Below are positions 1-64,000 of a stretch of DNA of 64,000 nucleotides, in pieces. Every line of letters begins with the position of its first letter. The first letter of the stretch is position 1. The notes beneath the pieces are model-generated. The model made no database searches. It was given only the letters and a program-made list of their open reading frames with translations, and was not told the origin of the DNA. A program made the position numbers and the translations under genes. The DNA is taken from assembly GCA_041871065.1 (NCBI GenBank), contig CP168942.1, forward strand, positions 746,501 to 810,500. Reading direction: 5' to 3'. Origin of the DNA: Weissella confusa (GTDB lineage: Bacteria; Bacillota; Bacilli; Lactobacillales; Lactobacillaceae).

Positions 1-3000
1 GTAACACAAGTTGATTCTGACTTAATCGACCACAATGACACGGATATAAAATACACAGTTACGTATAAGCCGATGGGAAGTTGGACGCCAAGTTTCCCAC
101 CAAATACTGAGAACGTGCCAAGTGATCCGATTCAATATCCAAACGATCCAAATAATCCAACGGATAATGAAACGCCACATGACCCCGCTGAGCCAGGTGA
201 CCCAGTTATTCCGTATGTACCGGGTTACACGCCGGAAGGGCCTGATGGCACACCATTGAAGCCGGTTGATCCAGAAAATCCATCAGCTGGTTATATTCCA
301 CCAGCTCCAACGAATCCAACTGGGGATACAACGATTAATTACACACGCAATACGCAACAAGTCATCGTTCGTTATATCGACGACACGACCGGTTCGGAAG
401 TAACTGAACTTCGTCAAACGTTCTCGGGTGAAACTGATCAAGCTTATACGAACACGTTGTCTGATTATGCAAAGCTTGGTTATACGTTTGTTAGTGCTGA
501 AGCGGGCGCAACTGCCGGAACTTACGACCGCGATGACACCGCAAATCAAATTTATGTGGTTCATTTGGATCACGGTACGGTGGTTGTTGATGGTGGTCGT
601 GAAGATGATCCAAACCACGACAGTTACACGTCTACGGTTAAATCGACGGTGCACTATGTCTATGAAGCTGATAATGCAACGGCCAAGCCTGATAGTGTAC
701 AGGAAAAGACGTTTACAGCATCAGTGACTTATGACGCGGTAACTGGCGAAGTTGTTTCGATTGTTTGGCCAACTGAAGAACAGAGTTTTGACGATGTTCA
801 AACGCCAGTTATTGACGGTTACTTTGCTAGTGAAGGTTCAGTTGCTGGTGGCGCGGTTGATTACAACGATGCAAGTCGTGAAGAAACTGTCACTTACACG
901 AAGCTAGGTTCTTGGATTCCACACGTGCCTGATTTGCCAGAAGATGAGCAATTGAAGACGCGTGTCTATCCAAATGATCCAAACGATGCCTCAAAGGTTT
1001 GGACACGTGATGATCCAAACTACGTTGAAGTACCAGTGCCATATATCCCAGGATATACGCCTACGACCGACGGTAGCAGCACACCTTTGGAACAAATTGA
1101 TCCAAACGATGTGACGAAGGGCTACTACCCACCAGCTGTGCCGGACAACCCGGCCGCGGATACGCCGATTTACTATGTGGCACATCCACAAACATTGGTG
1201 GTTGTTTATGTCGACGTTTCATCAGGAACCGAAGTCGAAGTTACTGAGCTACAACAAACTTTGACGGGAACAACGAACGCGGCTTACACGAACACGTTGT
1301 CAGATTATGCTGCTCGTGGTTATGTTCTAGTTAAGCAAGATGCAACCGCAACGGCTGGGACGTATGACGACGCAGATAACGTGACCCAATTTGCTAAGGT
1401 TTACTTGGACCACGGCACGGTTGTAGTCACGCCGGATAACCCTGGTGATCCAGGTAATCCGATGTACCCAGATGTACCTGGAACGCCAACTTGGCCAGGT
1501 GGAACTGACCTCGACGGCGTTAAGCAGACGATTAATGGTGTCATCAATTATCAGTATGAAAACGGAGATGAAGCATTCCCAGATGTCACGCGTACAGTAA
1601 CGTTTGAGCGTTCAATCACACTGGATGCCGTGACTGGTGAACAAATTTCAACAACGGACTGGGTTGTAACGGCTGGTGATGATGACTGGCCAGAGACACC
1701 AAGTCCGGTGAAGGAAGGTTACTATGCTGATATCTCAGATATTTCGGCGGTAACGATTGCACCGGGTGATTTCGACCGTAGCTATATGGTGACGTACTAC
1801 CCAATGGGTCAGTACGTACCAGTATTCCCAGAAGGTACTGAAAACGTGCCAAGTGACCCAATTACGTATCCAAATGACCCAGATAATCCTGGTGATCCTT
1901 TGGAGCCGGGTCAGGGAACGCCGGATACACCAGGCGACACGGATAATCCAACCTTGCCATACGTTCCTGGGTTCACACCAGAAGGACCAGATGGCACGCC
2001 ATTGACGCCGGTTGATCCAGATAACCCAAGTGCGGGTTACTGGCCGCCGGAAACGCCAATCGATAATCCGGGTGGTGACACGACGATTACCTACACGGCG
2101 AATGAGCAAAAGGCGACTGTAACATTTATCGACGATACGACGGGTGACACATTGAAGGTTGTCGATTTGACGGGTAAGTCTGATGAAACTGATGCTTACC
2201 GCACGGCGACCGACATCGCGACGTACGAACGTGCCGGATATGTCCTTGTGAGCGATGATTATCCAACGGATGGTGTGGTTTATGACCGCGTTGACGATAC
2301 GGACCAACCATTCACAGTGCACTTGAAGCAAGTCACGATTACGGTTGAACCGGATGATCCAAAGGAACCAGGCACGGATATCTTTACGCCAGGCGACCCG
2401 GTTGATCCGAGTGACCCAAGCAGCCCAACATATCCGGAAAGCCCATACACGCCGGGTGACCCAGTTTATCCAGACCAACCAGATGGACCAACGGTACCTG
2501 ATACACCAGGTGACCCAGGTACACCGGTTGATCCGGATAATCCAAGTGGACCAACTTGGCCAGCAACGCCAACGTACCCCAGTGGTGTCACCAAGGATGA
2601 TTTGAATCAGACAGTCACGCGTACGATTACTTACACGTATGCAAGTAATGGTGAAAAGGCATCTGAAACGGTTACTGAAACGTTGACGTACAGTCGTACA
2701 GCGACAGTTAATGCGGTGACTGGGGCGGTGACTTATGGCGATTGGCAGACGACTGATTCAACCCTTGATAAGGTTGATTCGCCGTTGATTTCGGGTTATG
2801 TGGCTAGTCAACTACTGGTTGACGAAGAGGCAAACGTTGACGCGATGGCCGACGATAAAACTGTTGCAATCACGTATACCAAGCTTGGACAATGGGTGCC
2901 ATCATTCCCACCATCAGCCGATGATGAGAATGTGCCAAGTGATCCAATCGATTATCCAAACAACCCAAGCGACCCAACCGAACCGTTGGAGCCGGGTGTG

Positions 3001-4206
3001 AATAATCCAAATGATCCAGGTACGCCGGCTAACCCAACGTTGCCATATGTGCCGGGTTATACACCAGAAGGCCCAGATGGTACGCCGTTGACACCGGTCG
3101 ATCCAGACAATCCAAGCGCGGGTTACTGGCCACCGGAGACGCCAACGGATAAGCCGGGTGATGACACGGTTATTCACTATGTGGCAAATGATCAAGCAGC
3201 TCGTATTACGTATATTGATGATGATACTGGCCTTGAATTGGCAGTTGATACCATCGCTGGTGAGTCGAGTGACACGTCAACGTATACAACGGCTGACCGC
3301 ATTAAGTCTTACGAAGCGCAAGGATACACATTGGTTTCAAATGACTTCCCAGAAGATGAGTTCCAATTCGATCGTGATGATGCGACGGAACAAAAATTCG
3401 AGGTGCATTTGAAGCGCACGGTTTTGGTGATTACACCAGGTGAGCCGGTGGACCCAAGTGACCCAATCTTTACGCCAGGTGAGCCGGTGGACCCAAGTGA
3501 TCCATCGAGCCCAACGTATCCAGCCGAACCAGGTACACCAGGTGAGCCGATTGATCCGGCTAACCCTAGTGGTCCAACTTGGCCGGAGACGCCAACATAC
3601 CCAACGGGATTGACGACCGAAGATTTGAACCAAACGGTTAATTTGACGGTTAACTATGTTTACGAAGACGGTACGACGGTTGCGCACGACCCACACACGG
3701 ATGCAGTGCACTTTACGCGTACGGCAACGTTGGACACAGTGACGGGCGAGGTGACGTACTCAGATTGGGTAGCGGTTAACGATGATGATTTGTTGGATAC
3801 CTACAAGTCACCAGTTATTGATGGTTACTATGCTGATAAAGCATACAGTACAGCGGTAACGGTTGCAGCCGAGGATGGTGATGTGACTGAGACTGTGACG
3901 TACAAGAAGTTGGGACAATGGGTACCATCATTCCCAGCCACAACGCCAAGTGCACCGACGGATCCAATTGATTATCCAAATAATCCAAGTGATCCAACGG
4001 TACCAACGGATCCGGCTGAGAATCCAAGCGAACCATGTACGCCAGAGAACCCAACGTTACCTTACGTGCCGGGTTACACGCCAGAAGGGCCAGATGGTGA
4101 GCCGCTAACGCCGGCTGATCCAAGCAACCCATCTTCAGGCTACTTGCCACCAAACCCAACTAATCCGGGCGAGGATACGGTGATTAACTACGTACCAGCT
4201 GATTAA
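1..4206 (+). CDS. Giant MucBP-repeat LPXTG adhesin, internal part up to a premature stop (5' end outside window)
   Basis: The reading frame is open from the first base of the window, so the signal peptide and true start lie upstream; the Met codon at 73 is internal. The product is an extracellular repeat protein. Each repeat of about 300 residues joins a MucBP-type domain (consensus start DLNQTVTRTITY), a segment beginning GQWVPSFP with YVPGYTPEGPDG, a beta-rich segment beginning around ITYIDDTTG and ending in an HLKH-like motif, and a proline-rich DPSDPSSPTYP spacer. MucBP domains bind mucins or host and plant glycans in lactobacilli. The frame ends at TAA 4204-4206, but the same repeats continue in the same frame to an LPYTG anchor at 12691. 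Translation stopping here would give a protein without sortase anchor, probably secreted and lost. Family assignment is strong; the ligand is unknown. Confidence 0.85.
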   Translation, partial: VTQVDSDLIDHNDTDIKYTVTYKPMGSWTPSFPPNTENVPSDPIQYPNDPNNPTDNETPHDPAEPGDPVIPYVPGYTPEGPDGTPLKPVDPENPSAGYIPPAPTNPTGDTTINYTRNTQQVIVRYIDDTTGSEVTELRQTFSGETDQAYTNTLSDYAKLGYTFVSAEAGATAGTYDRDDTANQIYVVHLDHGTVVVDGGREDDPNHDSYTSTVKSTVHYVYEADNATAKPDSVQEKTFTASVTYDAVTGEVVSIVWPTEEQSFDDVQTPVIDGYFASEGSVAGGAVDYNDASREETVTYTKLGSWIPHVPDLPEDEQLKTRVYPNDPNDASKVWTRDDPNYVEVPVPYIPGYTPTTDGSSTPLEQIDPNDVTKGYYPPAVPDNPAADTPIYYVAHPQTLVVVYVDVSSGTEVEVTELQQTLTGTTNAAYTNTLSDYAARGYVLVKQDATATAGTYDDADNVTQFAKVYLDHGTVVVTPDNPGDPGNPMYPDVPGTPTWPGGTDLDGVKQTINGVINYQYENGDEAFPDVTRTVTFERSITLDAVTGEQISTTDWVVTAGDDDWPETPSPVKEGYYADISDISAVTIAPGDFDRSYMVTYYPMGQYVPVFPEGTENVPSDPITYPNDPDNPGDPLEPGQGTPDTPGDTDNPTLPYVPGFTPEGPDGTPLTPVDPDNPSAGYWPPETPIDNPGGDTTITYTANEQKATVTFIDDTTGDTLKVVDLTGKSDETDAYRTATDIATYERAGYVLVSDDYPTDGVVYDRVDDTDQPFTVHLKQVTITVEPDDPKEPGTDIFTPGDPVDPSDPSSPTYPESPYTPGDPVYPDQPDGPTVPDTPGDPGTPVDPDNPSGPTWPATPTYPSGVTKDDLNQTVTRTITYTYASNGEKASETVTETLTYSRTATVNAVTGAVTYGDWQTTDSTLDKVDSPLISGYVASQLLVDEEANVDAMADDKTVAITYTKLGQWVPSFPPSADDENVPSDPIDYPNNPSDPTEPLEPGVNNPNDPGTPANPTLPYVPGYTPEGPDGTPLTPVDPDNPSAGYWPPETPTDKPGDDTVIHYVANDQAARITYIDDDTGLELAVDTIAGESSDTSTYTTADRIKSYEAQGYTLVSNDFPEDEFQFDRDDATEQKFEVHLKRTVLVITPGEPVDPSDPIFTPGEPVDPSDPSSPTYPAEPGTPGEPIDPANPSGPTWPETPTYPTGLTTEDLNQTVNLTVNYVYEDGTTVAHDPHTDAVHFTRTATLDTVTGEVTYSDWVAVNDDDLLDTYKSPVIDGYYADKAYSTAVTVAAEDGDVTETVTYKKLGQWVPSFPATTPSAPTDPIDYPNNPSDPTVPTDPAENPSEPCTPENPTLPYVPGYTPEGPDGEPLTPADPSNPSSGYLPPNPTNPGEDTVINYVPAD

Positions 4207-7200
4207 GTTGGTTCGGTAACGTATATTGACGCGACAACTGGTACGACGTTATCAGTTGATCCATTGGCTGGTAAGTCAGATGAACCGGGCACATATACAA
4301 CCGCCGATTGTATTAAGCAATATGAGGCGATGGGATATGTACTGGTAGATGATAACTATCCAACGGACTTTACGTTCGACAGTGATACAGCCAAGTCACA
4401 AGATTTCACGGTAACGTTGAAGCAAGTCACCGTGGTTGTGACGCCGGATGATCCAAAGAATCCAAGTGACCCAATCTTTACGCCGGGTGATCCGGTGGAC
4501 CCAAGTGATCCATCAAGCCCAACTTATCCCGAGGAACCTGGTACGCCGGGTGATCCAATTGATCCGAATAACCCAAGTGGACCAACATGGCCAGCGACGC
4601 CAACGTATCCAGCTGGGGTAACAACGGAAGATTTGAACAAGACGGTTACACGTACGATTACGTATGTTTACGAAGATGGTTCTGAAGCTGCGACAACAGT
4701 CACGGACAATGTCGTGTTCGAACGTACCGCTACGGTTAACGCCGTGACGGGTGAGGTCACATACGGTGAGTGGACGGCAGTCGGCGATGATGTCGATTGG
4801 CAACAAGTTGATTCACCAATGATTGTCGGCTACATGGCCGACAAGGCTTCGGTTGAATTTGTAGCTGTCACCGGTGCAACTGAGTCAACATCAGTGGTTG
4901 TGACGTATACGGCGGTTGGTCAATGGGTACCACATTTCCCACCGGGAACTGAGAATGTCCCAAGTGACCCAATCAACTATCCAAACAACCCTGATGATCC
5001 AACGAATCCAGCGGATCCTGGTCCGGATAATCCGGCCGAACCTGGAACGACGGATAACCCAACCTTGCCATACGTGCCTGGCTTTACGCCACAAGGACCG
5101 GATGGTGAGCCGTTGGAGCCGGTTAACCCAAGTGAGGGTTACTGGCCACCAGTTATTCCGGATGATCCTAAGCAGAGCCAAGATATTACCTATACTGCTA
5201 ATGAACAAGCCGCGCGAATTGTCTTCATTGACGATACGACCGGCACGACATTGGCAACTGATGATATCGATGGCGTGTCGGATGAGAAGTCGACGTATAC
5301 GACGGCGGATCGTTTGGCTGCTTACTACGCCCAAGGTTACAGGTTGGTCAGTGATGAATATCCAGCCGACTTTGCGTTTGACCGTGTCGATGGCAATGTT
5401 GAAACGTTCGAGGTTCACTTGAAGCACGCTGCGATTACCGTGACGCCAGATGATCCAAAGAACCCATCAACGCCAATTTACACACCGGGTGACCCGGTTG
5501 ATCCAAGCGACCCATCGAGTCCAACGTATCCAGCGGAACCGGGTACGCCTGGTGATCCAATTGATCCGGATAATCCAAGTGGGCCAACTTGGCCAGCGGT
5601 ACCAACGTACCCAGCTGGGTTGACGACGACCGATTTGAATGAGACGGTTAACCGTACGATTACGTATGTCGATGAGGCAGGCGAAACGGTCTTCGATGAC
5701 GCAACGGACAAGGTCAGCTTCACGCGCACGGCCACAGTCGATGCGGTAACGGGTGAAGTTACCTACGGCGAGTGGGTCGCAACTGATAATGACACAACGT
5801 TCGACGCGGTGAACTCACCAGTTAAGACTGGCTACTACGCCGATAAGGAAGTGGTTGCTGAAACCACTGGTTTGACGGCAACGACGGGGGATGAAAACGT
5901 TCAAGTTGTCTACAAGCCAATGGGACAATGGGTACCATCATTCCCAGCCGGCACTGAAAACGTGCCGTCTGATCCAACGACGTATCCAAATGACCCAGCT
6001 CATGCCGATACGCCACTTGAACCAGGTGATTCAAATACGAATGTGCCAGGAACGCCAGATAATCCAACAATGCCATATGTACCAGGCTTTACGCCACAAG
6101 GTCCAGATGGCACGCCTCTTGAACCGGTAACGCCAGGTTCACCAGAAGGTGGTTATTGGCCACCAGCAACACCAACCGATAACCCAGGTGGTGATACGGT
6201 TGTGACTTATGTTGCTGATGAACAAAAGGCGACGATTACGTACCACGATGTGACGGCTAATACGGATTTGTCGGTTGATACGATTGATGGTCATTCTGAT
6301 GAAGCAAGTTCATACACCACAGCACAACGCATTGCGATGTATGAGCAACAAGGTTACCGTTTGGTCGATGATGGTTATCCAGGTACGGAATTCACGTTCG
6401 ATCGTGATACGGCAACTGATCAAGCGTATATCGTACAACTTGAGCGTATTACGCAAACGATTACGCCAGATGATCCAAAGACGCCAAGTTCACCAATCTT
6501 TACGCCGGGTGATCCGGTGGACCCAAGTGATCCATCAAGCCCAACGTATCCTGAACAACCGGGTACGCCAGGTGAACCAATTGATCCAGATAATCCAAGT
6601 GGCCCAACTTGGCCAGCCACGCCGACGTATCCAGCCGGTTTGGAACATGATGATTTGAATCAAACGGTCACGCGTGAAGTAACTTATGTTTACGATCGTG
6701 ATGGTTCAGAAGCTGCGACGACGGCGACGGAAACGGTGACGTTTACCCGTACGGCAACACTTGATACGGTCAGCGGCGAAATCACATATGGTGAGTGGAT
6801 TGCGGCTGATAGTGATACGACCTTTGATGAGGTGACATCACCAACAATCGCTGGTTACACGGCTAACCGTGCGTCAGTTGCGGAAGCGACCGGCGTTGCG
6901 GCGATGGATGCAGATACGTCGATTGAAGTGCGTTACATTGCGAATGAGCAACATGCAACGATTACGTATATTGATGACAACACGCAACAAACGATTGTCA
7001 TGGATGACATTACCGGACAATCTGATGGCACGACGACCTACACGACCGCTGACCGGATTGCGGCTTTGCAAGCGCAAGGTTATAGCCTCGTAAGTGATGG
7101 TTGGCCAGCTGACTTTGTGTTCGACACGGATGATGATACGACGCAAGCCTTCGAGGTCCACTTGAAGCACGCGACGATTACGATTGACCCAGATGATCCG

Positions 7201-10200
7201 AAGACACCAAGTTCACCGGTTTACACGCCGGGTGACCCAGTTGATCCGGATGACCCAGATGGCCCAACGTATCCAGCTGAACCTGGTACGCCAGGCGAGC
7301 CAATCGATCCAAACAATCCAAGTGGTCCAACTTGGCCAGCAACACCAACTTATCCGGATGGCTTGAAGACGACTGATTTGAATGAGTCAGTTGACCGTAC
7401 GATTACGTATGTTTACGAGAATGGTAACGAAGCTTCTGAGACAGTGACGGATAACGTCCAGTTCACACGCACCGCCGAGTATGACGTGGTGACGGGAACT
7501 GTGACATACGGTGAGTGGGTTGCGACGAACGGCGATACGACCTTTGATGCGGTTGAATCACCAGTAATTACCGGCTACTATGCTGATTTGACGCAAGTTG
7601 ATGAAACGGCTGGTTTGACGGCGAATAGTGGGGATGAAAACGTTAAGGTCACGTATAAGCAAATGGGACAATGGGTACCATCGTTCCCAGCTAATACACC
7701 AAGTGTGCCAACAGATCCAATCACGTATCCAAACGATCCGGATGATCCAACGCAACCGCTTGAACCGGGTGCGCCAGATTATCCAGTGGTGCCATACGTG
7801 CCAGGCTTTACGCCAGAAGGACCGGATGGCCCATTGCAACCAGTTGATCCGACTGATCCAAGCAAGGGTTATGTGCCACCGGCAACGCCGACGGACAACC
7901 CTGGTGAAGACACGACGATTAATTACGTTGCCAATGAGCAAACGGCAACGATTACGTTTATCGATGACACGACGAAGACGAATTTGGCAGTCGACACAAT
8001 CACGGGTGTTTCTGATGCAACGTCAACGTATACCACGGCTGAGCGCATTCAAGCATACTTGGCGCAAGGTTACACGCTTGTTTCGGATGGTTATCCAACT
8101 GACTTCACGTTTGACCGTGATGACAGTAAGACGCAAGCGTATGAAGTTCACTTGAAGCACGCGACGATTACGATTACGCCAAGTGATCCGAAGACGCCAA
8201 GTCAGCCAATTTACAACCCAGGTGATCCGGTCGATCCGAGTGACCCAGATAGCCCAACGTACCCAGAAGAACCAGGCAATCCAGGTGACCCAATTGATCC
8301 GGATAACCCAAGTGGTCCAACTTGGCCAGCAACGCCAACGTACCCAGCTGGTTTGACTGAAACTGATTTGAATGAATCAGTGACGCAAACCATCACGTAC
8401 GTATACGCCGATGGTCAAGAGGCAAGTGATCCAAAGACGGACACGGTAACGTTTAGCCGTACGGCGACGCTTGATCCGGTCACAGGTGCGGTAACGTATG
8501 GTGAGTGGATTGCAGCAAATAGTGATACCACGTTTGATACGGTTGACTCACCAGTGATTACTGGTTATGTTGCAGACAAGCAGACGATTGCTGAAGTGAC
8601 GGGTATTCAGGCGACTGATGCTGACACTGGCCCCGTTGTGACTTACACGGCGATGGGACAATGGGTACCATCATATCCAGCTGGTACGCCTGATGTACCA
8701 ACGGATCCGATTACGTATCCAAATGACCCAGATGACCCAACGCAACCAGCTGATCCAACGTCACCAAATTATCCGGTCATTCCGGACGTGCCTGGCTTCA
8801 CGCCACAAGGACCAGATGGCCCATTGCAACCAGTTGATCCAAGTGACCCAAGTAAGGGTTACGTGCCACCAGCAACGCCAACTGATCCGACACAAGATAC
8901 GACGATTACGTATGTTGCCAACGAGCAACAAGCGACGATTACGTATATTGATAAGACGACTGGCAAGCATTTGGCAATGGATACAATCACGGGACATTCT
9001 GATGAGACGTCAACATACACAACGGCTGACAAGATTGCAGCCTACGAGGCAGCAGGTTATGTCTTGGTTTCAGATGGTTATCCAGGTGCAAACTTTACCT
9101 TCGATCGTGAAGATGATTATGACCAAACGTATGAGGTCTATTTGGAACACGCTGTGATTACAGTTGATCCAAATGATCCAAAGACGCCAAGTTCACCAAT
9201 CTTCACGCCAGGTGGTCCAGTTGATCCGGATGACCCAACGAGCCCAACTTATCCAGTTAACCCTGGTGACACGCCAACGCCAACGTATCCAGGTGGTTTG
9301 GAAGAAGCTGATTTGAATGAATCAGTTAAGCAAACTATCACGTACAAGTACGCTAACGGTGAAACAGCAGCTGATGACGCGACCGATACGGTCACGCTCA
9401 GTCGTACGGCAACTGTCGATGCGGTAACGGGTGCAGTTACTTACGGTGATTGGGTTGCTGCCAATGGCGATACGACCTTTGATGCAGTGGACTCACCAGT
9501 GATTACGGGTTATGTGGCGGATAAGCAGACAGTTGCTACGGTGACGGGTATCGGTGCTAAGGATGCGGACACGACGGTTAATGTTGTGTACAACAAGATG
9601 GGACAATGGGTACCATCGTTCCCAGCCGATACAACAAATGTTCCGAGTGACCCAATGACGTATCCAAATAACCCAGATGATCCAACGGAACCACTCACAC
9701 CGGGACCAGAAAATGAAAATGATCCAGGTGACCCAGACAACCCAACGTTGTCATATGTACCAGGCTTCACGCCACAAGGGCCAGATGGCGAGCCATTGGA
9801 CCCAGTTGATCCAAGTAACCCAAGTTCAGGTTACTGGCCACCAACTTTGCCAAGTGACCCAACCACTGATACGACAATCGAGTACAAGGCGGATGAACAA
9901 GAAGCCACGATTACGTATATTGATGAGGTGACGGGCGATACCTTGGTTGTCGACATGATTAAGGGTGGTTCGGATGAATCAAGTACGTACACGACGGCTG
10001 ACCGTTTGGCTGATTACTTGGCTAACGGATACGTGTTGGTTAAAGATGAATATCCAACCGACTTCACGTTTGACCGTGATACGACGGTCACACAAGCCTA
10101 CAAGGTAACCTTGACGCACGGCTCACAAACGATTGATCCAAACGATCCAAAGACGCCAGGAACGCCAATTAATCCGGATAACCCTGATGGACCAAAGTAT

Positions 10201-12470
10201 CCAGATGGTTTGAAGTCAACTGATTTGAATGAGTCAGTGACGCGTACGATTACGTATGTGGATCAAGCTGGCAAGACGATGGCGACGGCGGTTAAGGAAA
10301 CCATTCACTTTACGCGTACGGCAACCCTTGATACGGTAACCGGAGCATACACGTACAGTGCTTGGGTGCCAACGACGGTAACGTCAATGGATGCAGTCGA
10401 TTCGCCAGTCATTGCTGGTTATGTGGCTGATCGCCAAACGGTCGCTGCTTTGAGCGATTTGACGGCAACATCAGCGGATGTGACAGAGAAGGTCGTTTAC
10501 TCACCAATTGGTCAGTACGTACCATCATTCCCAAGTGGCGTAACGGATGTGCCAAGCACGCCAATTGATTATCCAAATAACCCTGATGATCCAACTACAA
10601 CGGACACACCGGGTGAGGATAATCCAGCTACACCGGGAACACCTGATAATCCAACGATGCCATATGTACCAGGCTTCACGCCACAAGGTACAGATGGCGA
10701 GCCATTGGATCCAGTTGACCCAGATAACCCAAGTTCAGGTTACTGGCCACCAGCACCTAGTGAGACGCCGACTGAAGATACAACGATTACGTACACGGCC
10801 AATAAGCAAACGGCCACGATTACGTATATCAATGATGAGACAGGTAGCGTTCTAGCAGTTGATACGATTACTGGTGGTTCAGCTGAAACCAGCACGTACA
10901 CCGCTTATAACCGCATTATGGTTTACAAGTTGGCTGGTATGATGTTGGTAAGCAATGGTTACCCAAGTCACTTTACATTTGATCGTGACGAAACGGTTGA
11001 TCAGGCCTTTGAAGTTCACTTCAAGGGTGCGACAATCACGGTTACGTCAGATGATCCAAAGGTGCCAGGTGATCCGATTTACCAACCAGGTGATTTGATT
11101 GATCCTAACGATCCGGATTCACCAACCTTCCCAGACCCACTTGGCGAGCCAGGAACGCCGGTTGATCCGGATGATCCAGATTCACCAACTTGGCCACAAC
11201 CACCGGTTTGGCCAGATGGGGTAACGACGGAAGACTTGCGAGAAGAGGTCAACCAGACCATCACTTATATCTATGAGAAGGATGGTTCAACGGCGGCGAA
11301 GACAGTTACCGATCAGGTTGTCTTTACGCGTACGATTACCATTAACGTCATCGCTGCCCAAGAGAGTGCGCAACCACGAGCGCGTTTGGCACGTGCTGCA
11401 ACGTCAAGTGCGATTGTTTACTCTGATTGGCAGGCTGTGAACAACGACGATAAGTTTGATGCCAAGACATCACCAGTTATTCCGGGCTACATTGCTGACC
11501 GTTTGGTGGTCGAAGAAGTGGCTGGCATGGATGAAACCAGTGAAGATGAAATCCAACAAGTTGTTTACCGTCAACTTGGTTCTTGGGTACCTAGTGTGCC
11601 ACAAGTGCCAGGGGTTAAGACACCAGGCGAAGTGACGTATCCAAATGATCCAGATGACCCAACGAAGACGGCTGATCCAAATTCACCAGGTTATCCGGTC
11701 ATCCCATATGTACCTGGCTTTACGCCACAAGGTCCAGATGGTACGCCATTGCAACCGGTTGATCCGAAGAACCCAAGCAAGGGTTACTTGCCACCAGCTG
11801 TGCCAGGTGATCCAACGACTGATACAACCATTGTTTACAAGGTTGATCGTCAACACGCAAAGGTCAACTTCATTGATCAAAACACGAAGCAAGTGCTCCA
11901 TGTTGAACAGTTGTCTGGCGACAGTTACAGCAAGTCGTCATACACGACGGCTGAGCAAATCGCTTACTACATGGCCCAAGGTTACGTTCTTGTTCGTGAT
12001 GGTTATCCTGCTGGTGGTATGACGTTTGATGCGGATTCAACGTTGAACCAAACGTTTGTGGTCACGTTGGCGCACGGCACAAAGACGGTTGATCCAAATA
12101 ACCCAGGTGTACCAGGTACGCCAATTGATCCGAACAATCCAGATGGTCCTAAGTGGCCAGCCGGTGTTGATGAAGATCACTTGAAGACGTCAACGACGCG
12201 TACGATTATCTTCCGTACAAGTGACGGCACGATTGTCGATACGAAGACGCAAATTGTGACGTACACGCGTACGGCGACGGTCGATACGGTTACTGGTGAA
12301 GTGACGTATGGCCCATGGACGGCGCCAGATGGTTCACATGTACCGGACGTGGCTGTACCGGGTATGCCGGGCTACGTGGCTGATCGCAACCTCGTGCCAG
12401 GCGTGGATATTCCGGTCGGTACACCAAACTTCACTGAGTATGTCACGTACACGGTTGTACCAGAGCAACC
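1..12470 (+). repeat. About thirteen tandem MucBP/proline-rich coding repeats, period near 1 kb
   Basis: The repeated MucBP start motif (DLN-T/S-V-TITY and variants) occurs near 630, 1525, 2600, 3625, 4635, 5635, 6655, 7380, 8370, 9315, 10225, 11240 and 12180. Spacing is close to 1 kb except 6655 to 7380 (about 725 bp), where one submodule is missing. The first units (before about 1800) and the last two diverge most; the central ones are near-identical over long stretches such as the DPSDPSSPTYP spacer. Such arrays recombine and often change copy number. Confidence 0.85.
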
Positions 12471-12834
12471 AGCAGTTGAAGTTGAGCCAAATGAACCGGT
12501 TGAACCAGCGCAAACTGTTCAAACAGTTACGCCTGAGACGCCGGCGATTGTACCTGAGATATTGACGCCACATTCATTGGCCTACACGGCAGTTCAATCA
12601 GCAACGGCTGCACCTGAAAGTGCTGCTTCGTTGGCTTACACAGCCGAACAAAGCGCAGCTGAGTCGGCAACGGCCCAACATTCAGGCGTCTTGCCATACA
12701 CTGGTTCGGACGAGCAAGAGGGTGCTAAGGCAACTGGCTTGGCCACGTTGTTCGGTTTGTTCCTTGGTTTGTTCAAGCGTCGTAAGCGCGAGAATGAAAC
12801 TGAAGAAACAAGCAAGAAGCACGACGATAAGTAA
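4207..12834 (+). pseudogene. C-terminal part of the same MucBP adhesin after the in-frame stop, with LPYTG anchor
   Basis: This stretch continues the preceding frame without any shift. The first possible start, TTG 4264, is an interior Leu codon (DPLAGKSD) with no ribosome site in front, so independent translation is unlikely. It carries about nine further MucBP/proline-rich units, a Pro/Glu/Ala-rich wall-spanning region (about 12460-12680), the sortase motif LPYTG at 12691-12705, a hydrophobic stretch and a basic KRRKRE tail. This is a complete sortase A signal, so the intact gene would encode a wall-anchored adhesin of more than 4,200 residues. If the TAA is a sequence error or is read through, the two parts are one functional gene. 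One unit (about 6900-6945) lacks its GQWVPSFP/YVPGFTP module. Confidence 0.8.
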
Positions 12835-12837
12835 CGG

Positions 12838-12875
12838 AAACGCCTTCACGGGAAATGACCTGTGAAGGCGTTTTT
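12838..12875 (+). terminator. Rho-independent terminator after the adhesin gene
   Basis: A perfect 12-bp stem (AAACGCCTTCAC with GTGAAGGCGTTT) is followed by a T run, starting 4 bases after the adhesin stop codon. Confidence 0.9.
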
Positions 12876-12908
12876 GTATGATTAGTTCATATATTTCCCA
12901 TGATTTGT

Positions 12909-12917
12909 TGCTATACT
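12909..12917 (+). promoter_or_regulatory. Probable extended -10 promoter for the glycosyltransferase gene
   Basis: TGCTATACT fits an extended -10 (TGN-TATACT) 33 bases before the chosen start at 12950 and downstream of the adhesin terminator. No clear -35 hexamer was seen. Confidence 0.45.
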
Positions 12918-12949
12918 GCAAGCGGGAGCAAGTTAGCAGGGGGAGTCTA

Positions 12950-14311
12950 ATGAAACATTTATTCTTAATGGAGTTCTTCGGACGCGTCCAAAGTGGCCGA
13001 TCATACGCTGTTACAGAGCGTGTACGTCTATTTAAAAATCTAAACAAAGATGTCAAACTAGTCACATTTGACTACAATCCACAGTATGAAGAAATTTGGC
13101 GTGAAGCTGCGCCAGATGTCATGGCACACCACATCAACATGATGGATTATTTTCAAGGGGAGGCTGTTGCAGGCGGTGTCCGCGTTGAGCGTTTACATGA
13201 TGCCCGTCAGGTAACCATTGTTGATAAGGTCTTTAATCAACATGACGAACTAGTGGGTGAAATCTATTACGGTTTGGATAACAAGAGTGTTTCACGACGT
13301 GGCGCCATTTTGTATAACCGGGATGGTTCGGAACGCATGCGGTTGCTATACGTTCAAAACAAGGTGACGCAAGTCTTATTGTGGGACGGTGGCATGCTGC
13401 ATGTGCTGTCATTTGAAGCAATGGTGAAATATTTCTTGGACAAGTTGACCGCTGAAGAGCCAAGTATCATGTATGCCGATGTGCTAGAGGAAACAATGAC
13501 GCAGGCGTATGGCAGTGTCGAAAATGCCGAAATGAAGGTGGCGTATATTCACGCTGATCATCACGTGGCCCATCATCAAATCTTGGTTGGCTTCCGTAAT
13601 TTATTGCGCGCTAAAAAGTTCGATTGGATTGTGACGGGAACGCAGACCCAAGCAATTGATTTGCGAACGGAGTGGGGTGCCCAAACGGTTGATATTGCAC
13701 CGGCTTCAGTGACGGTACCGGATGCGGTGACTGATTTGGCTGACCGGCGTGCGATGTCGGTTGTTGTGGTGACCCGCTTTGACCGCATTAAGCGAGTTGA
13801 AGATATGATTGCGGCCGTGGTGAAGGCGCATAAGCAAAATCGTGATATTAATTTGCAACTGTACGGCACGGTTTCTGACCAAGCGTATTACACGCAATTG
13901 CAACAACAAATCGCAGACGCTCATGCAACTGGGTATATTACGTTTAACGGGGCCACGACCGATCCAATCGGTACATTTGAAACAGGACAGGTCACGATTT
14001 TTACGTCACGAACGGAAGGCTTTGGTCGCACGATTCTGGAAGCTGAAGCAGCTGGTACGCCGGTGATTTCGTATGACATTGATTATGGTCCGCGTGCAAT
14101 TATCGGAAAAGCTGGTAAGTTGGTTGCGGATGGGGATGTGAATGCACTGGCTAATGCGATTGTAATGGCGTTGGCGGATAAACGTTGGCGTGAAAAGGCG
14201 AGTGCAGCTGGCCGCGAACAAGCACGTGAATATGATGCTGAACATGTTCAGGCTAAGTGGTTAGATTTGATTACAAAATTGGAGGCGACACATGAAAATC
14301 ATGTTGATTGA
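12950..14311 (+). CDS. Glycosyltransferase, TagE/GtfA-like, GT4 fold
   Basis: A 453-residue GT-B glycosyltransferase. The N-terminal half resembles the DUF1975-type domain of TagE/GtfA enzymes (FDYNPQYEEIW region). The C-terminal half is a typical retaining GT4 domain: TRFDRIKRVEDMI (about 265), SRTEGFGRTILEAEAAGTPV with the E-x7-E sugar-nucleotide motif, and ISYDIDYGPRAII. Relatives add glucose or GlcNAc to poly(glycerol-phosphate) teichoic acid or to serine-rich adhesins. The start at 12950 is chosen because AGGGGGA lies just before it; a longer frame from 12878 has no ribosome site. The position directly downstream of the giant adhesin suggests, but does not prove, a role in surface glycosylation. 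It overlaps the broken gene that follows by 20 bases, so the two are co-transcribed. Confidence 0.8.
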   Translation: MKHLFLMEFFGRVQSGRSYAVTERVRLFKNLNKDVKLVTFDYNPQYEEIWREAAPDVMAHHINMMDYFQGEAVAGGVRVERLHDARQVTIVDKVFNQHDELVGEIYYGLDNKSVSRRGAILYNRDGSERMRLLYVQNKVTQVLLWDGGMLHVLSFEAMVKYFLDKLTAEEPSIMYADVLEETMTQAYGSVENAEMKVAYIHADHHVAHHQILVGFRNLLRAKKFDWIVTGTQTQAIDLRTEWGAQTVDIAPASVTVPDAVTDLADRRAMSVVVVTRFDRIKRVEDMIAAVVKAHKQNRDINLQLYGTVSDQAYYTQLQQQIADAHATGYITFNGATTDPIGTFETGQVTIFTSRTEGFGRTILEAEAAGTPVISYDIDYGPRAIIGKAGKLVADGDVNALANAIVMALADKRWREKASAAGREQAREYDAEHVQAKWLDLITKLEATHENHVD

Positions 14312-14905
14312 TGACAAGACTACTGATGTCGTCACAAAGTTAAAGGACCTCAAGCGTCGTTATCATCACGTGCAAGTTGTGAATATGACGGAGAATGAGT
14401 CATATCGCAATGGTTTTCCGGGCGAATATTTGATGTATCGCATTGCTGGAATTCGTTTACGACCAGCAACGTATTTGAATGATTTGCCGTTAAACCAGAG
14501 TACGCGATGTCATACAACAAGTATGGTGAAATCAGCGTGACTGACATGGGCAATGAGGTTGCAACGTTGCAGTTGGTGGATTGGCAGAAGCAAACCGTCC
14601 GTGCGGTGAAGTACATTGCGCGTGGTTTTAACTGGCAGTTTGATTTGGTCGGTGAAAAGGCGGATGTGGTGAAGCGTTGGATTCGGGACGATAAGCAACG
14701 TACGATTATGATCCGCATGCAATTGTCGAACGGCAAGTTGTTGAAGAAGCTATACAACTATGAAGGTGACAGTCAACAGCCGATTAGCATGACGTTCATG
14801 TATGATGGCAAGTTGTTTGACGAGGAGAACAGTTGCTTGACGGCGTTCTTCGAAGATGTGTTTGATGATCAGAATATCGAGATTATTCGTTATACAGGTC
14901 AATAG
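14292..14905 (+). pseudogene. Unknown partner protein of the glycosyltransferase, disrupted by a one-base deletion
   Basis: ATG 14292 has a GGAGG site and overlaps the end of the glycosyltransferase gene. The frame runs to about residue 67 (YLNDLPLN) and then stops at 14540. A second frame, one base earlier, continues coherently (PEYAMSYNKYGEISV) to the stop at 14905. Inserting one C in the run at about 14494-14496 (AACCAG to AACCCAG) restores one 204-residue protein. Its sequence (NEVATLQLVDWQKQTVRAVKY, then a region with RDDKQRTIMIRMQL) is not one I can name. The context suggests an accessory to the glycosyltransferase. It is either a recent frameshift or a base-calling error in a short homopolymer. 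Confidence 0.7.
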
Positions 14906-14918
14906 AATAAGAAATAAC

Positions 14919-14966
14919 AAAACGACCACTAGGTGTACGCAGATGCGTGTGCCTAGTGGTCGTTTT
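14919..14966. terminator. Bidirectional terminator between convergent genes
   Basis: A perfect 15-bp stem (AAAACGACCACTAGG with CCTAGTGGTCGTTTT) has a T run on the plus side and an A run on the other side. It serves the glycosyltransferase operon and the convergent LysR gene. Confidence 0.9.
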
Positions 14967-14968
14967 TT

Positions 14969-15859
14969 CTATTTATTGTCACGAACGAAGTCGGTGAAAA
15001 TTTTAACGGCTGGATTTGGATTTTGGTTGTTTGTGGCCAGCATGATTTCGTAGCGGTGTGAGGTGTTTTCGAGTGGCTTAAACACGACGCCTTTGGTACT
15101 GAAGAGTGAGTTTTCAGGGAAGAAGGCGATTAGTTTATTCAAGCGAATCAACATTAGCAATAATTCCAAACTTTGAATTCGCGTGACGCTATTGAATTCG
15201 TAGCCGTCTTGGCGAGCATTATCAGTTAAACCGTGTGGCTCAGTCATGCCGGCGTCAGATGATACGAAGATGACATCTCGGTTGGCGAGTGCATCGTTGG
15301 GCACGACGTCGTATTGACTAATGGCGTCATCTTCGGCAACGGCGACCATCATATCGCCTTCTTCAAGCGTCGTTGTCTCAATTTGATCGAAGTCGCTGAT
15401 TGAATTGAGCGCGTAGTTTCGCGAGAACAGAATATCAATCGTCTGTGAAAGCAAAGCTTGGTTATTATCGCGGAAATTATCTTGCGAAATCGTGATATCA
15501 ATTTCAGGATGTGCCGCCATAAACTGATGCAACAACGGTGACATGAGTTGCGTTTCGTAATAAGTGGTGAAACCAATCGACAAGGTCTGCTTATCGGTTG
15601 AGCCGATTGCGTAAGCGAGTTGGACGGCTTGTTCGTAGTTGTTCACGAGTTGCTTGGCGTGATTGTAAAACTGACGACCAGCGGACGTGACGGTGACGCG
15701 GTTTTTCTGACGGATGAACAACGGGGTGCCGATTTCATCTTCCAGATTTTTCATTTGTTTACTGATGGCAGTTTGCGACACGAAATTCTTTTGAGCCGCT
15801 GCGGTGAAACTTGCTAGATCAACGGCATTGACAAAGTAGGTAAGGCGTTCAAGACTCAT
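14969..15859 (-). CDS. LysR-family transcriptional regulator
   Basis: A 296-residue LysR regulator. The N-terminal winged helix-turn-helix is standard (LERLTYFVNAVDLASFTAAA, then VSQTAISKQMKNLEDEIGTPLF at residues about 27-48), followed by a periplasmic-binding-like effector domain (LSIGFTTYYETQLM onwards). The start is supported by AGGAG eight bases upstream. It is divergent from the CoA-transferase operon across a 159-bp gap, the usual LysR layout in which the regulator controls the divergent operon in response to a pathway metabolite. The effector is probably the acid that the operon handles (inference). Confidence 0.88.
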   Translation of the reverse strand: MSLERLTYFVNAVDLASFTAAAQKNFVSQTAISKQMKNLEDEIGTPLFIRQKNRVTVTSAGRQFYNHAKQLVNNYEQAVQLAYAIGSTDKQTLSIGFTTYYETQLMSPLLHQFMAAHPEIDITISQDNFRDNNQALLSQTIDILFSRNYALNSISDFDQIETTTLEEGDMMVAVAEDDAISQYDVVPNDALANRDVIFVSSDAGMTEPHGLTDNARQDGYEFNSVTRIQSLELLLMLIRLNKLIAFFPENSLFSTKGVVFKPLENTSHRYEIMLATNNQNPNPAVKIFTDFVRDNK

Positions 15860-16018
15860 ATCAATCTCCTAGTGTAACTTTTGGTTGGGGTAACAAACTT
15901 TTTGACTGTGTTCATTTATTCACAAGTAGCTATACTTAATTGTGTTGATAAGTGATGTTGGTAACAAGCAGAACTTCTAGTTAGATTATTTTATACCGAA
16001 ATTAAAGAGGTAACAACC
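15860..16018. promoter_or_regulatory. Divergent control region between the LysR gene and the CoA-transferase operon
   Basis: The 159-bp AT-rich gap holds the divergent start signals. TATACT at 15931-15936 could be a -10 for the plus-strand operon, but TTGACT at 15902-15907 is 23 bp away, too far for a normal pair, which is common at activator-dependent LysR promoters. No unambiguous T-N11-A box could be fixed. AAAGAGG before 16019 is the ribosome site. Confidence 0.4.
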
Positions 16019-17578
16019 ATGAGTAAGGTTATTTCAGCAAGTGAAGCTGTAAACTTGATTAAAGATAACGACACACTTGCAGTAAGTGGATTTGGACTTG
16101 CTGGTGTCGCAGAGGAACTTTTAATCGCCCTTGAAGAGCGTTATGCAACTGAGTCACACCCACAAGGTTTGACGGCAATGCACTCAAGTGCGGTTGGTAA
16201 CCGTGACCAAAAGGGAATGAGTCACTTGGCAGCCCCTGGTTTGTTGAAGCGTTGGATTGGTGGGATTGCTGCGGCCTCTCCACGCATCGCTGAAGCTATT
16301 AACAACAATGAGTTGGAAGCTTACAACTTGCCACAAGGTGTCATCACTCGTATGTACCACGACATTGCGACGAAGGGTCCTGGTGTCATCACGAAGATTG
16401 GTTTGGGAACGTTCGTTGATCCAGACCTTGAAGGTGCCAAGATGAACGCCAAGACGACTGAAGATATCGTTAAGAAGATTTCTTTGGACGGTGACGAGTG
16501 GTTGCGTTACCCAACGTTCCCAATCAATGTTGCGTTGATTCGCGGTACGTACGCCGACGAAAACGGTAACTTGACGCTTGATAAGGAAGGTTTGGACATG
16601 GAAGTGCAAGCCATTGCCCAAGCAGCACACAACTCAGGCGGAATTGTTATCGCGCAAGTTGAAGCAGTAACGGAAAACAATACGTTGCACCCTAAGAAGG
16701 TTAAGGTGCCTGGTATCTTGGTTGACTACATTGTGGTCGCCCAACCTGAAAACCAATTCCAAACGGAAAACACGTTGTACAACCCAGCATTTTCTGGTGA
16801 AGTACGTGTGCCGTTGAAGTCAGTGCCAGCTTTGCCTTTGGATCCAAAGAAGGTTATCGCTCGTCGTGCAGCCATGGAATTGCGTTCAGGTGCCATCTTG
16901 AACTTGGGTGTCGGTATTCCAGTTAACGTTTCAGCGGTTGCAGCTGAAGAAGGTGTAAGTGACGACTTCGTTTTGACAACTGAAGCTGGTTCAGTTGGTG
17001 GTGTACCTGCCGGTTTGAAGGACTTTGGTCACGCCTACAACTCACAAGCAACGGTTGATATGGATGCCCAATTCGACTTCTACGATGGTGGTGGAATTGA
17101 CCTATCAGTACTTGGTTTGGCACAAACTGATGCAACGGGTAACGTTAACGTTTCAAAGTTCAACGGTCGCGTGGCTGGTGCTGGTGGTTTCATCGACATC
17201 TCACAAACGGCTAAGAAGTTGGTCTTTGCTGGAACGTTCACGGCCGCTGGTTTGAAGGAACACATTGAAGATGGCAAGTTGGTCATCGACGAAGAAGGTC
17301 GTTTCCCTAAGTTTGTGGCCAATGTTGAGCAAATCACATTCTCAGGTAAGTACGCGGCAGCTAACCAACAACCGGTTGTTTACGTGACTGAGCGTGCCGT
17401 CTTCGAATTGACGGCTGATGGTTTGATGTTGACTGAAATTGCACCAGGTATGGACTTGGAAAAGGACATCTTGGCACACATGGACTTCAAGCCACTTATC
17501 AGTGAAAACTTGAAGCAAATGGACGCTGGTTTGTTTGCTGAAGAATGGGGCGGATTGTCAGCCCTAGTTAACCAATAA
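16019..17578 (+). CDS. Acyl-CoA:acetate/propionate CoA-transferase (YdiF/Pct family)
   Basis: A 519-residue fused alpha-beta class I CoA-transferase. The N-terminal half has the GxGxAG-like loop (SGFGLAGVAEELL) and the C-terminal half contains NLGVGIPVNV and TTEAGSVGGVP, whose Glu is the expected nucleophile that forms the glutamyl-CoA intermediate. Length matches the YdiF/propionate CoA-transferase group, not the two-subunit AtoDA type. It moves CoA between acetyl-CoA and a short carboxylic acid. It is the first gene of a three-gene operon with a FabK-like reductase and an OxlT-like transporter, 34 and 43 bp apart. The natural acid cannot be read from sequence. Confidence 0.85.
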   Translation: MSKVISASEAVNLIKDNDTLAVSGFGLAGVAEELLIALEERYATESHPQGLTAMHSSAVGNRDQKGMSHLAAPGLLKRWIGGIAAASPRIAEAINNNELEAYNLPQGVITRMYHDIATKGPGVITKIGLGTFVDPDLEGAKMNAKTTEDIVKKISLDGDEWLRYPTFPINVALIRGTYADENGNLTLDKEGLDMEVQAIAQAAHNSGGIVIAQVEAVTENNTLHPKKVKVPGILVDYIVVAQPENQFQTENTLYNPAFSGEVRVPLKSVPALPLDPKKVIARRAAMELRSGAILNLGVGIPVNVSAVAAEEGVSDDFVLTTEAGSVGGVPAGLKDFGHAYNSQATVDMDAQFDFYDGGGIDLSVLGLAQTDATGNVNVSKFNGRVAGAGGFIDISQTAKKLVFAGTFTAAGLKEHIEDGKLVIDEEGRFPKFVANVEQITFSGKYAAANQQPVVYVTERAVFELTADGLMLTEIAPGMDLEKDILAHMDFKPLISENLKQMDAGLFAEEWGGLSALVNQ

Positions 17579-17612
17579 GAAAAAATACGAAAGAAAAAGA
17601 GGACTATTAATT

Positions 17613-18548
17613 ATGGCAACTGTTGCAGAAATTCTAGGAACGAAGTACCCACTTATTCAAGGATCAATGGCGCGTATCTCACGCCACGAATTGGTTATCG
17701 CCGTATCAAACGCCGGTGGATTGGGTGTTTTGACGTCAGCTGGTTTTGACAAGGAAGGTTTGCGCGAGGAAATCCGCAAGGTTAAGGCCGGAACTGACAA
17801 GCCATTCGCTGTTAACTTGATGTTGATGATGAAGAACATCCCCGAGATGGTTGAAGTTATCATCGAAGAAGAAGTGCCATTCGTTATGACTGGTGCAGGT
17901 ACGCCAAAGCCATACATGCCTGCTTTGACTGAAGCTGGTATCAAGGTTATCCCAGTTATCCCTTCAGTTAAGTTGGCTAAGAAGATGGAAGATTTGGGTG
18001 CCGTAGCCGTGGTTGCTGAAGGTATGGAATCAGGTGGTCACGTTGGTGAGACGACAACGATGGCTTTGGTGCCACAAGTTGCTTCAGCTGTTAACATCCC
18101 AGTTATTGCTGCCGGTGGTATCGGTGACGGACGTGGTGTTGCCGCTGCTTACGCTTTGGGTGCCCAAGGTATCCAAGCTGGTACGATCTTCTTGACGGCT
18201 GACGAAACGCCAGTGCCAGATGCCTTCAAGCAAGCTGTTTTGGACGCTGATGACACGGCTACGACGGTTACGGGTCGTCGTTCAGGTGCCCCAGTTCGCT
18301 CAATCAAGAACCCTATGATCGCTAAGTACCTTGAGCTTGAGTACTCAGGTGCTTCACGTGACGCCTTGGAAGAGTTGTCATTGGGATCATTGTCAAAGGC
18401 TGTCTTTGAGGGTGACGTTGAAAACGGTTCAGTTATGGCCGGTGAAATTTCAGGTATGGTTAACAGCAAGCGTTCAGTAAAGGACATCATCGAAGGATTG
18501 TTCAACGAAGCTGAAGAAGTGGTTAACAACTTGAAGATTACTTACTAA
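17613..18548 (+). CDS. FMN-dependent enoyl reductase FabK-like / nitronate monooxygenase family
   Basis: A 311-residue TIM-barrel flavoprotein that follows streptococcal FabK almost throughout: YPLIQGSMARIS, SNAGGLGVL, TGAGTPKPYM, VIPVIPSVKLAKKMEDLGA, AEGMESGGHVGETTTM (containing the His equivalent to the catalytic FabK His) and VIAAGGIGDGRG. FabK reduces 2-enoyl-ACP with NAD(P)H. Annotators often label this family nitronate monooxygenase. It is isolated from any fatty-acid synthesis genes and sits between a CoA-transferase and an acid transporter, so an enoyl-CoA substrate made by the first gene is more plausible than a role in lipid synthesis (inference). Confidence 0.8.
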   Translation: MATVAEILGTKYPLIQGSMARISRHELVIAVSNAGGLGVLTSAGFDKEGLREEIRKVKAGTDKPFAVNLMLMMKNIPEMVEVIIEEEVPFVMTGAGTPKPYMPALTEAGIKVIPVIPSVKLAKKMEDLGAVAVVAEGMESGGHVGETTTMALVPQVASAVNIPVIAAGGIGDGRGVAAAYALGAQGIQAGTIFLTADETPVPDAFKQAVLDADDTATTVTGRRSGAPVRSIKNPMIAKYLELEYSGASRDALEELSLGSLSKAVFEGDVENGSVMAGEISGMVNSKRSVKDIIEGLFNEAEEVVNNLKITY

Positions 18549-18591
18549 TTAAATATCAGGTTCCCTGGTTAGGAACTGAGGAGTTAGGAAT

Positions 18592-19803
18592 ATGACAAAC
18601 AAAACAATTAATCGTTGGGCAGTGCTAATTGCCTCTGCAGTGGTTTTGCTATGTACAGGTGCTATTTATGCCTTCAGTGTGTTGGCTGGTCCGCTAAGTG
18701 CTGAAAAAGGTTGGTCAATGGAGGCCATTATGACGGCTTTCGCAATCAACTCAGCAATTGGACCCATCCCAATGATCCTAGGTGGTTTCTTAACAGATAA
18801 AGGATTGGCTAAGTGGTCAATCGTCTTGGGTGGTGTCCTATTTGCAGTCGGCTTCTTCTTGACTGGCTTTGCGACGAGCACAATGATGCTTTACTTGTCA
18901 TACGGTGTATTAGCAGGTCTTGGACAAGGGTTTGCATACTCAGGTGCGTTGAGTAACAGTATTAAGCTTTTCCCTGATAAGAAGGGCTTGGCTTCTGGTA
19001 TTATCACGGCCGGTATGGGTGGTGCGGCAATTATCGCCGCACCGATTGCGAATGCGATTATCGAGTCTTCAAATGTCATGAACGCTTTCCGTTACTTAGG
19101 ATTGGCGTATGTTGTCATCATCATCTTGGCTGGTTTCTTTATTAAGACTGCGCCAAAGGATTACGCACCAGCCGGTTGGTCACCAGCTGAACAAGCCGGT
19201 GCACCAAAGACGGTGAACAAGAACTGGCAACAAATGTTGGCCACGCCAGCGTTTTACTTGATTTTCTTCATGCTATTTACAGGTGCATTTGCTGGTTTGA
19301 TGATTGCGTCAAACGCTTCAACAATCGGTCAACGTATGTTCGGTTTGACGGCTACTGCGGCCGCAGGTTATGTCAGCTTGTACTCATTGAGCAACACGCT
19401 TGGTCGTGTGTTGTGGGGCACAATTTCTGACAAGATTGGTCGTAACAAGACGCTTTACATCATTATGATTGTGGTTATCGCAGCCTTTGCGTTGATCCTT
19501 GGTATGAATTCACAAATTGGATTCGCTATCGGTATCATCGCGCTAGGTTTGACGTTCGGTGGTGTGATGGGTGTCTTCCCACCAATGGTGATGGAAAACT
19601 TCGGTCCCATCAATCAAGGTGTTAACTACGGTATTACATTCGTGGGTTACTCAGTTGCAGCTTTCTTCGCACCAAAGGTTGCCGTTGGTATGGCTGGTCA
19701 ATCAGGTGATTTCTCAAAGGCATTCTATGTTGCAATCGTGATTGCCCTTGTCGGTATCGTGTTGAACTTCGCCTACGTACAACTTAAGAAGCGTGCAAAC
19801 TAA
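18592..19803 (+). CDS. MFS transporter, OxlT-like (oxalate:formate antiporter family)
   Basis: A 403-residue membrane protein with about 12 predicted helices. The N-terminus (AVLIASAVVLLCTGAIYAFS, then GPLSAEKGWS) and the loop between helices 2 and 3 (GGFLTDKG) are typical of the OxlT/YhjX branch, which exchanges small carboxylates or imports pyruvate-like acids. The loop between helices 8 and 9 carries GRVLWGTISDKIGR. It is the last gene of the operon and is followed by a terminator. No oxalate decarboxylation genes are nearby, so the substrate is probably another monocarboxylate or dicarboxylate. Confidence 0.82.
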   Translation: MTNKTINRWAVLIASAVVLLCTGAIYAFSVLAGPLSAEKGWSMEAIMTAFAINSAIGPIPMILGGFLTDKGLAKWSIVLGGVLFAVGFFLTGFATSTMMLYLSYGVLAGLGQGFAYSGALSNSIKLFPDKKGLASGIITAGMGGAAIIAAPIANAIIESSNVMNAFRYLGLAYVVIIILAGFFIKTAPKDYAPAGWSPAEQAGAPKTVNKNWQQMLATPAFYLIFFMLFTGAFAGLMIASNASTIGQRMFGLTATAAAGYVSLYSLSNTLGRVLWGTISDKIGRNKTLYIIMIVVIAAFALILGMNSQIGFAIGIIALGLTFGGVMGVFPPMVMENFGPINQGVNYGITFVGYSVAAFFAPKVAVGMAGQSGDFSKAFYVAIVIALVGIVLNFAYVQLKKRAN

Positions 19804-19816
19804 ATCATTAATTCGG

Positions 19817-19850
19817 AAAGGATCCTCGCTGGTTACGAGGGTCCTTTTTT
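19817..19850 (+). terminator. Terminator after the MFS transporter
   Basis: The stem AAAGGATCCTCG with CGAGGGTCCTTT (one G-T pair) is followed by six T. Confidence 0.85.
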
Positions 19851-19941
19851 CGTGCTCTTCGCACTTACTTATAGTCATAAATAAAAATCTTTTGTTTCGG
19901 TGTAAACTAATAAAAGGCAAAAAGTAGAAGGGGTTGGAAAC

Positions 19942-20631
19942 ATGAGCAAGGAACATGATAAGCAAACGCTGGCGCAGCGTAATAATTTGATTCGTGCTGC
20001 CGTGATGGGAGCCAATGATGGGATTCTGTCGGTATCAGGAATCGTTATTGGTGTGGCCGGTGCGACGACGAATTCATTCGCAATTTTCATTGCCGGTTTC
20101 GCTGGGGCATTGGCGGGAACGGTGTCGATGGCGATGGGAGAATATACATCAGTTCACTCACAAAATGATGCGCAAGTGAAGGCGGAGAAGGTGCAAGAGG
20201 CGGCCCTGAAAACGCAGTACGACACTGAATTTGAATTTGTGAAGAACAAGTATGCTGCGCAAGGGATTTCTGATGAGTTGGCAACGCAAGCGACTAAGGA
20301 AATGATGGCTAACGATGCCTTGGGGACAACAGTGCGTGAGCGTTATGGTTTCAGTTTGCACCATGAAGTATCAGCGATTGGGGCGGCAATGGCATCGATG
20401 ATTGCCTTTCCGTTGGGATCATTGTTGCCAATGTTGGCAATTACATTGTTCCCGGTAAAGGAGCGTGTCATTGCGACGGGGATTGCCGTGCTGATTGCGT
20501 TGGCGATTACCGGGTATTCAGCCGCCCATTTGTCTGGGGCCAATGAAAAACGGGCGACGATTCGCAACATCGTCGCGGGTATTTTCACAATGGTCGTGAC
20601 GTACTACATCGGAACGTTGATTGGACACTAA
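19942..20631 (+). CDS. VIT/CCC1-family metal transporter, first copy
   Basis: A 229-residue membrane protein of the VIT1/CCC1 family, which moves Fe2+ and Mn2+ out of the cytosol in yeast and plants. Helix 1 starts with the signature AAVMGANDGILSVSG, followed by SMAMGEYTSVHSQND at the end of helix 2, a charged cytosolic metal-binding domain (residues about 75-130) rich in Lys and Glu, then three C-terminal helices. Length and layout are normal for bacterial VIT proteins. AGAAGGGG precedes the start. A second family member starts 14 bp after its stop; the pair may form a heteromer or differ in specificity. Confidence 0.85.
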   Translation: MSKEHDKQTLAQRNNLIRAAVMGANDGILSVSGIVIGVAGATTNSFAIFIAGFAGALAGTVSMAMGEYTSVHSQNDAQVKAEKVQEAALKTQYDTEFEFVKNKYAAQGISDELATQATKEMMANDALGTTVRERYGFSLHHEVSAIGAAMASMIAFPLGSLLPMLAITLFPVKERVIATGIAVLIALAITGYSAAHLSGANEKRATIRNIVAGIFTMVVTYYIGTLIGH

Positions 20632-20644
20632 GGGGGATTGCGTT

Positions 20645-21331
20645 ATGAATAATAAAGTTAAAACCCATCAAACGATGGAAGAACGCTTGAATGCGATTCG
20701 TGCCGGGGTGCTTGGTTCGAACGACGGTATTTTGACAGTTGTTGGCGTGCTGTTCTCAGTTGGGGCAGCGACGAGCAATCAATTTACAATCTTTATTGCC
20801 GGTTTGGCTGACCTGTTGGCGTGTGCGTTGTCGATGGCGTCTGGTGAATATGCGTCGGTGTCATCACAAGCGGATGCTGAAAAGGTGGTTGTGGATCGTG
20901 AAACACAACGATTGCGCGTGAACCCAGCTGGGGTAGCTGAAGATATTCGCGCGTTTTACGTTTCACGTGGGGTAACGACTGAAACCGCCGGTAAGATTGC
21001 GGATGAGTTGATGGCCAAGGCACCCTTGGAAACAATTTTGGCAACGCAGTATGATGTCCAATTGGGTCACTATGTGAGCCCATGGTCAGCGGCTGTTTCA
21101 TCTTTGATTTGTGCCGCCATTGGTGGGGCGTTCCCATTATTGGCGATGATTTTGGCCACACCACGTTGGGAGTTCTTGGCTACGATTGGTGCGACGGTGG
21201 TTGCCGTTGCGCTGACTGGGTATCTAAGTGCCGTAATCGGTAAGGGATTCCCAATCAAAGCCATTAAGCGAAACGTGATTATCGGACTTTTGACGATTGC
21301 CATCCACTATGGCATTGGCATGTTCTTCTAA
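20645..21331 (+). CDS. VIT/CCC1-family metal transporter, second copy
   Basis: A 228-residue paralogue of the preceding gene. It shows the same landmarks (RAGVLGSNDGILTVVGV, SMASGEYASVSSQAD) and a cytosolic Lys/Glu domain, but the overall sequence has diverged, so the duplication is old. The start at 20645 is chosen because AAGGGGGATT lies directly upstream; the frame could extend to 20621 but without a ribosome site. It is co-transcribed with the first copy and followed by a terminator. Probable substrate is Fe2+ or Mn2+ (family knowledge). Confidence 0.85.
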   Translation: MNNKVKTHQTMEERLNAIRAGVLGSNDGILTVVGVLFSVGAATSNQFTIFIAGLADLLACALSMASGEYASVSSQADAEKVVVDRETQRLRVNPAGVAEDIRAFYVSRGVTTETAGKIADELMAKAPLETILATQYDVQLGHYVSPWSAAVSSLICAAIGGAFPLLAMILATPRWEFLATIGATVVAVALTGYLSAVIGKGFPIKAIKRNVIIGLLTIAIHYGIGMFF

Positions 21332-21355
21332 AGTTAGGTAAAATAAACATTAAGT

Positions 21356-21383
21356 AAGACTGAGTTTAGGCTCGGTCTTTTTT
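21356..21383 (+). terminator. Terminator after the VIT pair
   Basis: The stem AAGACTGAG with CTCGGTCTT (one G-T pair) is followed by a T run, in front of the aro operon. Confidence 0.8.
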
Positions 21384-21444
21384 GTTAATTGGCTTTAATT
21401 TGGTAAGCTGGAAGGTAACAACAGGAGTGAGGAGCGCACTTGAT

Positions 21445-22266
21445 ATGGCAACGACACGATATGGACTTTTGGGCTACCCAGCCCGTCATTCAAAATCACC
21501 AGCAATGCACAATGCCGCGTTTAAACAAGCGGGCATTGATGCGCAATACGATGCCTATGAAGTCGCACCAAATGCATTGGCAGCGACGTTTAAAAGTTTG
21601 GTTGCATCCGGCGTGGCGGGTTTCAACGTGACAATGCCGTTTAAGGAAGCAATTATGTTGTACTTGGATGACCTGACGCCATTAGCTCGTCGCCTTTCAG
21701 CGGTCAACACCGTCGTGATTCGCGATGGCAAAACGATTGGTGATTCAACCGACGGCGCTGGCTTTTGGCGGACGTTACGTGAGCCAGCTGATCAAGTAAT
21801 TTTGATTGGGACTGGTGGGGCAGCCCGCGCCATTATGGCGACGGCACCAAAGTCGGTAACGTTGCACGTGTTCAACCGTCAAAGCGACCGTTTCCCGGAA
21901 AAAGCTGCGATGGTCAATGATTTGGCAGGCGTTGAATTGCATGATTTGGATGAAATTGGGATGTATTTGCCATATGCTGATTTGATTGTGAACGCGACGA
22001 ACGTGGGGATGCAGTCAGATATCTCGATTCTATCAACTGAACAATTCTATGAAACCCAACCAGATGTCCAAGTGGTTGATATTATCTATAAGAAAGAGCC
22101 AACGCCATTCGTGGCTGCAGCCCGTGCAGCCGGACGTCAAGCAGATGATGGCCTTGCCATGTTGATTGGTCAGGGTGCATTGAGTTTTGAACAATGGACC
22201 GGTCAATTACCTGATATCAACGTCATGAAGCAGGCGATTATGCCGGCTGAAGAAGGAGAAGAGTAA
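21445..22266 (+). CDS. aroE: Shikimate dehydrogenase
   Basis: A 273-residue enzyme that reduces 3-dehydroshikimate to shikimate with NADPH. It shows the substrate motif GYPARHSKSPAMHNAAF at residues about 9-25, the conserved NVTMPFKE (catalytic Lys), the AVNTVV segment, and a Rossmann loop LIGTGGAARAIM. The C-terminal VDIIYKKEPTPF and DGLAMLIGQGALSFEQWTG are typical. ATG 21445 is chosen over a TTG at 21382 because a GGAGTGAGGAG site lies upstream. It is the first gene of a seven-gene shikimate operon transcribed toward 28041. Confidence 0.93.
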   Translation: MATTRYGLLGYPARHSKSPAMHNAAFKQAGIDAQYDAYEVAPNALAATFKSLVASGVAGFNVTMPFKEAIMLYLDDLTPLARRLSAVNTVVIRDGKTIGDSTDGAGFWRTLREPADQVILIGTGGAARAIMATAPKSVTLHVFNRQSDRFPEKAAMVNDLAGVELHDLDEIGMYLPYADLIVNATNVGMQSDISILSTEQFYETQPDVQVVDIIYKKEPTPFVAAARAAGRQADDGLAMLIGQGALSFEQWTGQLPDINVMKQAIMPAEEGEE

Positions 22267-22268
22267 CC

Positions 22269-23258
22269 ATGATTTTAGTCATGAAGAATGTGCAAGCTGC
22301 GCAACAGGCTCTCGCAGCAGCGACAGCAGCCGGCTTGAAAAATGTGTACGCACACGAGGAACGCGTGGGCTTTGCGACGATTAAAACGTTGGCAGAAGTC
22401 CCATTTGTGAATGAGGCTGATGTTGCTGAAGTGATTGAAAAGCACCCAGCGGCGTTGAAAAGTTCGCGTCTTTTCCACCCGGCTGATACGGTCATTACGA
22501 CTGCGCATTCAGTAATTGGTGGTGGCAATTTTGTCTTGATGGCGGGGCCAGATTCGATTGAGTCAGCTGACCACGTTTTGGCGATGGGCGTAGCTGTGCA
22601 AGAAGCAGGTGCAACGTTGCTTCGTGGTGGGTCATACAAGCCACGTACAAGTCCATATAGCTTCCAAGGATTAGGTGAGGCCGGGTTGCAAATGCACCGC
22701 CAAGCAGCTGATGCCTTGGGGATGGACATGATTACTGAAATTATGGATACGCGTGATGTTGAAATTGTTGGACAATATACCGATATTTTCCAAGTTGGCA
22801 CGCGCAATATGCAGAATTTCAGCTTATTGAAGGCGCTTGGGCAACAAAGTAAGCCCGTCGCATTGAAGCGCGGTATGAGCGCCTTGATTGATGAGCTTTT
22901 AAGTGCGGCTGAATATATCGCGTCAGAAGGTAATGACCAAATTATCTTGATTGAGCGCGGCATTCGCACGTTTGATAACAAATACACGCGTAATACCATG
23001 GATGTGAGTGCCATTCCGGTTTTGCAAGAATTAACACATTATCCGGTTTTGGCCGATCCATCACACGCAGCCGGTGTTGCACACCACGTGACATCAGTTG
23101 GCTTGGCAGCGGTGGCGGCTGGCGCACAAGGGTTGATGGTCGAAATTCACAATCGCCCAGAAGCGGCCTTTGTTGATGGTGCGCAAGCTTTGACGCCAGC
23201 ACAATTTGCTGAATTAGCCGACAAGGCGCGCGCGATTCACGAAATTGTAAGGGGATAA
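22269..23258 (+). CDS. aroF: 3-deoxy-7-phosphoheptulonate (DAHP) synthase, type I-beta
   Basis: A 329-residue enzyme condensing PEP with erythrose 4-phosphate, the entry step of the shikimate pathway. The barrel carries MAGPDSIES, LLRGGSYKPRTSPYSFQG (PEP and phosphate binding), KRGMSA and DPSHAAGVAHHV. The first 60 or so residues form a short extra domain like the ferredoxin-like regulatory domain of Thermotoga-type enzymes, which allows inhibition by aromatic amino acids; whether that works here is not visible. It starts 2 bp after aroE with AAGGAGAAGAG as ribosome site. Symbol choice among aroF/aroG/aroA names is conventional. Confidence 0.9.
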   Translation: MILVMKNVQAAQQALAAATAAGLKNVYAHEERVGFATIKTLAEVPFVNEADVAEVIEKHPAALKSSRLFHPADTVITTAHSVIGGGNFVLMAGPDSIESADHVLAMGVAVQEAGATLLRGGSYKPRTSPYSFQGLGEAGLQMHRQAADALGMDMITEIMDTRDVEIVGQYTDIFQVGTRNMQNFSLLKALGQQSKPVALKRGMSALIDELLSAAEYIASEGNDQIILIERGIRTFDNKYTRNTMDVSAIPVLQELTHYPVLADPSHAAGVAHHVTSVGLAAVAAGAQGLMVEIHNRPEAAFVDGAQALTPAQFAELADKARAIHEIVRG

Positions 23259-23259
23259 T

Positions 23260-24327
23260 ATGATTCAAGTAACATTACCTGACAAGCAATATCGCATTGA
23301 AATTCAAGCTGGTTTGCGCCATGCAATTGGTGAACAAGTTGCTCGGGTTTGGTCAAAGCGTAAGGTACTGTTGGTGTCAGATGAAAATGTCGCCACTTAT
23401 TATTTGGCTGTGACGGCGCAAAATTTGACGTTGAATGGATTTGAGGTTGTACCAGCGGTCTTGCCGGCGGGTGAACAAACGAAATCCTTGGAGGCGGTCA
23501 ACTATCTAGTTGGTGTGATGGCTGAAAATGGCTTTACGCGTCAAGATGGGGTGATTGCGCTCGGCGGTGGCGTCATCGGTGATGTGGCCGGTTTTGTGGC
23601 GTCAGTTTATATGCGTGGCATTGCCTTTATTCAAGTGGCGACGTCGCTGACGGCTCAAGTTGATTCAAGTGTTGGTGGCAAGAACGCCATTAACATGGAT
23701 GATGTGAAAAATATTATGGGGACTTTTTACCAACCAGATTTGGTGATCATCGACCCAGAATATTTGGACACATTGGACGACCGTGACCTAGTTGAAGGTT
23801 ATGCCGAAGTCGTCAAGACGTCAGCTTTGGCTGGTGGCGAGTTCTGGCAATGGACTGGTCGCATGAAGACGGTCGCCGACGTGCGTGCCAATGCACAATG
23901 GCTGATTGAACAATCCGTGCAATATAAGGCTGATATTGTGATGGCCGATGAAAAAGAGGGTGGCGTGCGCAAGGTGTTGAACTTCGGTCACACCTTTGGT
24001 CACGCCATCGAGTTGATGGCTCATGGGTCATTGCGCCACGGTGAAGCAGTCGCTGCTGGTATGGTCGCTATTTCGGACCGCTTTGAGCGTGACGGGATTA
24101 CAGAACCAGGTTTGACTGATGCGTTGGTTGAGCGTTTGGCACCCGTTGGTCTACAAGTCTTTTCACCATTGATTGGTAAAGGTGACTTTTACGACCATTT
24201 GAAGAATGATAAGAAAAATCAATCTGGCACATTGCAGTTGGTCGCCATTGCGGCACCGGGCAAGCCAGTGATTGTTAAAAAAGAGTTAGCAGCAATGAAA
24301 GAATTCGTGGAAGGAAACCCAGAATAA
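23260..24327 (+). CDS. aroB: 3-dehydroquinate synthase
   Basis: A 355-residue NAD+- and metal-dependent enzyme turning DAHP into 3-dehydroquinate. NAD-binding IALGGGVIGDVAGFVAS, TSLTAQVDSSVGGKNAIN and the metal-ligand regions EGYAEVVK and LNFGHTFGHAIE, GSLRHGEAVAAGM are all present. Length is normal. It begins one base after the aroF stop, and its own stop overlaps the aroC start (TAATG), implying translational coupling. Confidence 0.93.
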   Translation: MIQVTLPDKQYRIEIQAGLRHAIGEQVARVWSKRKVLLVSDENVATYYLAVTAQNLTLNGFEVVPAVLPAGEQTKSLEAVNYLVGVMAENGFTRQDGVIALGGGVIGDVAGFVASVYMRGIAFIQVATSLTAQVDSSVGGKNAINMDDVKNIMGTFYQPDLVIIDPEYLDTLDDRDLVEGYAEVVKTSALAGGEFWQWTGRMKTVADVRANAQWLIEQSVQYKADIVMADEKEGGVRKVLNFGHTFGHAIELMAHGSLRHGEAVAAGMVAISDRFERDGITEPGLTDALVERLAPVGLQVFSPLIGKGDFYDHLKNDKKNQSGTLQLVAIAAPGKPVIVKKELAAMKEFVEGNPE

Positions 24328-25505
24328 TGCGTTATATGACGGCGGGTGAGAGTCACGGCCCGGAAGAAGTGGCAATTATTGAGGGCATTCCAGCTGGTTT
24401 GCACTTGACCCAAGAAGATATTAATACGGAACTAGCACGACGCCAGCACGCAGCTGGTCGTGGGCAACGCCAAGTGATTGAGACTGATACGGTCACGATT
24501 ATGGGTGGGGTACGCCACCAGGTGACATTGGGATCACCGATTGCGTTGAACGTGCACAATGATGACCACAATCACTGGACAAAGATTATGGATCCCAACA
24601 CGCCAGCTGACGAAGAAAACAGCAAGCGTAAGGTGATGCGCCCACGCCCAGGTCACGCTGATTTGGTTGGGGGGATGAAGTATCGTCACTCGGCCGATTT
24701 GCGAAATGTGTTGGAGCGTTCATCAGCGCGTGAAACGGTCATGCGTGTTGCGGTTGGAGCGGTTGCAAAGCGTTTGTTGGCTGAATTAGGTATTGATGTG
24801 CACGGGTTTGTGTTAAACATCGGGCCAGTCCGCGCTGATGCGGGTCAAATTGCTCAGTATAAGACGTTGGCCGAATTGCGTGCCGTGACTGAGAGTTTCC
24901 CAACACGTACGTTGGACGCCGAAACGGATGAAAAGATGCGCACGTTGTTGGATGACACGAAGCGTGATTACAACACGGTTGGTGGTACAGTCCAAGTTAT
25001 CGCAACCGGCGTACCAGTTGGCTTGGGGTCATATGTTTCCGCTGATACAAAGTTGGATGCCAAGATTGCGCGCGCCATTATTGGCATTAACGCGTTCAAG
25101 GGCGTTGAATTTGGTGGCGGGTTTGAGAACGCTGAAAAGTTCGGCTCAGAAGTGATGGACGAAATCTACTGGAGCGAAGAACGTGGTTTCTACCGCGGGT
25201 CTAACAACCTCGGCGGGTTCGAAGGTGGGATGACCAACGGTGAACCAGTGGTGGTGAAGGGCGTTGTGAAGCCAATTCCAACGCTTTATCGACCAATGCA
25301 AAGTGTCGATATCGATACCCACGAAGACCATCGTGCGTCAGTGGAACGCTCTGATACAACGGCGGTTACCGCAGCTGCCGTAATCGCGGAGCACATGGTT
25401 GCCATTGAGTTGGCCACTGCCATTTTGGATAAATTTGATACAGATAATATGGATCGTTTGAAGGAGCAATTAGCGGCGTACCGTGCCGAAATTAAAAACT
25501 TCTAA
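24327..25505 (+). CDS. aroC: Chorismate synthase
   Basis: A 392-residue FMN-dependent enzyme that makes chorismate from EPSP. Signatures are GESHGPEEVAIIEGIPAG near the N-terminus, RRQHAAGRGQRQVIETD, RPRPGHADLVGGMKY and RSSARETVMRVAVGAVAK. The start overlaps the aroB stop. The order aroB-aroC-aroA-aroK is common in Firmicutes. The enzyme needs reduced FMN supplied from elsewhere; no flavin reductase is in this operon. Confidence 0.93.
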   Translation: MRYMTAGESHGPEEVAIIEGIPAGLHLTQEDINTELARRQHAAGRGQRQVIETDTVTIMGGVRHQVTLGSPIALNVHNDDHNHWTKIMDPNTPADEENSKRKVMRPRPGHADLVGGMKYRHSADLRNVLERSSARETVMRVAVGAVAKRLLAELGIDVHGFVLNIGPVRADAGQIAQYKTLAELRAVTESFPTRTLDAETDEKMRTLLDDTKRDYNTVGGTVQVIATGVPVGLGSYVSADTKLDAKIARAIIGINAFKGVEFGGGFENAEKFGSEVMDEIYWSEERGFYRGSNNLGGFEGGMTNGEPVVVKGVVKPIPTLYRPMQSVDIDTHEDHRASVERSDTTAVTAAAVIAEHMVAIELATAILDKFDTDNMDRLKEQLAAYRAEIKNF

Positions 25506-25527
25506 GTCGCCCCGAAAGGAGTAAGTT

Positions 25528-26823
25528 ATGACTAACCGACAATTAAAAACTGCAGCAACCGGCATTAATGGCCAGTTAACGGTACCGGGGGACAAGAGTA
25601 TTTCACACCGTGCGGTTATGTTGGGGAGTATTGCAACTGGGGAGACGACGATTTACGGACTGCTCGATTCGGATGATGTCCGAAATACATTGGGCGCCAT
25701 GCAGCAGTTGGGGGTAACCGTCGATTGGTATGATGACCGTGTCGTTGTGCACGGCCGACCACTTACGACGTTGACGGAGCCCGAGGAACCGCTTGATATG
25801 GGGAATTCTGGTACTAGTACGCGCTTGTTGATGGGATTGTTGGCGAATCAGCCATTCCCGATGACGTTTGTTGGGGATGCTAGTTTGAGCACTCGTCCAT
25901 TGGCGCGCGTGATTGATCCATTGACGAAAATGGGGGCCCGTTTTGTGTCGACGAATCACCGTTTGCCGGTGACGACGATGCCTGGCTTTGGCTTGCATGG
26001 GATTCACTACCGTTTGCCAGTGGCATCTGCGCAAGTGAAGAGTGCTTTGATTTTAGCTGGCTTGCAAGCTGAAGGCGAAACGGTGATTACCGAACCGTTG
26101 GCGACGCGTGACCACACTGAACGGATGTTGCAAAAGTTTGGCGTAGCAGTTACCCGTGATGGCCAAGATATTATCGTGACGCCGAACACAACTTTGACTG
26201 GGACAACGATTAACGTGCCTGGTGATATTTCATCGGCTGCGTTTTGGATTGTGGCCGCATTGTTGGTGCCAAATAGTGAGTTGCGCTTGACCGGCGTCGG
26301 GATTAACCCAACGCGTGACGGCATTTTACGTTTGTTGCGTCGCATGGGTGCAGTGATTGAACTGGATAATGTGATTTCAGAAGGTGAACCAACCGCGGAT
26401 TTGATTGTTCGTACACAAGCCTTGCAAGCGACAGCCATTACGTCAGAAGATATTCCGACAGCGGTCGATGAAATTCCGATGCTGGTGTTGGCGGCGACGC
26501 AAGCGCTTGGCGACACCTTGATTACAGGTGCCCAGGAACTTCACGTGAAAGAAACGGATCGCATTGCGACGGTGACCACGCAACTCAATAAGTTAGGGGC
26601 GAACATCGAGGCTCGCGAAGATGGGTTCTTGGTGCACGGTGGTACGCCGTTGCATGTTGAAGAGGCAACGGTGGTTGATTCATCAGGCGATCACCGAATT
26701 GGGATGATGCTGGCGATTGCGGCCTTGTTGACGGATGGTGAAGTTGCTTTGGCAAACGCTGATTCAGTCAGCGTGTCATATCCAAGCTTCTTTGCGGACC
26801 TAGAAAGATTGGTGGAAGCGTAA
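25528..26823 (+). CDS. aroA: 3-phosphoshikimate 1-carboxyvinyltransferase (EPSP synthase)
   Basis: A 431-residue enzyme adding PEP to shikimate 3-phosphate. It shows PGDKSISHRAVMLGSIA (substrate-binding Lys at the N-terminus), GNSGTSTRLLMGLLA, the GDASLSTRPL segment (Arg contact to phosphate), ISSAAFWIVAAL and KETDRIATV. AAAGGAG precedes the ATG. The loop GNSGTSTR has the GNSGTxxR form with Ser in place of the common Ala, and TRPLARV is present where many enzymes have RPMxR. Its stop overlaps aroK (TAATG). Confidence 0.93.
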   Translation: MTNRQLKTAATGINGQLTVPGDKSISHRAVMLGSIATGETTIYGLLDSDDVRNTLGAMQQLGVTVDWYDDRVVVHGRPLTTLTEPEEPLDMGNSGTSTRLLMGLLANQPFPMTFVGDASLSTRPLARVIDPLTKMGARFVSTNHRLPVTTMPGFGLHGIHYRLPVASAQVKSALILAGLQAEGETVITEPLATRDHTERMLQKFGVAVTRDGQDIIVTPNTTLTGTTINVPGDISSAAFWIVAALLVPNSELRLTGVGINPTRDGILRLLRRMGAVIELDNVISEGEPTADLIVRTQALQATAITSEDIPTAVDEIPMLVLAATQALGDTLITGAQELHVKETDRIATVTTQLNKLGANIEAREDGFLVHGGTPLHVEEATVVDSSGDHRIGMMLAIAALLTDGEVALANADSVSVSYPSFFADLERLVEA

Positions 26824-27326
26824 TGAAAACAGCGATTTTGATTGGTTTCATGGGGGCTGGCAAGACGACGGTTGGTCGTTTACTAGCTGAAATGTTGACC
26901 GTGCCATTAACCGATACCGATAAAATGATTATTCGTAAGACGGGACAAACGCCGGGCGAAATTTTTGCCGCAGAGGGTGAGTCAGCCTTTCGGGCGCTGG
27001 AACATGATGTGTTGCAAGAAGTCATTAATAATGAGGGCATTATTGCAACAGGTGGCGGCATTATCGAGACGCCAGGTAATATTCAACTGTTGTCTGAAGC
27101 AAATGTGCCAGTGTTTTATCTATCAGGTTCGTTTGGTCAAACGATGGAACGATTGGCCGATGATGACACGCGCCCCATTTTGCGTTCAAAGACGTTGATG
27201 GAAGTGGCAGCCTTGTGGCGTAACCGCTTGCCGAAATATGACGCGGCTGCCAGTCACGTGATTGCGACGGATAATAAAACAGCAGCTGAAGTCGCAACTG
27301 AAATTCGCGAGTTACTAGGTGAATAA
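26823..27326 (+). CDS. aroK: Shikimate kinase
   Basis: A 167-residue P-loop kinase phosphorylating shikimate at O3. Walker A is GFMGAGKTTVGRLLA at residues 8-22; DTDKMI matches the shikimate-binding DxD, ESAFRALE gives the shikimate-contact Arg, and GGGIIE is the following glycine loop. The lid region contains DDTRPIL. It starts inside the aroA stop and is followed without gap by aroD. Confidence 0.92.
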   Translation: MKTAILIGFMGAGKTTVGRLLAEMLTVPLTDTDKMIIRKTGQTPGEIFAAEGESAFRALEHDVLQEVINNEGIIATGGGIIETPGNIQLLSEANVPVFYLSGSFGQTMERLADDDTRPILRSKTLMEVAALWRNRLPKYDAAASHVIATDNKTAAEVATEIRELLGE

Positions 27327-27327
27327 G

Positions 27328-28041
27328 ATGACGAATTTGAAAATTGGGTCAGCCATTGCGAGGCCCGAGCGCCCGTTGATTGCGGTGCCAGTCATGGGTG
27401 AAACCGTGAATGATGTGTTGGTGATGTTGGAACAAGCCAACGAGAGTCAAGCCGACGTGATTGAATGGCGCGTGGATTATTTAGCTGATCCGGGTGAGTT
27501 ACAAGCTAGCCAAATGCAAACCATTGCTTTTAATGCGGATAAGCCGTTGATTGTCACGTGGCGAACAACAGCTGAAGGCGGGCAAGAAGACTTTGATAGC
27601 ATCGCTTATCACTGGGTATACCAGTTGGCGATTGCAAGTCGTGTTGCGGCGGTGGATGTCGAAGTTGCGCTGCTTGAAGAAGTTGGGGATGTGATTGAAG
27701 ATGCGCAATCACAGGGCATTACCGTGATTGGTTCACGTCATTATTTTGACGAGACGCCCGCTGATTTAGCTGCAACGTTGCAAGAAATGATTGCGACACC
27801 AGCTGATGTTGTAAAACTGGCTGTGATGCCAAATGATGATGAGGATGTGCAACGATTGTTGGATGCAACTAAGGCAGCTGATCAAGCAAAGCCGTTAATC
27901 ACAATGGCGATGGGCGAACTTGGTCAGCGGTCACGTTTCGACGGGTATCAATATGGTTCCCAATTAACATTCGCGAGCCTTGGTGAGTCATCAGCGCCAG
28001 GACAACCTGGTGTGACACAACTAAAAGCACATTTTGAATAA
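27328..28041 (+). CDS. aroD: 3-dehydroquinate dehydratase, type I
   Basis: A 237-residue type I (Schiff-base) dehydroquinase. VIEWRVDYLAD contains the substrate-binding Glu and Arg; the catalytic His lies in IGSRHYFDETP and the Schiff-base Lys in ADVVKLAVMP. C-terminal TMAMGELGQRSR and LTFASLGESSAPGQ close the barrel. ATG 27328 is preferred; GTG 27319 would overlap aroK. As the last gene it completes all seven steps to chorismate. No tyrA, pheA or trp genes follow, so the branch pathways must lie elsewhere or be absent. Confidence 0.92.
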   Translation: MTNLKIGSAIARPERPLIAVPVMGETVNDVLVMLEQANESQADVIEWRVDYLADPGELQASQMQTIAFNADKPLIVTWRTTAEGGQEDFDSIAYHWVYQLAIASRVAAVDVEVALLEEVGDVIEDAQSQGITVIGSRHYFDETPADLAATLQEMIATPADVVKLAVMPNDDEDVQRLLDATKAADQAKPLITMAMGELGQRSRFDGYQYGSQLTFASLGESSAPGQPGVTQLKAHFE

Positions 28042-28046
28042 ACTTT

Positions 28047-28084
28047 ATAGTGCTGAACGGCAAAGTGTTCAGCACTATTTTTTT
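28047..28084 (+). terminator. Terminator after the aro operon
   Basis: A perfect 12-bp stem (ATAGTGCTGAAC with GTTCAGCACTAT) and a T run, 5 bp after the aroD stop. Confidence 0.92.
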
Positions 28085-28161
28085 GTGTACAAGTTTTCAG
28101 ACTAGAACTATTTAACTATCAGTTATTTTTGGTGTTTCAAAATAAGCTGTCTTTTGAATAA

Positions 28162-28175
28162 TGAAAGGGCTTGCA
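28162..28175 (+). promoter_or_regulatory. CRE-like CcpA site over the xylA -35
   Basis: TGAAAGGGCTTGCA matches the cre consensus TGWAANCGNTNWCA at 12 of 14 positions (mismatches at the central C and at W). It overlaps the -35, a position suited to glucose repression of xylose use. Binding is inferred. Confidence 0.5.
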
Positions 28176-28198
28176 TTTGGAAATTATGCTCCTATAAT
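28171..28198 (+). promoter_or_regulatory. xylA promoter
   Basis: -35 TTGCAT (28171-28176) and a perfect -10 TATAAT (28193-28198) are separated by 16 bp. This leaves a leader of about 90 nt before xylA. Confidence 0.75.
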
Positions 28199-28208
28199 GG
28201 GTGTTGTA

Positions 28209-28238
28209 AGTTGGTTGGCCGGACAAATCAACTCAACT
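28209..28238 (+). promoter_or_regulatory. Imperfect inverted repeat downstream of the xylA promoter, possible XylR operator
   Basis: AGTTGGTTG and CAACTCAACT form an imperfect inverted repeat just after the start of transcription. Its AGTT...AACT ends resemble XylR (ROK family) operators of lactobacilli. No xylR gene is in the window. Confidence 0.35.
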
Positions 28239-28297
28239 AAGCTGACGAAGTTTTAGCTGCCAACGAAGATATTGTTCTAATTTTGGAGGAAAGCATT

Positions 28298-29683
28298 ATG
28301 TCAGAACTGTTTGACTTCCCTAAGGTTGAGTACCTTGGCGGAAAGAAGGGGATTAACTTTTTGGACGCCAAGGGATATAACTTCTATAACCCTGAGGAGC
28401 CTGTAACGATCAACGGAGAAACGAAGCCAATGAAGGATTGGTTGAAGTTTTCAGTTGCCTACTGGCACACGATGGACCAACGTTTGGTTGACCCATTTGG
28501 TGAAGGAACTGCCGTACGTCCTTGGGATGTTGATGGTGTTGATGATGTCACAAGCATGGAACAAGCCTTGAAGAAGGTTGATTACATGTTTGAGTTCATG
28601 GACAAGTTGGGTGTTGAATACTTCGCCTTCCACGACCGTGACTTGGCACCAGAAGGTAACACGTTGGCTGAGACGAACGCCAACTTGGATAAGGTTGTCG
28701 ACAAGATTGAGCAAAAGATGCACGAAACTGGCAAGAAGTTGCTATGGAACACATCATCATTGTTCACGAACAAGCGTTTCTTGGCCGGTGGTGCTACGAC
28801 ACCATTTGCTGACGTCTTCGCTTATGCTGCAGCCCAAATCAAGCACTCATTGGAGATTGCTAAGCGTTTGAACTCAGAATCATACGTATTCTGGGGTGGT
28901 CGTGAAGGTTACGAGTCATTGTTGAACACGGATACGAAGCGTGAGTTGGATCACATCGCCAAGTTCTTCAAGTTGGCCAAGGATTACGCTAACGAAATTG
29001 GCTACACTGGTCAATTCTTGTTGGAGCCAAAGCCAAAGGAGCCAACGGCACACCAATACGATACTGATGTCCAAACGACAATTGCCTTCTTGAAGACGTA
29101 CGGTTTGGAAAACGACTTCAAGTTGAACTTGGAAGGAAACCACGCATACTTGGCCGGCCACACTTACGAACACGAAGCTCGCTTCGCCCGTGAAGCTGGT
29201 TTGTTGGGATCATTGGATGCCAACATGGGTGACAAGCAAACTGGTTGGGACATCGACGAATTCCCTAATGACATTTATGAAGCAACATTGGTTATGTACG
29301 AGTTCGTTAAGAACGGTGGTTTGCCAACTGGTGGTTTGAACTTTGATTCAAAGGTTCGCCGTGCGTCATTCAAGCCTGATGACTTGTTCTACGCCCACAT
29401 GGCCGGTATGGATGTTTACGCCGCTGGTTTGCGTGTTGCGTTGAAGATGGTCGAGGATAACTTCTTGGAGAATATCTACAAGGAGCGTTACGCATCATTC
29501 GATTCAGGCATCGGTGCCGACTTCGAAGCTGATAAGGTAACCTTCAAGGACTTTGAAGATTACATCTTGAACAAGACGAACGACGAAATTTTCGCAACGA
29601 TTCAATCTGGTCGTTTGGAAGCTATCAAGGCAACCTTGAACAACTACATCTACTCAGTTTTGGGTACGACTTTCAACAAGTAA
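28298..29683 (+). CDS. xylA: Xylose isomerase
   Basis: A 461-residue class II xylose isomerase (D-xylose to D-xylulose; also glucose to fructose). It shows the catalytic His in [13 protein letters not shown], the metal-ligand segments [44 protein letters not shown] and [20 protein letters not shown]. Length is about 20 residues longer than typical class II enzymes of 440. ATG 28298 follows TTGGAGGAAAG. It stands alone between terminators: no xylulokinase or xylose transporter is adjacent, although Weissella-type organisms feed xylulose 5-phosphate into the phosphoketolase pathway. High use of preferred codons suggests strong expression. Confidence 0.93.
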
Positions 29684-29731
29684 TTAATTGCAATAACCTC
29701 ACATTCTCAAAAATAATCATCTGTTAAAAAT

Positions 29732-29785
29732 AAAAAACGTGCCTAGCAGGCTCCTGTGAGAACCTGCTAGGCACGTTTTGTTTTT
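29732..29785. terminator. Bidirectional terminator between xylA and ykoC
   Basis: A perfect 17-bp stem (AAAACGTGCCTAGCAGG with CCTGCTAGGCACGTTTT) is flanked by A and T runs on both sides, serving convergent genes. Confidence 0.9.
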
Positions 29786-30461
29786 AATAAGGTTTGATAA
29801 TCCATGCCACGATGGCATAGCCAACAATCAAAATGATAGCAACGGCCCAATGCCAGATTGGCAAAGGATCAGTCGCAGTTTGCGTTCGTGGAAAGCCTTC
29901 CGTGAAGCCATGTGACGTCATCGCCATTGCTAAGTCATCAGACCAGTGTAGAGCACTGACAATTGCTTTGAAATACAATTGTGGGCTCCAAAAGTGATAG
30001 GTGATGCCACGTAATGAGGCGGCGTAACGAATCGTTTGGACTTGGCGTCGTACACGAGGGAACAAATTGAAGGCTGCCAACAAGCCATAAGTGAATGTTG
30101 ATGACAACTTGGCATGCAAGTGCAAACTGATGAGCAAATCTTTCACGTGCGTGGTTAATGTCAGCGCTGCGCCAAGCAGTAGATAGGCGTAAAGACGTGA
30201 GGCATAAACCAACGCAATGCGATGCGTGTCACCAGTTCCAAAAGCAATGAATGACCACCATGTTCCAAAGGCAAGTGGGGCAGCAACTAACAACATAATC
30301 ACGATGACTTTACCGGAAACACGTTGTAGCAGTAGGTATAGTAGACCGATGACAGCAACAACGATATTCAACGTAATTGATTGACTAAAGGCGGTTTGAA
30401 AACCAATCCCAATCAGAATAACGAGCAAAACGGTCGGATTCAACTTAAACATGTTGGACAC
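29784..30461 (-). CDS. ykoC: ECF transporter transmembrane (T) component, YkoC/CbiQ type
   Basis: A 225-residue membrane protein with five or six helices and the EcfT coupling motifs with Ala-Arg pattern (SLRGITYHFWSP, and AMAMTSHGFTEGFPR). It is the membrane scaffold joining the ATPases to the substrate-binding YkoE. It is the last gene of ykoE-ykoD-ykoC, and its start overlaps the ykoD end by 17 bp. The riboswitch upstream of the operon identifies it as part of a thiamine or HMP uptake system rather than a general vitamin module. Confidence 0.85.
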   Translation of the reverse strand: MSNMFKLNPTVLLVILIGIGFQTAFSQSITLNIVVAVIGLLYLLLQRVSGKVIVIMLLVAAPLAFGTWWSFIAFGTGDTHRIALVYASRLYAYLLLGAALTLTTHVKDLLISLHLHAKLSSTFTYGLLAAFNLFPRVRRQVQTIRYAASLRGITYHFWSPQLYFKAIVSALHWSDDLAMAMTSHGFTEGFPRTQTATDPLPIWHWAVAIILIVGYAIVAWIIKPY

Positions 30462-31857
30462 CTCCGATTAGCGTTAAGTGTTGGTCGGCAAAATGTAGTT
30501 CATAATCGACAAACCCAGTCAGACCTTGGCGTTGATGTGAAATCATCAAAACGGTTTGATTGGTCTGGTGAATCGTTTCTTGTAGCAAGTTCATCAACAC
30601 ATTGACGGATGTACTATCCAAACCAGCGAGCGGTTCATCGAGCAACAAAACAGGTTGGCCCATGATTAACATGGTCAGTAGTTGCAACTTCTTTTGTTGT
30701 CCGCCAGATAGTTGATAAACGACGTGGTCCTGCAAGTTGTTTAATTGCAACTTTTCAAGCGCATCTGCAACACGGTCATCCGTCCAGTAAGTTGCTTGCA
30801 AACTGAACTTTTTCGAGAGTGCAATTTCACTCGCAACGGTCATCGTCACGAATTGATCGATGGCTGATTGAAAGACTAGCGCAAGACGTTGTGACCAAAT
30901 CTTTTGTTTAACTTTGCGACCATCAACGGTTTCCCAAAGAATTTGGCCATCATACGCGCGTTGATGGGTGAGTCCCTTGAAGAATGTTGACTTGCCAATA
31001 CCATTAGCACCTGAAATCAGCCCAATCTGACCAGCAGGTGCGGTAAAGGTTGCATCTTGCAACAATTGGCGGTCGCCAACTGCAACGCCAAAATCTTGCC
31101 AACGCAATGGTCCATCCCCAACTGGTGCGCCACCAAAGGCTGGGGATGGTGCGATGTTAGTTAGCATATCGCGACTCGCTTCATGCAACGTACCAGTTGC
31201 CGTATCGAGTTGGTAAAGGGTATCAACGAGGTCGGCGTATCCAGACAAGTCGTGGTCTGAAATCAAAATCGTCGTGCCATTTGTTTGTTGCAAATCTTTG
31301 AGATCTTGTAATAACAATTGGCGGGCATCCGGATCAACATTGGCGAATGGTTCATCAAGCAAAATGATGTCACTTTGCATCGCAAAAATTGTCGCCAAGG
31401 CCACGAGCTGCTTTTCACCACCAGACAGCGTTAGTAGTTCTTGGTCAGCTAATCCATCCAAGTCCAATTGCGCAATCGCATCTGTGACACGACGTTTGAT
31501 GTCGGCGACAGGTAACTGCAAGTTTTCCAATGCAAACGTGATTTGCTCACGGGCTGTGCGCATTGCGAATTGGCGGTCTGGGTTTTGAAACAGCATCGCA
31601 ACCCGCTTGGCCTTTTCAAATGGTGCGATTGGGCCAATAGATTGACCTTCTAACAAGACATCGCCATTTGTGACGATACCACCGAATTTTGGTAGTAAGC
31701 CAGCCATCGCTTTGAGCAACGTTGACTTACCTGAGCCAGAAGGGCCAACCATCAAGTTAAAACTGCTGGGCGTCAAATCCAAATTTATCTTATTCAAAAT
31801 GCTTGGCTGATCAGCTTCATAAGCGAAACTGAAATCTACAACACGTAATGATGTCAT
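30445..31857 (-). CDS. ykoD: ECF transporter ATPase with two fused nucleotide-binding domains (YkoD)
   Basis: A 470-residue protein with two ABC domains. Domain 1 has Walker A GPSGSGKST (about 38-46), signature LSGGEKQLVALAT and Walker B IILLDEPFANVD. Domain 2 has Walker A GANGIGKST, signature LSGGQQKKLQLL and VLLLDEPLAGLD. Domain 2's Walker A lacks the usual first Pro. Fused ATPases of this kind are typical of the YkoEDC group. It sits two bp after the ykoE stop, so the genes are coupled. Confidence 0.9.
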   Translation of the reverse strand: MTSLRVVDFSFAYEADQPSILNKINLDLTPSSFNLMVGPSGSGKSTLLKAMAGLLPKFGGIVTNGDVLLEGQSIGPIAPFEKAKRVAMLFQNPDRQFAMRTAREQITFALENLQLPVADIKRRVTDAIAQLDLDGLADQELLTLSGGEKQLVALATIFAMQSDIILLDEPFANVDPDARQLLLQDLKDLQQTNGTTILISDHDLSGYADLVDTLYQLDTATGTLHEASRDMLTNIAPSPAFGGAPVGDGPLRWQDFGVAVGDRQLLQDATFTAPAGQIGLISGANGIGKSTFFKGLTHQRAYDGQILWETVDGRKVKQKIWSQRLALVFQSAIDQFVTMTVASEIALSKKFSLQATYWTDDRVADALEKLQLNNLQDHVVYQLSGGQQKKLQLLTMLIMGQPVLLLDEPLAGLDSTSVNVLMNLLQETIHQTNQTVLMISHQRQGLTGFVDYELHFADQHLTLIGGVQHV

Positions 31858-31859
31858 AA

Positions 31860-32423
31860 TTAACGCTTCATCAAACCTGACTTCGCAACCAAGGCGTTAA
31901 TCAAGTAGACCAACACACCGGCAAACAAAGCGACTGAAATCAAACGAATCACGAACAACGTGATCAACATGCCGGGCTTGTAGGCCATGTAACCTGAGTT
32001 AACCAAGTCCCAGGCAAACGTCACAATCGTGCTCGTCAAAACTGATAGGCTCAAACCAAGCTTGCTCCAGTTCTTGTAACCTGTGAGGGCAAAACCAAGT
32101 TCTGAACCGATTCCTTGTACGAAACCGTAAATCAACGTTGCGGCACCCCAGCTTGAGAAAAGCAACATTTCAACAACGGCAGCCAATACTTCACCAATCG
32201 TCGTTGCACCAAACTTTTGCAACAACACACCGGCCAATGGACCAGCCATCAACCAAACGCCAATGGTCATATCATTAGCGCATGGCTTAAGTGGGGTCGC
32301 TGACAAGAAGTAGTATGAGGCACCCCATAATTGGTAGATAACCCCAAAGAAAATTGCAATAATGGCTAGGAAAATAACATCTCGAAGCGCCCAACCGCGC
32401 TTGTTTTCAACAACTGTTTGCAT
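31860..32423 (-). CDS. ykoE: ECF transporter substrate-binding (S) component, YkoE, for thiamine/HMP
   Basis: A 187-residue membrane protein with about six helices and the YkoE landmarks GVIYQLWGASYYFLS, GVWLMAGPLAGVLLQKFGA and FVQGIGSELGFALTGYKNW. YkoE binds thiamine or hydroxymethylpyrimidine in Bacillus. ATG 32423 is chosen because GGAGG lies just upstream; longer frames start inside the riboswitch terminator. A TPP riboswitch directly upstream means import is shut off when thiamine pyrophosphate is plentiful. Confidence 0.88.
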   Translation of the reverse strand: MQTVVENKRGWALRDVIFLAIIAIFFGVIYQLWGASYYFLSATPLKPCANDMTIGVWLMAGPLAGVLLQKFGATTIGEVLAAVVEMLLFSSWGAATLIYGFVQGIGSELGFALTGYKNWSKLGLSLSVLTSTIVTFAWDLVNSGYMAYKPGMLITLFVIRLISVALFAGVLVYLINALVAKSGLMKR

Positions 32424-32471
32424 GACGCAAACCTCCAAATAATATTCCGAATCGCCCAAAGCCATGGAAAT

Positions 32472-32520
32472 AAAAAAGGACCCCAGCATCACTGCAAAAC
32501 GCAGTCCGATACTGGGGTCC
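32472..32520 (-). terminator. Riboswitch-controlled terminator in front of ykoE
   Basis: On the minus strand GGACCCCAG pairs with CTGGGGTCC through a long hairpin, followed by six U. It lies between the TPP aptamer and ykoE, as the expression platform of a transcriptional OFF switch. Confidence 0.88.
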
Positions 32521-32542
32521 GTTTACTTCAATCGTAAACAAA

Positions 32543-32619
32543 CCAAGCTCCCCGGCAGGCATTACCCTGCTTAGGTTCCATGGGTATTATCTCAGCCGTA
32601 ACGGCACCCCAGCTTGTTT
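32543..32619 (-). ncRNA. TPP riboswitch (THI element)
   Basis: Read on the minus strand, the conserved core is complete: GCTGGGGTGCC, CTGAGATAATACCC, GAACCT and GGGTAATGCCTGCC, closing with GGGGAGCTT. This matches the TPP aptamer (pyrimidine-sensing CUGAGA helix and diphosphate-sensing arm). It is followed by a terminator and the ykoEDC operon. Confidence 0.95.
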
Positions 32620-32633
32620 GATTCGTTAACACA

Positions 32634-32662
32634 AGTATAGGGGGTTAGGCGAGGGTTTGCAA
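32634..32662 (-). promoter_or_regulatory. Promoter for the TPP riboswitch-ykoEDC transcript
   Basis: On the minus strand TTGCAA (32662-32657) and TATACT (32639-32634) are 17 bp apart, about 15 nt ahead of the aptamer. The -35 lies inside the last codons of pyrD, so the operon has its own promoter although pyrD lies upstream on the same strand. Confidence 0.7.
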
Positions 32663-33580
32663 CTGTCCGCGGGATTCGTCGAGGTGGTTGTAACCTTTTT
32701 CGGCCATAATGGCGATCAATTCGTTGTTCAAGCGTTCGAAGATAGCGGGTCCTTCGAAGTAAAGTGACGTTCCAACTGAAACCAAGTCAGCACCGCAAAG
32801 GATGTGGTCGTACACATCACGGCCGTTCGTCACGCCGCCAGTGCCGATAATCTTGATTTCGGGGCGCAAACGTTGACGCAAGGCACGCACGTTAGCAAGG
32901 GCTGTTGGCTTAACGATTTCACCACCAAGGCCACCGAAGCCCCCCTTAGGCGCGATAACAACTGTGTCCGTTTCAGGATCAACTACCAAACCGTTACCGA
33001 TTGAATTAATCGTGTTCACGAAGGCCAATGGGAAGTCGTTCAAGATCTCAGCAATCATGTCGAAGTGGGCGATGTCGAAGTAAGGTGGCAACTTCACACC
33101 CAAAGGCTTCGTGTAGAAGCTGAAGACCTCAGTCAAAATCTCACGCGTTGTGTCGAAGTCGTAGGCCGTTTGGGGCTTACCTGGCACGTTTGGGCAAGAC
33201 AAGTTCAATTCAACCAAACCGTTAAAGTCAGAAGCTTGAACGTCGCGCAACATCGCCAAGTTATCAGCCTTTGTTAGACCAGCGATTGAAAGGAACAATG
33301 GCTTTTCATCTTGGTGCGTAATTATGTAGTCCAAGTAGTAGTCCAAGCCAAGATTTGGCAAGCCCATTGAGTTGATTGAACCCAATGGCATTTCAGCAAA
33401 ACGGATACCGGCGTTACCATCGCGTTCAGCAGGTGTGGCACTCTTCGTAACCAATGAGCCAGCGCCACTGGCCTCTAGAATTTGGTCCAATTCAGATGCT
33501 GTTTGGCAATATACGCCAGCAGCGTTCAATAATACGTTGTCAAAATCAAAACCAGCAATGCTCGCAGTCAAAGTTGTCAT
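32645..33580 (-). CDS. pyrD: Dihydroorotate dehydrogenase, class 1A (fumarate-linked)
   Basis: A 311-residue soluble FMN enzyme oxidising dihydroorotate in pyrimidine synthesis. [20 protein letters not shown], the [17 protein letters not shown] segment and [12 protein letters not shown] are typical of class 1A; the Cys in the last motif is the catalytic base of class 1 enzymes. No pyrK electron-transfer partner is adjacent, consistent with the homodimeric fumarate-reducing type. The C-terminal [16 protein letters not shown] is the FMN phosphate loop. It is separate from any pyr operon, as often seen in lactic acid bacteria. Confidence 0.92.
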
Positions 33581-33799
33581 GGCTTTTTGTCCCCCAAAAG
33601 TCTTCTTGTGAAATTAAATTTTTTTAAGTCTACCAGGTTTCAAGGCCTATGACTATACTGTTTTTTGGGTATAACGTTTTACTCGTGAATTAATTCTCAA
33701 ATACAGTTACCAGGCGAATTTATCACTGATATTTGGTAGAATAGAAGTAACCGTAAAGTAGCTTTTTAAGCTACCGCAAAAAAATGGAGGAATTCGTTC

Positions 33800-34771
33800 G
33801 TGGAGTGTGAAATTAAGTTATTCGGTCTGTCAGCTAACAATAAGTTGGCGCGTGCAGTGGCCGAAGAGTTGCACCAACCGTTGAGTCAAATTGATATTCA
33901 ACGTTTTGCTGATGGTGAAATTTATGAGCGAGTTTTGGAAAGCGTTCGTGGCGATGATGTTTACATCGTGGCACCAATCGCTGAAGAAGTGAACGACGCT
34001 TTCATGGAAACTATGATTGTGATTGATGCGTTGCGTCGTGCTTCTGCTGGGCAAATCAATGTGGTGATTCCATATTTGGGTTACGCCCGCCAAGACCGCA
34101 AGGCAAAGTCACGTGAGCCAATCACGGCTAAGATGGTGGCCTCAATGCTTGAAATGAATGGTGTTGACCGCGTGGTTGCAATCGATTTGCACGCTGATCA
34201 ATTGCAAGGATTCTTTGATATCCCAGTTGATCACTTGCAAGCCGCACCATTGTTGTCAGACTACTTCTACAGCCGCAATATGACGGATGATTTGGTCGTT
34301 GTCTCACCTGATCACACGGGTGCTGGTCGTGCCCGCAAGTTTGCTGACTTGTTGCACTCACCATGGGGTGTGGTAAACGACCACGTTGCCATGACAAAAC
34401 CAGAGTCGCCTGATGCCATTGTTGGTGAAGTGGCTGGTCGCCGTGCGATTATCGTTGACGATATTGTCGATACTGGTCGCCGTGTCCAAATGACAGCGCG
34501 TGCTTTGCGTGCAAATGGGGCAACGGATGTCTTTGTTGTGGCAACACACGCCGTTTTGTCTGGTGATGCTGCGCAACGTTTGGCAGGAGATGATAACATT
34601 TCGCGCCTTGTCTTTACAGACACGTTGACGTTGCCTGCTGAAAAGCAAAGTGCTAGGTTCACAACGTTGTCAGTGGCACCGTTGTTGGCCGAGGCTATTC
34701 AACGTATTCACGATAACCGCGCTTTGGATGTTTTGTTGAAGTCACGCAATAATCCAGAAGCTAAGTTATAA
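33800..34771 (+). CDS. prs: Ribose-phosphate pyrophosphokinase
   Basis: A 323-residue class I PRPP synthase, supplying PRPP for nucleotides, His and Trp. It shows SANNKLARAVAEEL, RFADGEIYERVLESVRG, the catalytic flexible loop YARQDRKAKSREPITAK, AIDLHADQLQGFFDIPVDHL and the PRPP-binding loop IIVDDIVDTGRR. The start is GTG 33800, 9 bases after GGAGG; no ATG is better placed. Class I enzymes need phosphate and are inhibited by ADP. The 219-bp gap upstream to pyrD holds the divergent promoters and a small 17-bp palindrome (33758-33774). Confidence 0.92.
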   Translation: MECEIKLFGLSANNKLARAVAEELHQPLSQIDIQRFADGEIYERVLESVRGDDVYIVAPIAEEVNDAFMETMIVIDALRRASAGQINVVIPYLGYARQDRKAKSREPITAKMVASMLEMNGVDRVVAIDLHADQLQGFFDIPVDHLQAAPLLSDYFYSRNMTDDLVVVSPDHTGAGRARKFADLLHSPWGVVNDHVAMTKPESPDAIVGEVAGRRAIIVDDIVDTGRRVQMTARALRANGATDVFVVATHAVLSGDAAQRLAGDDNISRLVFTDTLTLPAEKQSARFTTLSVAPLLAEAIQRIHDNRALDVLLKSRNNPEAKL

Positions 34772-34817
34772 TGTTAACTAAGGTATATGAATTTTAATTA
34801 ACTTGAGGGGTAATCAC

Positions 34818-35810
34818 ATGGTTTATGCAGCTGCAGATAATCGTTATGATATGATGCCATACCGTCGCGCGGCCGATTCTGGTTTGATTTTGCCAGCATT
34901 GTCTTTCGGACTATGGCGTAACTTGGGCGATCAAAAGCCACTTGCTAACTCACGTGAAGTGATGTTGAAGGCGTTTGATAATGGTATTTTCTCATTTGAC
35001 AACGCATCAAACTACGGTCCATCAGATGGCTCTGCTGAAGAGACGTTCGGTGCTGTGTTTGAGAAGGACTTGAAGCCATACCGTAATGAATTGGTTATTA
35101 CGACAAAGGCCGGTTACCACATGTGGCCAGGTCCACTAGGGGAGTTTTCTGGTAAGAAGACGTTGACGGCCGCATTGGATATGTCATTGCAACGTATGCA
35201 CTTGGACTACGTTGACATTTTCTACGCGCACCGTTGGGATCCGAACACAAACTTGCGTGAAACGGCTGAAGCATTGGACTTGATGGTTCGCCAAGGTAAG
35301 GCTTTGTACGTTGGTGTTTCAAACTACACGACGGAACAAGTTGCTGAAATTGGGGCAATTTTTGATGAATTGCACACACCATTTATTGGTAACCAAATGT
35401 CATACAACATGTTTAACCGTGAAGCTGAAACGACGGATATGTTGGCAGAATTGGACAAGCACCACGCTGGTTTGATTGCCTACGGTCCTTTGGCTGAAGG
35501 GTTGTTGACTGACCGTTACCTAGATGGTTTCCCAGCTGACATGCCTTTGCACCGTACGAATGCTTTCATCAAGGAAGATCCAGAAGGTACGGTTGCTAAG
35601 TTGAACGCGTTGAACAAGGTGGCTGCAGACCGCGGTCAAACGTTGGCGCAATTGGCTATGGCTTGGTTGCTTCGCGACCGCCGCGTCCCATCAATCGTTA
35701 TCGGCGCTTCATCAGTTGACCATTTGTTGGACAACGTGAAGGTCCGCGATAACATGGATTTGTCAGCTGAAGAGTTGGTAACCATTGATCAAATTTTGAA
35801 GAACAACTAA
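34818..35810 (+). CDS. Aldo/keto reductase, YghZ-like (L-glyceraldehyde 3-phosphate reductase group)
   Basis: A 330-residue TIM-barrel NADPH oxidoreductase. MPYRRAADSGLILPALSFG and LWRNLGD match the YghZ/Gpr subgroup start; FDNASNYGPSDGSAEE contains the catalytic Asp and Tyr, TTKAGYHMWPGP the Lys, and YAHRWDPNTNLRET the His region. LRDRRVPSIVIGASS is the NADPH phosphate site. Relatives reduce L-glyceraldehyde 3-phosphate or methylglyoxal; the physiological substrate here is uncertain. ATG 34818 follows TTGAGGGG. It is a single-gene unit with its own terminator. Confidence 0.85.
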   Translation: MVYAAADNRYDMMPYRRAADSGLILPALSFGLWRNLGDQKPLANSREVMLKAFDNGIFSFDNASNYGPSDGSAEETFGAVFEKDLKPYRNELVITTKAGYHMWPGPLGEFSGKKTLTAALDMSLQRMHLDYVDIFYAHRWDPNTNLRETAEALDLMVRQGKALYVGVSNYTTEQVAEIGAIFDELHTPFIGNQMSYNMFNREAETTDMLAELDKHHAGLIAYGPLAEGLLTDRYLDGFPADMPLHRTNAFIKEDPEGTVAKLNALNKVAADRGQTLAQLAMAWLLRDRRVPSIVIGASSVDHLLDNVKVRDNMDLSAEELVTIDQILKNN

Positions 35811-35812
35811 TT

Positions 35813-35854
35813 GAAAGTGTCCTATTATCCAAGCGGGTAGTAGGGCACTTTTTC
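35813..35854 (+). terminator. Terminator after the aldo/keto reductase
   Basis: AAAGTGTCCTA and TAGGGCACTTT form a G-T-containing stem followed by five T. Confidence 0.82.
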
Positions 35855-35893
35855 TGTTATACTAAGTTGATAAGTAGTAAGGGAGCGAACAAC

Positions 35894-36814
35894 ATGAAGA
35901 AGATTACAGTTTTGGGTTCTTTGAACGCTGACACAATTCTGCACATTCCACATTTGCCACAACAAGGTGAGACGATGGCGATGGACGATGCCTCAACTGC
36001 CCCTGGTGGTAAGGGTGCTAACCAAGCCGTCGCTGCAAAGCGCATGGGTGGGGATGTTAACTTTATCGGTGCCGTTGGCCAAGATGCAAATGGGCAATTG
36101 CTTTTGGATGCACTTAAGGCAGATGGTGTTGATACAACCCACGTGGCTGAACTTGAAGGTGTCGCAACTGGTGCGGCTTACATCATGTTGGAAGCTGACT
36201 CACACAACACAATTTTGATTTTGGGTGGGGCCAACCGCCAAGTTAACGAATCAAACGTTGAAGCTGCTGAGGATACCATCAAGGCATCAGATGTGTTGAT
36301 TGCACAATTTGAAACGCCAATGGTTGCCACTTTGAATGCTTTCAAGAGTGCCAAGGAAGCTGACGTGATGACGGTTCTTAATCCAGCACCAGCAACGAAG
36401 GACATTCCAGCCGAGTTGTTCGCCGTGACTGATTTGGTGGTACCAAACGAAACGGAAGCTGAAATCATTACTGGCATTCCAGTGACGGATGATTTGTCGA
36501 TGGAAAGTGCTGCTAAGCGTTTGCAAGAAATGGGTGCTAAGAACGTCATCATCACAGTTGGTGAGCGTGGTTCTTACTTCTACATGGCGGATGGCGAAAA
36601 TGGTTTCGTGCCAGCTTTGAAGGTGAAGGCAGTTGATACGACGGCCGCTGGTGACACGTTTATCGGTGCATTGACGACTAAGTTGGACGCCGACATGCGT
36701 AACGTTGAAGAAGCCGTGCGCTTTGCCAACGCAGCTGCCGCAATTACGGTGCAAGGGGCTGGTGCACAACCATCAATCCCAACGTTGGACCAAGTTAACG
36801 CTTCACGTGCATAA
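35894..36814 (+). CDS. rbsK: Ribokinase
   Basis: A 306-residue PfkB-family kinase making ribose 5-phosphate. N-terminal signature APGGKGANQAVAAKRMGG and C-terminal signature DTTAAGDTFIGAL with the catalytic Asp are intact; GSLNADTILHIPHLPQQGET and NGQLLLDALKADGV support ribokinase over fructokinase. ATG 35894 follows AAGGGAG. It is a lone gene: no rbsD, ribose transporter or rbsR is adjacent. It lies about 1.1 kb from prs, but they are separate transcription units. Confidence 0.88.
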   Translation: MKKITVLGSLNADTILHIPHLPQQGETMAMDDASTAPGGKGANQAVAAKRMGGDVNFIGAVGQDANGQLLLDALKADGVDTTHVAELEGVATGAAYIMLEADSHNTILILGGANRQVNESNVEAAEDTIKASDVLIAQFETPMVATLNAFKSAKEADVMTVLNPAPATKDIPAELFAVTDLVVPNETEAEIITGIPVTDDLSMESAAKRLQEMGAKNVIITVGERGSYFYMADGENGFVPALKVKAVDTTAAGDTFIGALTTKLDADMRNVEEAVRFANAAAAITVQGAGAQPSIPTLDQVNASRA

Positions 36815-36829
36815 TAAAGAATGAACGCA

Positions 36830-36857
36830 AACGTCGGACGCTTGTCCGGCGTTTTTT
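36830..36857 (+). terminator. Terminator after rbsK
   Basis: AACGTCGGAC and GTCCGGCGTT (one G-T pair) flank a GCTT loop, with a T run. Confidence 0.87.
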
Positions 36858-36872
36858 AACAGGAGAACAAGA

Positions 36873-37385
36873 ATGAATAACAATGATATCGTGCGTCGCA
36901 TTCGTTTTATCTACAATATTAAGAATGCTGACATGATTAAGATTTTTGAACTTGGTGGTTTGACGATTACCAAGGACCAATACCAAGACATCATGACCAA
37001 GCAAGAACCAGATACACCTCGTGATGAAAAGTTGTCACGTCGCGATTTGGAGAAGTTCATGAATGGTTTGATCATTTCACAACGTGGTGTAAAGAAGGAC
37101 GAAGATGGGCAACCAGTTGAACCTGACTACAGCATGCAACGCGATAATGACATCAACAATGTCGTAATCAAGAAGTTGAAGATTGCGATGACTTACAGCA
37201 ATGAAGACTTGATTGAGTTCTGGGAAGCAGCTGGCTTCAAGGTGTCAAAGGGTGAAGTTGGTGCGATGTTGCGTCGTAAGGGCCACCCTAAGTACTTGGT
37301 TGCTGGGGATCAATTTATGCGTAAGTTGCTTGGTGGGTTGGCCATCACTTTCCGCGATGGCGAGACGACTGAAATTGTCGATTAG
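36873..37385 (+). CDS. YehS-like protein (DUF1456)
   Basis: A 170-residue protein with the duplicated DUF1456 layout: IVRRIRFIYNIKNADMIKIF in the first half and IKKLKIAMTYSNEDLIEFW in the second, each followed by a short acidic or basic helix (LSRRDLEKFMNGLI; FMRKLLGGLAI). No catalytic motif is visible. Family members are small cytosolic proteins of unknown function. It begins 15 bp after the rbsK terminator, so it must start from a nearby promoter or read-through; AACAGGAGAA is the ribosome site. Confidence 0.82.
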   Translation: MNNNDIVRRIRFIYNIKNADMIKIFELGGLTITKDQYQDIMTKQEPDTPRDEKLSRRDLEKFMNGLIISQRGVKKDEDGQPVEPDYSMQRDNDINNVVIKKLKIAMTYSNEDLIEFWEAAGFKVSKGEVGAMLRRKGHPKYLVAGDQFMRKLLGGLAITFRDGETTEIVD

Positions 37386-37476
37386 AAAATTCTAATAAAT
37401 TTCGCAGGTTACGCACTGAAAAAATACCGCTGGTTTGATATACTTGCCTCATCATATAGATATGGGGGATATTAAC

Positions 37477-37962
37477 ATGGTAGCTGAATTGAATTTGGAA
37501 ATTGAACCAATGCATTTTCAACGTATTTTGGTAGGTGTGGATGAATCACAACAAGGTCACGTGGCTTTGGCGAACGCGATTCACCAAGCTGTTGAGGACG
37601 ACGCAAAGTTGATCATCGCATCAATTTTGGAATTGGGGGAGTTGTCAGCAGTTGATGTGTTGAGCTTGCCAACTGTTCAAGCGGTTGAAGATCAATTGGA
37701 AGCCAACTTGGCGCGTTACAAGGAATATGCAGAAGCACACGGTGTTAAGGATGTTGAAGTTGTCTTTGACAGCGGTCAACGTGCCGGTGAAGTGTTGGTT
37801 GAAGAAATCGCACCACGCGTTAACGCTGACATGATTATTGTTGGGGCGCACTCAAAGAAGGGGTGGTGGGAATCATTGGGTTCTCAAGCCGTTTACGTTG
37901 CGCGTCACGCCAAGGTATCATCAATGATCGCCCGTTGCGATTTGGAAGAGCCTAAGAAGTAA
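37477..37962 (+). CDS. Universal stress protein (UspA family)
   Basis: A 161-residue single-domain Usp. RILVGVDESQQGHVAL begins the core, and the C-terminal MIIVGAHSKKGWWESLGSQA has the G-x2-G/G-x9-G-(S/T) ATP-loop pattern only in part (GAHSKKG, LGSQA), so nucleotide binding is likely but not certain. ATG 37477 is chosen because MVAEL follows a GGGGGAT site; the frame could extend to 37435. It is a monocistronic stress gene between YehS and a GNAT enzyme. Confidence 0.85.
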   Translation: MVAELNLEIEPMHFQRILVGVDESQQGHVALANAIHQAVEDDAKLIIASILELGELSAVDVLSLPTVQAVEDQLEANLARYKEYAEAHGVKDVEVVFDSGQRAGEVLVEEIAPRVNADMIIVGAHSKKGWWESLGSQAVYVARHAKVSSMIARCDLEEPKK

Positions 37963-38013
37963 TAGAAGTGAAGCCCTGTGCCGTTGGTATGGGGTTTTAA
38001 TTTGGGGGTAAAT

Positions 38014-38499
38014 ATGGAAATTAGAGAAGCGGATACACTAGCAGATTACGCTGGCATTTTGGCAATTGACGAGGTCGTTTGGAATGATACGAATGCGCCA
38101 GTTGCCATGCAAAAATGGTCGGATGCGAGTTCGTTTAAAGCGGCAATGATGGCAGAAGGACGCCGTCATGGCGTTGCAGTTGACGAGAATAATGCTGTAT
38201 TGGGATACGTTGAATTTTCGTCTCGTTTTCCAAGTCATCGGTATAAGTGGGACATCGGCCTTGGTGTTGCACCGGCTGCGCAAGGGCAAGGTGTTGGTGG
38301 CCAATTGTTAGCGTGGCTACAAGAATTGGCACGCCAAGAGAAAATGCACAAAATCACCTTACGGGTTTTGGGAACGAACCCCAAAGCAATGCACCTGTAT
38401 GAACGAGCCGGCTTTAAACAAGTTGGTGAATTAAAAGATGAATTTTATTTAGATGGTCATTTTGTTGATGACTATTTAATGGATTGGTTCGTCGACTAA
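38014..38499 (+). CDS. GNAT-family N-acetyltransferase
   Basis: A 161-residue acetyltransferase. The acetyl-CoA site is GLGVAPAAQGQGVGGQLLAWL (the Q/RxxGxG/A loop), preceded by the beta-bulge segment VLGYVEFSSRF and followed by KITLRVLGTNPKAMHLYERAGF and the usual FYLDGHFVDDYLMDW ending. It is similar to RimI/PhnO-like uncharacterised transferases; the acceptor is unknown. ATG 38014 follows TTTGGGGG. A terminator follows. Confidence 0.82.
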   Translation: MEIREADTLADYAGILAIDEVVWNDTNAPVAMQKWSDASSFKAAMMAEGRRHGVAVDENNAVLGYVEFSSRFPSHRYKWDIGLGVAPAAQGQGVGGQLLAWLQELARQEKMHKITLRVLGTNPKAMHLYERAGFKQVGELKDEFYLDGHFVDDYLMDWFVD

Positions 38500-38500
38500 T

Positions 38501-38537
38501 GAAAAGCACATGGCGACATGTGCTTTTCTTATTTTTT
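38501..38537 (+). terminator. Terminator after the GNAT gene
   Basis: A perfect 12-bp stem GAAAAGCACATG with CATGTGCTTTTC, then TTATTTTTT. Confidence 0.9.
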
Positions 38538-38601
38538 GGAAGTGAAAACCTAAAAAATATCATACGTATGAATAATTTTTGACTTATGTGAAAAAATACT
38601 A

Positions 38602-38630
38602 TTGCTTAAAAAACATTCACCCTGTATACT
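38602..38630 (+). promoter_or_regulatory. mntH promoter
   Basis: TTGCTT (38602-38607) and TATACT (38625-38630) are 17 bp apart. The predicted start of transcription, about 38637, falls exactly at the first base-paired bases of the structured leader that follows. Confidence 0.75.
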
Positions 38631-38637
38631 AACTCTT

Positions 38638-38803
38638 GCGGGTGAGGAGCCCCGGTTAAGTGAAAGTCATAAGCCTTCAATCTGAAAAGATTGGACGAAA
38701 TCCTTTATGAATTTTATTTAGCACTATGAACTAAGATAAAAGTTAATAGTACACTGGGGAAAACCTCGCTATGAGTTTTTAAAACATAGTAGGAGGGTTT
38801 GTC
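38638..38803 (+). ncRNA. Structured mntH leader, candidate riboswitch of unrecognised class
   Basis: A three-way-junction fold can be drawn. P1: GAGG 38644-38647 with CCTC 38764-38767 and CCCCGGT 38650-38656 with ACTGGGG 38753-38759. P2: TCATAAG 38667-38673 with CTTTATGA 38703-38710, topped by CAATC/GATTG. P3: ACTAT 38723-38727 with ATAGT 38746-38750, plus AACT/AGTT. The alternative fold pairs AAACCTC 38761-38767 with the Shine-Dalgarno region GAGGGGTTT-like bases 38793-38800 and CTATG 38769-38773 with CATAG 38785-38789. CCTC cannot do both, so the element looks like a translational switch. It lacks the conserved cores of the yybP-ykoY and M-box aptamers as I know them. Ligand unknown. Confidence 0.6.
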
Positions 38804-40192
38804 ATGTCTGAAGAAATGACAAAGAAGCCAGGCTTCGTCGGCGATGCAACTGCTGACGCAAGTTTGGGCGATGTGAACGGTTCTGTGGAGGTACCAAAGA
38901 ACGGTTCATTCTGGCGTAAGTTGTGGGCCTTTTCAGGTCCTGGGGCCTTGGTTGCCGTGGGTTACATGGATCCAGGTAACTGGGTAACGTCTGTTGCGGG
39001 TGGTGCGAACTATCACTACACGCTTTTGTCAGTCGTATTGGTGTCATCATTGATCGCAATGATGTTGCAATACATGGCTGGTAAGTTGGGAATGGTTAAG
39101 CGCGAAGACTTGGCCCAAGCTACACGAGCTCGTACGAGTAAGTCAGGTGGTTTCGTTCTTTGGATTATCACTGAGTTGGCGTTGATTGCCACTGATATTG
39201 CCGAAGTTATCGGAGGAGCAATTGCGTTGCACTTGCTGTTCGGTTGGTCAATGATTGCGTCTGTTTTGACGACAGCGTTTGACGTATTCCTGCTATTGTT
39301 GTTGATGCGTTTCGGTTTCCGTAAGATTGAAGCAATTGTTATTACATTGATTTTGACGATTTTGGTTATCTTCGGTTACTTGGTTATCTCATCAAACCCA
39401 GACATCGTTGCGATGTTGGGTGGATACGTACCACAATTGCAAGCTGTAAGCACGCACGCACCAAAGGGTGTTGATTCACCATTGTTGATGACGTTGGGTA
39501 TTGTCGGTGCGACGGTTATGCCGCACAATTTGTACTTGCACTCATCAGTTTCACAAACACGTAAGATTAACCGTGAGAACAAGGCTGAATTGAAGGAAGC
39601 CGTTCGCTTCATGACATGGGATTCAAACATTCAATTGACGTTGGCCTTCGTTGTTAACTCAATGTTGTTGATCTTGGGAGCATCATTGTTCTTCGGTCAC
39701 GCTGATTCAGTTGGAACGTTTGGTCAAATGTACTCAGCTTTGTCAGATAGCAAGGTTGCTGGTGCAATTGCGTCACCAATCTTGTCAACGTTGTTCGCCG
39801 TTGCGTTGTTGGCGTCAGGTCAAAACTCAACGATTACAGGAACGTTGACTGGTGAAGTTGTCATGGCTGGATTCTTGCGTTTGAAGATTCCAATGTGGGC
39901 CCGTCGTGTGATTACACGTGGATTGGCATTGGCACCAGTTATCGCTTTTACATTGATTTACGGTGGTGATGAGTCAAAGTTGGACGTCCTATTGATTAAC
40001 TCGCAAGTCTTCCTATCAATTGCTTTGCCATTTGCGATGGCACCATTGATTTTGTTCACATCATCAAAGAAGGTGATGGGTGAAGACTTCGTTAACCCTA
40101 AGTGGATGACAACGGTTGCTTGGCTAGTATTTATCGTTTTGACTGGATTGAACATCCAATTGATCGTCGAAACGGTTCGTAACATGTTCTAA
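38804..40192 (+). CDS. mntH: Nramp-family Mn2+ (Fe2+) transporter MntH
   Basis: A 462-residue proton-coupled divalent metal importer with about 11 helices after a 40-residue polar N-terminus. Canonical metal-binding motifs are present: DPGN (residues 56-59, helix 1) and MPH in [14 protein letters not shown] (about residue 231, helix 6), which marks it as a Mn/Fe Nramp and not an Nramp-related Mg transporter. [19 protein letters not shown] is the conserved helix-10 region. AGGAGG lies 7 bases before the ATG and can be sequestered by the leader hairpin. It is a single-gene unit with its own promoter and terminator. Lactic acid bacteria accumulate Mn as superoxide protection. Confidence 0.93.
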
Positions 40193-40204
40193 TAGATATT
40201 TATC

Positions 40205-40238
40205 AAGACTTCGCAGTGTTCGCTGCGAAGTCTTTTTT
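40205..40238 (+). terminator. Terminator after mntH
   Basis: A perfect 12-bp stem AAGACTTCGCAG with CTGCGAAGTCTT, then T run. Confidence 0.92.
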
Positions 40239-40255
40239 GTTTCAAGTGCTTATGT

Positions 40256-40303
40256 TTGACATATCATTATATCTCGTATAATATATACTATATCATAAAT
40301 AGT
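40256..40303 (+). promoter_or_regulatory. Promoter and possible PadR operator
   Basis: TTGACA (40256-40261) and TAATAT (40279-40284, within TATAATAT) are 17 bp apart. Just downstream, ACTAT (40287-40291) and ATAGT (40299-40303) form an inverted repeat in very AT-rich DNA, a likely site for autoregulation by the PadR protein encoded next. Confidence 0.55.
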
Positions 40304-40328
40304 GTTATATCACACGAAGGAGACAGGT

Positions 40329-40637
40329 ATGAATATTCAAGTACCGACGACTGTATTGGACGGTTCGGTTCTCGCGATGTTAGCCAAGGAAGATACCTAT
40401 GGCTATATCATTACGAAAAACATGCAAGACTTGCTGAACGTCAGTGAGTCGACGATGTATCCAGTGCTACGCCGCCTAAAGAAAGATGGCTATGTCGAAA
40501 CATACGATCAGCCTTTTGAAGGTCGCATCCGACGTTATTACAAAATGACTGCTGAGGGGCAAGCGCATTTGACAGAAATTAAAGATAGCTGGGGCGCTTT
40601 CCGTGGCGCAGTTGACTCACTATTGGAGGAACAATAA
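40329..40637 (+). CDS. PadR-family transcriptional regulator
   Basis: A 102-residue PadR repressor with the winged helix (LDGSVLAMLAKEDTYGYIITKNM, then SESTMYPVLRRLKKDGYVET, RRYYKMTAEGQAHL) and a short C-terminal dimer helix. ATG 40329 follows GAAGGAGA. It is the first gene of a three-gene operon with a HAAS-domain membrane protein and a DUF4097 protein; this trio is seen in Firmicutes around cell-envelope stress. The start of the next gene overlaps its stop (TAATG). Confidence 0.88.
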   Translation: MNIQVPTTVLDGSVLAMLAKEDTYGYIITKNMQDLLNVSESTMYPVLRRLKKDGYVETYDQPFEGRIRRYYKMTAEGQAHLTEIKDSWGAFRGAVDSLLEEQ

Positions 40638-41263
40638 TGGTTAATGAGTATTTGGCAGACGTGAGAAGTTATATGGCTGGGGTGCCAGAAAACGAACGCG
40701 AAGAACTGCTACAGTTTTATGAGGAACAAATGATGGACGCTGGGTTAACGTCCGAACAAATCATTGAAAAATATGGCACGCCAAAGGAATTCGCCCGCAA
40801 GTTGAAGTTGGAGTACTTTATTCAAGTGGACGATGCACCAGAAGCAACTGATATGCCAGCTGGTAAGCGTACCAAGAATCGTGCAACGTTGATTTGGTTG
40901 ATCATTCTAGGATTGTTTGCGTCACCAGTTTTGATTCCAGTTGCATTGGGGTTAATCGCAGCCTTGTTTGGTGTATTCGTTGCGTTCATTAGTGTTATCT
41001 TCGCAATTTATGCAACGATTATTGCTGCATTGGCAGTAGGCGTCTTTTCATTTATTTCAGGTATTATCTTGCTATTCCAATCAGTTGCAACGGGAATCTT
41101 CTTTATGGGAGTTGGAATTGTCGCAACGGCAGCCACGATTTTCTTTGCGCCACTAGTATGGCGCGCAACGAAGTGGTTGTTTGAGCAAGTCATTGTCTTT
41201 GCAAAGTGGATTGGTCGCAAGTTGGTTCGCAAGAATCGTGTCGAACCAGCACAGGAGGTGTAA
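40637..41263 (+). CDS. HAAS-domain (DUF1700) membrane protein
   Basis: A 208-residue protein. Residues 1-60 form the HAAS/DUF1700 helical domain (VNEYLADVRSYM, then NEREELLQFYEEQMMDAGLTSEQI and KYGTPKEFARKL). About four hydrophobic helices follow (residues about 80-185) and a short basic tail. Such proteins are usually paired with PadR regulators and are thought to sense or transmit envelope state; no enzyme motif is visible. It is translationally coupled to the PadR gene. Confidence 0.8.
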   Translation: MVNEYLADVRSYMAGVPENEREELLQFYEEQMMDAGLTSEQIIEKYGTPKEFARKLKLEYFIQVDDAPEATDMPAGKRTKNRATLIWLIILGLFASPVLIPVALGLIAALFGVFVAFISVIFAIYATIIAALAVGVFSFISGIILLFQSVATGIFFMGVGIVATAATIFFAPLVWRATKWLFEQVIVFAKWIGRKLVRKNRVEPAQEV

Positions 41264-41267
41264 GCGC

Positions 41268-42086
41268 ATGGATTTGAAGAAAACTTTGATTATTGGCGCT
41301 GCCGGTATGGTGCTTGGCGGCGTGATGATTGTGGGTGGTTTGAGTGCCGGTGCGGAAACAAACATTGCTTGGGACAAGGGGCCTAAGATTGTTAACGTTT
41401 CAACGACACACAAAACATTTAAGGATGCCCAAGTACAAAACCTTGAGGTCGATGCTGGTAACAACTTGGTTGAAATCGTCCGTGGTACGGAATGGAGTGT
41501 GAAGGCGACTGGCACGTCAAACAAGGTACTGACTAATTTACAAGATAAGACGTTGCGTATTGATGCGCCAGATGACAATCACCACATGATTTTCTCGTTT
41601 GGTAACTATGATCCAAAGGTCACGGTTACGGTGCCGTTCTCAGCTAACTTGGATAGCTTGAAGATTACGACAACGAATGGTGGCATGATTGTCCAAGGAC
41701 AAAACGTTAAGAACACGACGGTAAGCAACTCAAACGGTGGTGTGCGCTTTGAAAACTTACAAGGTGAGCAACTAAACATCACGACAACGAATGGTGCGAT
41801 TGCACTTGAAGATACGAACTTGCATGCCGTGCATTCAAAGAGTCAAAACAGTGCATTCAAGGCTGAAAATTTAACGTTGACGGATGCGAGTGACATCACC
41901 TCAACGAACGGCATGATCAAGCTTGAGGATAGCCATTTCCCAGGTTTGGATGCAGCAACACACAATGGTTATGTGCATGTTGAAGATGTACAAAACGGTG
42001 ACGATGATAAGAGCTACCAAACTGGTGATGCAACGAAGGCTTTGAAGATTCAAACGACCAACGGTGTCATCTCAATTGAAAATTAA
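41268..42086 (+). CDS. DUF4097 putative adhesin / LiaX-like beta-helix protein
   Basis: A 272-residue protein with an N-terminal membrane anchor (LIIGAAGMVLGGVMIVGGLS) and a beta-rich body made of short repeats with the TTNG motif: TTNGGMIVQG, NSNGGVRFEN, TTNGAIALED, STNGMIKLED, THNGYVHVED, TTNGVISIEN. This is the DUF4097 fold found in Bacillus YvlB and the C-terminal half of enterococcal LiaX. ATG 41268 is chosen for its AGGAGGTG site; the frame extends back into the previous gene without a start signal. A role in envelope stress response is inferred from family and operon. Confidence 0.8.
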   Translation: MDLKKTLIIGAAGMVLGGVMIVGGLSAGAETNIAWDKGPKIVNVSTTHKTFKDAQVQNLEVDAGNNLVEIVRGTEWSVKATGTSNKVLTNLQDKTLRIDAPDDNHHMIFSFGNYDPKVTVTVPFSANLDSLKITTTNGGMIVQGQNVKNTTVSNSNGGVRFENLQGEQLNITTTNGAIALEDTNLHAVHSKSQNSAFKAENLTLTDASDITSTNGMIKLEDSHFPGLDAATHNGYVHVEDVQNGDDDKSYQTGDATKALKIQTTNGVISIEN

Positions 42087-42093
42087 TCACAAT

Positions 42094-42121
42094 GAAGTCG
42101 GGTTTAATATCCGGCTTTTTT
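42094..42121 (+). terminator. Terminator after the PadR operon
   Basis: AAGTCGG and CCGGCTT (one G-T pair) around a short loop, then T run. Confidence 0.8.
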
Positions 42122-42182
42122 GCTGTCTCATAAAAATCTCATTTTTGGTATAATGAAACCAACAAATTGGGGTTCCAAATTA

Positions 42183-44213
42183 ATGAAGATAAATCAATAT
42201 GCGGTGGTTGAGACCCCGTTCGAACAGCAGGTGCATGAACTGACAGAAATCGGTTTTTACGATGAGACCGTGACTGATGCAATGGGTGCTGGTGCAGCGG
42301 CCGTTTGGCAAGCATTGTTGCTTCAAGCCTTTCCAGAGTACCGGGACGCAACATCAAAATTACGTGAGTTAGCGGTTGATAACAATCGGGATGTTGCAAC
42401 ATTTTTGCAGAGTGGGGCGCCACTAACAACTGAGATTTTTGATGCCGTTGCACTGCAATTGCTTGGTTTTACGGAAGCTGTTGATTACCAAATTGATCAA
42501 CCAGTAGAAGCAGTTCATGAAATTGGCCTACCGCTATACGAAAAGCGTGGCAAGTGGGACGTAGATGATGTTCTTACGGCTTGGTATGCTTTGCTGACAA
42601 CGCACACAGCCGGCGGATTGCAATTTATCGATGATTTGGCCAGCCGTGGTTACTTTGCTAAGACGAATTTGCCACTGTTTTTCAACGGGAAAGCAATGGC
42701 GACTTTTGATACCAGTGCGCTAATTAAAGAAGTTGTGTATGTCGAAACGGATGTGGATACGGATGAAGATGGTGTTCGAGATTTGGTTCGCGTTGAAATT
42801 TTGCGACCTGATACGTCGGTTGATGTACCAGTCTTGTTTACGGCGTCACCTTACTATCAAGGATTGAACAACGAGGCGAATGATGCTAAATTGCACACGG
42901 TTGATGTGCCGCTAAGTCACAAGACACCTAACAATGTGCGCTATGAAGATATTGCATTCTCAGGGGTGACGATACCGGATTCGACACAACATGAGGTTAT
43001 CGCTGAAGTTGATGAAACAACAGAAAGTTTCAAGGCAACGAGTCATGTCGACATCAACAATTACTTCTTGGCACGTGGTTTCGCGGTTGCATACTCTTCA
43101 GGTGTGGGTACGCGTCATTCAGATGGCATGCAAGACACCGGTTCGCCAGAACAAGTCCTTTCGATGAAGGCAGTCGTCGAATGGTTGGCAGGTAATCGTG
43201 TTGCTTTCACAGACCGCACTTCGGGTTATGCTATCAAGGCAAACTGGTCAAATGGCAAGGTTGCGATGACCGGAAAGTCGTATTTGGGAACCTTGGCGAC
43301 AGCAGTAGCGACAACTGGCGTAGCTGGTTTGGAAACCGTGATTTCTGAAGCTGCCATCTCAGATTGGTACCAATACTATCGTGATAATGGTCTGGTTATT
43401 GCACCAGGTGGTTTCCCGGGTGAGGACATGGATGTGTTGGCGGAATTAGTTTACTCACGTATGCACGATGCAGGTGACTGGCACCGCACAAAGGACCAAT
43501 TGCCGGATGTGACTTGGCAGGCGAATGACCAAGCTGAGACTTGGGAAACACGTCAAAATTGGGGGCAAACAGAAACGGTGGCCTTCCCATTGGCTGGGGA
43601 TGATGAGATGAGCTACGAAGATTGGCAAATCGATGCCGATTTTGAGGCCTACAAGCGTGACTTCAACAATTGGTGTGCTGAAATGTTGAAGCAAGAGAAT
43701 GACCGTTTTGAAGTTAACCGTTTGGTGTTCACGGAAGCGCCATTCGAAAATGACATGGTGATTGATGGTGAAGTGACGGTAAAGTTGCGCATCAAGTCAT
43801 CTGAAAACTTTGGCTTGGTGAGCGCGATGTTGGTTGATTATGGTGAGGCACAACGTTTGGGTGCAACGCCAACGCCACTTGGTCAACAAATTGACCGTGG
43901 AACGGAGTGGCAGCCAACATCTTTGGTAGAGTTCAAATTGCAAAAGCCAACGACGGAAAAGATGATTAGCATCGGCCACATGAACTTGCAAAACCGCACC
44001 GCGCCTTGGCAAGTTGATGATTTGGCAGCTGATGAGTATGTGACGCTTAACTTGACGTTGCAGCCAACGCTTTATCGTTTGAAGGCGGGTCATCAATTGG
44101 GCGTTATTTTATATGGAACGGACTTTGAAATGACGGTGCGTGGTAACCAAGATATTCGCTACACGATTGATACGACTAACAGTCAATTGCTGGTCCCAAT
44201 TGTGAACGACTAG
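42183..44213 (+). CDS. pepX: Xaa-Pro dipeptidyl-peptidase PepX with an internal in-frame deletion
   Basis: The protein follows PepX (S15 family) from its start (MKINQYAVVETPF) to its end (TTNSQLLVPI). It has 676 residues, about 110 fewer than usual for lactobacilli. The catalytic Ser is present in GKSYLGT (Ser366). The missing part is sharply located: GGFPGEDMDVLAELVYSRM-DAGDW at about residue 432 runs straight into LPDVTWQANDQAETW, which in Lactococcus PepX lies more than 100 residues later, after HGLQDWNV and HRGAHIY. Those two skipped motifs carry the catalytic Asp and His. The enzyme is therefore expected to be inactive, although the frame is intact. It normally releases X-Pro dipeptides from casein-type peptides. 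Confidence 0.85.
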   Translation: MKINQYAVVETPFEQQVHELTEIGFYDETVTDAMGAGAAAVWQALLLQAFPEYRDATSKLRELAVDNNRDVATFLQSGAPLTTEIFDAVALQLLGFTEAVDYQIDQPVEAVHEIGLPLYEKRGKWDVDDVLTAWYALLTTHTAGGLQFIDDLASRGYFAKTNLPLFFNGKAMATFDTSALIKEVVYVETDVDTDEDGVRDLVRVEILRPDTSVDVPVLFTASPYYQGLNNEANDAKLHTVDVPLSHKTPNNVRYEDIAFSGVTIPDSTQHEVIAEVDETTESFKATSHVDINNYFLARGFAVAYSSGVGTRHSDGMQDTGSPEQVLSMKAVVEWLAGNRVAFTDRTSGYAIKANWSNGKVAMTGKSYLGTLATAVATTGVAGLETVISEAAISDWYQYYRDNGLVIAPGGFPGEDMDVLAELVYSRMHDAGDWHRTKDQLPDVTWQANDQAETWETRQNWGQTETVAFPLAGDDEMSYEDWQIDADFEAYKRDFNNWCAEMLKQENDRFEVNRLVFTEAPFENDMVIDGEVTVKLRIKSSENFGLVSAMLVDYGEAQRLGATPTPLGQQIDRGTEWQPTSLVEFKLQKPTTEKMISIGHMNLQNRTAPWQVDDLAADEYVTLNLTLQPTLYRLKAGHQLGVILYGTDFEMTVRGNQDIRYTIDTTNSQLLVPIVND

Positions 44214-44291
44214 GTCATCAGGAATTTCGGTTCTCTTTTGTCCGAAATGTGCTAACATAGTACCAATTGAGTCAAAAGAGGGGTCTAACGC

Positions 44292-45122
44292 ATGGAACGC
44301 AAACTAATCGGAATTGATTTAGATAAGACAACATTGAATGATGCAGGTGAGGTTTCAGACCGTACCCGTCGTACGTTGCAAGCTGCACAAGCTGACGGGC
44401 ACATTGTGTCAATTGTCACGGGACGCCCCATGCGTTTGTCGATGGATATTTACGACACGTTGGGCTTGAAGTCACCAATGATTAACTTCAACGGATCATT
44501 GGGCCACAAGCCACGTCAACACTGGGAACACGAGTACTCATTTAATATCGATCGTGAAATTGCGTTTGACCTGCTTGAAAATGCACAAATGATGGGTATT
44601 GATACTGTCGTTGCGGAAAGCAAAAATGACGTGTGGGCAAATGGTAATGGCCCACAACGTAATACAGAAGATGCAATTTTCTTCCCACAAGACGAAGCGA
44701 ACCGTAAGATGCTGGATCGTTTGAACTTGCAAACGGACGTGAATGCCATCTTGATTCACGCCGAAAATGCCTTGCACCAATCAAAAATTCAACACTTTGT
44801 AACGGAGCGCTACGGTGCTGATCGCGTGAACGTGAAGACTTGGGGTGGTGAATCACCAGTCCTTGAAGTGGCACCAGCTGGTGTTTCAAAGGATACTGGT
44901 TTGGACATCTTGCGTAAGGCCTACGACATTAAGAAGGATGATATCTATGCCTTTGGGGATGAAATGAACGACTTCGAGATGATTGGCTACGCAACTCACG
45001 GTGTTGTGATGAAGAACGGAAACCCCGAACTAAAGGCAATCGCCGACGATATGACAGAATACACCAACGAAGAAGACGGCTTGGCTCGTTATCTTGAGAA
45101 GTTGTTGAAATTGTCATTGTAA
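44292..45122 (+). CDS. HAD-superfamily phosphatase, Cof/YidA type
   Basis: A 276-residue HAD phosphatase of the Cof subfamily (IIB cap). Motif I is DLDKT (residues 9-13, nucleophile Asp9; Lys replaces the usual Gly), motif II is IVTGRPM, motif III Lys lies near VSKDTGLD and motif IV is FGDEMNDFEM. Relatives remove phosphate from sugar phosphates or flavin precursors; the substrate is not predictable. It has its own terminator. An ATTTCGG/CCGAAAT hairpin without a T run lies in the short gap after pepX. Confidence 0.85.
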   Translation: MERKLIGIDLDKTTLNDAGEVSDRTRRTLQAAQADGHIVSIVTGRPMRLSMDIYDTLGLKSPMINFNGSLGHKPRQHWEHEYSFNIDREIAFDLLENAQMMGIDTVVAESKNDVWANGNGPQRNTEDAIFFPQDEANRKMLDRLNLQTDVNAILIHAENALHQSKIQHFVTERYGADRVNVKTWGGESPVLEVAPAGVSKDTGLDILRKAYDIKKDDIYAFGDEMNDFEMIGYATHGVVMKNGNPELKAIADDMTEYTNEEDGLARYLEKLLKLSL

Positions 45123-45133
45123 TTAACATTAGA

Positions 45134-45169
45134 AACGTACTTGCATATTAATTGCGGGTGCGTTTTTTT
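45134..45169 (+). terminator. Terminator after the HAD gene
   Basis: AACGTACTTGCA and TGCGGGTGCGTT pair with three G-T pairs, followed by a T run. Confidence 0.75.
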
Positions 45170-45247
45170 ATGCAACAGGTCAGGTTTTTAAAATAGATGA
45201 AAAACGTGTAAAATAAATAAGAATACTTAGATTTAAGGAGATACCGA

Positions 45248-46651
45248 ATGGCGGAGTTACCAGAAGGATTTGAAGAAAAATACCGTCAATTACTTGGCGA
45301 TGAGGCAGATGCTTTTATTGAATCGTTCGATAAGCCTGTCGTGAAGGCGTTCCGTCAAAACCCCTTGAAGGCCAATATGGATTTATACGATACCAAGGCC
45401 GACGGCAAGGTGCCATGGGGTAAGTGGGGAAACTTTGGTGCCGTAAAGGGCCACTCTGTTGATCACACAACGGGTGTCATTTACTCACAAGAGCCATCAG
45501 CCCAATTGGTTGGTGAACTTGCTCACCCCAAGCCAGGCGAGCGCGTGCTAGATTTGGCCGCTGCACCTGGTGGAAAGACCACGCACTTGGCATCATTTAT
45601 GGAACAAAAGGGACTGTTGGTCTCAAATGAAATCTTCCGTAAGCGTGCGGCTATTTTGAGTGAAAACGTGGAGCGCTTTGGTATCCAAAATACGATTGTG
45701 ACGAACCACTCACCACAAGAGTTGTCACCAAAGTTCCCACAATACTTCGACAAAATTGTGTTGGATGCACCATGTTCTGGTGAAGGCATGTTCCGTAAAG
45801 ATCCAGCTGCAATCAAGTACTGGCACGAACACTACCCAGAAGAAAACGCTGCATGCCAACGTGAAATTTTGGAAGAAGCCGTTAAGATGTTGAAGCCGGG
45901 TGGTCAATTGGTTTACTCAACTTGCACGTTCGCACCAGAAGAAGATGAGCGCATCATTGCTTGGTTGATTAACGAACGTCCTGATTTGGAAATTGTTGAT
46001 GCCGACAAGTACGAAGGTATGGATGATGGAAAGCCAGAATGGGCCGATGGTAACCCTGATTTGAAGAAGACGGCGCGTTTGTTCCCACACCACTCAGATG
46101 GTGAAGGACACTTTATGGCCAAATTGATTTCAAATCAAACGGATGAAGATTACGTTTCAAAGGAACCTAAGTTGGCGAAGTCTAACTTGACCAAGGATCA
46201 ACGCGAATTGTGGCAAGCATTCCGTGCAGACTTCATGCCGGATTACGACCCAGAATTGTTGATTGCCTTTGGTGACCAAATTTACGCAGCCCCAGAAGGA
46301 ACGCCTGATTTGACGGGACTTCAAGTGATGCGTGTTGGGGTTCACTTGGGAACTTTGAAGAAGAAGCGCTTTGAACCAAGTTTGGCCTTGGCGTTGGCTC
46401 TTCACCCAGACCAATTTACGCGTCGTTACGAATTGACTGACGAAGAGTGGGCGCAATACGTTCACGGTGACACGTTTATGATTCGTGACCGCGACCAGTA
46501 TAAGAACGGTTGGTACTTGCTTGAAATCGGTGGCAACGGAACTGGTTTCGGTAAGTTGGTTGATGGCCAAATGAAGAATTTCTATCCAAAGGGATTGCGC
46601 TTTTTGGTTCGTGAAGACAAAGCAGAAGACTTGTCAGACGATATGTACTAA
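45248..46651 (+). CDS. rsmF: 16S rRNA (cytosine-5) methyltransferase, RsmF-like
   Basis: A 467-residue SAM-dependent m5C methyltransferase of the NOP2/Sun family. SAM site: DLAAAPGGKTTHLAS; VLDAPCSGEGMFRKDP and YSTCTFAPEED carry the two Cys of the catalytic mechanism. The C-terminal 170 residues form an extra domain with YxLTDEEWAQYV and FYPKGLRFL, typical of the Gram-positive RsmF/YebU-like group. GAGATACC precedes the ATG. The exact modified base is inferred from family only. Confidence 0.87.
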   Translation: MAELPEGFEEKYRQLLGDEADAFIESFDKPVVKAFRQNPLKANMDLYDTKADGKVPWGKWGNFGAVKGHSVDHTTGVIYSQEPSAQLVGELAHPKPGERVLDLAAAPGGKTTHLASFMEQKGLLVSNEIFRKRAAILSENVERFGIQNTIVTNHSPQELSPKFPQYFDKIVLDAPCSGEGMFRKDPAAIKYWHEHYPEENAACQREILEEAVKMLKPGGQLVYSTCTFAPEEDERIIAWLINERPDLEIVDADKYEGMDDGKPEWADGNPDLKKTARLFPHHSDGEGHFMAKLISNQTDEDYVSKEPKLAKSNLTKDQRELWQAFRADFMPDYDPELLIAFGDQIYAAPEGTPDLTGLQVMRVGVHLGTLKKKRFEPSLALALALHPDQFTRRYELTDEEWAQYVHGDTFMIRDRDQYKNGWYLLEIGGNGTGFGKLVDGQMKNFYPKGLRFLVREDKAEDLSDDMY

Positions 46652-46702
46652 TAGTGCGGTTTTTTGGTAAAATAAACCTATTACAGCTTGAAAGGAATAC
46701 AC

Positions 46703-47014
46703 ATGGCAAACGAGCAAATTACACGTGAAGAAGTTGAACACGTTGCCAACTTGGCAAAGTTGACTTTGACGGACGCTGAAGCCGACATGTTTACAGATCA
46801 CTTGGAGAAGATTTTCGAAGTGGTGACGACTTTGGCTGAAGTTGATACGGAGGGCGTAAAGCCAACGTATTCAGTGACAGAAATGCACACAGTTTTGCGC
46901 GATGACGTTGCGGTTAACGCACACCAATCAGCAGAATTGTTGGCAAATGCACCAGAACACACGGATACCTTGATTAAGGTGCCAGCTATTCTTGATGAAG
47001 GAGCAGAGGGCTAA
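46703..47014 (+). CDS. gatC: Asp-tRNA(Asn)/Glu-tRNA(Gln) amidotransferase subunit C
   Basis: A 103-residue Gat[22 protein letters not shown] starts the protein, [23 protein letters not shown] is the middle helix, and LRDDVAV the conserved tail motif. It stabilises GatA in the GatCAB complex that converts misacylated Glu-tRNA(Gln) or Asp-tRNA(Asn). ATG 46703 follows GAAAGGA. The order gatC-gatA-gatB with TAATG overlaps is the standard Firmicute operon. Confidence 0.92.
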
Positions 47015-48471
47015 TGGATTTCTTGCACACAGATTTGGAAACCTTGCACGAGCAACTCGTTAACAAGGAAATTACGGCTGTTGAATTGGCACAAGCAACG
47101 TTGGATAACATTGCTGCCACAGACGACACGTATGAAGCTTTCATCACGGTGATGAAGGACGAAGCATTGGCAGAAGCCGCTGCAATTGATGAAGCTGGTA
47201 TCGACCCGGACAACATCTTGTCAGGTATCCCATACGGTATCAAGGATAACTTGGTAACCAAGGGTGTGACGACGACGGCTGCCTCAAAGATTTTGCAAAA
47301 CTTCAAGCCAATTTATGACGCAACGGTTGTTGAAAAGTTGCGTGATAACGGTGCAGTTGGTGTTGGTAAGTTGAACATGGACGAATTTGCCATGGGTTCA
47401 ACAACTGAAACGTCATACTACAAGAAGACGAAGAACGCTTGGGACCAAACAAAGGTTCCTGGTGGTTCATCAGGTGGATCTGCCGTTGCTGTTGCAGCTG
47501 GTCAAGTGCCATTTGCATTGGGAACTGATACGGGTGGTTCAATCCGTCAACCAGCCGCCTTCAACGGTATTGTTGGTATGAAGCCAACGTACGGTCGTGT
47601 ATCACGTTGGGGTGTTATCGCCTTTGCGTCATCATTGGACCAAGTTGGTGTCTTCACACGTACGGTTAAGGACAACGCCCGCGTTTTGTCAGCTATGGCT
47701 GGTCAAGATGAGAAGGACCAAACGTCTTCAGACCAAGCGGTTCCTGATTTCGCTGCTAACTTGAACGGCGACATCAAGGGCATGAAGATTGCTGTGCCAG
47801 CTGAATACTTTGGTGCCGGAATCAACGAAGATGTTAAGGCAACAATCAAGGCTGGTATCGCCAAGCTTGAAGAGTTGGGTGCTGAAGTTGAAGAAGTATC
47901 ATTGCCACACACCAAGTATGGTGTTGCTGCATACTACATCTTGGGTTCTGCCGAAGCTTCATCAAACTTGCAACGTTTCGATGGTATTCGTTACGGCTTC
48001 CGTCCTGAAGGTGTGAAGAACTTGGATGACTTGTACGTTCAAACACGTTCACAAGGCTTCGGTGACGAAGTTAAGCGTCGTATCATGTTGGGAACGTACT
48101 CATTGTCAGCAGGAACTTACGATGCATTCTTCAAGAAGGCTGCTCAAGTTCGTACGTTGATGAACGAGGACTTCCAAAACGTATTCGCTAAGTACGATTT
48201 GATTATCGCGCCAACGACACCAAACGTTGCTTACAACTTCGGTGCTAACGAAGATGATCCAGAAGTAACTTACATGAACGACGTATTGACGATTCCAGTT
48301 AACATGGCTGGTTTGCCAGGTATGTCAGTACCTGCCGGCTTCGTTGATGGTTTGCCAGTTGGTATGCAATTTATCGCAAACCGTTTCCAAGAAGAGACGA
48401 TTTACCGTGCTGCATACGCATACGAGCAAGCAACACGTTTGTTTGAACAAGTACCAGGAGGTAACAAGTAA
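47014..48471 (+). CDS. gatA: Asp-tRNA(Asn)/Glu-tRNA(Gln) amidotransferase subunit A
   Basis: A 485-residue amidase-signature subunit that frees ammonia from glutamine. The Ser-cisSer-Lys triad is visible: Lys in [10 protein letters not shown] (about residue 76), cis-Ser in [15 protein letters not shown] and nucleophile Ser in [13 protein letters not shown]. It starts inside the gatC stop and ends overlapping the gatB start. Length is normal. Confidence 0.94.
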
Positions 48472-49913
48472 TGGCTGTGCCTAACTTTGAAACGACAATC
48501 GGACTTGAAGTCCACGTTGAGTTGAAGACCAACTCAAAGGCAATGTCACCTTCACCAGTCCAATACGGTGCTGAGCCTAACGCCAACACGAACGTTATTG
48601 ACTGGGGTTACCCTGGTGTTTTGCCACAAGCTAACAAGGGTGCGTTGGAATACGGTATGATGGCCGCTTTGGCTTTGAATGCTGATGTGACACGCGATTT
48701 GCACTGGGATCGTAAGAACTACTTCTACCCAGACAACCCAAAGGCTTACCAAATCACGCAACAACAAGAGCCAATTGGCCGTAACGGTTGGTTGGAAATC
48801 GAGTTCGAGGGTGAGAAGAAGCGCGTTGGTATTACTGAGCTTCACGTTGAAGAAGACGCTGGTAAGAATACCCACGGGACTGATGGTTACTCATACGTTG
48901 ACTTGAACCGTCAAGGAACACCATTGATTGAAATCGTTGGTGCACCTGACATTTCATCACCAGACGAGGCCTACGCATACCTTGAAGCTTTGCGCCAAGC
49001 TATCCAATTTACGGGTATCTCAGACGTTAAGATGCAAGAAGGTTCAATGCGTGTTGACGCCAACATCTCAATTCGTCCAGTTGGTTCTAAGGAATACGGA
49101 ACTAAGGTCGAGTTGAAGAACTTGAACTCATTCAACTATGTTCGTAAGGCTTTGGCGTTCGAAGAAGAACGTCACGCTAAGATTTACATGGCTGGTGGCA
49201 CAATCAAGCAACAAACACGTCGTTTCGATGAAGCGACGGGCGAGACTGTCTTGATGCGTGAGAAGGAAACGGCTGATGATTACCGTTACTTCCCAGAGCC
49301 AGATTTGACGCCAGTTCACATCACGGACGAATGGGTTGAAGAAGTGCGTGCCAAGTTGCCAGAATCAGCAACTGAACGTAAGGCTCGTTACGTTGATGAA
49401 CTTGGTTTGGAAGTGTACGACTCAGAAGTGTTGACGCAAACGTTGGCTATGGCTAACTTCTTTGACGCAACGGTTGCTGAGGGTGCTGATCCAAAGCGTT
49501 CAGCTAACTACTTGATGGGTGACGTTAACGCCTTCTTGAACGAGAAGCAAGTTGATTTGGAAGAGACTGCTTTGACCCCAGCTCACTTGGCCGGCATGAT
49601 CAAGTTGATCGATGACGGTACGATTTCAACGAAGATGGCTAAGAAGGTCTTTGCAGCAATTACGCAAGGTGAAGACCCAGTCGAATACGTTGAAGCTAAC
49701 GGCTTGAAGCAATTGTCAGACCCAGCTATTTTGACGCCAATTATTGACGGCATTTTGGATGACAACGAGCAATCAATCATTGACTTCCACAACGGTAAGG
49801 ACCGTGCTGTTGGTTTCTTGGTCGGAAAGATCATGAAGGAAACCAAGGGTAACGCCAACCCTAACGTGGTTAACGAATTGTTGATGGCTGGTCTAAATGC
49901 ACGTAAGCCATAA
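48471..49913 (+). CDS. gatB: Asp-tRNA(Asn)/Glu-tRNA(Gln) amidotransferase subunit B
   Basis: A 480-residue Gat[21 protein letters not shown] begins the kinase-like domain; [23 protein letters not shown] and [13 protein letters not shown] are characteristic, and the C-terminal YqeY-like helical domain ends in NPNVVNELL. It activates the misacylated tRNA with ATP and receives ammonia from GatA. Confidence 0.94.
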
Positions 49914-49957
49914 TAAGAGCATAGACATCTGCGATTACAAAACATAAGATTAATTTA

Positions 49958-49986
49958 TGCAGACATCGATATACTTGGTGTCTGCA
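49958..49986 (+). repeat. Perfect 8-bp inverted repeat upstream of dgkB
   Basis: TGCAGACA (49958-49965) and TGTCTGCA (49979-49986) are separated by 13 bp in the 106-bp gap between gatB and dgkB. No T run follows, so it is not a normal terminator; it may be an operator or an mRNA hairpin about 34 nt before the dgkB start. Confidence 0.6.
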
Positions 49987-50019
49987 ATACATATATTGAA
50001 AACTTGAGGAGAGAACACC

Positions 50020-50973
50020 ATGAAGCGTGCGCGTATCATTTACAATCCAACGTCTGGTCGCGAAGCCATTCGTCGCGACTTGGTTGATATTTTGAATGTC
50101 TATGAGAAGGCTGGTTATGAAACGAGTGCTTTTGCGACGACTGCTGAACCAAATTCTGCATTGAATGAGGCGCGTCGTGCTGCCGAAGCTGGTTTTGAGT
50201 TGTTGGTTGCAGCCGGTGGTGACGGTACTATTAACGAAGTTGTGAATGGTATTGCACCTTTGGAGAAGCGTCCAATGTTGGCAATTATTCCAGCTGGTAC
50301 AACTAATGACTACGCACGTGCTTTGCGTATCCCACGTGAAGATCCTTTGGAAGCCGCAAAGGTGATTTTGAAGGGGAAGGCAGCGCAAATGGACGTTGGA
50401 CAAGCCAACGACACCTACTTTATCAACATTGCAGCTGGTGGTTCTTTGTCAGAATTGACTTATTCAGTGCCATCAAAGTTGAAGTCAATGTACGGTTACT
50501 TGGCCTATGTCGTTAAGGGCGCCGAAATGTTGACGCGTGTCGCACCAATGAACTTGCGTGTTGAATACGATAATGGTGTCTTTGAAGGTCGTTCATCAAT
50601 GTTCTTCTTGGCATTGACGAACTCAGTTGGTGGTTTCGAACAAATCGTGCCGGATGCCCAATTGGATGATGGTAAGTTTACATTGTTGGTTGTTAAGACG
50701 ACAAAGTTTGCCGAAATCTTGCAATTGATTTCTGAAGTGTTGACTGGAAAGCACGTTGATAATCCAAACTTGCTTTACGTGAAGTCAGAAAACGTCACAA
50801 TCAAGCCGTTGGATGAGAATGCTAAGGTAATGATTAATTTGGATGGTGAATATGGTGGGGATGCACCCGTTGTATTCAAGGATCACAAGGCGCACATTGC
50901 AATGGTTGCCAACGTGGATGAAATGCCAGATGATAGCCTAATTGATTTGCCTTTGTACTTACATGAAGATTAA
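50020..50973 (+). CDS. dgkB: Diacylglycerol kinase, DgkB family
   Basis: A 317-residue soluble lipid kinase. The nucleotide motif AAGGDGTINEVVNGI (about 65-79), PAGTTNDYARALRIP and the distal GFEQIVPDAQLDDGKF with a Mg-linked Asp pair are typical of DgkB, which recycles the diacylglycerol formed during lipoteichoic acid synthesis. GAGGAGAG precedes the ATG. The gatCAB-dgkB arrangement is conserved in Bacilli. Confidence 0.9.
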   Translation: MKRARIIYNPTSGREAIRRDLVDILNVYEKAGYETSAFATTAEPNSALNEARRAAEAGFELLVAAGGDGTINEVVNGIAPLEKRPMLAIIPAGTTNDYARALRIPREDPLEAAKVILKGKAAQMDVGQANDTYFINIAAGGSLSELTYSVPSKLKSMYGYLAYVVKGAEMLTRVAPMNLRVEYDNGVFEGRSSMFFLALTNSVGGFEQIVPDAQLDDGKFTLLVVKTTKFAEILQLISEVLTGKHVDNPNLLYVKSENVTIKPLDENAKVMINLDGEYGGDAPVVFKDHKAHIAMVANVDEMPDDSLIDLPLYLHED

Positions 50974-50982
50974 TTAGTAGAC

Positions 50983-51015
50983 AAGAGCTTGCCGAACGAA
51001 GGTAGGCTCTTTTTT
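50983..51015 (+). terminator. Terminator after dgkB
   Basis: AAGAGCTTGCC and GGTAGGCTCTT form a G-T-containing stem followed by T run; the next gene starts 10 bases later. Confidence 0.82.
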
Positions 51016-51024
51016 GGAGATGGA

Positions 51025-51468
51025 ATGATGTTTGGAAAAACTAAAAAAGTCGAGCAACCGGCGAGTTCAAAGCAAACGTATTATAAACAGTTGGCGCATC
51101 ATATAAAGCGTGCCTGGGATATGCAAGTCGCCATTAGCCAAATTGCTGCCCAAGAAAAGGATGCGTTAACACCACAAAGTTTATATGTCTCAGTGCAACA
51201 ACCAAATGCTAAGCAGCAGAATGGGGTAACGCCGTTCACCATGTACGTTGAGGCGGCAGATATGGTGCCACTACTTGAGAAAAAGTTGAATGACCTGTTG
51301 TCAGTCGCTGATGAATATCTGGAATCATTGGAACTAAGCGATTCATTAACCAATCATGATCAAGCGTTGGTAGCGGAGCTTCGTGAAATGCAACAAGCTG
51401 GTAAATTGGCGGACATGCTAAAGACGTTGTTGAACCATAATGTGGTCACACGTCATGATTTGCATTAA
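51025..51468 (+). CDS. Hypothetical small protein
   Basis: A protein of about 147 residues that I do not recognise. It starts with a short basic segment (FGKTKKVEQPASSKQTYYKQLAHHIKRAW) and ends in a predicted helical region rich in Leu, Glu and Gln (MVPLLEKKLNDLLSVADEYLESLEL; QALVAELREMQQAGKLADMLKTLL). No signal peptide, membrane helix or enzyme motif is visible. ATG 51025 or 51028 both fit a GGAG site at 51016-51019. It starts right after the dgkB terminator, so it is either transcribed by read-through or from an unseen promoter. Confidence 0.55.
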   Translation: MMFGKTKKVEQPASSKQTYYKQLAHHIKRAWDMQVAISQIAAQEKDALTPQSLYVSVQQPNAKQQNGVTPFTMYVEAADMVPLLEKKLNDLLSVADEYLESLELSDSLTNHDQALVAELREMQQAGKLADMLKTLLNHNVVTRHDLH

Positions 51469-51506
51469 ATTCATGAAATTAACATACAACCATCGAGCGT
51501 AAATAG

Positions 51507-51537
51507 TTGTTTTTCCACAGAATTGGACTATTATAAA
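51507..51537 (+). promoter_or_regulatory. Possible promoter ahead of the MmcQ-like gene
   Basis: TTGTTT (51507-51512) and TATAAA (51532-51537) are 19 bp apart. They lie upstream of the hairpin terminator at 51554, so any transcript would meet that terminator before the gene. Confidence 0.4.
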
Positions 51538-51553
51538 TATACAGCGTAATCTT

Positions 51554-51586
51554 AAACGGCATCCTGCACCAGGGATGCCGTTTTTT
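51554..51586 (+). terminator. Strong hairpin terminator in the leader of the MmcQ-like gene
   Basis: A perfect 11-bp stem AAACGGCATCC with GGATGCCGTTT followed by T run, 85 bp after the upstream stop codon and 19 bp before the next ATG. Confidence 0.85.
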
Positions 51587-51604
51587 AGTGAAAGGGAAAG
51601 CGCC

Positions 51605-51994
51605 ATGAATAAAACAGATAAACTCCAACCATTACAAAAGATGGCAATCGCGTATGCAAATTCATTGCCGGGGGCCAAGGCGTATTGGCGTGATGACTGG
51701 GAAACTTACTATTTCGATATCATGGGAAAGATGTTTGGCATTGTGCATGACAATGTCATCACACTAAAGAATGATCCATATATCAATACCGAGTTGCGCG
51801 AACAGTTTCCATTCATCATTCCGGGCTATCACATGAATAAGCAACACTGGAATAGTATTGTTGTTGATAAAAACGAATTTCCAGATGATGGGGTCAAGAA
51901 GTTGATTCATGATTCCTATGATTTGGTCGTTAAGAACATGAGTAAGAAACAACAAGCTGAATTACAATTACGCATTGATTTAGGGCAGCTATAA
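51605..51994 (+). CDS. MmcQ/YjbR-family protein (DUF419)
   Basis: A 129-residue cytosolic protein. The family pattern is visible: a short N-terminal helix, WRDDWETYYFDIMGKMFGIVH, the turn NDPYINTELREQFPFIIPGYHMNKQHWNSIVVD and the terminal helix LIHDSYDLVVKNM. This fold resembles CyaY/MmcQ DNA-binding-like proteins; function is unknown and no active site is evident. ATG 51605 follows GAAAGGGAAAG. Confidence 0.75.
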   Translation: MNKTDKLQPLQKMAIAYANSLPGAKAYWRDDWETYYFDIMGKMFGIVHDNVITLKNDPYINTELREQFPFIIPGYHMNKQHWNSIVVDKNEFPDDGVKKLIHDSYDLVVKNMSKKQQAELQLRIDLGQL

Positions 51995-52002
51995 CGACAC
52001 AT

Positions 52003-52042
52003 AAAAACGCCTTGGACGTCGAAAATGACATCCAAGGCGTTT
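52003..52042. terminator. Bidirectional terminator between the MmcQ-like gene and the metal ABC operon
   Basis: AAACGCCTTGGACGTC and GACATCCAAGGCGTTT form a 16-bp stem with one G-T pair, flanked by A-rich and T-rich ends. Confidence 0.87.
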
Positions 52043-52048
52043 AATTGT

Positions 52049-52999
52049 TTACTTATCGTTACCAGTCAATCCGTTGTAGATTGTCTCAGCATTGTGGTTC
52101 AACAAATCGTAGTACGTTGGCACAACACCAGACTTCTTTGAAACTGAGTCCGTCCACAATTCACCAGCGATGTGTGAATCAATTTGTGAAATAACAGTTT
52201 GCATTGGCTTGTCTGACTCACCTTGCTCAACGAAGGTTGCAGGAACCTTTTCGCCTTGCAATGATTCAACTAGCGTACGGATTTGTGAAGGCGTACCGTT
52301 TGATTCTGTATCGATTTCCCAAATGAAGTATGGCTTCAAACCAAAGTCACGAGCGAAGTATGCCATGGCACCTTCTTGCGTCACCAACTTCTTGTCATCA
52401 GCAGGTAGAGCAGAGAACTTAGCGTCCCACTTCTCGTAAAGAGCTTGCAACTTAGCTTCGTAAGCTGCAGCGCGCTTTGCGTAGTAAGCCTTGTGCTCAG
52501 GATCCTTCTTCTCAAGCACCTTAGCAATGTTAGCAGCATAAGTCTTACCTTCCAAGATACCGTTCCAAGCGTGAGGGTTATCTTGACCAGCAACACCGGC
52601 CGTCGTCAACTTGATTGTGTCGATACCGTCAGTCACGTTGAAAATTTGCTTACCGTAGTGCTTGTCAGTTGTCTTCATCAACTTATCAAACCAACCTGAA
52701 CCACCTTTTTCAAGGTTCAAACCGTTTGCAAAGACGATGGCTGCGTCTTGCGTACGCTTAACGTCAGTAGGCGTAGGATCGTAATCGTGTTGGTCAGCGC
52801 CAATCGCTGTAATCGTGTGTGCATTAACATACTTACCACCAACTTCTTGGCTAATTTCGTTAATGATTGAAAATGAAGAAACAACATTCAAACGACCGTC
52901 GCTTGAACGACCGTCAGAAGCTGAATTGCGGTGTGTCAACCCAAAGGCAACACCGGCAATAACAGCGATAGCAACAATAATCCCAATAACTCGCTTCAT
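52049..52999 (-). CDS. Metal (Mn/Zn) ABC transporter substrate-binding protein, cluster A-I
   Basis: A 316-residue cluster A-I binding protein (PsaA/MtsA/ZnuA family). Two His ligands are in place: GADQHDYDPTP and DNPHAWN; the Glu equivalent is in VTQEGAMAYF. The fourth ligand of PsaA, the Asp in a GDSYYS context, aligns with VPTYYD, so it is Pro here. The N-terminus (MKRVIGIIVAIAVIAGVAFGL) is a hydrophobic anchor with no lipobox Cys, unusual for this family, where almost all Gram-positive members are lipoproteins. No His-rich Zn loop is seen, which favours Mn. ATG 52999 follows AGGAG. It is the last gene of the operon. Confidence 0.87.
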   Translation of the reverse strand: MKRVIGIIVAIAVIAGVAFGLTHRNSASDGRSSDGRLNVVSSFSIINEISQEVGGKYVNAHTITAIGADQHDYDPTPTDVKRTQDAAIVFANGLNLEKGGSGWFDKLMKTTDKHYGKQIFNVTDGIDTIKLTTAGVAGQDNPHAWNGILEGKTYAANIAKVLEKKDPEHKAYYAKRAAAYEAKLQALYEKWDAKFSALPADDKKLVTQEGAMAYFARDFGLKPYFIWEIDTESNGTPSQIRTLVESLQGEKVPATFVEQGESDKPMQTVISQIDSHIAGELWTDSVSKKSGVVPTYYDLLNHNAETIYNGLTGNDK

Positions 53000-53009
53000 A
53001 ATAAAACTC

Positions 53010-53858
53010 CTATTTAGTAGCTTGGTCATGCATACGACGACGCGTCACCAAGTGAATCAAAAACGAAATGATAAAAATAACCGCACCAGTGACAACGATG
53101 ACTGGACCGGATGGCCAGTCAAAAGTGTAACTGAGGAACAAGCCAACAAAGGCGCTTATCAAACCGAAGAATGATGATAGCCAAATCATTGGTTGGAATC
53201 GCTTAACCACCAATCGAGCGCTGGCAGCGGGGGTGATGAGCAAAGCTGTCACCAAGATAACTCCAACCGCACGCAAAGCAACAATGATAACCAACGTAAT
53301 CAAGACCACTAAGATGTTGCGGAATAGATTAGCGTGAATCCCTTGTGCTTGGGCATATGAACGATCAAATGTTGTTAAGTACAATTCGCGATAGAAAGTC
53401 GTCACAACCGCAATGACAATCAAGCCGATGACCAAACTAGAAATCAAATCATCGCTTGAAACGGCCAAAATATTTCCAAATAGAATATCAGTTAGCTTGG
53501 TTGTTGAATGCCCGGCCGTCATAATGATGGTTCCTAAAGCGAAGAAAGTACTGAACGTTAAACCAATCGCAGCATCTGTCTTCAATGGTGTGTGTTCAGA
53601 AATGAAGTTAATCACTAATGCGGCTAGTAGGCCGAACACACCAGCACCCCAGTAGTAGGGAATGCCCATCAATGCTGCGATGGCGATTCCAGGCAACACC
53701 GCATGGGACATCGCGTCACCAATCAAAGCGGTACCTTGCAAGATACTGAACGCACCGATAATACCAGCGATTAGACCAATCATGGCGCCGGCAGTCAGCG
53801 CGTTTTGGAGAAAGGTATATTCGCCGAGTGCGTGAAAGAAATTCATAAACGCAGACAT
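53010..53858 (-). CDS. Metal ABC transporter permease
   Basis: A 282-residue membrane protein with about eight or nine helices, of the ZnuB/PsaC/MntB family. ALTAGAMIGLIAGIIGAFSILQGTALIGDAMSHAVLPGIAIA holds the conserved first cytosolic loop that contacts the ATPase, and VILVTALLITPAASARLV is the second. It ends in a short basic tail. GGAGG precedes the start, one base after the ATPase stop. Confidence 0.9.
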   Translation of the reverse strand: MSAFMNFFHALGEYTFLQNALTAGAMIGLIAGIIGAFSILQGTALIGDAMSHAVLPGIAIAALMGIPYYWGAGVFGLLAALVINFISEHTPLKTDAAIGLTFSTFFALGTIIMTAGHSTTKLTDILFGNILAVSSDDLISSLVIGLIVIAVVTTFYRELYLTTFDRSYAQAQGIHANLFRNILVVLITLVIIVALRAVGVILVTALLITPAASARLVVKRFQPMIWLSSFFGLISAFVGLFLSYTFDWPSGPVIVVTGAVIFIISFLIHLVTRRRMHDQATK

Positions 53859-53859
53859 A

Positions 53860-54609
53860 TTAACCTCCCTGTACGATGTGATTATGACGATCCATGATAA
53901 TTAAGTGATCACCATAGGCTTCGGACAAAGTGGCGGCATCCATCACGTCTTCGGGCTTGCCTTGACGGAGCAGACCGTGGTTGAGCAGAATGACTGAATC
54001 AAAGTAGTTTGCAACCTTACTCAAGTCATGATGCACAATGATGATTGTCTTGCCTGCATCACGTAAATCACGCAACGCATCCATAATTTGTGCTTCAGAG
54101 GCCACGTCGATACCGACGAACGGCTCATCTAATAGGTAGACATCTGCATCTTGTACAAGTGCACGGGCTACCAAGGCACGTTGACGTTGCCCACCGGAAA
54201 GTTCATTTAGCGAACGATTAGCCAAGTGGGCAATGTCCATTTTCTCAAGGGCGTTTTGAACAATTGCTTCTTCAGCTTTACCGACCGAATGCCAACGAGA
54301 GATTTGCGATAGCACGCCCATCATCACCAAATCGAAAACGTTCACTGGAAAATCTAAGTCCAGATCGCTTCGTTGAGGAACGTAGGCGAATTTATCGCGA
54401 CGAACACGGCCAGTAACAGGCGAGTCGTCATAAGTGATTATGCCGGCGGTTGGTTGAATAATTCCTAGAATCGCTTTAATAAGCGTCGACTTACCAGCAC
54501 CATTAGGACCGATAATACCGATGAGCTCATTTGGATTAAAAGAAAGGGACAAATCTGTAAAAACAGGTCCGTATTCATAGCCAACCGTCAAGTGATCAAC
54601 GCTTAACAT
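53860..54609 (-). CDS. Metal ABC transporter ATP-binding protein
   Basis: A 249-residue ABC ATPase. Walker A GPNGAGKSTLIKAILG (about 35-50), Q-loop VPQRSDLDLDFPVNVFDLVMMG (the PQRxxxDxxFP form typical of Mn/Zn importers), signature ELSGGQRQRALVARAL, Walker B VYLLDEPFVGID and switch His in VHHDLS. It is the first gene of the operon ATPase-permease-binding protein. The upstream promoter overlaps a palindrome that may be a metalloregulator site. Confidence 0.92.
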   Translation of the reverse strand: MLSVDHLTVGYEYGPVFTDLSLSFNPNELIGIIGPNGAGKSTLIKAILGIIQPTAGIITYDDSPVTGRVRRDKFAYVPQRSDLDLDFPVNVFDLVMMGVLSQISRWHSVGKAEEAIVQNALEKMDIAHLANRSLNELSGGQRQRALVARALVQDADVYLLDEPFVGIDVASEAQIMDALRDLRDAGKTIIIVHHDLSKVANYFDSVILLNHGLLRQGKPEDVMDAATLSEAYGDHLIIMDRHNHIVQGG

Positions 54610-54667
54610 ATGCCATTCCTTTCATGCGTACTTACTTATCCAAAGTAAAAATAGAATAACGAGTAAC

Positions 54668-54709
54668 AATGTAACAGTTTTCGTCCGGAATGACAAATGA
54701 AATTGTCAT
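54668..54709 (-). promoter_or_regulatory. Promoter and overlapping palindrome of the metal ABC operon
   Basis: On the minus strand TTGTCA (54696-54691) and TACATT (54673-54668) are 17 bp apart. The -35 is one arm of a perfect 7-bp inverted repeat, ATGACAA (54690-54696) with TTGTCAT (54703-54709), 6-bp spacer. The position suits a repressor, probably a DtxR/MntR-type Mn sensor; the identity is inference. Confidence 0.6.
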
Positions 54710-54794
54710 CATATTATATATGAAATAAATAACATGTTTTATATATCCGAACATTGCTTGTTTAAAAGGACAATCGCAGAAAAGATTCGTCCAA

Positions 54795-54931
54795 TTGTTC
54801 CGAGGGTCGCTTTATATGGTAGAATTAACCATTAGAAAAGCGAGTTTGTTGGCATTATTATAGCGAAAGCCAACACGTAATGTGTGTTTGTACACTTTAA
54901 AAGCTACTATATATAGTAAGGACAGGGAAAT
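54795..54931 (+). promoter_or_regulatory. folC promoter and leader with two inverted repeats
   Basis: An extended -10 TGGTAGAAT (54817-54825) with TTGTTC (54795-54800) upstream would start RNA near 54832. The leader holds TGTTGGC (54847-54853) with GCCAACA (54869-54875), and the 14-bp palindrome TACTATATATAGTA (54905-54918), which touches the AAGGACAGGG ribosome site. Together with the divergent metal-operon promoter this fills the 322-bp gap 54610-54931; no small gene was found in it. Confidence 0.45.
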
Positions 54932-56227
54932 ATGGGTACAGCTGAGACTTATCAACAGATTACAAAGAAGATGGACGGTCCCTGGCGAGTTCGACCAGAA
55001 GCAGGTAATCGCGTTGGCATGTTACAAGAAATTTTGCGCTGGATGGGACATCCTGAAAGCAAGCTGCGTGTGATTCACATCGTCGGAACGAATGGTAAGG
55101 GTTCAACTGGTGTGATGTTGGCCAAAATTTTGGTTACAGCAGGGTACAAGGTTGGTCACTTTTCAACGCCAGCAATTTTGAATGATCGTGAAGTTATCAC
55201 GACTAACGGCGAGATGATTAGTGAAGCTGATTTTGTCAGCAGCTACAAGCGCGTTCTAGAAGAAGTCACAGCACACGGTGGGGATGAAGATACGCTATCA
55301 AAGTTTGAGTGGTGGACACTTGTGGCTTTGGATTACTTAGCCCGTAAAGAGATGGATTTCGTGATTCTTGAAGCCGGCGTAGGTGGAGCACGTGATGCAA
55401 CCAATGTGATTGAAAAGCCATTAGTCGTGGCCTTTACCAAGATTTCATATGACCACGTTGATTTGTTGGGTAACGACCTGCTCGAAATTGCACAGGATAA
55501 GGCTGGTGCTATCAAGTCAGGTGCAAGTATCGTCAATTACCCAGGCCAGGATATTGAAGTGTACCACTTGTTGCACGATAAGGCAGAAGAAGTGGGTGCA
55601 ATTTGGAATCCAAACCCTAAGCCAGTGATTACGATTGTACAATCATCACCAAGCGGCTTGGTCTTGAATGCTGACCAATTCGAAGGTCTGAAGTTGTCAT
55701 TGACTGGTGCGTACCAAGCGAATAACTTGAGTACGGTTTTGCAAATTGTCACGGTGCTTAAGAGTCGTGGCTTTGAAATCAAGGATGTGGATGTCGCTGA
55801 AGCATTGGCCCACGTTAAGATTCAAGGCCGTATGGAATTTGATGCGGAACGCAACATTTTGTATGATGGTGCGCACAACCCAGACGGTATTATCAGTTTG
55901 GTTGCGTCAATTCGTTCATGGCACTTGCCATTTAAGCCAGTCGTTGTTTTGGGCTTGCTAAAGGGTAAGAACTACCACGACATGTTGGAAGAATTATTGC
56001 CACACGTCGATACGGTGATTGCTGTTACGCCTGATTCTGATCGTGCCATGTCAGCTGATGAGTTGGCGGCTAAGATTGTGATGATGAGTAACGTTGACGT
56101 TGAAATCGCGGACGATCCAAGTGCTGCGATTACGTTGGCGCGTCGTGTTCGTGAATCATCAGAAGCCTTGATTCTGGTTACCGGTTCATTTTACACACTA
56201 CGCGCGATTGAATCTGAAGGGATGTAA
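54932..56227 (+). CDS. folC: Folylpolyglutamate synthase / dihydrofolate synthase
   Basis: A 431-residue Mur-ligase-fold enzyme that adds glutamate to folates. HIVGTNGKGSTGVMLAKIL is the ATP loop, VGHFSTPAILNDRE the folate site, LEAGVGGARDATNVI and YDHVDLLGNDLLEIAQDKAGAIK the central motifs, and LYDGAHNPDGI the C-terminal domain signature. GGRxD of other enzymes appears as GGARDATN. ATG 54932 follows AAGGACAGGG. The next gene starts 3 bp after its stop, so folC and rdgB form an operon. Confidence 0.92.
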   Translation: MGTAETYQQITKKMDGPWRVRPEAGNRVGMLQEILRWMGHPESKLRVIHIVGTNGKGSTGVMLAKILVTAGYKVGHFSTPAILNDREVITTNGEMISEADFVSSYKRVLEEVTAHGGDEDTLSKFEWWTLVALDYLARKEMDFVILEAGVGGARDATNVIEKPLVVAFTKISYDHVDLLGNDLLEIAQDKAGAIKSGASIVNYPGQDIEVYHLLHDKAEEVGAIWNPNPKPVITIVQSSPSGLVLNADQFEGLKLSLTGAYQANNLSTVLQIVTVLKSRGFEIKDVDVAEALAHVKIQGRMEFDAERNILYDGAHNPDGIISLVASIRSWHLPFKPVVVLGLLKGKNYHDMLEELLPHVDTVIAVTPDSDRAMSADELAAKIVMMSNVDVEIADDPSAAITLARRVRESSEALILVTGSFYTLRAIESEGM

Positions 56228-56230
56228 TAC

Positions 56231-56836
56231 ATGTTAAAGCGATTGGTAATTGCCTCGAACAATTCACATAAGACAGCAGAAATGGTTGATTATCTGGCAG
56301 TTTTGGGTGTTGAAGCGATTAATTATCGTGACCTACATGAGCAAATTGCATTTCCAGATGAGACCACTGATGATATGGCTCAAAACGCACGTGTAAAGGC
56401 CCAAACAGTCCATGAGATTTTGCCAGACGAATATATTTTGGCAGATGATTCAGCGTTGTTTGTACCAGCGATTCCGGATCATTTTGGTGTGACGACGATG
56501 CGCGAGTTTCAAGCGCACCAATTACGTGGGGATGCGGAAATTAACGCGTATGTATTAGCGCAGTTGCCAGATGATGCTGACCGAACGGCTTATTTGCAAG
56601 CTGATTTTGTCGTCACCGCACCATCAGGCAAGACGTATTTCAGTCAAGCGCGTGGAGGTATCACGTTGGCAACTGAACCGCGTGGTGGGCGCAACGGCTT
56701 GGATGAATTAATGGTCACGGAAAATGGCATGACGTTGTCAGAAATCGATATGCCAGAGCGTGTTCATTATGCACACCGCGGTCGCGCTGCCATCATGATT
56801 TTGCAACAGCTTAAAGCAGCTGGTGAATGGCAATAA
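56231..56836 (+). CDS. rdgB: Non-canonical purine NTP pyrophosphatase (RdgB/HAM1 family)
   Basis: A 201-residue house-cleaning enzyme hydrolysing dITP, ITP and XTP. IASNNSHKTAEM is the phosphate-binding N-terminus (SNNxxK), then DETTDDMAQNARVKA (TFxENAxxKA equivalent) and LADDSALFVPAIPDHFGVTT (ADDSGLxVDAL equivalent). The usual SARYAG motif is replaced by GVTTMREFQAH, and the end GRNGLDELM and YAHRGRAAI keep the base-binding residues. Some core positions are atypical, so activity could differ. Confidence 0.8.
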   Translation: MLKRLVIASNNSHKTAEMVDYLAVLGVEAINYRDLHEQIAFPDETTDDMAQNARVKAQTVHEILPDEYILADDSALFVPAIPDHFGVTTMREFQAHQLRGDAEINAYVLAQLPDDADRTAYLQADFVVTAPSGKTYFSQARGGITLATEPRGGRNGLDELMVTENGMTLSEIDMPERVHYAHRGRAAIMILQQLKAAGEWQ

Positions 56837-56869
56837 TAATATAGATAATGAAGAGGAGAGATAGGATAA

Positions 56870-58396
56870 ATGGAACTCACAGCACAACAAATTACTGAGT
56901 TGTTGGCCGATCAAGATTTATTGATTTCAGCGCCGGACTTTGATGGTGAGGTCAAGCATTTAGCCTATAATTCAAATGATGTTGAACCTGAAACGTTGCT
57001 TTTTATTAAGGGACGTTTTAAGGCTGAATATTTGACTGACGCCATCCAAAAGGGTGTTAAAGCGTTGGTCGCCCCAGAAACTTTTGTTCACGACACAACG
57101 CTACCAACGTGGGTAGTTGATGATGTGCCGGCGGCCATGAGTATTTTGAGTATGGCGTTTTACGGCTATCCACAAAACGACCTTGCTTTGATTGGTATCA
57201 CAGGTACGAAGGGTAAGACATCTGCAACGTACATGGCTTACGAAATGCTACGCGTTGCAACGGACGACAAGGTTGCGTTGTCATCAACGTTGCAAGTGAT
57301 TACGGGGGCTGACCCAAAGTTCCACTATCGCGCGCACTTGACGACGCCCGAGTCATTGGACTTGTTCCGTTGGATGCGTGAGGCCGTTGATAACGGTATG
57401 ACGCACATGGTAATGGAAGTGTCATCACAAGCCTACAAGATGGAACGTGTTTACGGTTTGCGTTATAACGTAGGTATTTTCTTGAACATTAGTCCAGATC
57501 ACGTTGGTGAAAACGAACACCCAACGTTCGAGGATTATTTGGAACACAAGATGATGTTGTTCGATCACTCAGAACAAATCATCTTGAACGCTGATTCAGA
57601 CCACTTTAGCGAATTGATTGAACATGCTGAAATGGCCGTGCCACGTGATGGTATTTGGCTATATGGTCGCGAAGATGAGGATTCACCAAAGGCTGACGTT
57701 TATTACGAAACGGTCGAAGCCGACTTGCAAGGTAGCACGTTTGCGGTTCGCCAAGCTGGTCAACAAGCTGACCGTCTGGGCATTGCCGGTGAATACCACT
57801 TGGATATGCCAGGTGATTTCAACCAAGGAAACGCGGTCGCGGCGATGATTGCAGCACGTTTGACGGGGGCTGATCCCGATGCCATGCGTGAAGGACTAGA
57901 AGTTGTCAAAATTCCTGGTCGCATGCAAGTGTTGACGTCAGCTAACCACGGTACGATTTACGTGGATTATGCGCACAACTATGCATCAATCGCTGCGTTG
58001 TTGAATTTTGTTCGTCAAAACGAAACGGTTGAAAAGTTGACGATTGTCGTTGGTGCACCTGGAAACAAGGGTGTGTCACGTCGACCTGGTATTGGCCAAG
58101 CAGTCAGTGAAGGCGCCGATGTGGTCTACCTAACGAGTGATGATCCACAATTTGAAGATCCAAATGCAATTGCGGATGAAATTCAAGCGGCCATCACTAA
58201 CAAGGATGTGGTGATTAACCGCGAAATGAACCGTACAATCGCGATTACCGAAGCAATTACTGCTGCCGGACCAAACGATGTGGTTGTGTTGGCAGCTAAG
58301 GGATTGGACGAATACCAGAAAATTGGTGGCGTAGATACACCATATGAAAACGACTGGGCAGTTGCACAACGCGTTGTTAACGAATTGGAAGCCTAG
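56870..58396 (+). CDS. murE: UDP-N-acetylmuramoyl-tripeptide synthetase, L-lysine type
   Basis: A 508-residue Mur ligase adding the third residue of the peptidoglycan stem peptide. ATP loop GITGTKGKTSATYMAYEML (about 108-126), HLTTPESLDLFRWM, MEVSSQAYKMERVYG, LNISPDHVGENEHPTFEDYLEHK and VDYAHNYASIAALL. The amino-acid selectivity motif is DDPQFEDP, not the DNPR of diaminopimelate enzymes, so lysine is expected, matching the Lys-type wall of Weissella and lactobacilli. GGAGAG lies before the ATG. Confidence 0.9.
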   Translation: MELTAQQITELLADQDLLISAPDFDGEVKHLAYNSNDVEPETLLFIKGRFKAEYLTDAIQKGVKALVAPETFVHDTTLPTWVVDDVPAAMSILSMAFYGYPQNDLALIGITGTKGKTSATYMAYEMLRVATDDKVALSSTLQVITGADPKFHYRAHLTTPESLDLFRWMREAVDNGMTHMVMEVSSQAYKMERVYGLRYNVGIFLNISPDHVGENEHPTFEDYLEHKMMLFDHSEQIILNADSDHFSELIEHAEMAVPRDGIWLYGREDEDSPKADVYYETVEADLQGSTFAVRQAGQQADRLGIAGEYHLDMPGDFNQGNAVAAMIAARLTGADPDAMREGLEVVKIPGRMQVLTSANHGTIYVDYAHNYASIAALLNFVRQNETVEKLTIVVGAPGNKGVSRRPGIGQAVSEGADVVYLTSDDPQFEDPNAIADEIQAAITNKDVVINREMNRTIAITEAITAAGPNDVVVLAAKGLDEYQKIGGVDTPYENDWAVAQRVVNELEA

Positions 58397-58414
58397 TTTT
58401 TAATCACAAAATTT

Positions 58415-58455
58415 GGTATAATATACAGAATTGCCGATAGTATCGGTGATTTTTT
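58415..58455 (+). promoter_or_regulatory. Extended -10 promoter followed directly by a hairpin with T run
   Basis: TGGTATAAT (58414-58422) is a strong extended -10 only 20 bases after the murE stop. GCCGAT (58433-58438) and ATCGGT (58442-58447) form a short hairpin with six T (58450-58455). Transcripts from this promoter would meet the hairpin within about 25 nt, before the gene at 58514. Confidence 0.5.
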
Positions 58456-58513
58456 ATGTTTAAAACAGTGAATAAATGCATTAAATGTGCAGAGATTAAA
58501 AGGGGATAGTGCC

Positions 58514-58858
58514 ATGGCTAAGGAACCTGCAGAAAATACGTCAGAGTTCGACTTGGGTGACTTCGTTGAAGGTAAGAAGTTTGCCAACTTCGAACACGAC
58601 TTTAAGGGTATCGTTGAAAAGATTTACGAGCACTCATTGTTGGTCTTGATTACTGAAAACGACCCAGAAGATACAGCGACGGTTAACGAATACAACCACC
58701 GCGCTGTTGTCCGCATGTCAGAAACTAAGATTTTGGTGAAGACGGATAATCCAGCACCACGTAAGGCTGATGAAACTGAAGAGGAAGACGAAGAAGAAAT
58801 CCCTGAAGACATCAAGCTTGAAGATGATGATGCTGAAGAAGAGGAAGAAGAGGAGTAA
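58514..58858 (+). CDS. DUF2187-family small protein with acidic tail
   Basis: A 114-residue protein. Residues about 12-70 resemble the YkvS/DUF2187 beta-barrel (GDFVEGKKFANFEHDFKGIVEKIYEHSLLVLI, then YNHRAVVRMSETKIL), which is KOW-like. The last 35 residues are almost only Glu and Asp with short Ile/Lys breaks, unlike the short Bacillus members. AAAAGGGGATAG precedes ATG 58514. It is 3 bp upstream of argS and likely co-transcribed. Function unknown; a nucleic-acid or ribosome-associated role is possible only by analogy. Confidence 0.7.
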   Translation: MAKEPAENTSEFDLGDFVEGKKFANFEHDFKGIVEKIYEHSLLVLITENDPEDTATVNEYNHRAVVRMSETKILVKTDNPAPRKADETEEEDEEEIPEDIKLEDDDAEEEEEEE

Positions 58859-58861
58859 CCG

Positions 58862-60547
58862 ATGGACTACAAGAATCAAGTGGCTCAAGCCGTCGCTGCG
58901 GTTGTGCCTGAACTAGATGAAGCAACGATTTTGTCAAAGGTTGAAGTGCCTAAGGATTCATCAATGGGTGATTTTGCCTTTCCAACGTTCTTGTTGGCAA
59001 AGGAACGCCACATGGCGCCTAACCAAATTGCAGCTGAAGTAGCTGAGGCAATCGATGCGTCAAACTTTAAGCAAGTTGAAGCTGCCGGACCTTACGTTAA
59101 CTTCTTCTTGAACCAAGAAAACTTTGGTGCTGATGTGTTGCACGCTATCTTGGAAAACCAAGAATACGGTCACAACACGGATGGTGAAGCAGGACACGTA
59201 ACAATCGACATGTCATCACCTAACATTGCTAAGCCAATGTCAATGGGTCACTTGCGTTCAACGGTTATCGGAAACTCATTGGCTGAAATTTCAAAGGCCA
59301 ACGGTTACCAACCAATCAAGATTAACCACTTGGGTGACTGGGGTACGCAATTCGGTAAGTTGATGGTTGCCTACAAGATGTGGGGATCAGAAGCTGAAGT
59401 TAAGGCTGACCCAATCAACACGTTGGTTAAGTACTACGTGCGTTTCCACGAAGAAGCTAAGGAAAACCCAGCATTGGATGATGAGGGTCGCGCTTGGTTT
59501 AAGAAGTTGGAAGACGGTGATGAGGAAGCTCGCCAATTGTGGTCATGGTTCCGTGAAGAGTCATTGAAGGAATTCATGGAGCTTTACGAGACGTTGGATA
59601 TCGAGTTTGACTCATTCAACGGTGAAGCTTTCTACAACGACAAGATGGACGGCGTTATCGACAAGTTGAAGGAAGAAGGCTTGTTGGTTGAGTCTCAAGG
59701 TGCACAAGTTGTTAACTTGGATAAGTACAACTTGAACGTTGCCATGATTCAACGTACTGACGGTGCCACTTTGTACATGACGCGTGATTTGGCTGCTGCC
59801 ATCTTCCGTAAGAAGAACTATAACTTCGTGAAGTCATTGTACGTCGTTGGTGGTGAGCAACGTGAGCACTTCATGCAAATGAAGGCCGTGTTGAAGGAAA
59901 TGGGTTACGAGTGGTCAGATGACGTTGAGCACATCCCATTTGGTTTGATTACTGTCGATGGAAAGAAGCTTTCAACGCGTTCAGGACGCATCATCTTGTT
60001 GAAGGATGTTTTGAAGGATTCTGTTGAATTGGCTTTGGAGCAAATCGAAGAGAAGAATCCAACTTTGGCAAACAAGGAATTGGTTGCCCACGAAGTTGGA
60101 ACGGGAGCCGTTGTGTTCCACGATTTGATGAACGAACGTATCGGAAACTTCGACTTTAAGTTGGAAGAAGTGGTTCGTTTCGAAGGTGATACTGGTCCAT
60201 ACGTTCAATACGCAAATGCCCGTGCACAATCAATCTTGCGTAAGGCGGGTAACCCTGAACTTGATTTGTCAGATGTTGTCATCACTGATGAGAACGTTTG
60301 GGAGACTGAAAAGTTGTTGGGTGACTTTAACGATGTTGTTCGTCGCGCATGGCGTGATCGCGAACCATCAGTTATCGCAAAGTACGCTTTGAACTTGGCT
60401 CGTACGTTCAACAAGTACTACGCTAACTCAAAGATTTTGGCAGACGACGGTCAATTGAACGCACGTTTGGCTTTGGTTACGGCTGTTTCACAAGTCTTGA
60501 CTGAGTCATTGCGTTTGTTGGGTGTTAAGGCGCCAAAGGAAATGTAA
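58862..60547 (+). CDS. argS: Arginyl-tRNA synthetase
   Basis: A 561-residue class I synthetase. The N-terminal Add1 domain is followed by SSPNIAKPMSMGHLRSTVIG, where SMGH takes the place of the HIGH signature's first His, GDWGTQFGKLMVAYK, LYMTRDLAAAIFRK and the KMSK-equivalent KKLSTRSGRI. FEGDTGPYVQYANAR and the DALR anticodon domain (ALNLARTFNKYYANSKIL) complete it. The ATG is 3 bp after the DUF2187 stop. An argR gene lies about 2.2 kb downstream but not in the same unit. Confidence 0.93.
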   Translation: MDYKNQVAQAVAAVVPELDEATILSKVEVPKDSSMGDFAFPTFLLAKERHMAPNQIAAEVAEAIDASNFKQVEAAGPYVNFFLNQENFGADVLHAILENQEYGHNTDGEAGHVTIDMSSPNIAKPMSMGHLRSTVIGNSLAEISKANGYQPIKINHLGDWGTQFGKLMVAYKMWGSEAEVKADPINTLVKYYVRFHEEAKENPALDDEGRAWFKKLEDGDEEARQLWSWFREESLKEFMELYETLDIEFDSFNGEAFYNDKMDGVIDKLKEEGLLVESQGAQVVNLDKYNLNVAMIQRTDGATLYMTRDLAAAIFRKKNYNFVKSLYVVGGEQREHFMQMKAVLKEMGYEWSDDVEHIPFGLITVDGKKLSTRSGRIILLKDVLKDSVELALEQIEEKNPTLANKELVAHEVGTGAVVFHDLMNERIGNFDFKLEEVVRFEGDTGPYVQYANARAQSILRKAGNPELDLSDVVITDENVWETEKLLGDFNDVVRRAWRDREPSVIAKYALNLARTFNKYYANSKILADDGQLNARLALVTAVSQVLTESLRLLGVKAPKEM

Positions 60548-60555
60548 TTAAGATT

Positions 60556-60595
60556 AAGGCAGTTGATTTCATTTATGAAGTCGACTGCCTTTTTT
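60556..60595 (+). terminator. Terminator after argS
   Basis: AAGGCAGTTGA and TCGACTGCCTT (one G-T pair) with T run. Confidence 0.85.
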
Positions 60596-60613
60596 CATGT
60601 ATGATGGGTATTA

Positions 60614-60787
60614 ATGAAACGAAGTGGGGGAGTACCAGCCCAAGATGCTTTATCACAACAAGTCTCAAAGACTATGAAAAAACTCGGCTTCAAATTTGTT
60701 GGTCCGGTTACCGTTTATTCATTTTTGCAAGGTGCCGGATTAATCAATGATCACGAAGTTACGTGTGCCTTCCATGATGTATACTGA
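60614..60787 (+). pseudogene. C-terminal remnant of DNA-3-methyladenine glycosylase I (tag)
   Basis: An open frame of only 57 codons encodes SKTMKKLGFKFVGPVTVY, FLQGAGLINDHEVTCAF and stops at a natural position. This is the C-terminus of Tag, including the His and Cys (DHEVTC) that bind zinc in the full enzyme together with an N-terminal Cys and His. The first 120 or more residues, with the catalytic pocket, are gone; upstream DNA goes directly to the argS terminator. The remnant cannot be functional as a glycosylase. It marks an old deletion between argS and the next gene. Confidence 0.85.
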
Positions 60788-60800
60788 AATAATCAAATAG

Positions 60801-61469
60801 TTGGGGGATAAGTATGACTACAAGGCTGTTGTGTCGTTTAGCGGGGGTAAGGACTGTACGTTAGCGCTCTATCGCGCTTTGCAATCCGGGTATGAAGTAC
60901 AACGACTTTTTACAACGATGAATGCAGAAAATAATCGGTCGTGGGTTCATGGTACACATCGAAATGTGTTGACCAAGATTGGTGATGCATTGGGGCTACC
61001 AATCGATGTTGTGCCCACAAATTTTTGGACGGCTGACTACGCGACTGATTTCGAAAAGCAATTGGCAACATATAGGGTGGCGGGCATTACCACGGTTATT
61101 TTTGGTGATATTGACTTTGAACAGAATCGCCGTTGGTGTGAAGAGCGATGCGAACATGTTGGTTTAGCTTCGGTGTTTCCGCTTTGGCAAACTAATCGTG
61201 AAACGTTAGCGTATGAGTTTGTGGATGCTGGGTTTAAAAGTTTAGTGACAGTTGTTGATACGAAACAATTACCTAGTAAGTTTCTAGCAACCACACTTTC
61301 AAAGCAAACGTTAGACGAAATTGCTGCAACCGGGGCGGATATGTGTGGTGAAACTGGTGAATATCATACCGTGATATTTGATGGGCCACTCTTTAAGCAC
61401 TCAGTAGAGTTGATTCTTGGTGAACAAAAGGAACTACATAATGGGTATTTGGTTCAGGACGTTTCATAG
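60801..61469 (+). CDS. Dph6-like ATP pyrophosphatase, probably with a frameshifted start
   Basis: A 222-codon frame of the diphthine-ammonia ligase-like family (adenine nucleotide alpha hydrolases). The PP-loop is VVSFSGGKDCTLALYRAL near the N-terminus, followed by a Dph6-like CGETGEYHTVIFDGPLFKHSVEL at the end. Bacterial members have no known substrate since diphthamide is not made. The only in-frame start is TTG 60801 without a ribosome site. A well-placed ATG with a GGGGGATAAG site at 60813 is one base out of frame; adding one A (ATGAACTACAAGG) would join it to the gene. The coding body is otherwise intact. Confidence 0.7.
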   Translation: MGDKYDYKAVVSFSGGKDCTLALYRALQSGYEVQRLFTTMNAENNRSWVHGTHRNVLTKIGDALGLPIDVVPTNFWTADYATDFEKQLATYRVAGITTVIFGDIDFEQNRRWCEERCEHVGLASVFPLWQTNRETLAYEFVDAGFKSLVTVVDTKQLPSKFLATTLSKQTLDEIAATGADMCGETGEYHTVIFDGPLFKHSVELILGEQKELHNGYLVQDVS

Positions 61470-61554
61470 TTAAAGTTACATTTTAGTTAGGTATATCACA
61501 CCATAAACCGGCAGTGTAAATTTTGTTACAAAATCCGAGAAAGCGCGTTTTTAC

Positions 61555-61563
61555 TGATATAAT
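61555..61563 (+). promoter_or_regulatory. Extended -10 promoter for pit
   Basis: TGATATAAT is a full extended -10 motif 65 bases before the pit start. No good -35 was found; the region upstream is AT-rich. Confidence 0.5.
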
Positions 61564-61627
61564 TATTTTTGTTGTTTTTTAGCAAATAAAAAATTAAAAG
61601 TAAAAATGTATTTCAGGAGAGAAAGAC

Positions 61628-62659
61628 ATGGAAGTCTACGTATTAGCAACGGTGGTTATTATCGTTGCCCTGATTTTTGATGGGGTTAACGGATTCCACG
61701 ATGCGGCGAATGCAATCGCTACGGCTATTACAACGGGTGCCTTGAAGGCGAAGACAGCAATCATTATGGCTGCTGTCATGAACTTGATTGGTGCTTTGAT
61801 GGGAACGGCCGTTGCTGCGGTTATCGCACGTGACATCGTTGATATGACGCAGGTGAGCGCCGAGCAACAATTGTTCTTGGTTATTGCTGCTTTGCTTGGT
61901 GCAATTGGTTGGAATTTGATTACTTGGTGGTTCGGTCTACCATCTTCATCAACTCACGCCATTATTGGTGGATTGATGGGAGCTGGTTTGGCCGAACAAA
62001 TCGCTGGTAACAACGTACACATTAAGTTGGCTAAGGTCGTTGAAAAGGTTATCGATCCGATGGTGTTGTCACCAGTTGTTGGATTCGGACTAGCGCTACT
62101 AATCATGGTGATTTTGAACAAGATCATCAAGAAGGCTAACTTGAAGGAAACGGATAAGTACTTCCGCACGGCACAAATTTTCACGTCAGCGTCATTGGCG
62201 TTGGGACACGGTTTGCAAGACGCCCAAAAGTCAATGGGATTGATGTTTATGGCGGCTGCCCCAGTTGGATTCTTTGGTATTAAGCCAGGGCAAACGGAAA
62301 TTCCATTCCAAATTATCTTGATGGCATCTTTGGCCATTTCAGTTGGAACAATGGCCGGTGGACAACGTATCATTCACACGTTGGGAAGCAAGATTACAAT
62401 TTTGAGCCCACAAAAGGGATTCGTTGCTGAAGCTGTTTCATCAGCAGTGTTGTTCATCTCTGCTTACTTCGTTCACGCACCAATTTCAACGACGCACACG
62501 GTTACGTCAGCAATCGCTGGTACGGGTGCTTCTGACGATATTCGCGCCGTGAAGTGGGGTACGTTGAAGAACATTGTGATGGCTTGGATCATTACAGTGC
62601 CATCAGCCGGATTGATTGGTTTCATGTTTGAAGAAATCTTCCGTATGCTATTTATGTAA
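61628..62659 (+). CDS. pit: Low-affinity inorganic phosphate transporter, PiT family
   Basis: A 343-residue membrane protein with about ten helices and the duplicated PiT signature: FDGVNGFHDAANAIATAI near the N-terminus and SLALGHGLQDAQKSMGLM in the middle, each with the Asp needed for transport. GLPSSSTHAIIGGLMGAG and PISTTHTVTSAIAGTG are the paired internal motifs. PiT proteins carry metal-phosphate with H+. CAGGAGAGAAAG precedes the ATG. No phoU-like gene is adjacent. A terminator follows. Confidence 0.9.
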   Translation: MEVYVLATVVIIVALIFDGVNGFHDAANAIATAITTGALKAKTAIIMAAVMNLIGALMGTAVAAVIARDIVDMTQVSAEQQLFLVIAALLGAIGWNLITWWFGLPSSSTHAIIGGLMGAGLAEQIAGNNVHIKLAKVVEKVIDPMVLSPVVGFGLALLIMVILNKIIKKANLKETDKYFRTAQIFTSASLALGHGLQDAQKSMGLMFMAAAPVGFFGIKPGQTEIPFQIILMASLAISVGTMAGGQRIIHTLGSKITILSPQKGFVAEAVSSAVLFISAYFVHAPISTTHTVTSAIAGTGASDDIRAVKWGTLKNIVMAWIITVPSAGLIGFMFEEIFRMLFM

Positions 62660-62671
62660 TTAAACATGTAG

Positions 62672-62706
62672 GACGCTACTTGCCAGCAGGCGGGTAGCGT
62701 CTTTTT
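62672..62706 (+). terminator. Terminator after pit
   Basis: GACGCTAC (62672-62679) and GTAGCGTC (62694-62701) with an inner G-C pairing and T run. Confidence 0.87.
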
Positions 62707-62789
62707 CATTACCGCCCGAACTTAAGGCAGAAAACCGAAAAACCTGTATAATTAAACTTATATATGCAAAAAAAGAAGGATTGAAAACC

Positions 62790-63248
62790 ATGGCATTAAA
62801 GAAGCAAGAACGCCAAGCGTTGATTTTGGATATTTTGTCACGCGAGGTGATTGATTCACAAGAAGGTTTGATGAACTCGTTACAAGCGGCTGGCATTGAA
62901 GTCACGCAAGCAACCGTTTCACGCGACATCAAGGAAATGCGCATTGTTCGTCGCGCTGACGGATCAGGTCGTCCACGTTATCAAGTGATGTCAGATGCGC
63001 CAGTTGTTGATAGTGAACAAGTTCAAAAGGGCTTTGCCGAAACAGCTGTGTCGGTGACGCGCGTTGAATTTATGACGGTCGTGAAGACGACACAAGGTAA
63101 CGGAAACCGTTTGGCAGCTTTGATTGACGCGGCAAACTTGTCAGAAGTCATTGCCACGTTGGCTGGTCACAACACGATTTACGTGACTAGCCCATCTGCA
63201 GAGGACGCTGAGAAGTTAGCACAACGCTTTACAAATTGGATGCAATAA
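62790..63248 (+). CDS. argR: Arginine repressor ArgR
   Basis: A 152-residue ArgR/AhrC. N-terminal winged helix with IDSQEGLMNSLQAAGIEVTQ and the recognition helix ATVSRDIKEMRIVR; C-terminal hexamerisation and arginine-binding domain with GNGNRLAALIDAANLSEV and AGHNTIYVT. The effector Asp pair of E. coli ArgR (GDDT) reads AGHNT here, as in the Lactobacillales branch that often has two ArgR paralogues working together. ATG 62790 follows AAGAAGGATT. The PBP gene starts 2 bp after its stop. Confidence 0.9.
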   Translation: MALKKQERQALILDILSREVIDSQEGLMNSLQAAGIEVTQATVSRDIKEMRIVRRADGSGRPRYQVMSDAPVVDSEQVQKGFAETAVSVTRVEFMTVVKTTQGNGNRLAALIDAANLSEVIATLAGHNTIYVTSPSAEDAEKLAQRFTNWMQ

Positions 63249-63249
63249 T

Positions 63250-64000
63250 ATGATGACGCGAATGAAAGCATTTTTCGCGTGGATACGACGCAAGTTTGGA
63301 CCGTTTTGGACACGGTTCCAAATTAATCGTTGGATAGGTGTTTTGATTCTGACGGGTATCTTGGTGATTAGTGTTCTCGGAACCTTTGAAGCTAAGACGA
63401 CCGACGTGTCAGACCTAAAAACGCGCCTGCAATCATCCACCGAAATATACGATGTAAAAGATAATAAGGCGGGCTCAATTGCCGGTCAAAAGGGGACGTA
63501 TGTCTCATTTAATAAGATTTCACCGAATGCTGTGAATGCTGTTTTAGCAACTGAGGATCGTAATTTCTATCATGAACCAGGATTCTCAGTGACGGGTATG
63601 GCCCGTGGTGCATTGACGACAGTTTGGTACCGTATTCGTGGTATCAATGCGTCAGCTGGTGGCTCGACCATTACGCAACAGTTGGTTAAGAATGCGTTCC
63701 TGACGCAAAACCAAACCATCACGCGTAAAATCCGTGAATTGTTCTTAGCGATTCAGGTTGAAAAGGAATACTCAAAGCACGATATCTTGGCGATGTATTT
63801 GAATAATGCATATTTCGGTCAAGGTGTCTGGGGAATTCAAGATGCGTCACTGAAGTATTTCGGGGTTAACGCTTCGGATTTGTCAGTGACACAAGGTGCT
63901 ATGCTGGCGGGGATGTTGCAATCACCGAACGGCTATGACCCATTGAATTATCCAAAGAATGCGTTGAATCGTCGTAATCAAGTTTTGCAAAACTTGGTGA
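63250..64000 (+). CDS. Class A penicillin-binding protein, N-terminal part (open at window end)
   Basis: The frame begins ATGATG at 63250 and runs to the end of the window (250 codons). A basic cytoplasmic tail and one membrane helix (WIGVLILTGILVISVLGTF) lead into a GT51 transglycosylase domain: ATEDRNFYHEPGFS with the catalytic Glu, GGSTITQQLVKNAF, RKIRELFLAIQVEKEYSKHDI and YLNNAYFGQGVWGIQDAS. This is the PBP2a/PBP1a type of bifunctional peptidoglycan synthase. The transpeptidase part lies beyond the window. The ribosome site is weak, so it may be translationally coupled to argR. Confidence 0.88.
   Translation, partial: MMTRMKAFFAWIRRKFGPFWTRFQINRWIGVLILTGILVISVLGTFEAKTTDVSDLKTRLQSSTEIYDVKDNKAGSIAGQKGTYVSFNKISPNAVNAVLATEDRNFYHEPGFSVTGMARGALTTVWYRIRGINASAGGSTITQQLVKNAFLTQNQTITRKIRELFLAIQVEKEYSKHDILAMYLNNAYFGQGVWGIQDASLKYFGVNASDLSVTQGAMLAGMLQSPNGYDPLNYPKNALNRRNQVLQNLV

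Follow-up and report, generated by a model that had tools for sequence, protein, structure and literature searches.

A conserved structured RNA in the mntH leader of Weissella and related Lactobacillaceae, a candidate translational switch

The mntH locus and the folds of its leader

The window, a stretch of 64,000 nucleotides of Weissella confusa DNA, carries on its forward strand the gene mntH (38804-40192, ATG at 38804-38806), which encodes an Nramp-family metal importer of 462 amino acids (PF01566, NF001923) and is preceded by the Shine-Dalgarno (SD) sequence AGGAGG at 38791-38796. A universal-stress-protein-like gene (PF00582) lies nearby at 37435-37962. The putative promoter, recognized by its sequence on the same strand (38602-38630), consists of TTGCTT (38602-38607) and TATACT (38625-38630) with a spacing of 17 bp. 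The preliminary description rated it as good; it is only fair, with three of the six consensus bases in the -35 element and no entry in the list from a consensus promoter scan. A terminator-like site follows directly after the upstream gene (38501-38528), outside the leader, and the scan found none on the forward strand between the promoter and mntH. Elsewhere in the window, a TPP riboswitch was detected on the reverse strand at 32532-32621 (63.1 bits, above the gathering score).

The leader region 38633-38810 has a predicted folding energy of -49.4 kcal/mol, compared with -36.9 (sd 3.9) for 200 dinucleotide shuffles (z = -3.2), one of which was as good. The outer helix, P1, joins a 5' strand at 38642-38656, composed of GTGAGG (38642-38647, containing GAGG at 38644-38647) and CCCCGGT (38650-38656), to a 3' strand at 38753-38769, composed of ACTGGGG (38753-38759) and CCTCGC (38764-38769); both strands are assigned from the swap tests described below, the latter also from a duplex calculation. 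Within CCTCGC, the segment CCTC (38764-38767) doubles as an anti-SD sequence. The hairpin core P2 (38655-38722), delineated by the fold, the covariance model and pair statistics, has a stem formed by GTTAAGTGAAA / TTTTATTTAGC, by TCATAAGC / G+TTTATGA with the bulge AAATCC (38698-38703), and by TTCAATCT / AGATTGGA. This arm, which the covariance model matches at 38652-38723, is the most conserved part of the leader and is common to other genera; the preliminary description had overlooked it. The P3 arm (38723-38750), taken from the minimum-energy fold, pairs ACTAT (38723-38727) with ATAGT (38746-38750) and, further inside, AACT with AGTT. All of these elements are on the forward strand.

An alternative forward-strand hairpin (38764-38796), obtained by duplex calculation, would hide the SD by pairing CCTC (38764-38767) with GAGG (38793-38796) and GCTATG (38768-38773) with CATAGT (38785-38790). 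The promoter hexamers, the strands of P1 and its 7-bp helix, the anti-SD and SD segments and the start codon had been placed correctly in the preliminary description. It had also paired the whole of AAACCTC (38761-38767) with GAGGGTTT (38793-38800), extended by CTATG (38769-38773) and CATAG (38785-38789). Since the first two segments are 7 and 8 nt long, such a pairing needs a bulge; CCTC/GAGG, GCTATG/CATAGT and a few flanking pairs stand, and the full-length pairing without a bulge does not.

Conservation, genomic context and novelty of the element

A blastn search with the leader against 100 relatives gave matches in 21 genomes, and the part common to the distant relatives was the P2 arm. 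One matching locus (L026) was set aside because it looks like coding sequence, and another (L025) is broken inside the core. An alignment (A1) and a covariance model (R1) were built from 19 cores. R1 matched 69 places in 58 of 397 Lactobacillaceae genomes, belonging to 7 of 40 genera; in the window's own genome it matched three places, weak matches aside, and in an order-wide sample it matched five of 295 genomes, all within two of the seven genera. A pattern scan of the genomes gave 47 stretches from Weissella, Leuconostoc, Fructobacillus, Convivina, Paucilactobacillus oligofermentans and two unclassified records. The conservation in orthologous leaders on which the preliminary description had made its proposal depend is therefore present: the element is kept across seven genera, Weissella and Leuconostoc included. 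With a further model (R2), 398 genomes of the phylum yielded the window's own genome and one match inside an ORF (E = 0.005), taken as chance, and the plasmids searched gave no match to the element. Of the extra weak R2 matches, the two in G148 and the single one in G018 also look like chance; further weak ones occurred in G009 and G012 (E = 0.38 and 0.44), and many weak matches were true copies read on the opposite strand. The stricter filters applied in searches of more than 40 genomes may have let weak copies escape. Weissella-like short leaders were seen in genus g3 (L085, L088 and L131, the last from P. oligofermentans), where mntH was possibly transferred together with its leader.

The P2 core was assessed on 47 distinct cores, in which 93.3% of the cells pair and 11 of 26 pairs show changes on both sides, a number reached by none of 500 shuffles; the covariation score was 0.182, compared with 0.035-0.095 when the partners were slid. 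This alignment was fitted to the R1 structure and is hence biased in favour of P2. In the unfitted alignment A1, 93.9% of the cells pair, the covariation score is 0.196 against at most 0.086, and the six pairs with both-sided changes were reached by 55 of 500 shuffles. Seven of the 19 pairs in the long P2 stem are invariant over the 47 cores. Comparison among leaders, proposed in the preliminary description for all three helices, supported P1 (see below) and P2 and showed P3 to vary in sequence from leader to leader. Conserved helices with compensatory changes, as expected of a cis-regulatory structured RNA, are found in both P2 and P1.

We examined the genes downstream of 70 copies, comprising 66 of the 69 R1 places and four more, of which G023 contributed two and G003 and G210 one each. 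An mntH homologue follows 66 copies, with a downstream protein identity of 63-100%. Three copies (L063, L069 and L070) have none: the gene after L063 encodes a Dyp-type peroxidase (PF20628, PF04261, TIGR01413), and at L069 and L070 the element lies, as at L063, before a near-identical beginning of a Dyp-type peroxidase gene. The peroxidase-linked copy thus occurs in the window's own genome (G000:C1:293360-293427; L063 2861-2928), where its loop is altered, and in two related genomes. The remaining copy (L003) is on a rearranged contig; in its genome (G003, 66% complete) the contigs of both L003 and L025 seem rearranged or broken close to mntH. Two of the four Nramp-like genes in the window's own genome carry the element. 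The place of the element upstream of functionally related genes is therefore consistent.

The internal loop of P2 falls into a main class and variants. The sequence AAGCYTN is opposite an AYGAMANNY-type sequence in 44 of 52 aligned cores, and AYGAAA is found in 43 of these 44. Of the eight variants, five belong to tandem mntH paralogues of Fructobacillus-type genomes, one to a second mntH (L064) and two to the peroxidase gene; every genome with a variant also carries a main-class copy. The bulge, although conserved, is altered as a block in paralogous copies within one genome. The loop variants of the paralogues and of the peroxidase gene hint at a changed specificity.

No family of Rfam 15 (4227 families) matched the window leader or the leaders of 20 related loci at the gathering score. 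In a permissive scan of 38560-38860, the only two matches were weak (E = 4 and 8.2) and belonged to unrelated families, one from HIV and one fungal. The preliminary description had seen neither a yybP-ykoY nor an M-box core in the leader, in agreement with this result, and the novelty that it had made conditional on an Rfam search is retained. M-box (ykoK) and NRAMP-related Mg riboswitches are RNA leaders on divalent-metal importers. Leaders of this kind on Nramp-related Mg importers are treated in the available part of PMC4072509; they resemble the present element in the kind of gene controlled, but neither the window leader nor the 20 related loci gave an Rfam match to them. The Lacto-usp RNA (RF01710) is an RNA motif of Lactobacillales (PMC2864571), and mntH has usp-like neighbours in the window and at L064, L065 and L196, those at the three loci being judged by sequence likeness alone. 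However, there is no RF01710 match, and the element precedes mntH or the Dyp-type peroxidase gene. In the titles and abstract openings found, from a literature that included little subscription material, no mntH leader RNA is named in these bacteria, and none of the searched terms is present in PMC11109978 and PMC8632094. The case for novelty comes mainly from Rfam. The element and its conservation are firm, and together with the comparative support for P1 and P2 these results indicate that the mntH leader is almost certainly a new cis-regulatory RNA, as the preliminary description had proposed, forming a structured class of its own with P1 outermost, a conserved P2 core and a variable P3 arm.

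The P1 helix and its overlap with the anti-SD segment

For the analysis of P1, the 70 copies were reduced to 66 leaders (L003 and L004 have no clear start, and two leaders are identical to others) and then to 65 by leaving out L093, whose start was wrongly called. Thinning by identity gave 47 leaders for first-pass duplex tests and 42 for the swap test; 36 leaders were hand-chosen in four groups, and 15 short leaders were chosen for shuffles of the SD pairing. The first-pass tests, which were noisy, gave P ≤ 0.05 for P1 in 17 of 47 leaders and for the anti-SD pairing in seven, with overlap of the two in 32. In the swap test, 24 nt upstream of the core plus four core bases were paired with the 48 nt before the SD region. 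Native combinations had a mean of -17.3 kcal/mol and swapped ones -11.5, and none of 20,000 permutations was as low; 10 of the 42 natives were in the best 5%. When the swaps were confined to the four groups (36 leaders), again none of 20,000 permutations was as low overall. Within the single groups the counts were 50, 1634, 1638 and 8 of 20,000, so that neither Fructobacillus group reaches significance by itself. P1 varies in sequence among leaders, yet its native strands pair better than swapped ones. In 13 Leuconostoc-type leaders, 86.8% of the P1 cells pair, compared with 33-57% when slid, and the covariation score exceeds those of all 500 shuffles; there are two both-sided pairs, a number equalled by 275 of the 500. 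No pairs were counted on the alignment of Weissella leaders (A5), in which P1 is misaligned owing to linkers of unequal length.

The preliminary description had held P1 and the SD pairing to be mutually exclusive. The overlap that this requires is common and lends it support: the best anti-SD 9-mer falls inside the P1 3' strand in 29 of the 36 leaders, compared with 11.6 expected from length, although the kinship of the leaders makes the comparison less than strict. The SD pairing itself was less distinct from chance, since in only two of the 15 short leaders was the pairing in the 3' part matched by at most five of 100 shuffles, and the effect of swapping on the anti-SD pairing was small among the 42 leaders. 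Four leaders from one Weissella subgroup (the first copy of L064, L075, L095 and L100) have a predicted P1 3' strand that stops 80-97 nt short of the start codon and does not adjoin the SD. From these comparisons of sequences, P1 and P2 emerge as conserved helices, and the P1 3' strand usually holds the best predicted anti-SD segment. A translational switch between P1 and the anti-SD pairing is quite probable. In Leuconostoc-type leaders such as L092, the start codon was seen by eye to lie within a short inverted repeat (TAGAATGGATAATTCTA), perhaps a further control of initiation.

P1 can grow into the GUU that sits at the P2 base, by at least two bases in 29 of the 42 leaders and by at least three in 21, so that P1 and P2 can exchange strands, and we infer that this exchange may be the sensing step.

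Metal supply, regulator content and interpretation

The DtxR-family domain PF02742 is present in 292 of the 397 Lactobacillaceae genomes. On the assumption that the searches for the element and for the domain drew identical genomes, it is present in 14 of the 58 genomes with the element, among them the window's own, compared with 278 of 339 others (Fisher P = 8e-18, uncorrected for kinship); a DtxR/MntR-family regulator is thus missing from 44 of the former and 61 of the latter. Within the window's genus the domain is present in 11 of 19 genomes with the element and in 7 of 7 without it (P = 0.06). This pattern is not explained by a lack of mntH, which 34 of the 35 genomes tested possess. In one genome (G006), a divergent DtxR-family gene is the neighbour of an mntH that lacks the element. 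Control of mntH by MntR has been predicted for Streptococcaceae (PMC3616900). Repression by MntR/DtxR plausibly does the same job, the adjustment of Mn import, but through a protein acting at DNA rather than an RNA leader. Gene content and the regulator census together suggest that the leader may sense metal.

In the mechanism that we propose, formation of P1 would leave the SD free and mntH would be translated, whereas opening of P1 would let its 3' strand pair with the SD and translation would drop. The core would sense the metal status of the cell, for which Mn2+ is the most likely cue and Fe2+, or a signal linked to these ions, a possible one. The puzzle of direction raised in the preliminary description stands, as a leader that is ON upon P1 formation works opposite to the simplest Mn OFF switch. 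In many leaders, however, the conserved GUU is open to invasion by the top of P1, so that a ligand that closes P2 could loosen P1; metal excess may disfavour P1 in this way, perhaps through closure of the P2 base, whose GUU otherwise can extend P1.

P2 might instead be bound by an RNA-binding protein or an RNase responsive to metal or stress, which would then influence the P1/SD switch or the stability of the mRNA. The seven invariant pairs of the long P2 stem, which are more constant than a helix requires, would suit such a site. The blockwise change of the bulge in paralogous copies of one genome is rather what a ligand pocket would be expected to show, and we regard a protein site as unlikely. 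It is still less likely that the leader is constitutive or temperature-dependent, with P1 and P2 stabilizing the 5' end of the mRNA or setting translation without sensing a ligand. P1 is indeed at the probable 5' end of the RNA and the support for the anti-SD pairing is weak leader by leader; the invariant internal loop, the paralogue-specific loop variants and the association with metal importers are, however, unexpected for such a leader.

A leader-peptide or mini-ORF attenuator is very improbable. The P2 3' strand does contain ATG-N9-stop (38707-38721, M-N-F-I), and a four-codon ORF starting with ATG or TTG is found at that place in 70 of 70 copies, but its third codon varies freely (ATT, TTT, TAT, AAT, CTT and GTT among others), no SD was seen ahead of it in main-class copies, and both its start and its stop fall in nearly invariant P2 pairs; we judged it to be a by-product of the stem. 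The yybP-ykoY element is an RNA leader tied to manganese genes that usually switches on exporters. Rfam itself names this family (RF00080) 'Manganese', and the likely metal and the kind of target gene are alike, although here the gene is an importer. The family is absent from the permissive scan of the leader, has no gathering-score match in the 20 related loci, and was found in none of 32 genomes (29 of them element-bearing) compared with five of 14 control genomes, so that a divergent yybP-ykoY member is hardly credible.

We favour a metal-responsive leader. That it is a translational switch serving metal homeostasis, whatever its ligand, is likely, and direct binding of a divalent metal is our leading guess, with about an even chance of being right. 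The fullest form of the proposal is more tentative and, taken jointly, falls somewhat short of an even chance: a Mn2+ (or Fe2+) riboswitch class acting as an OFF switch on Nramp importers, which replaced MntR in Leuconostoc, Fructobacillus, Convivina and part of Weissella, and whose altered sensor loops on paralogous importers and the Dyp-type peroxidase gene are tuned to another metal or affinity.

The Mn uptake of lactobacilli matters for food protection, in which depletion of free manganese is a major bioprotective mechanism (PMC7082583, available in part). If the proposal is true, it would place a sensing RNA on the Mn importer and would explain how Mn import is controlled in lactic acid bacteria without a DtxR/MntR-family regulator, and the natural loop variants within single genomes would offer material for studying how the specificity of an RNA changes.
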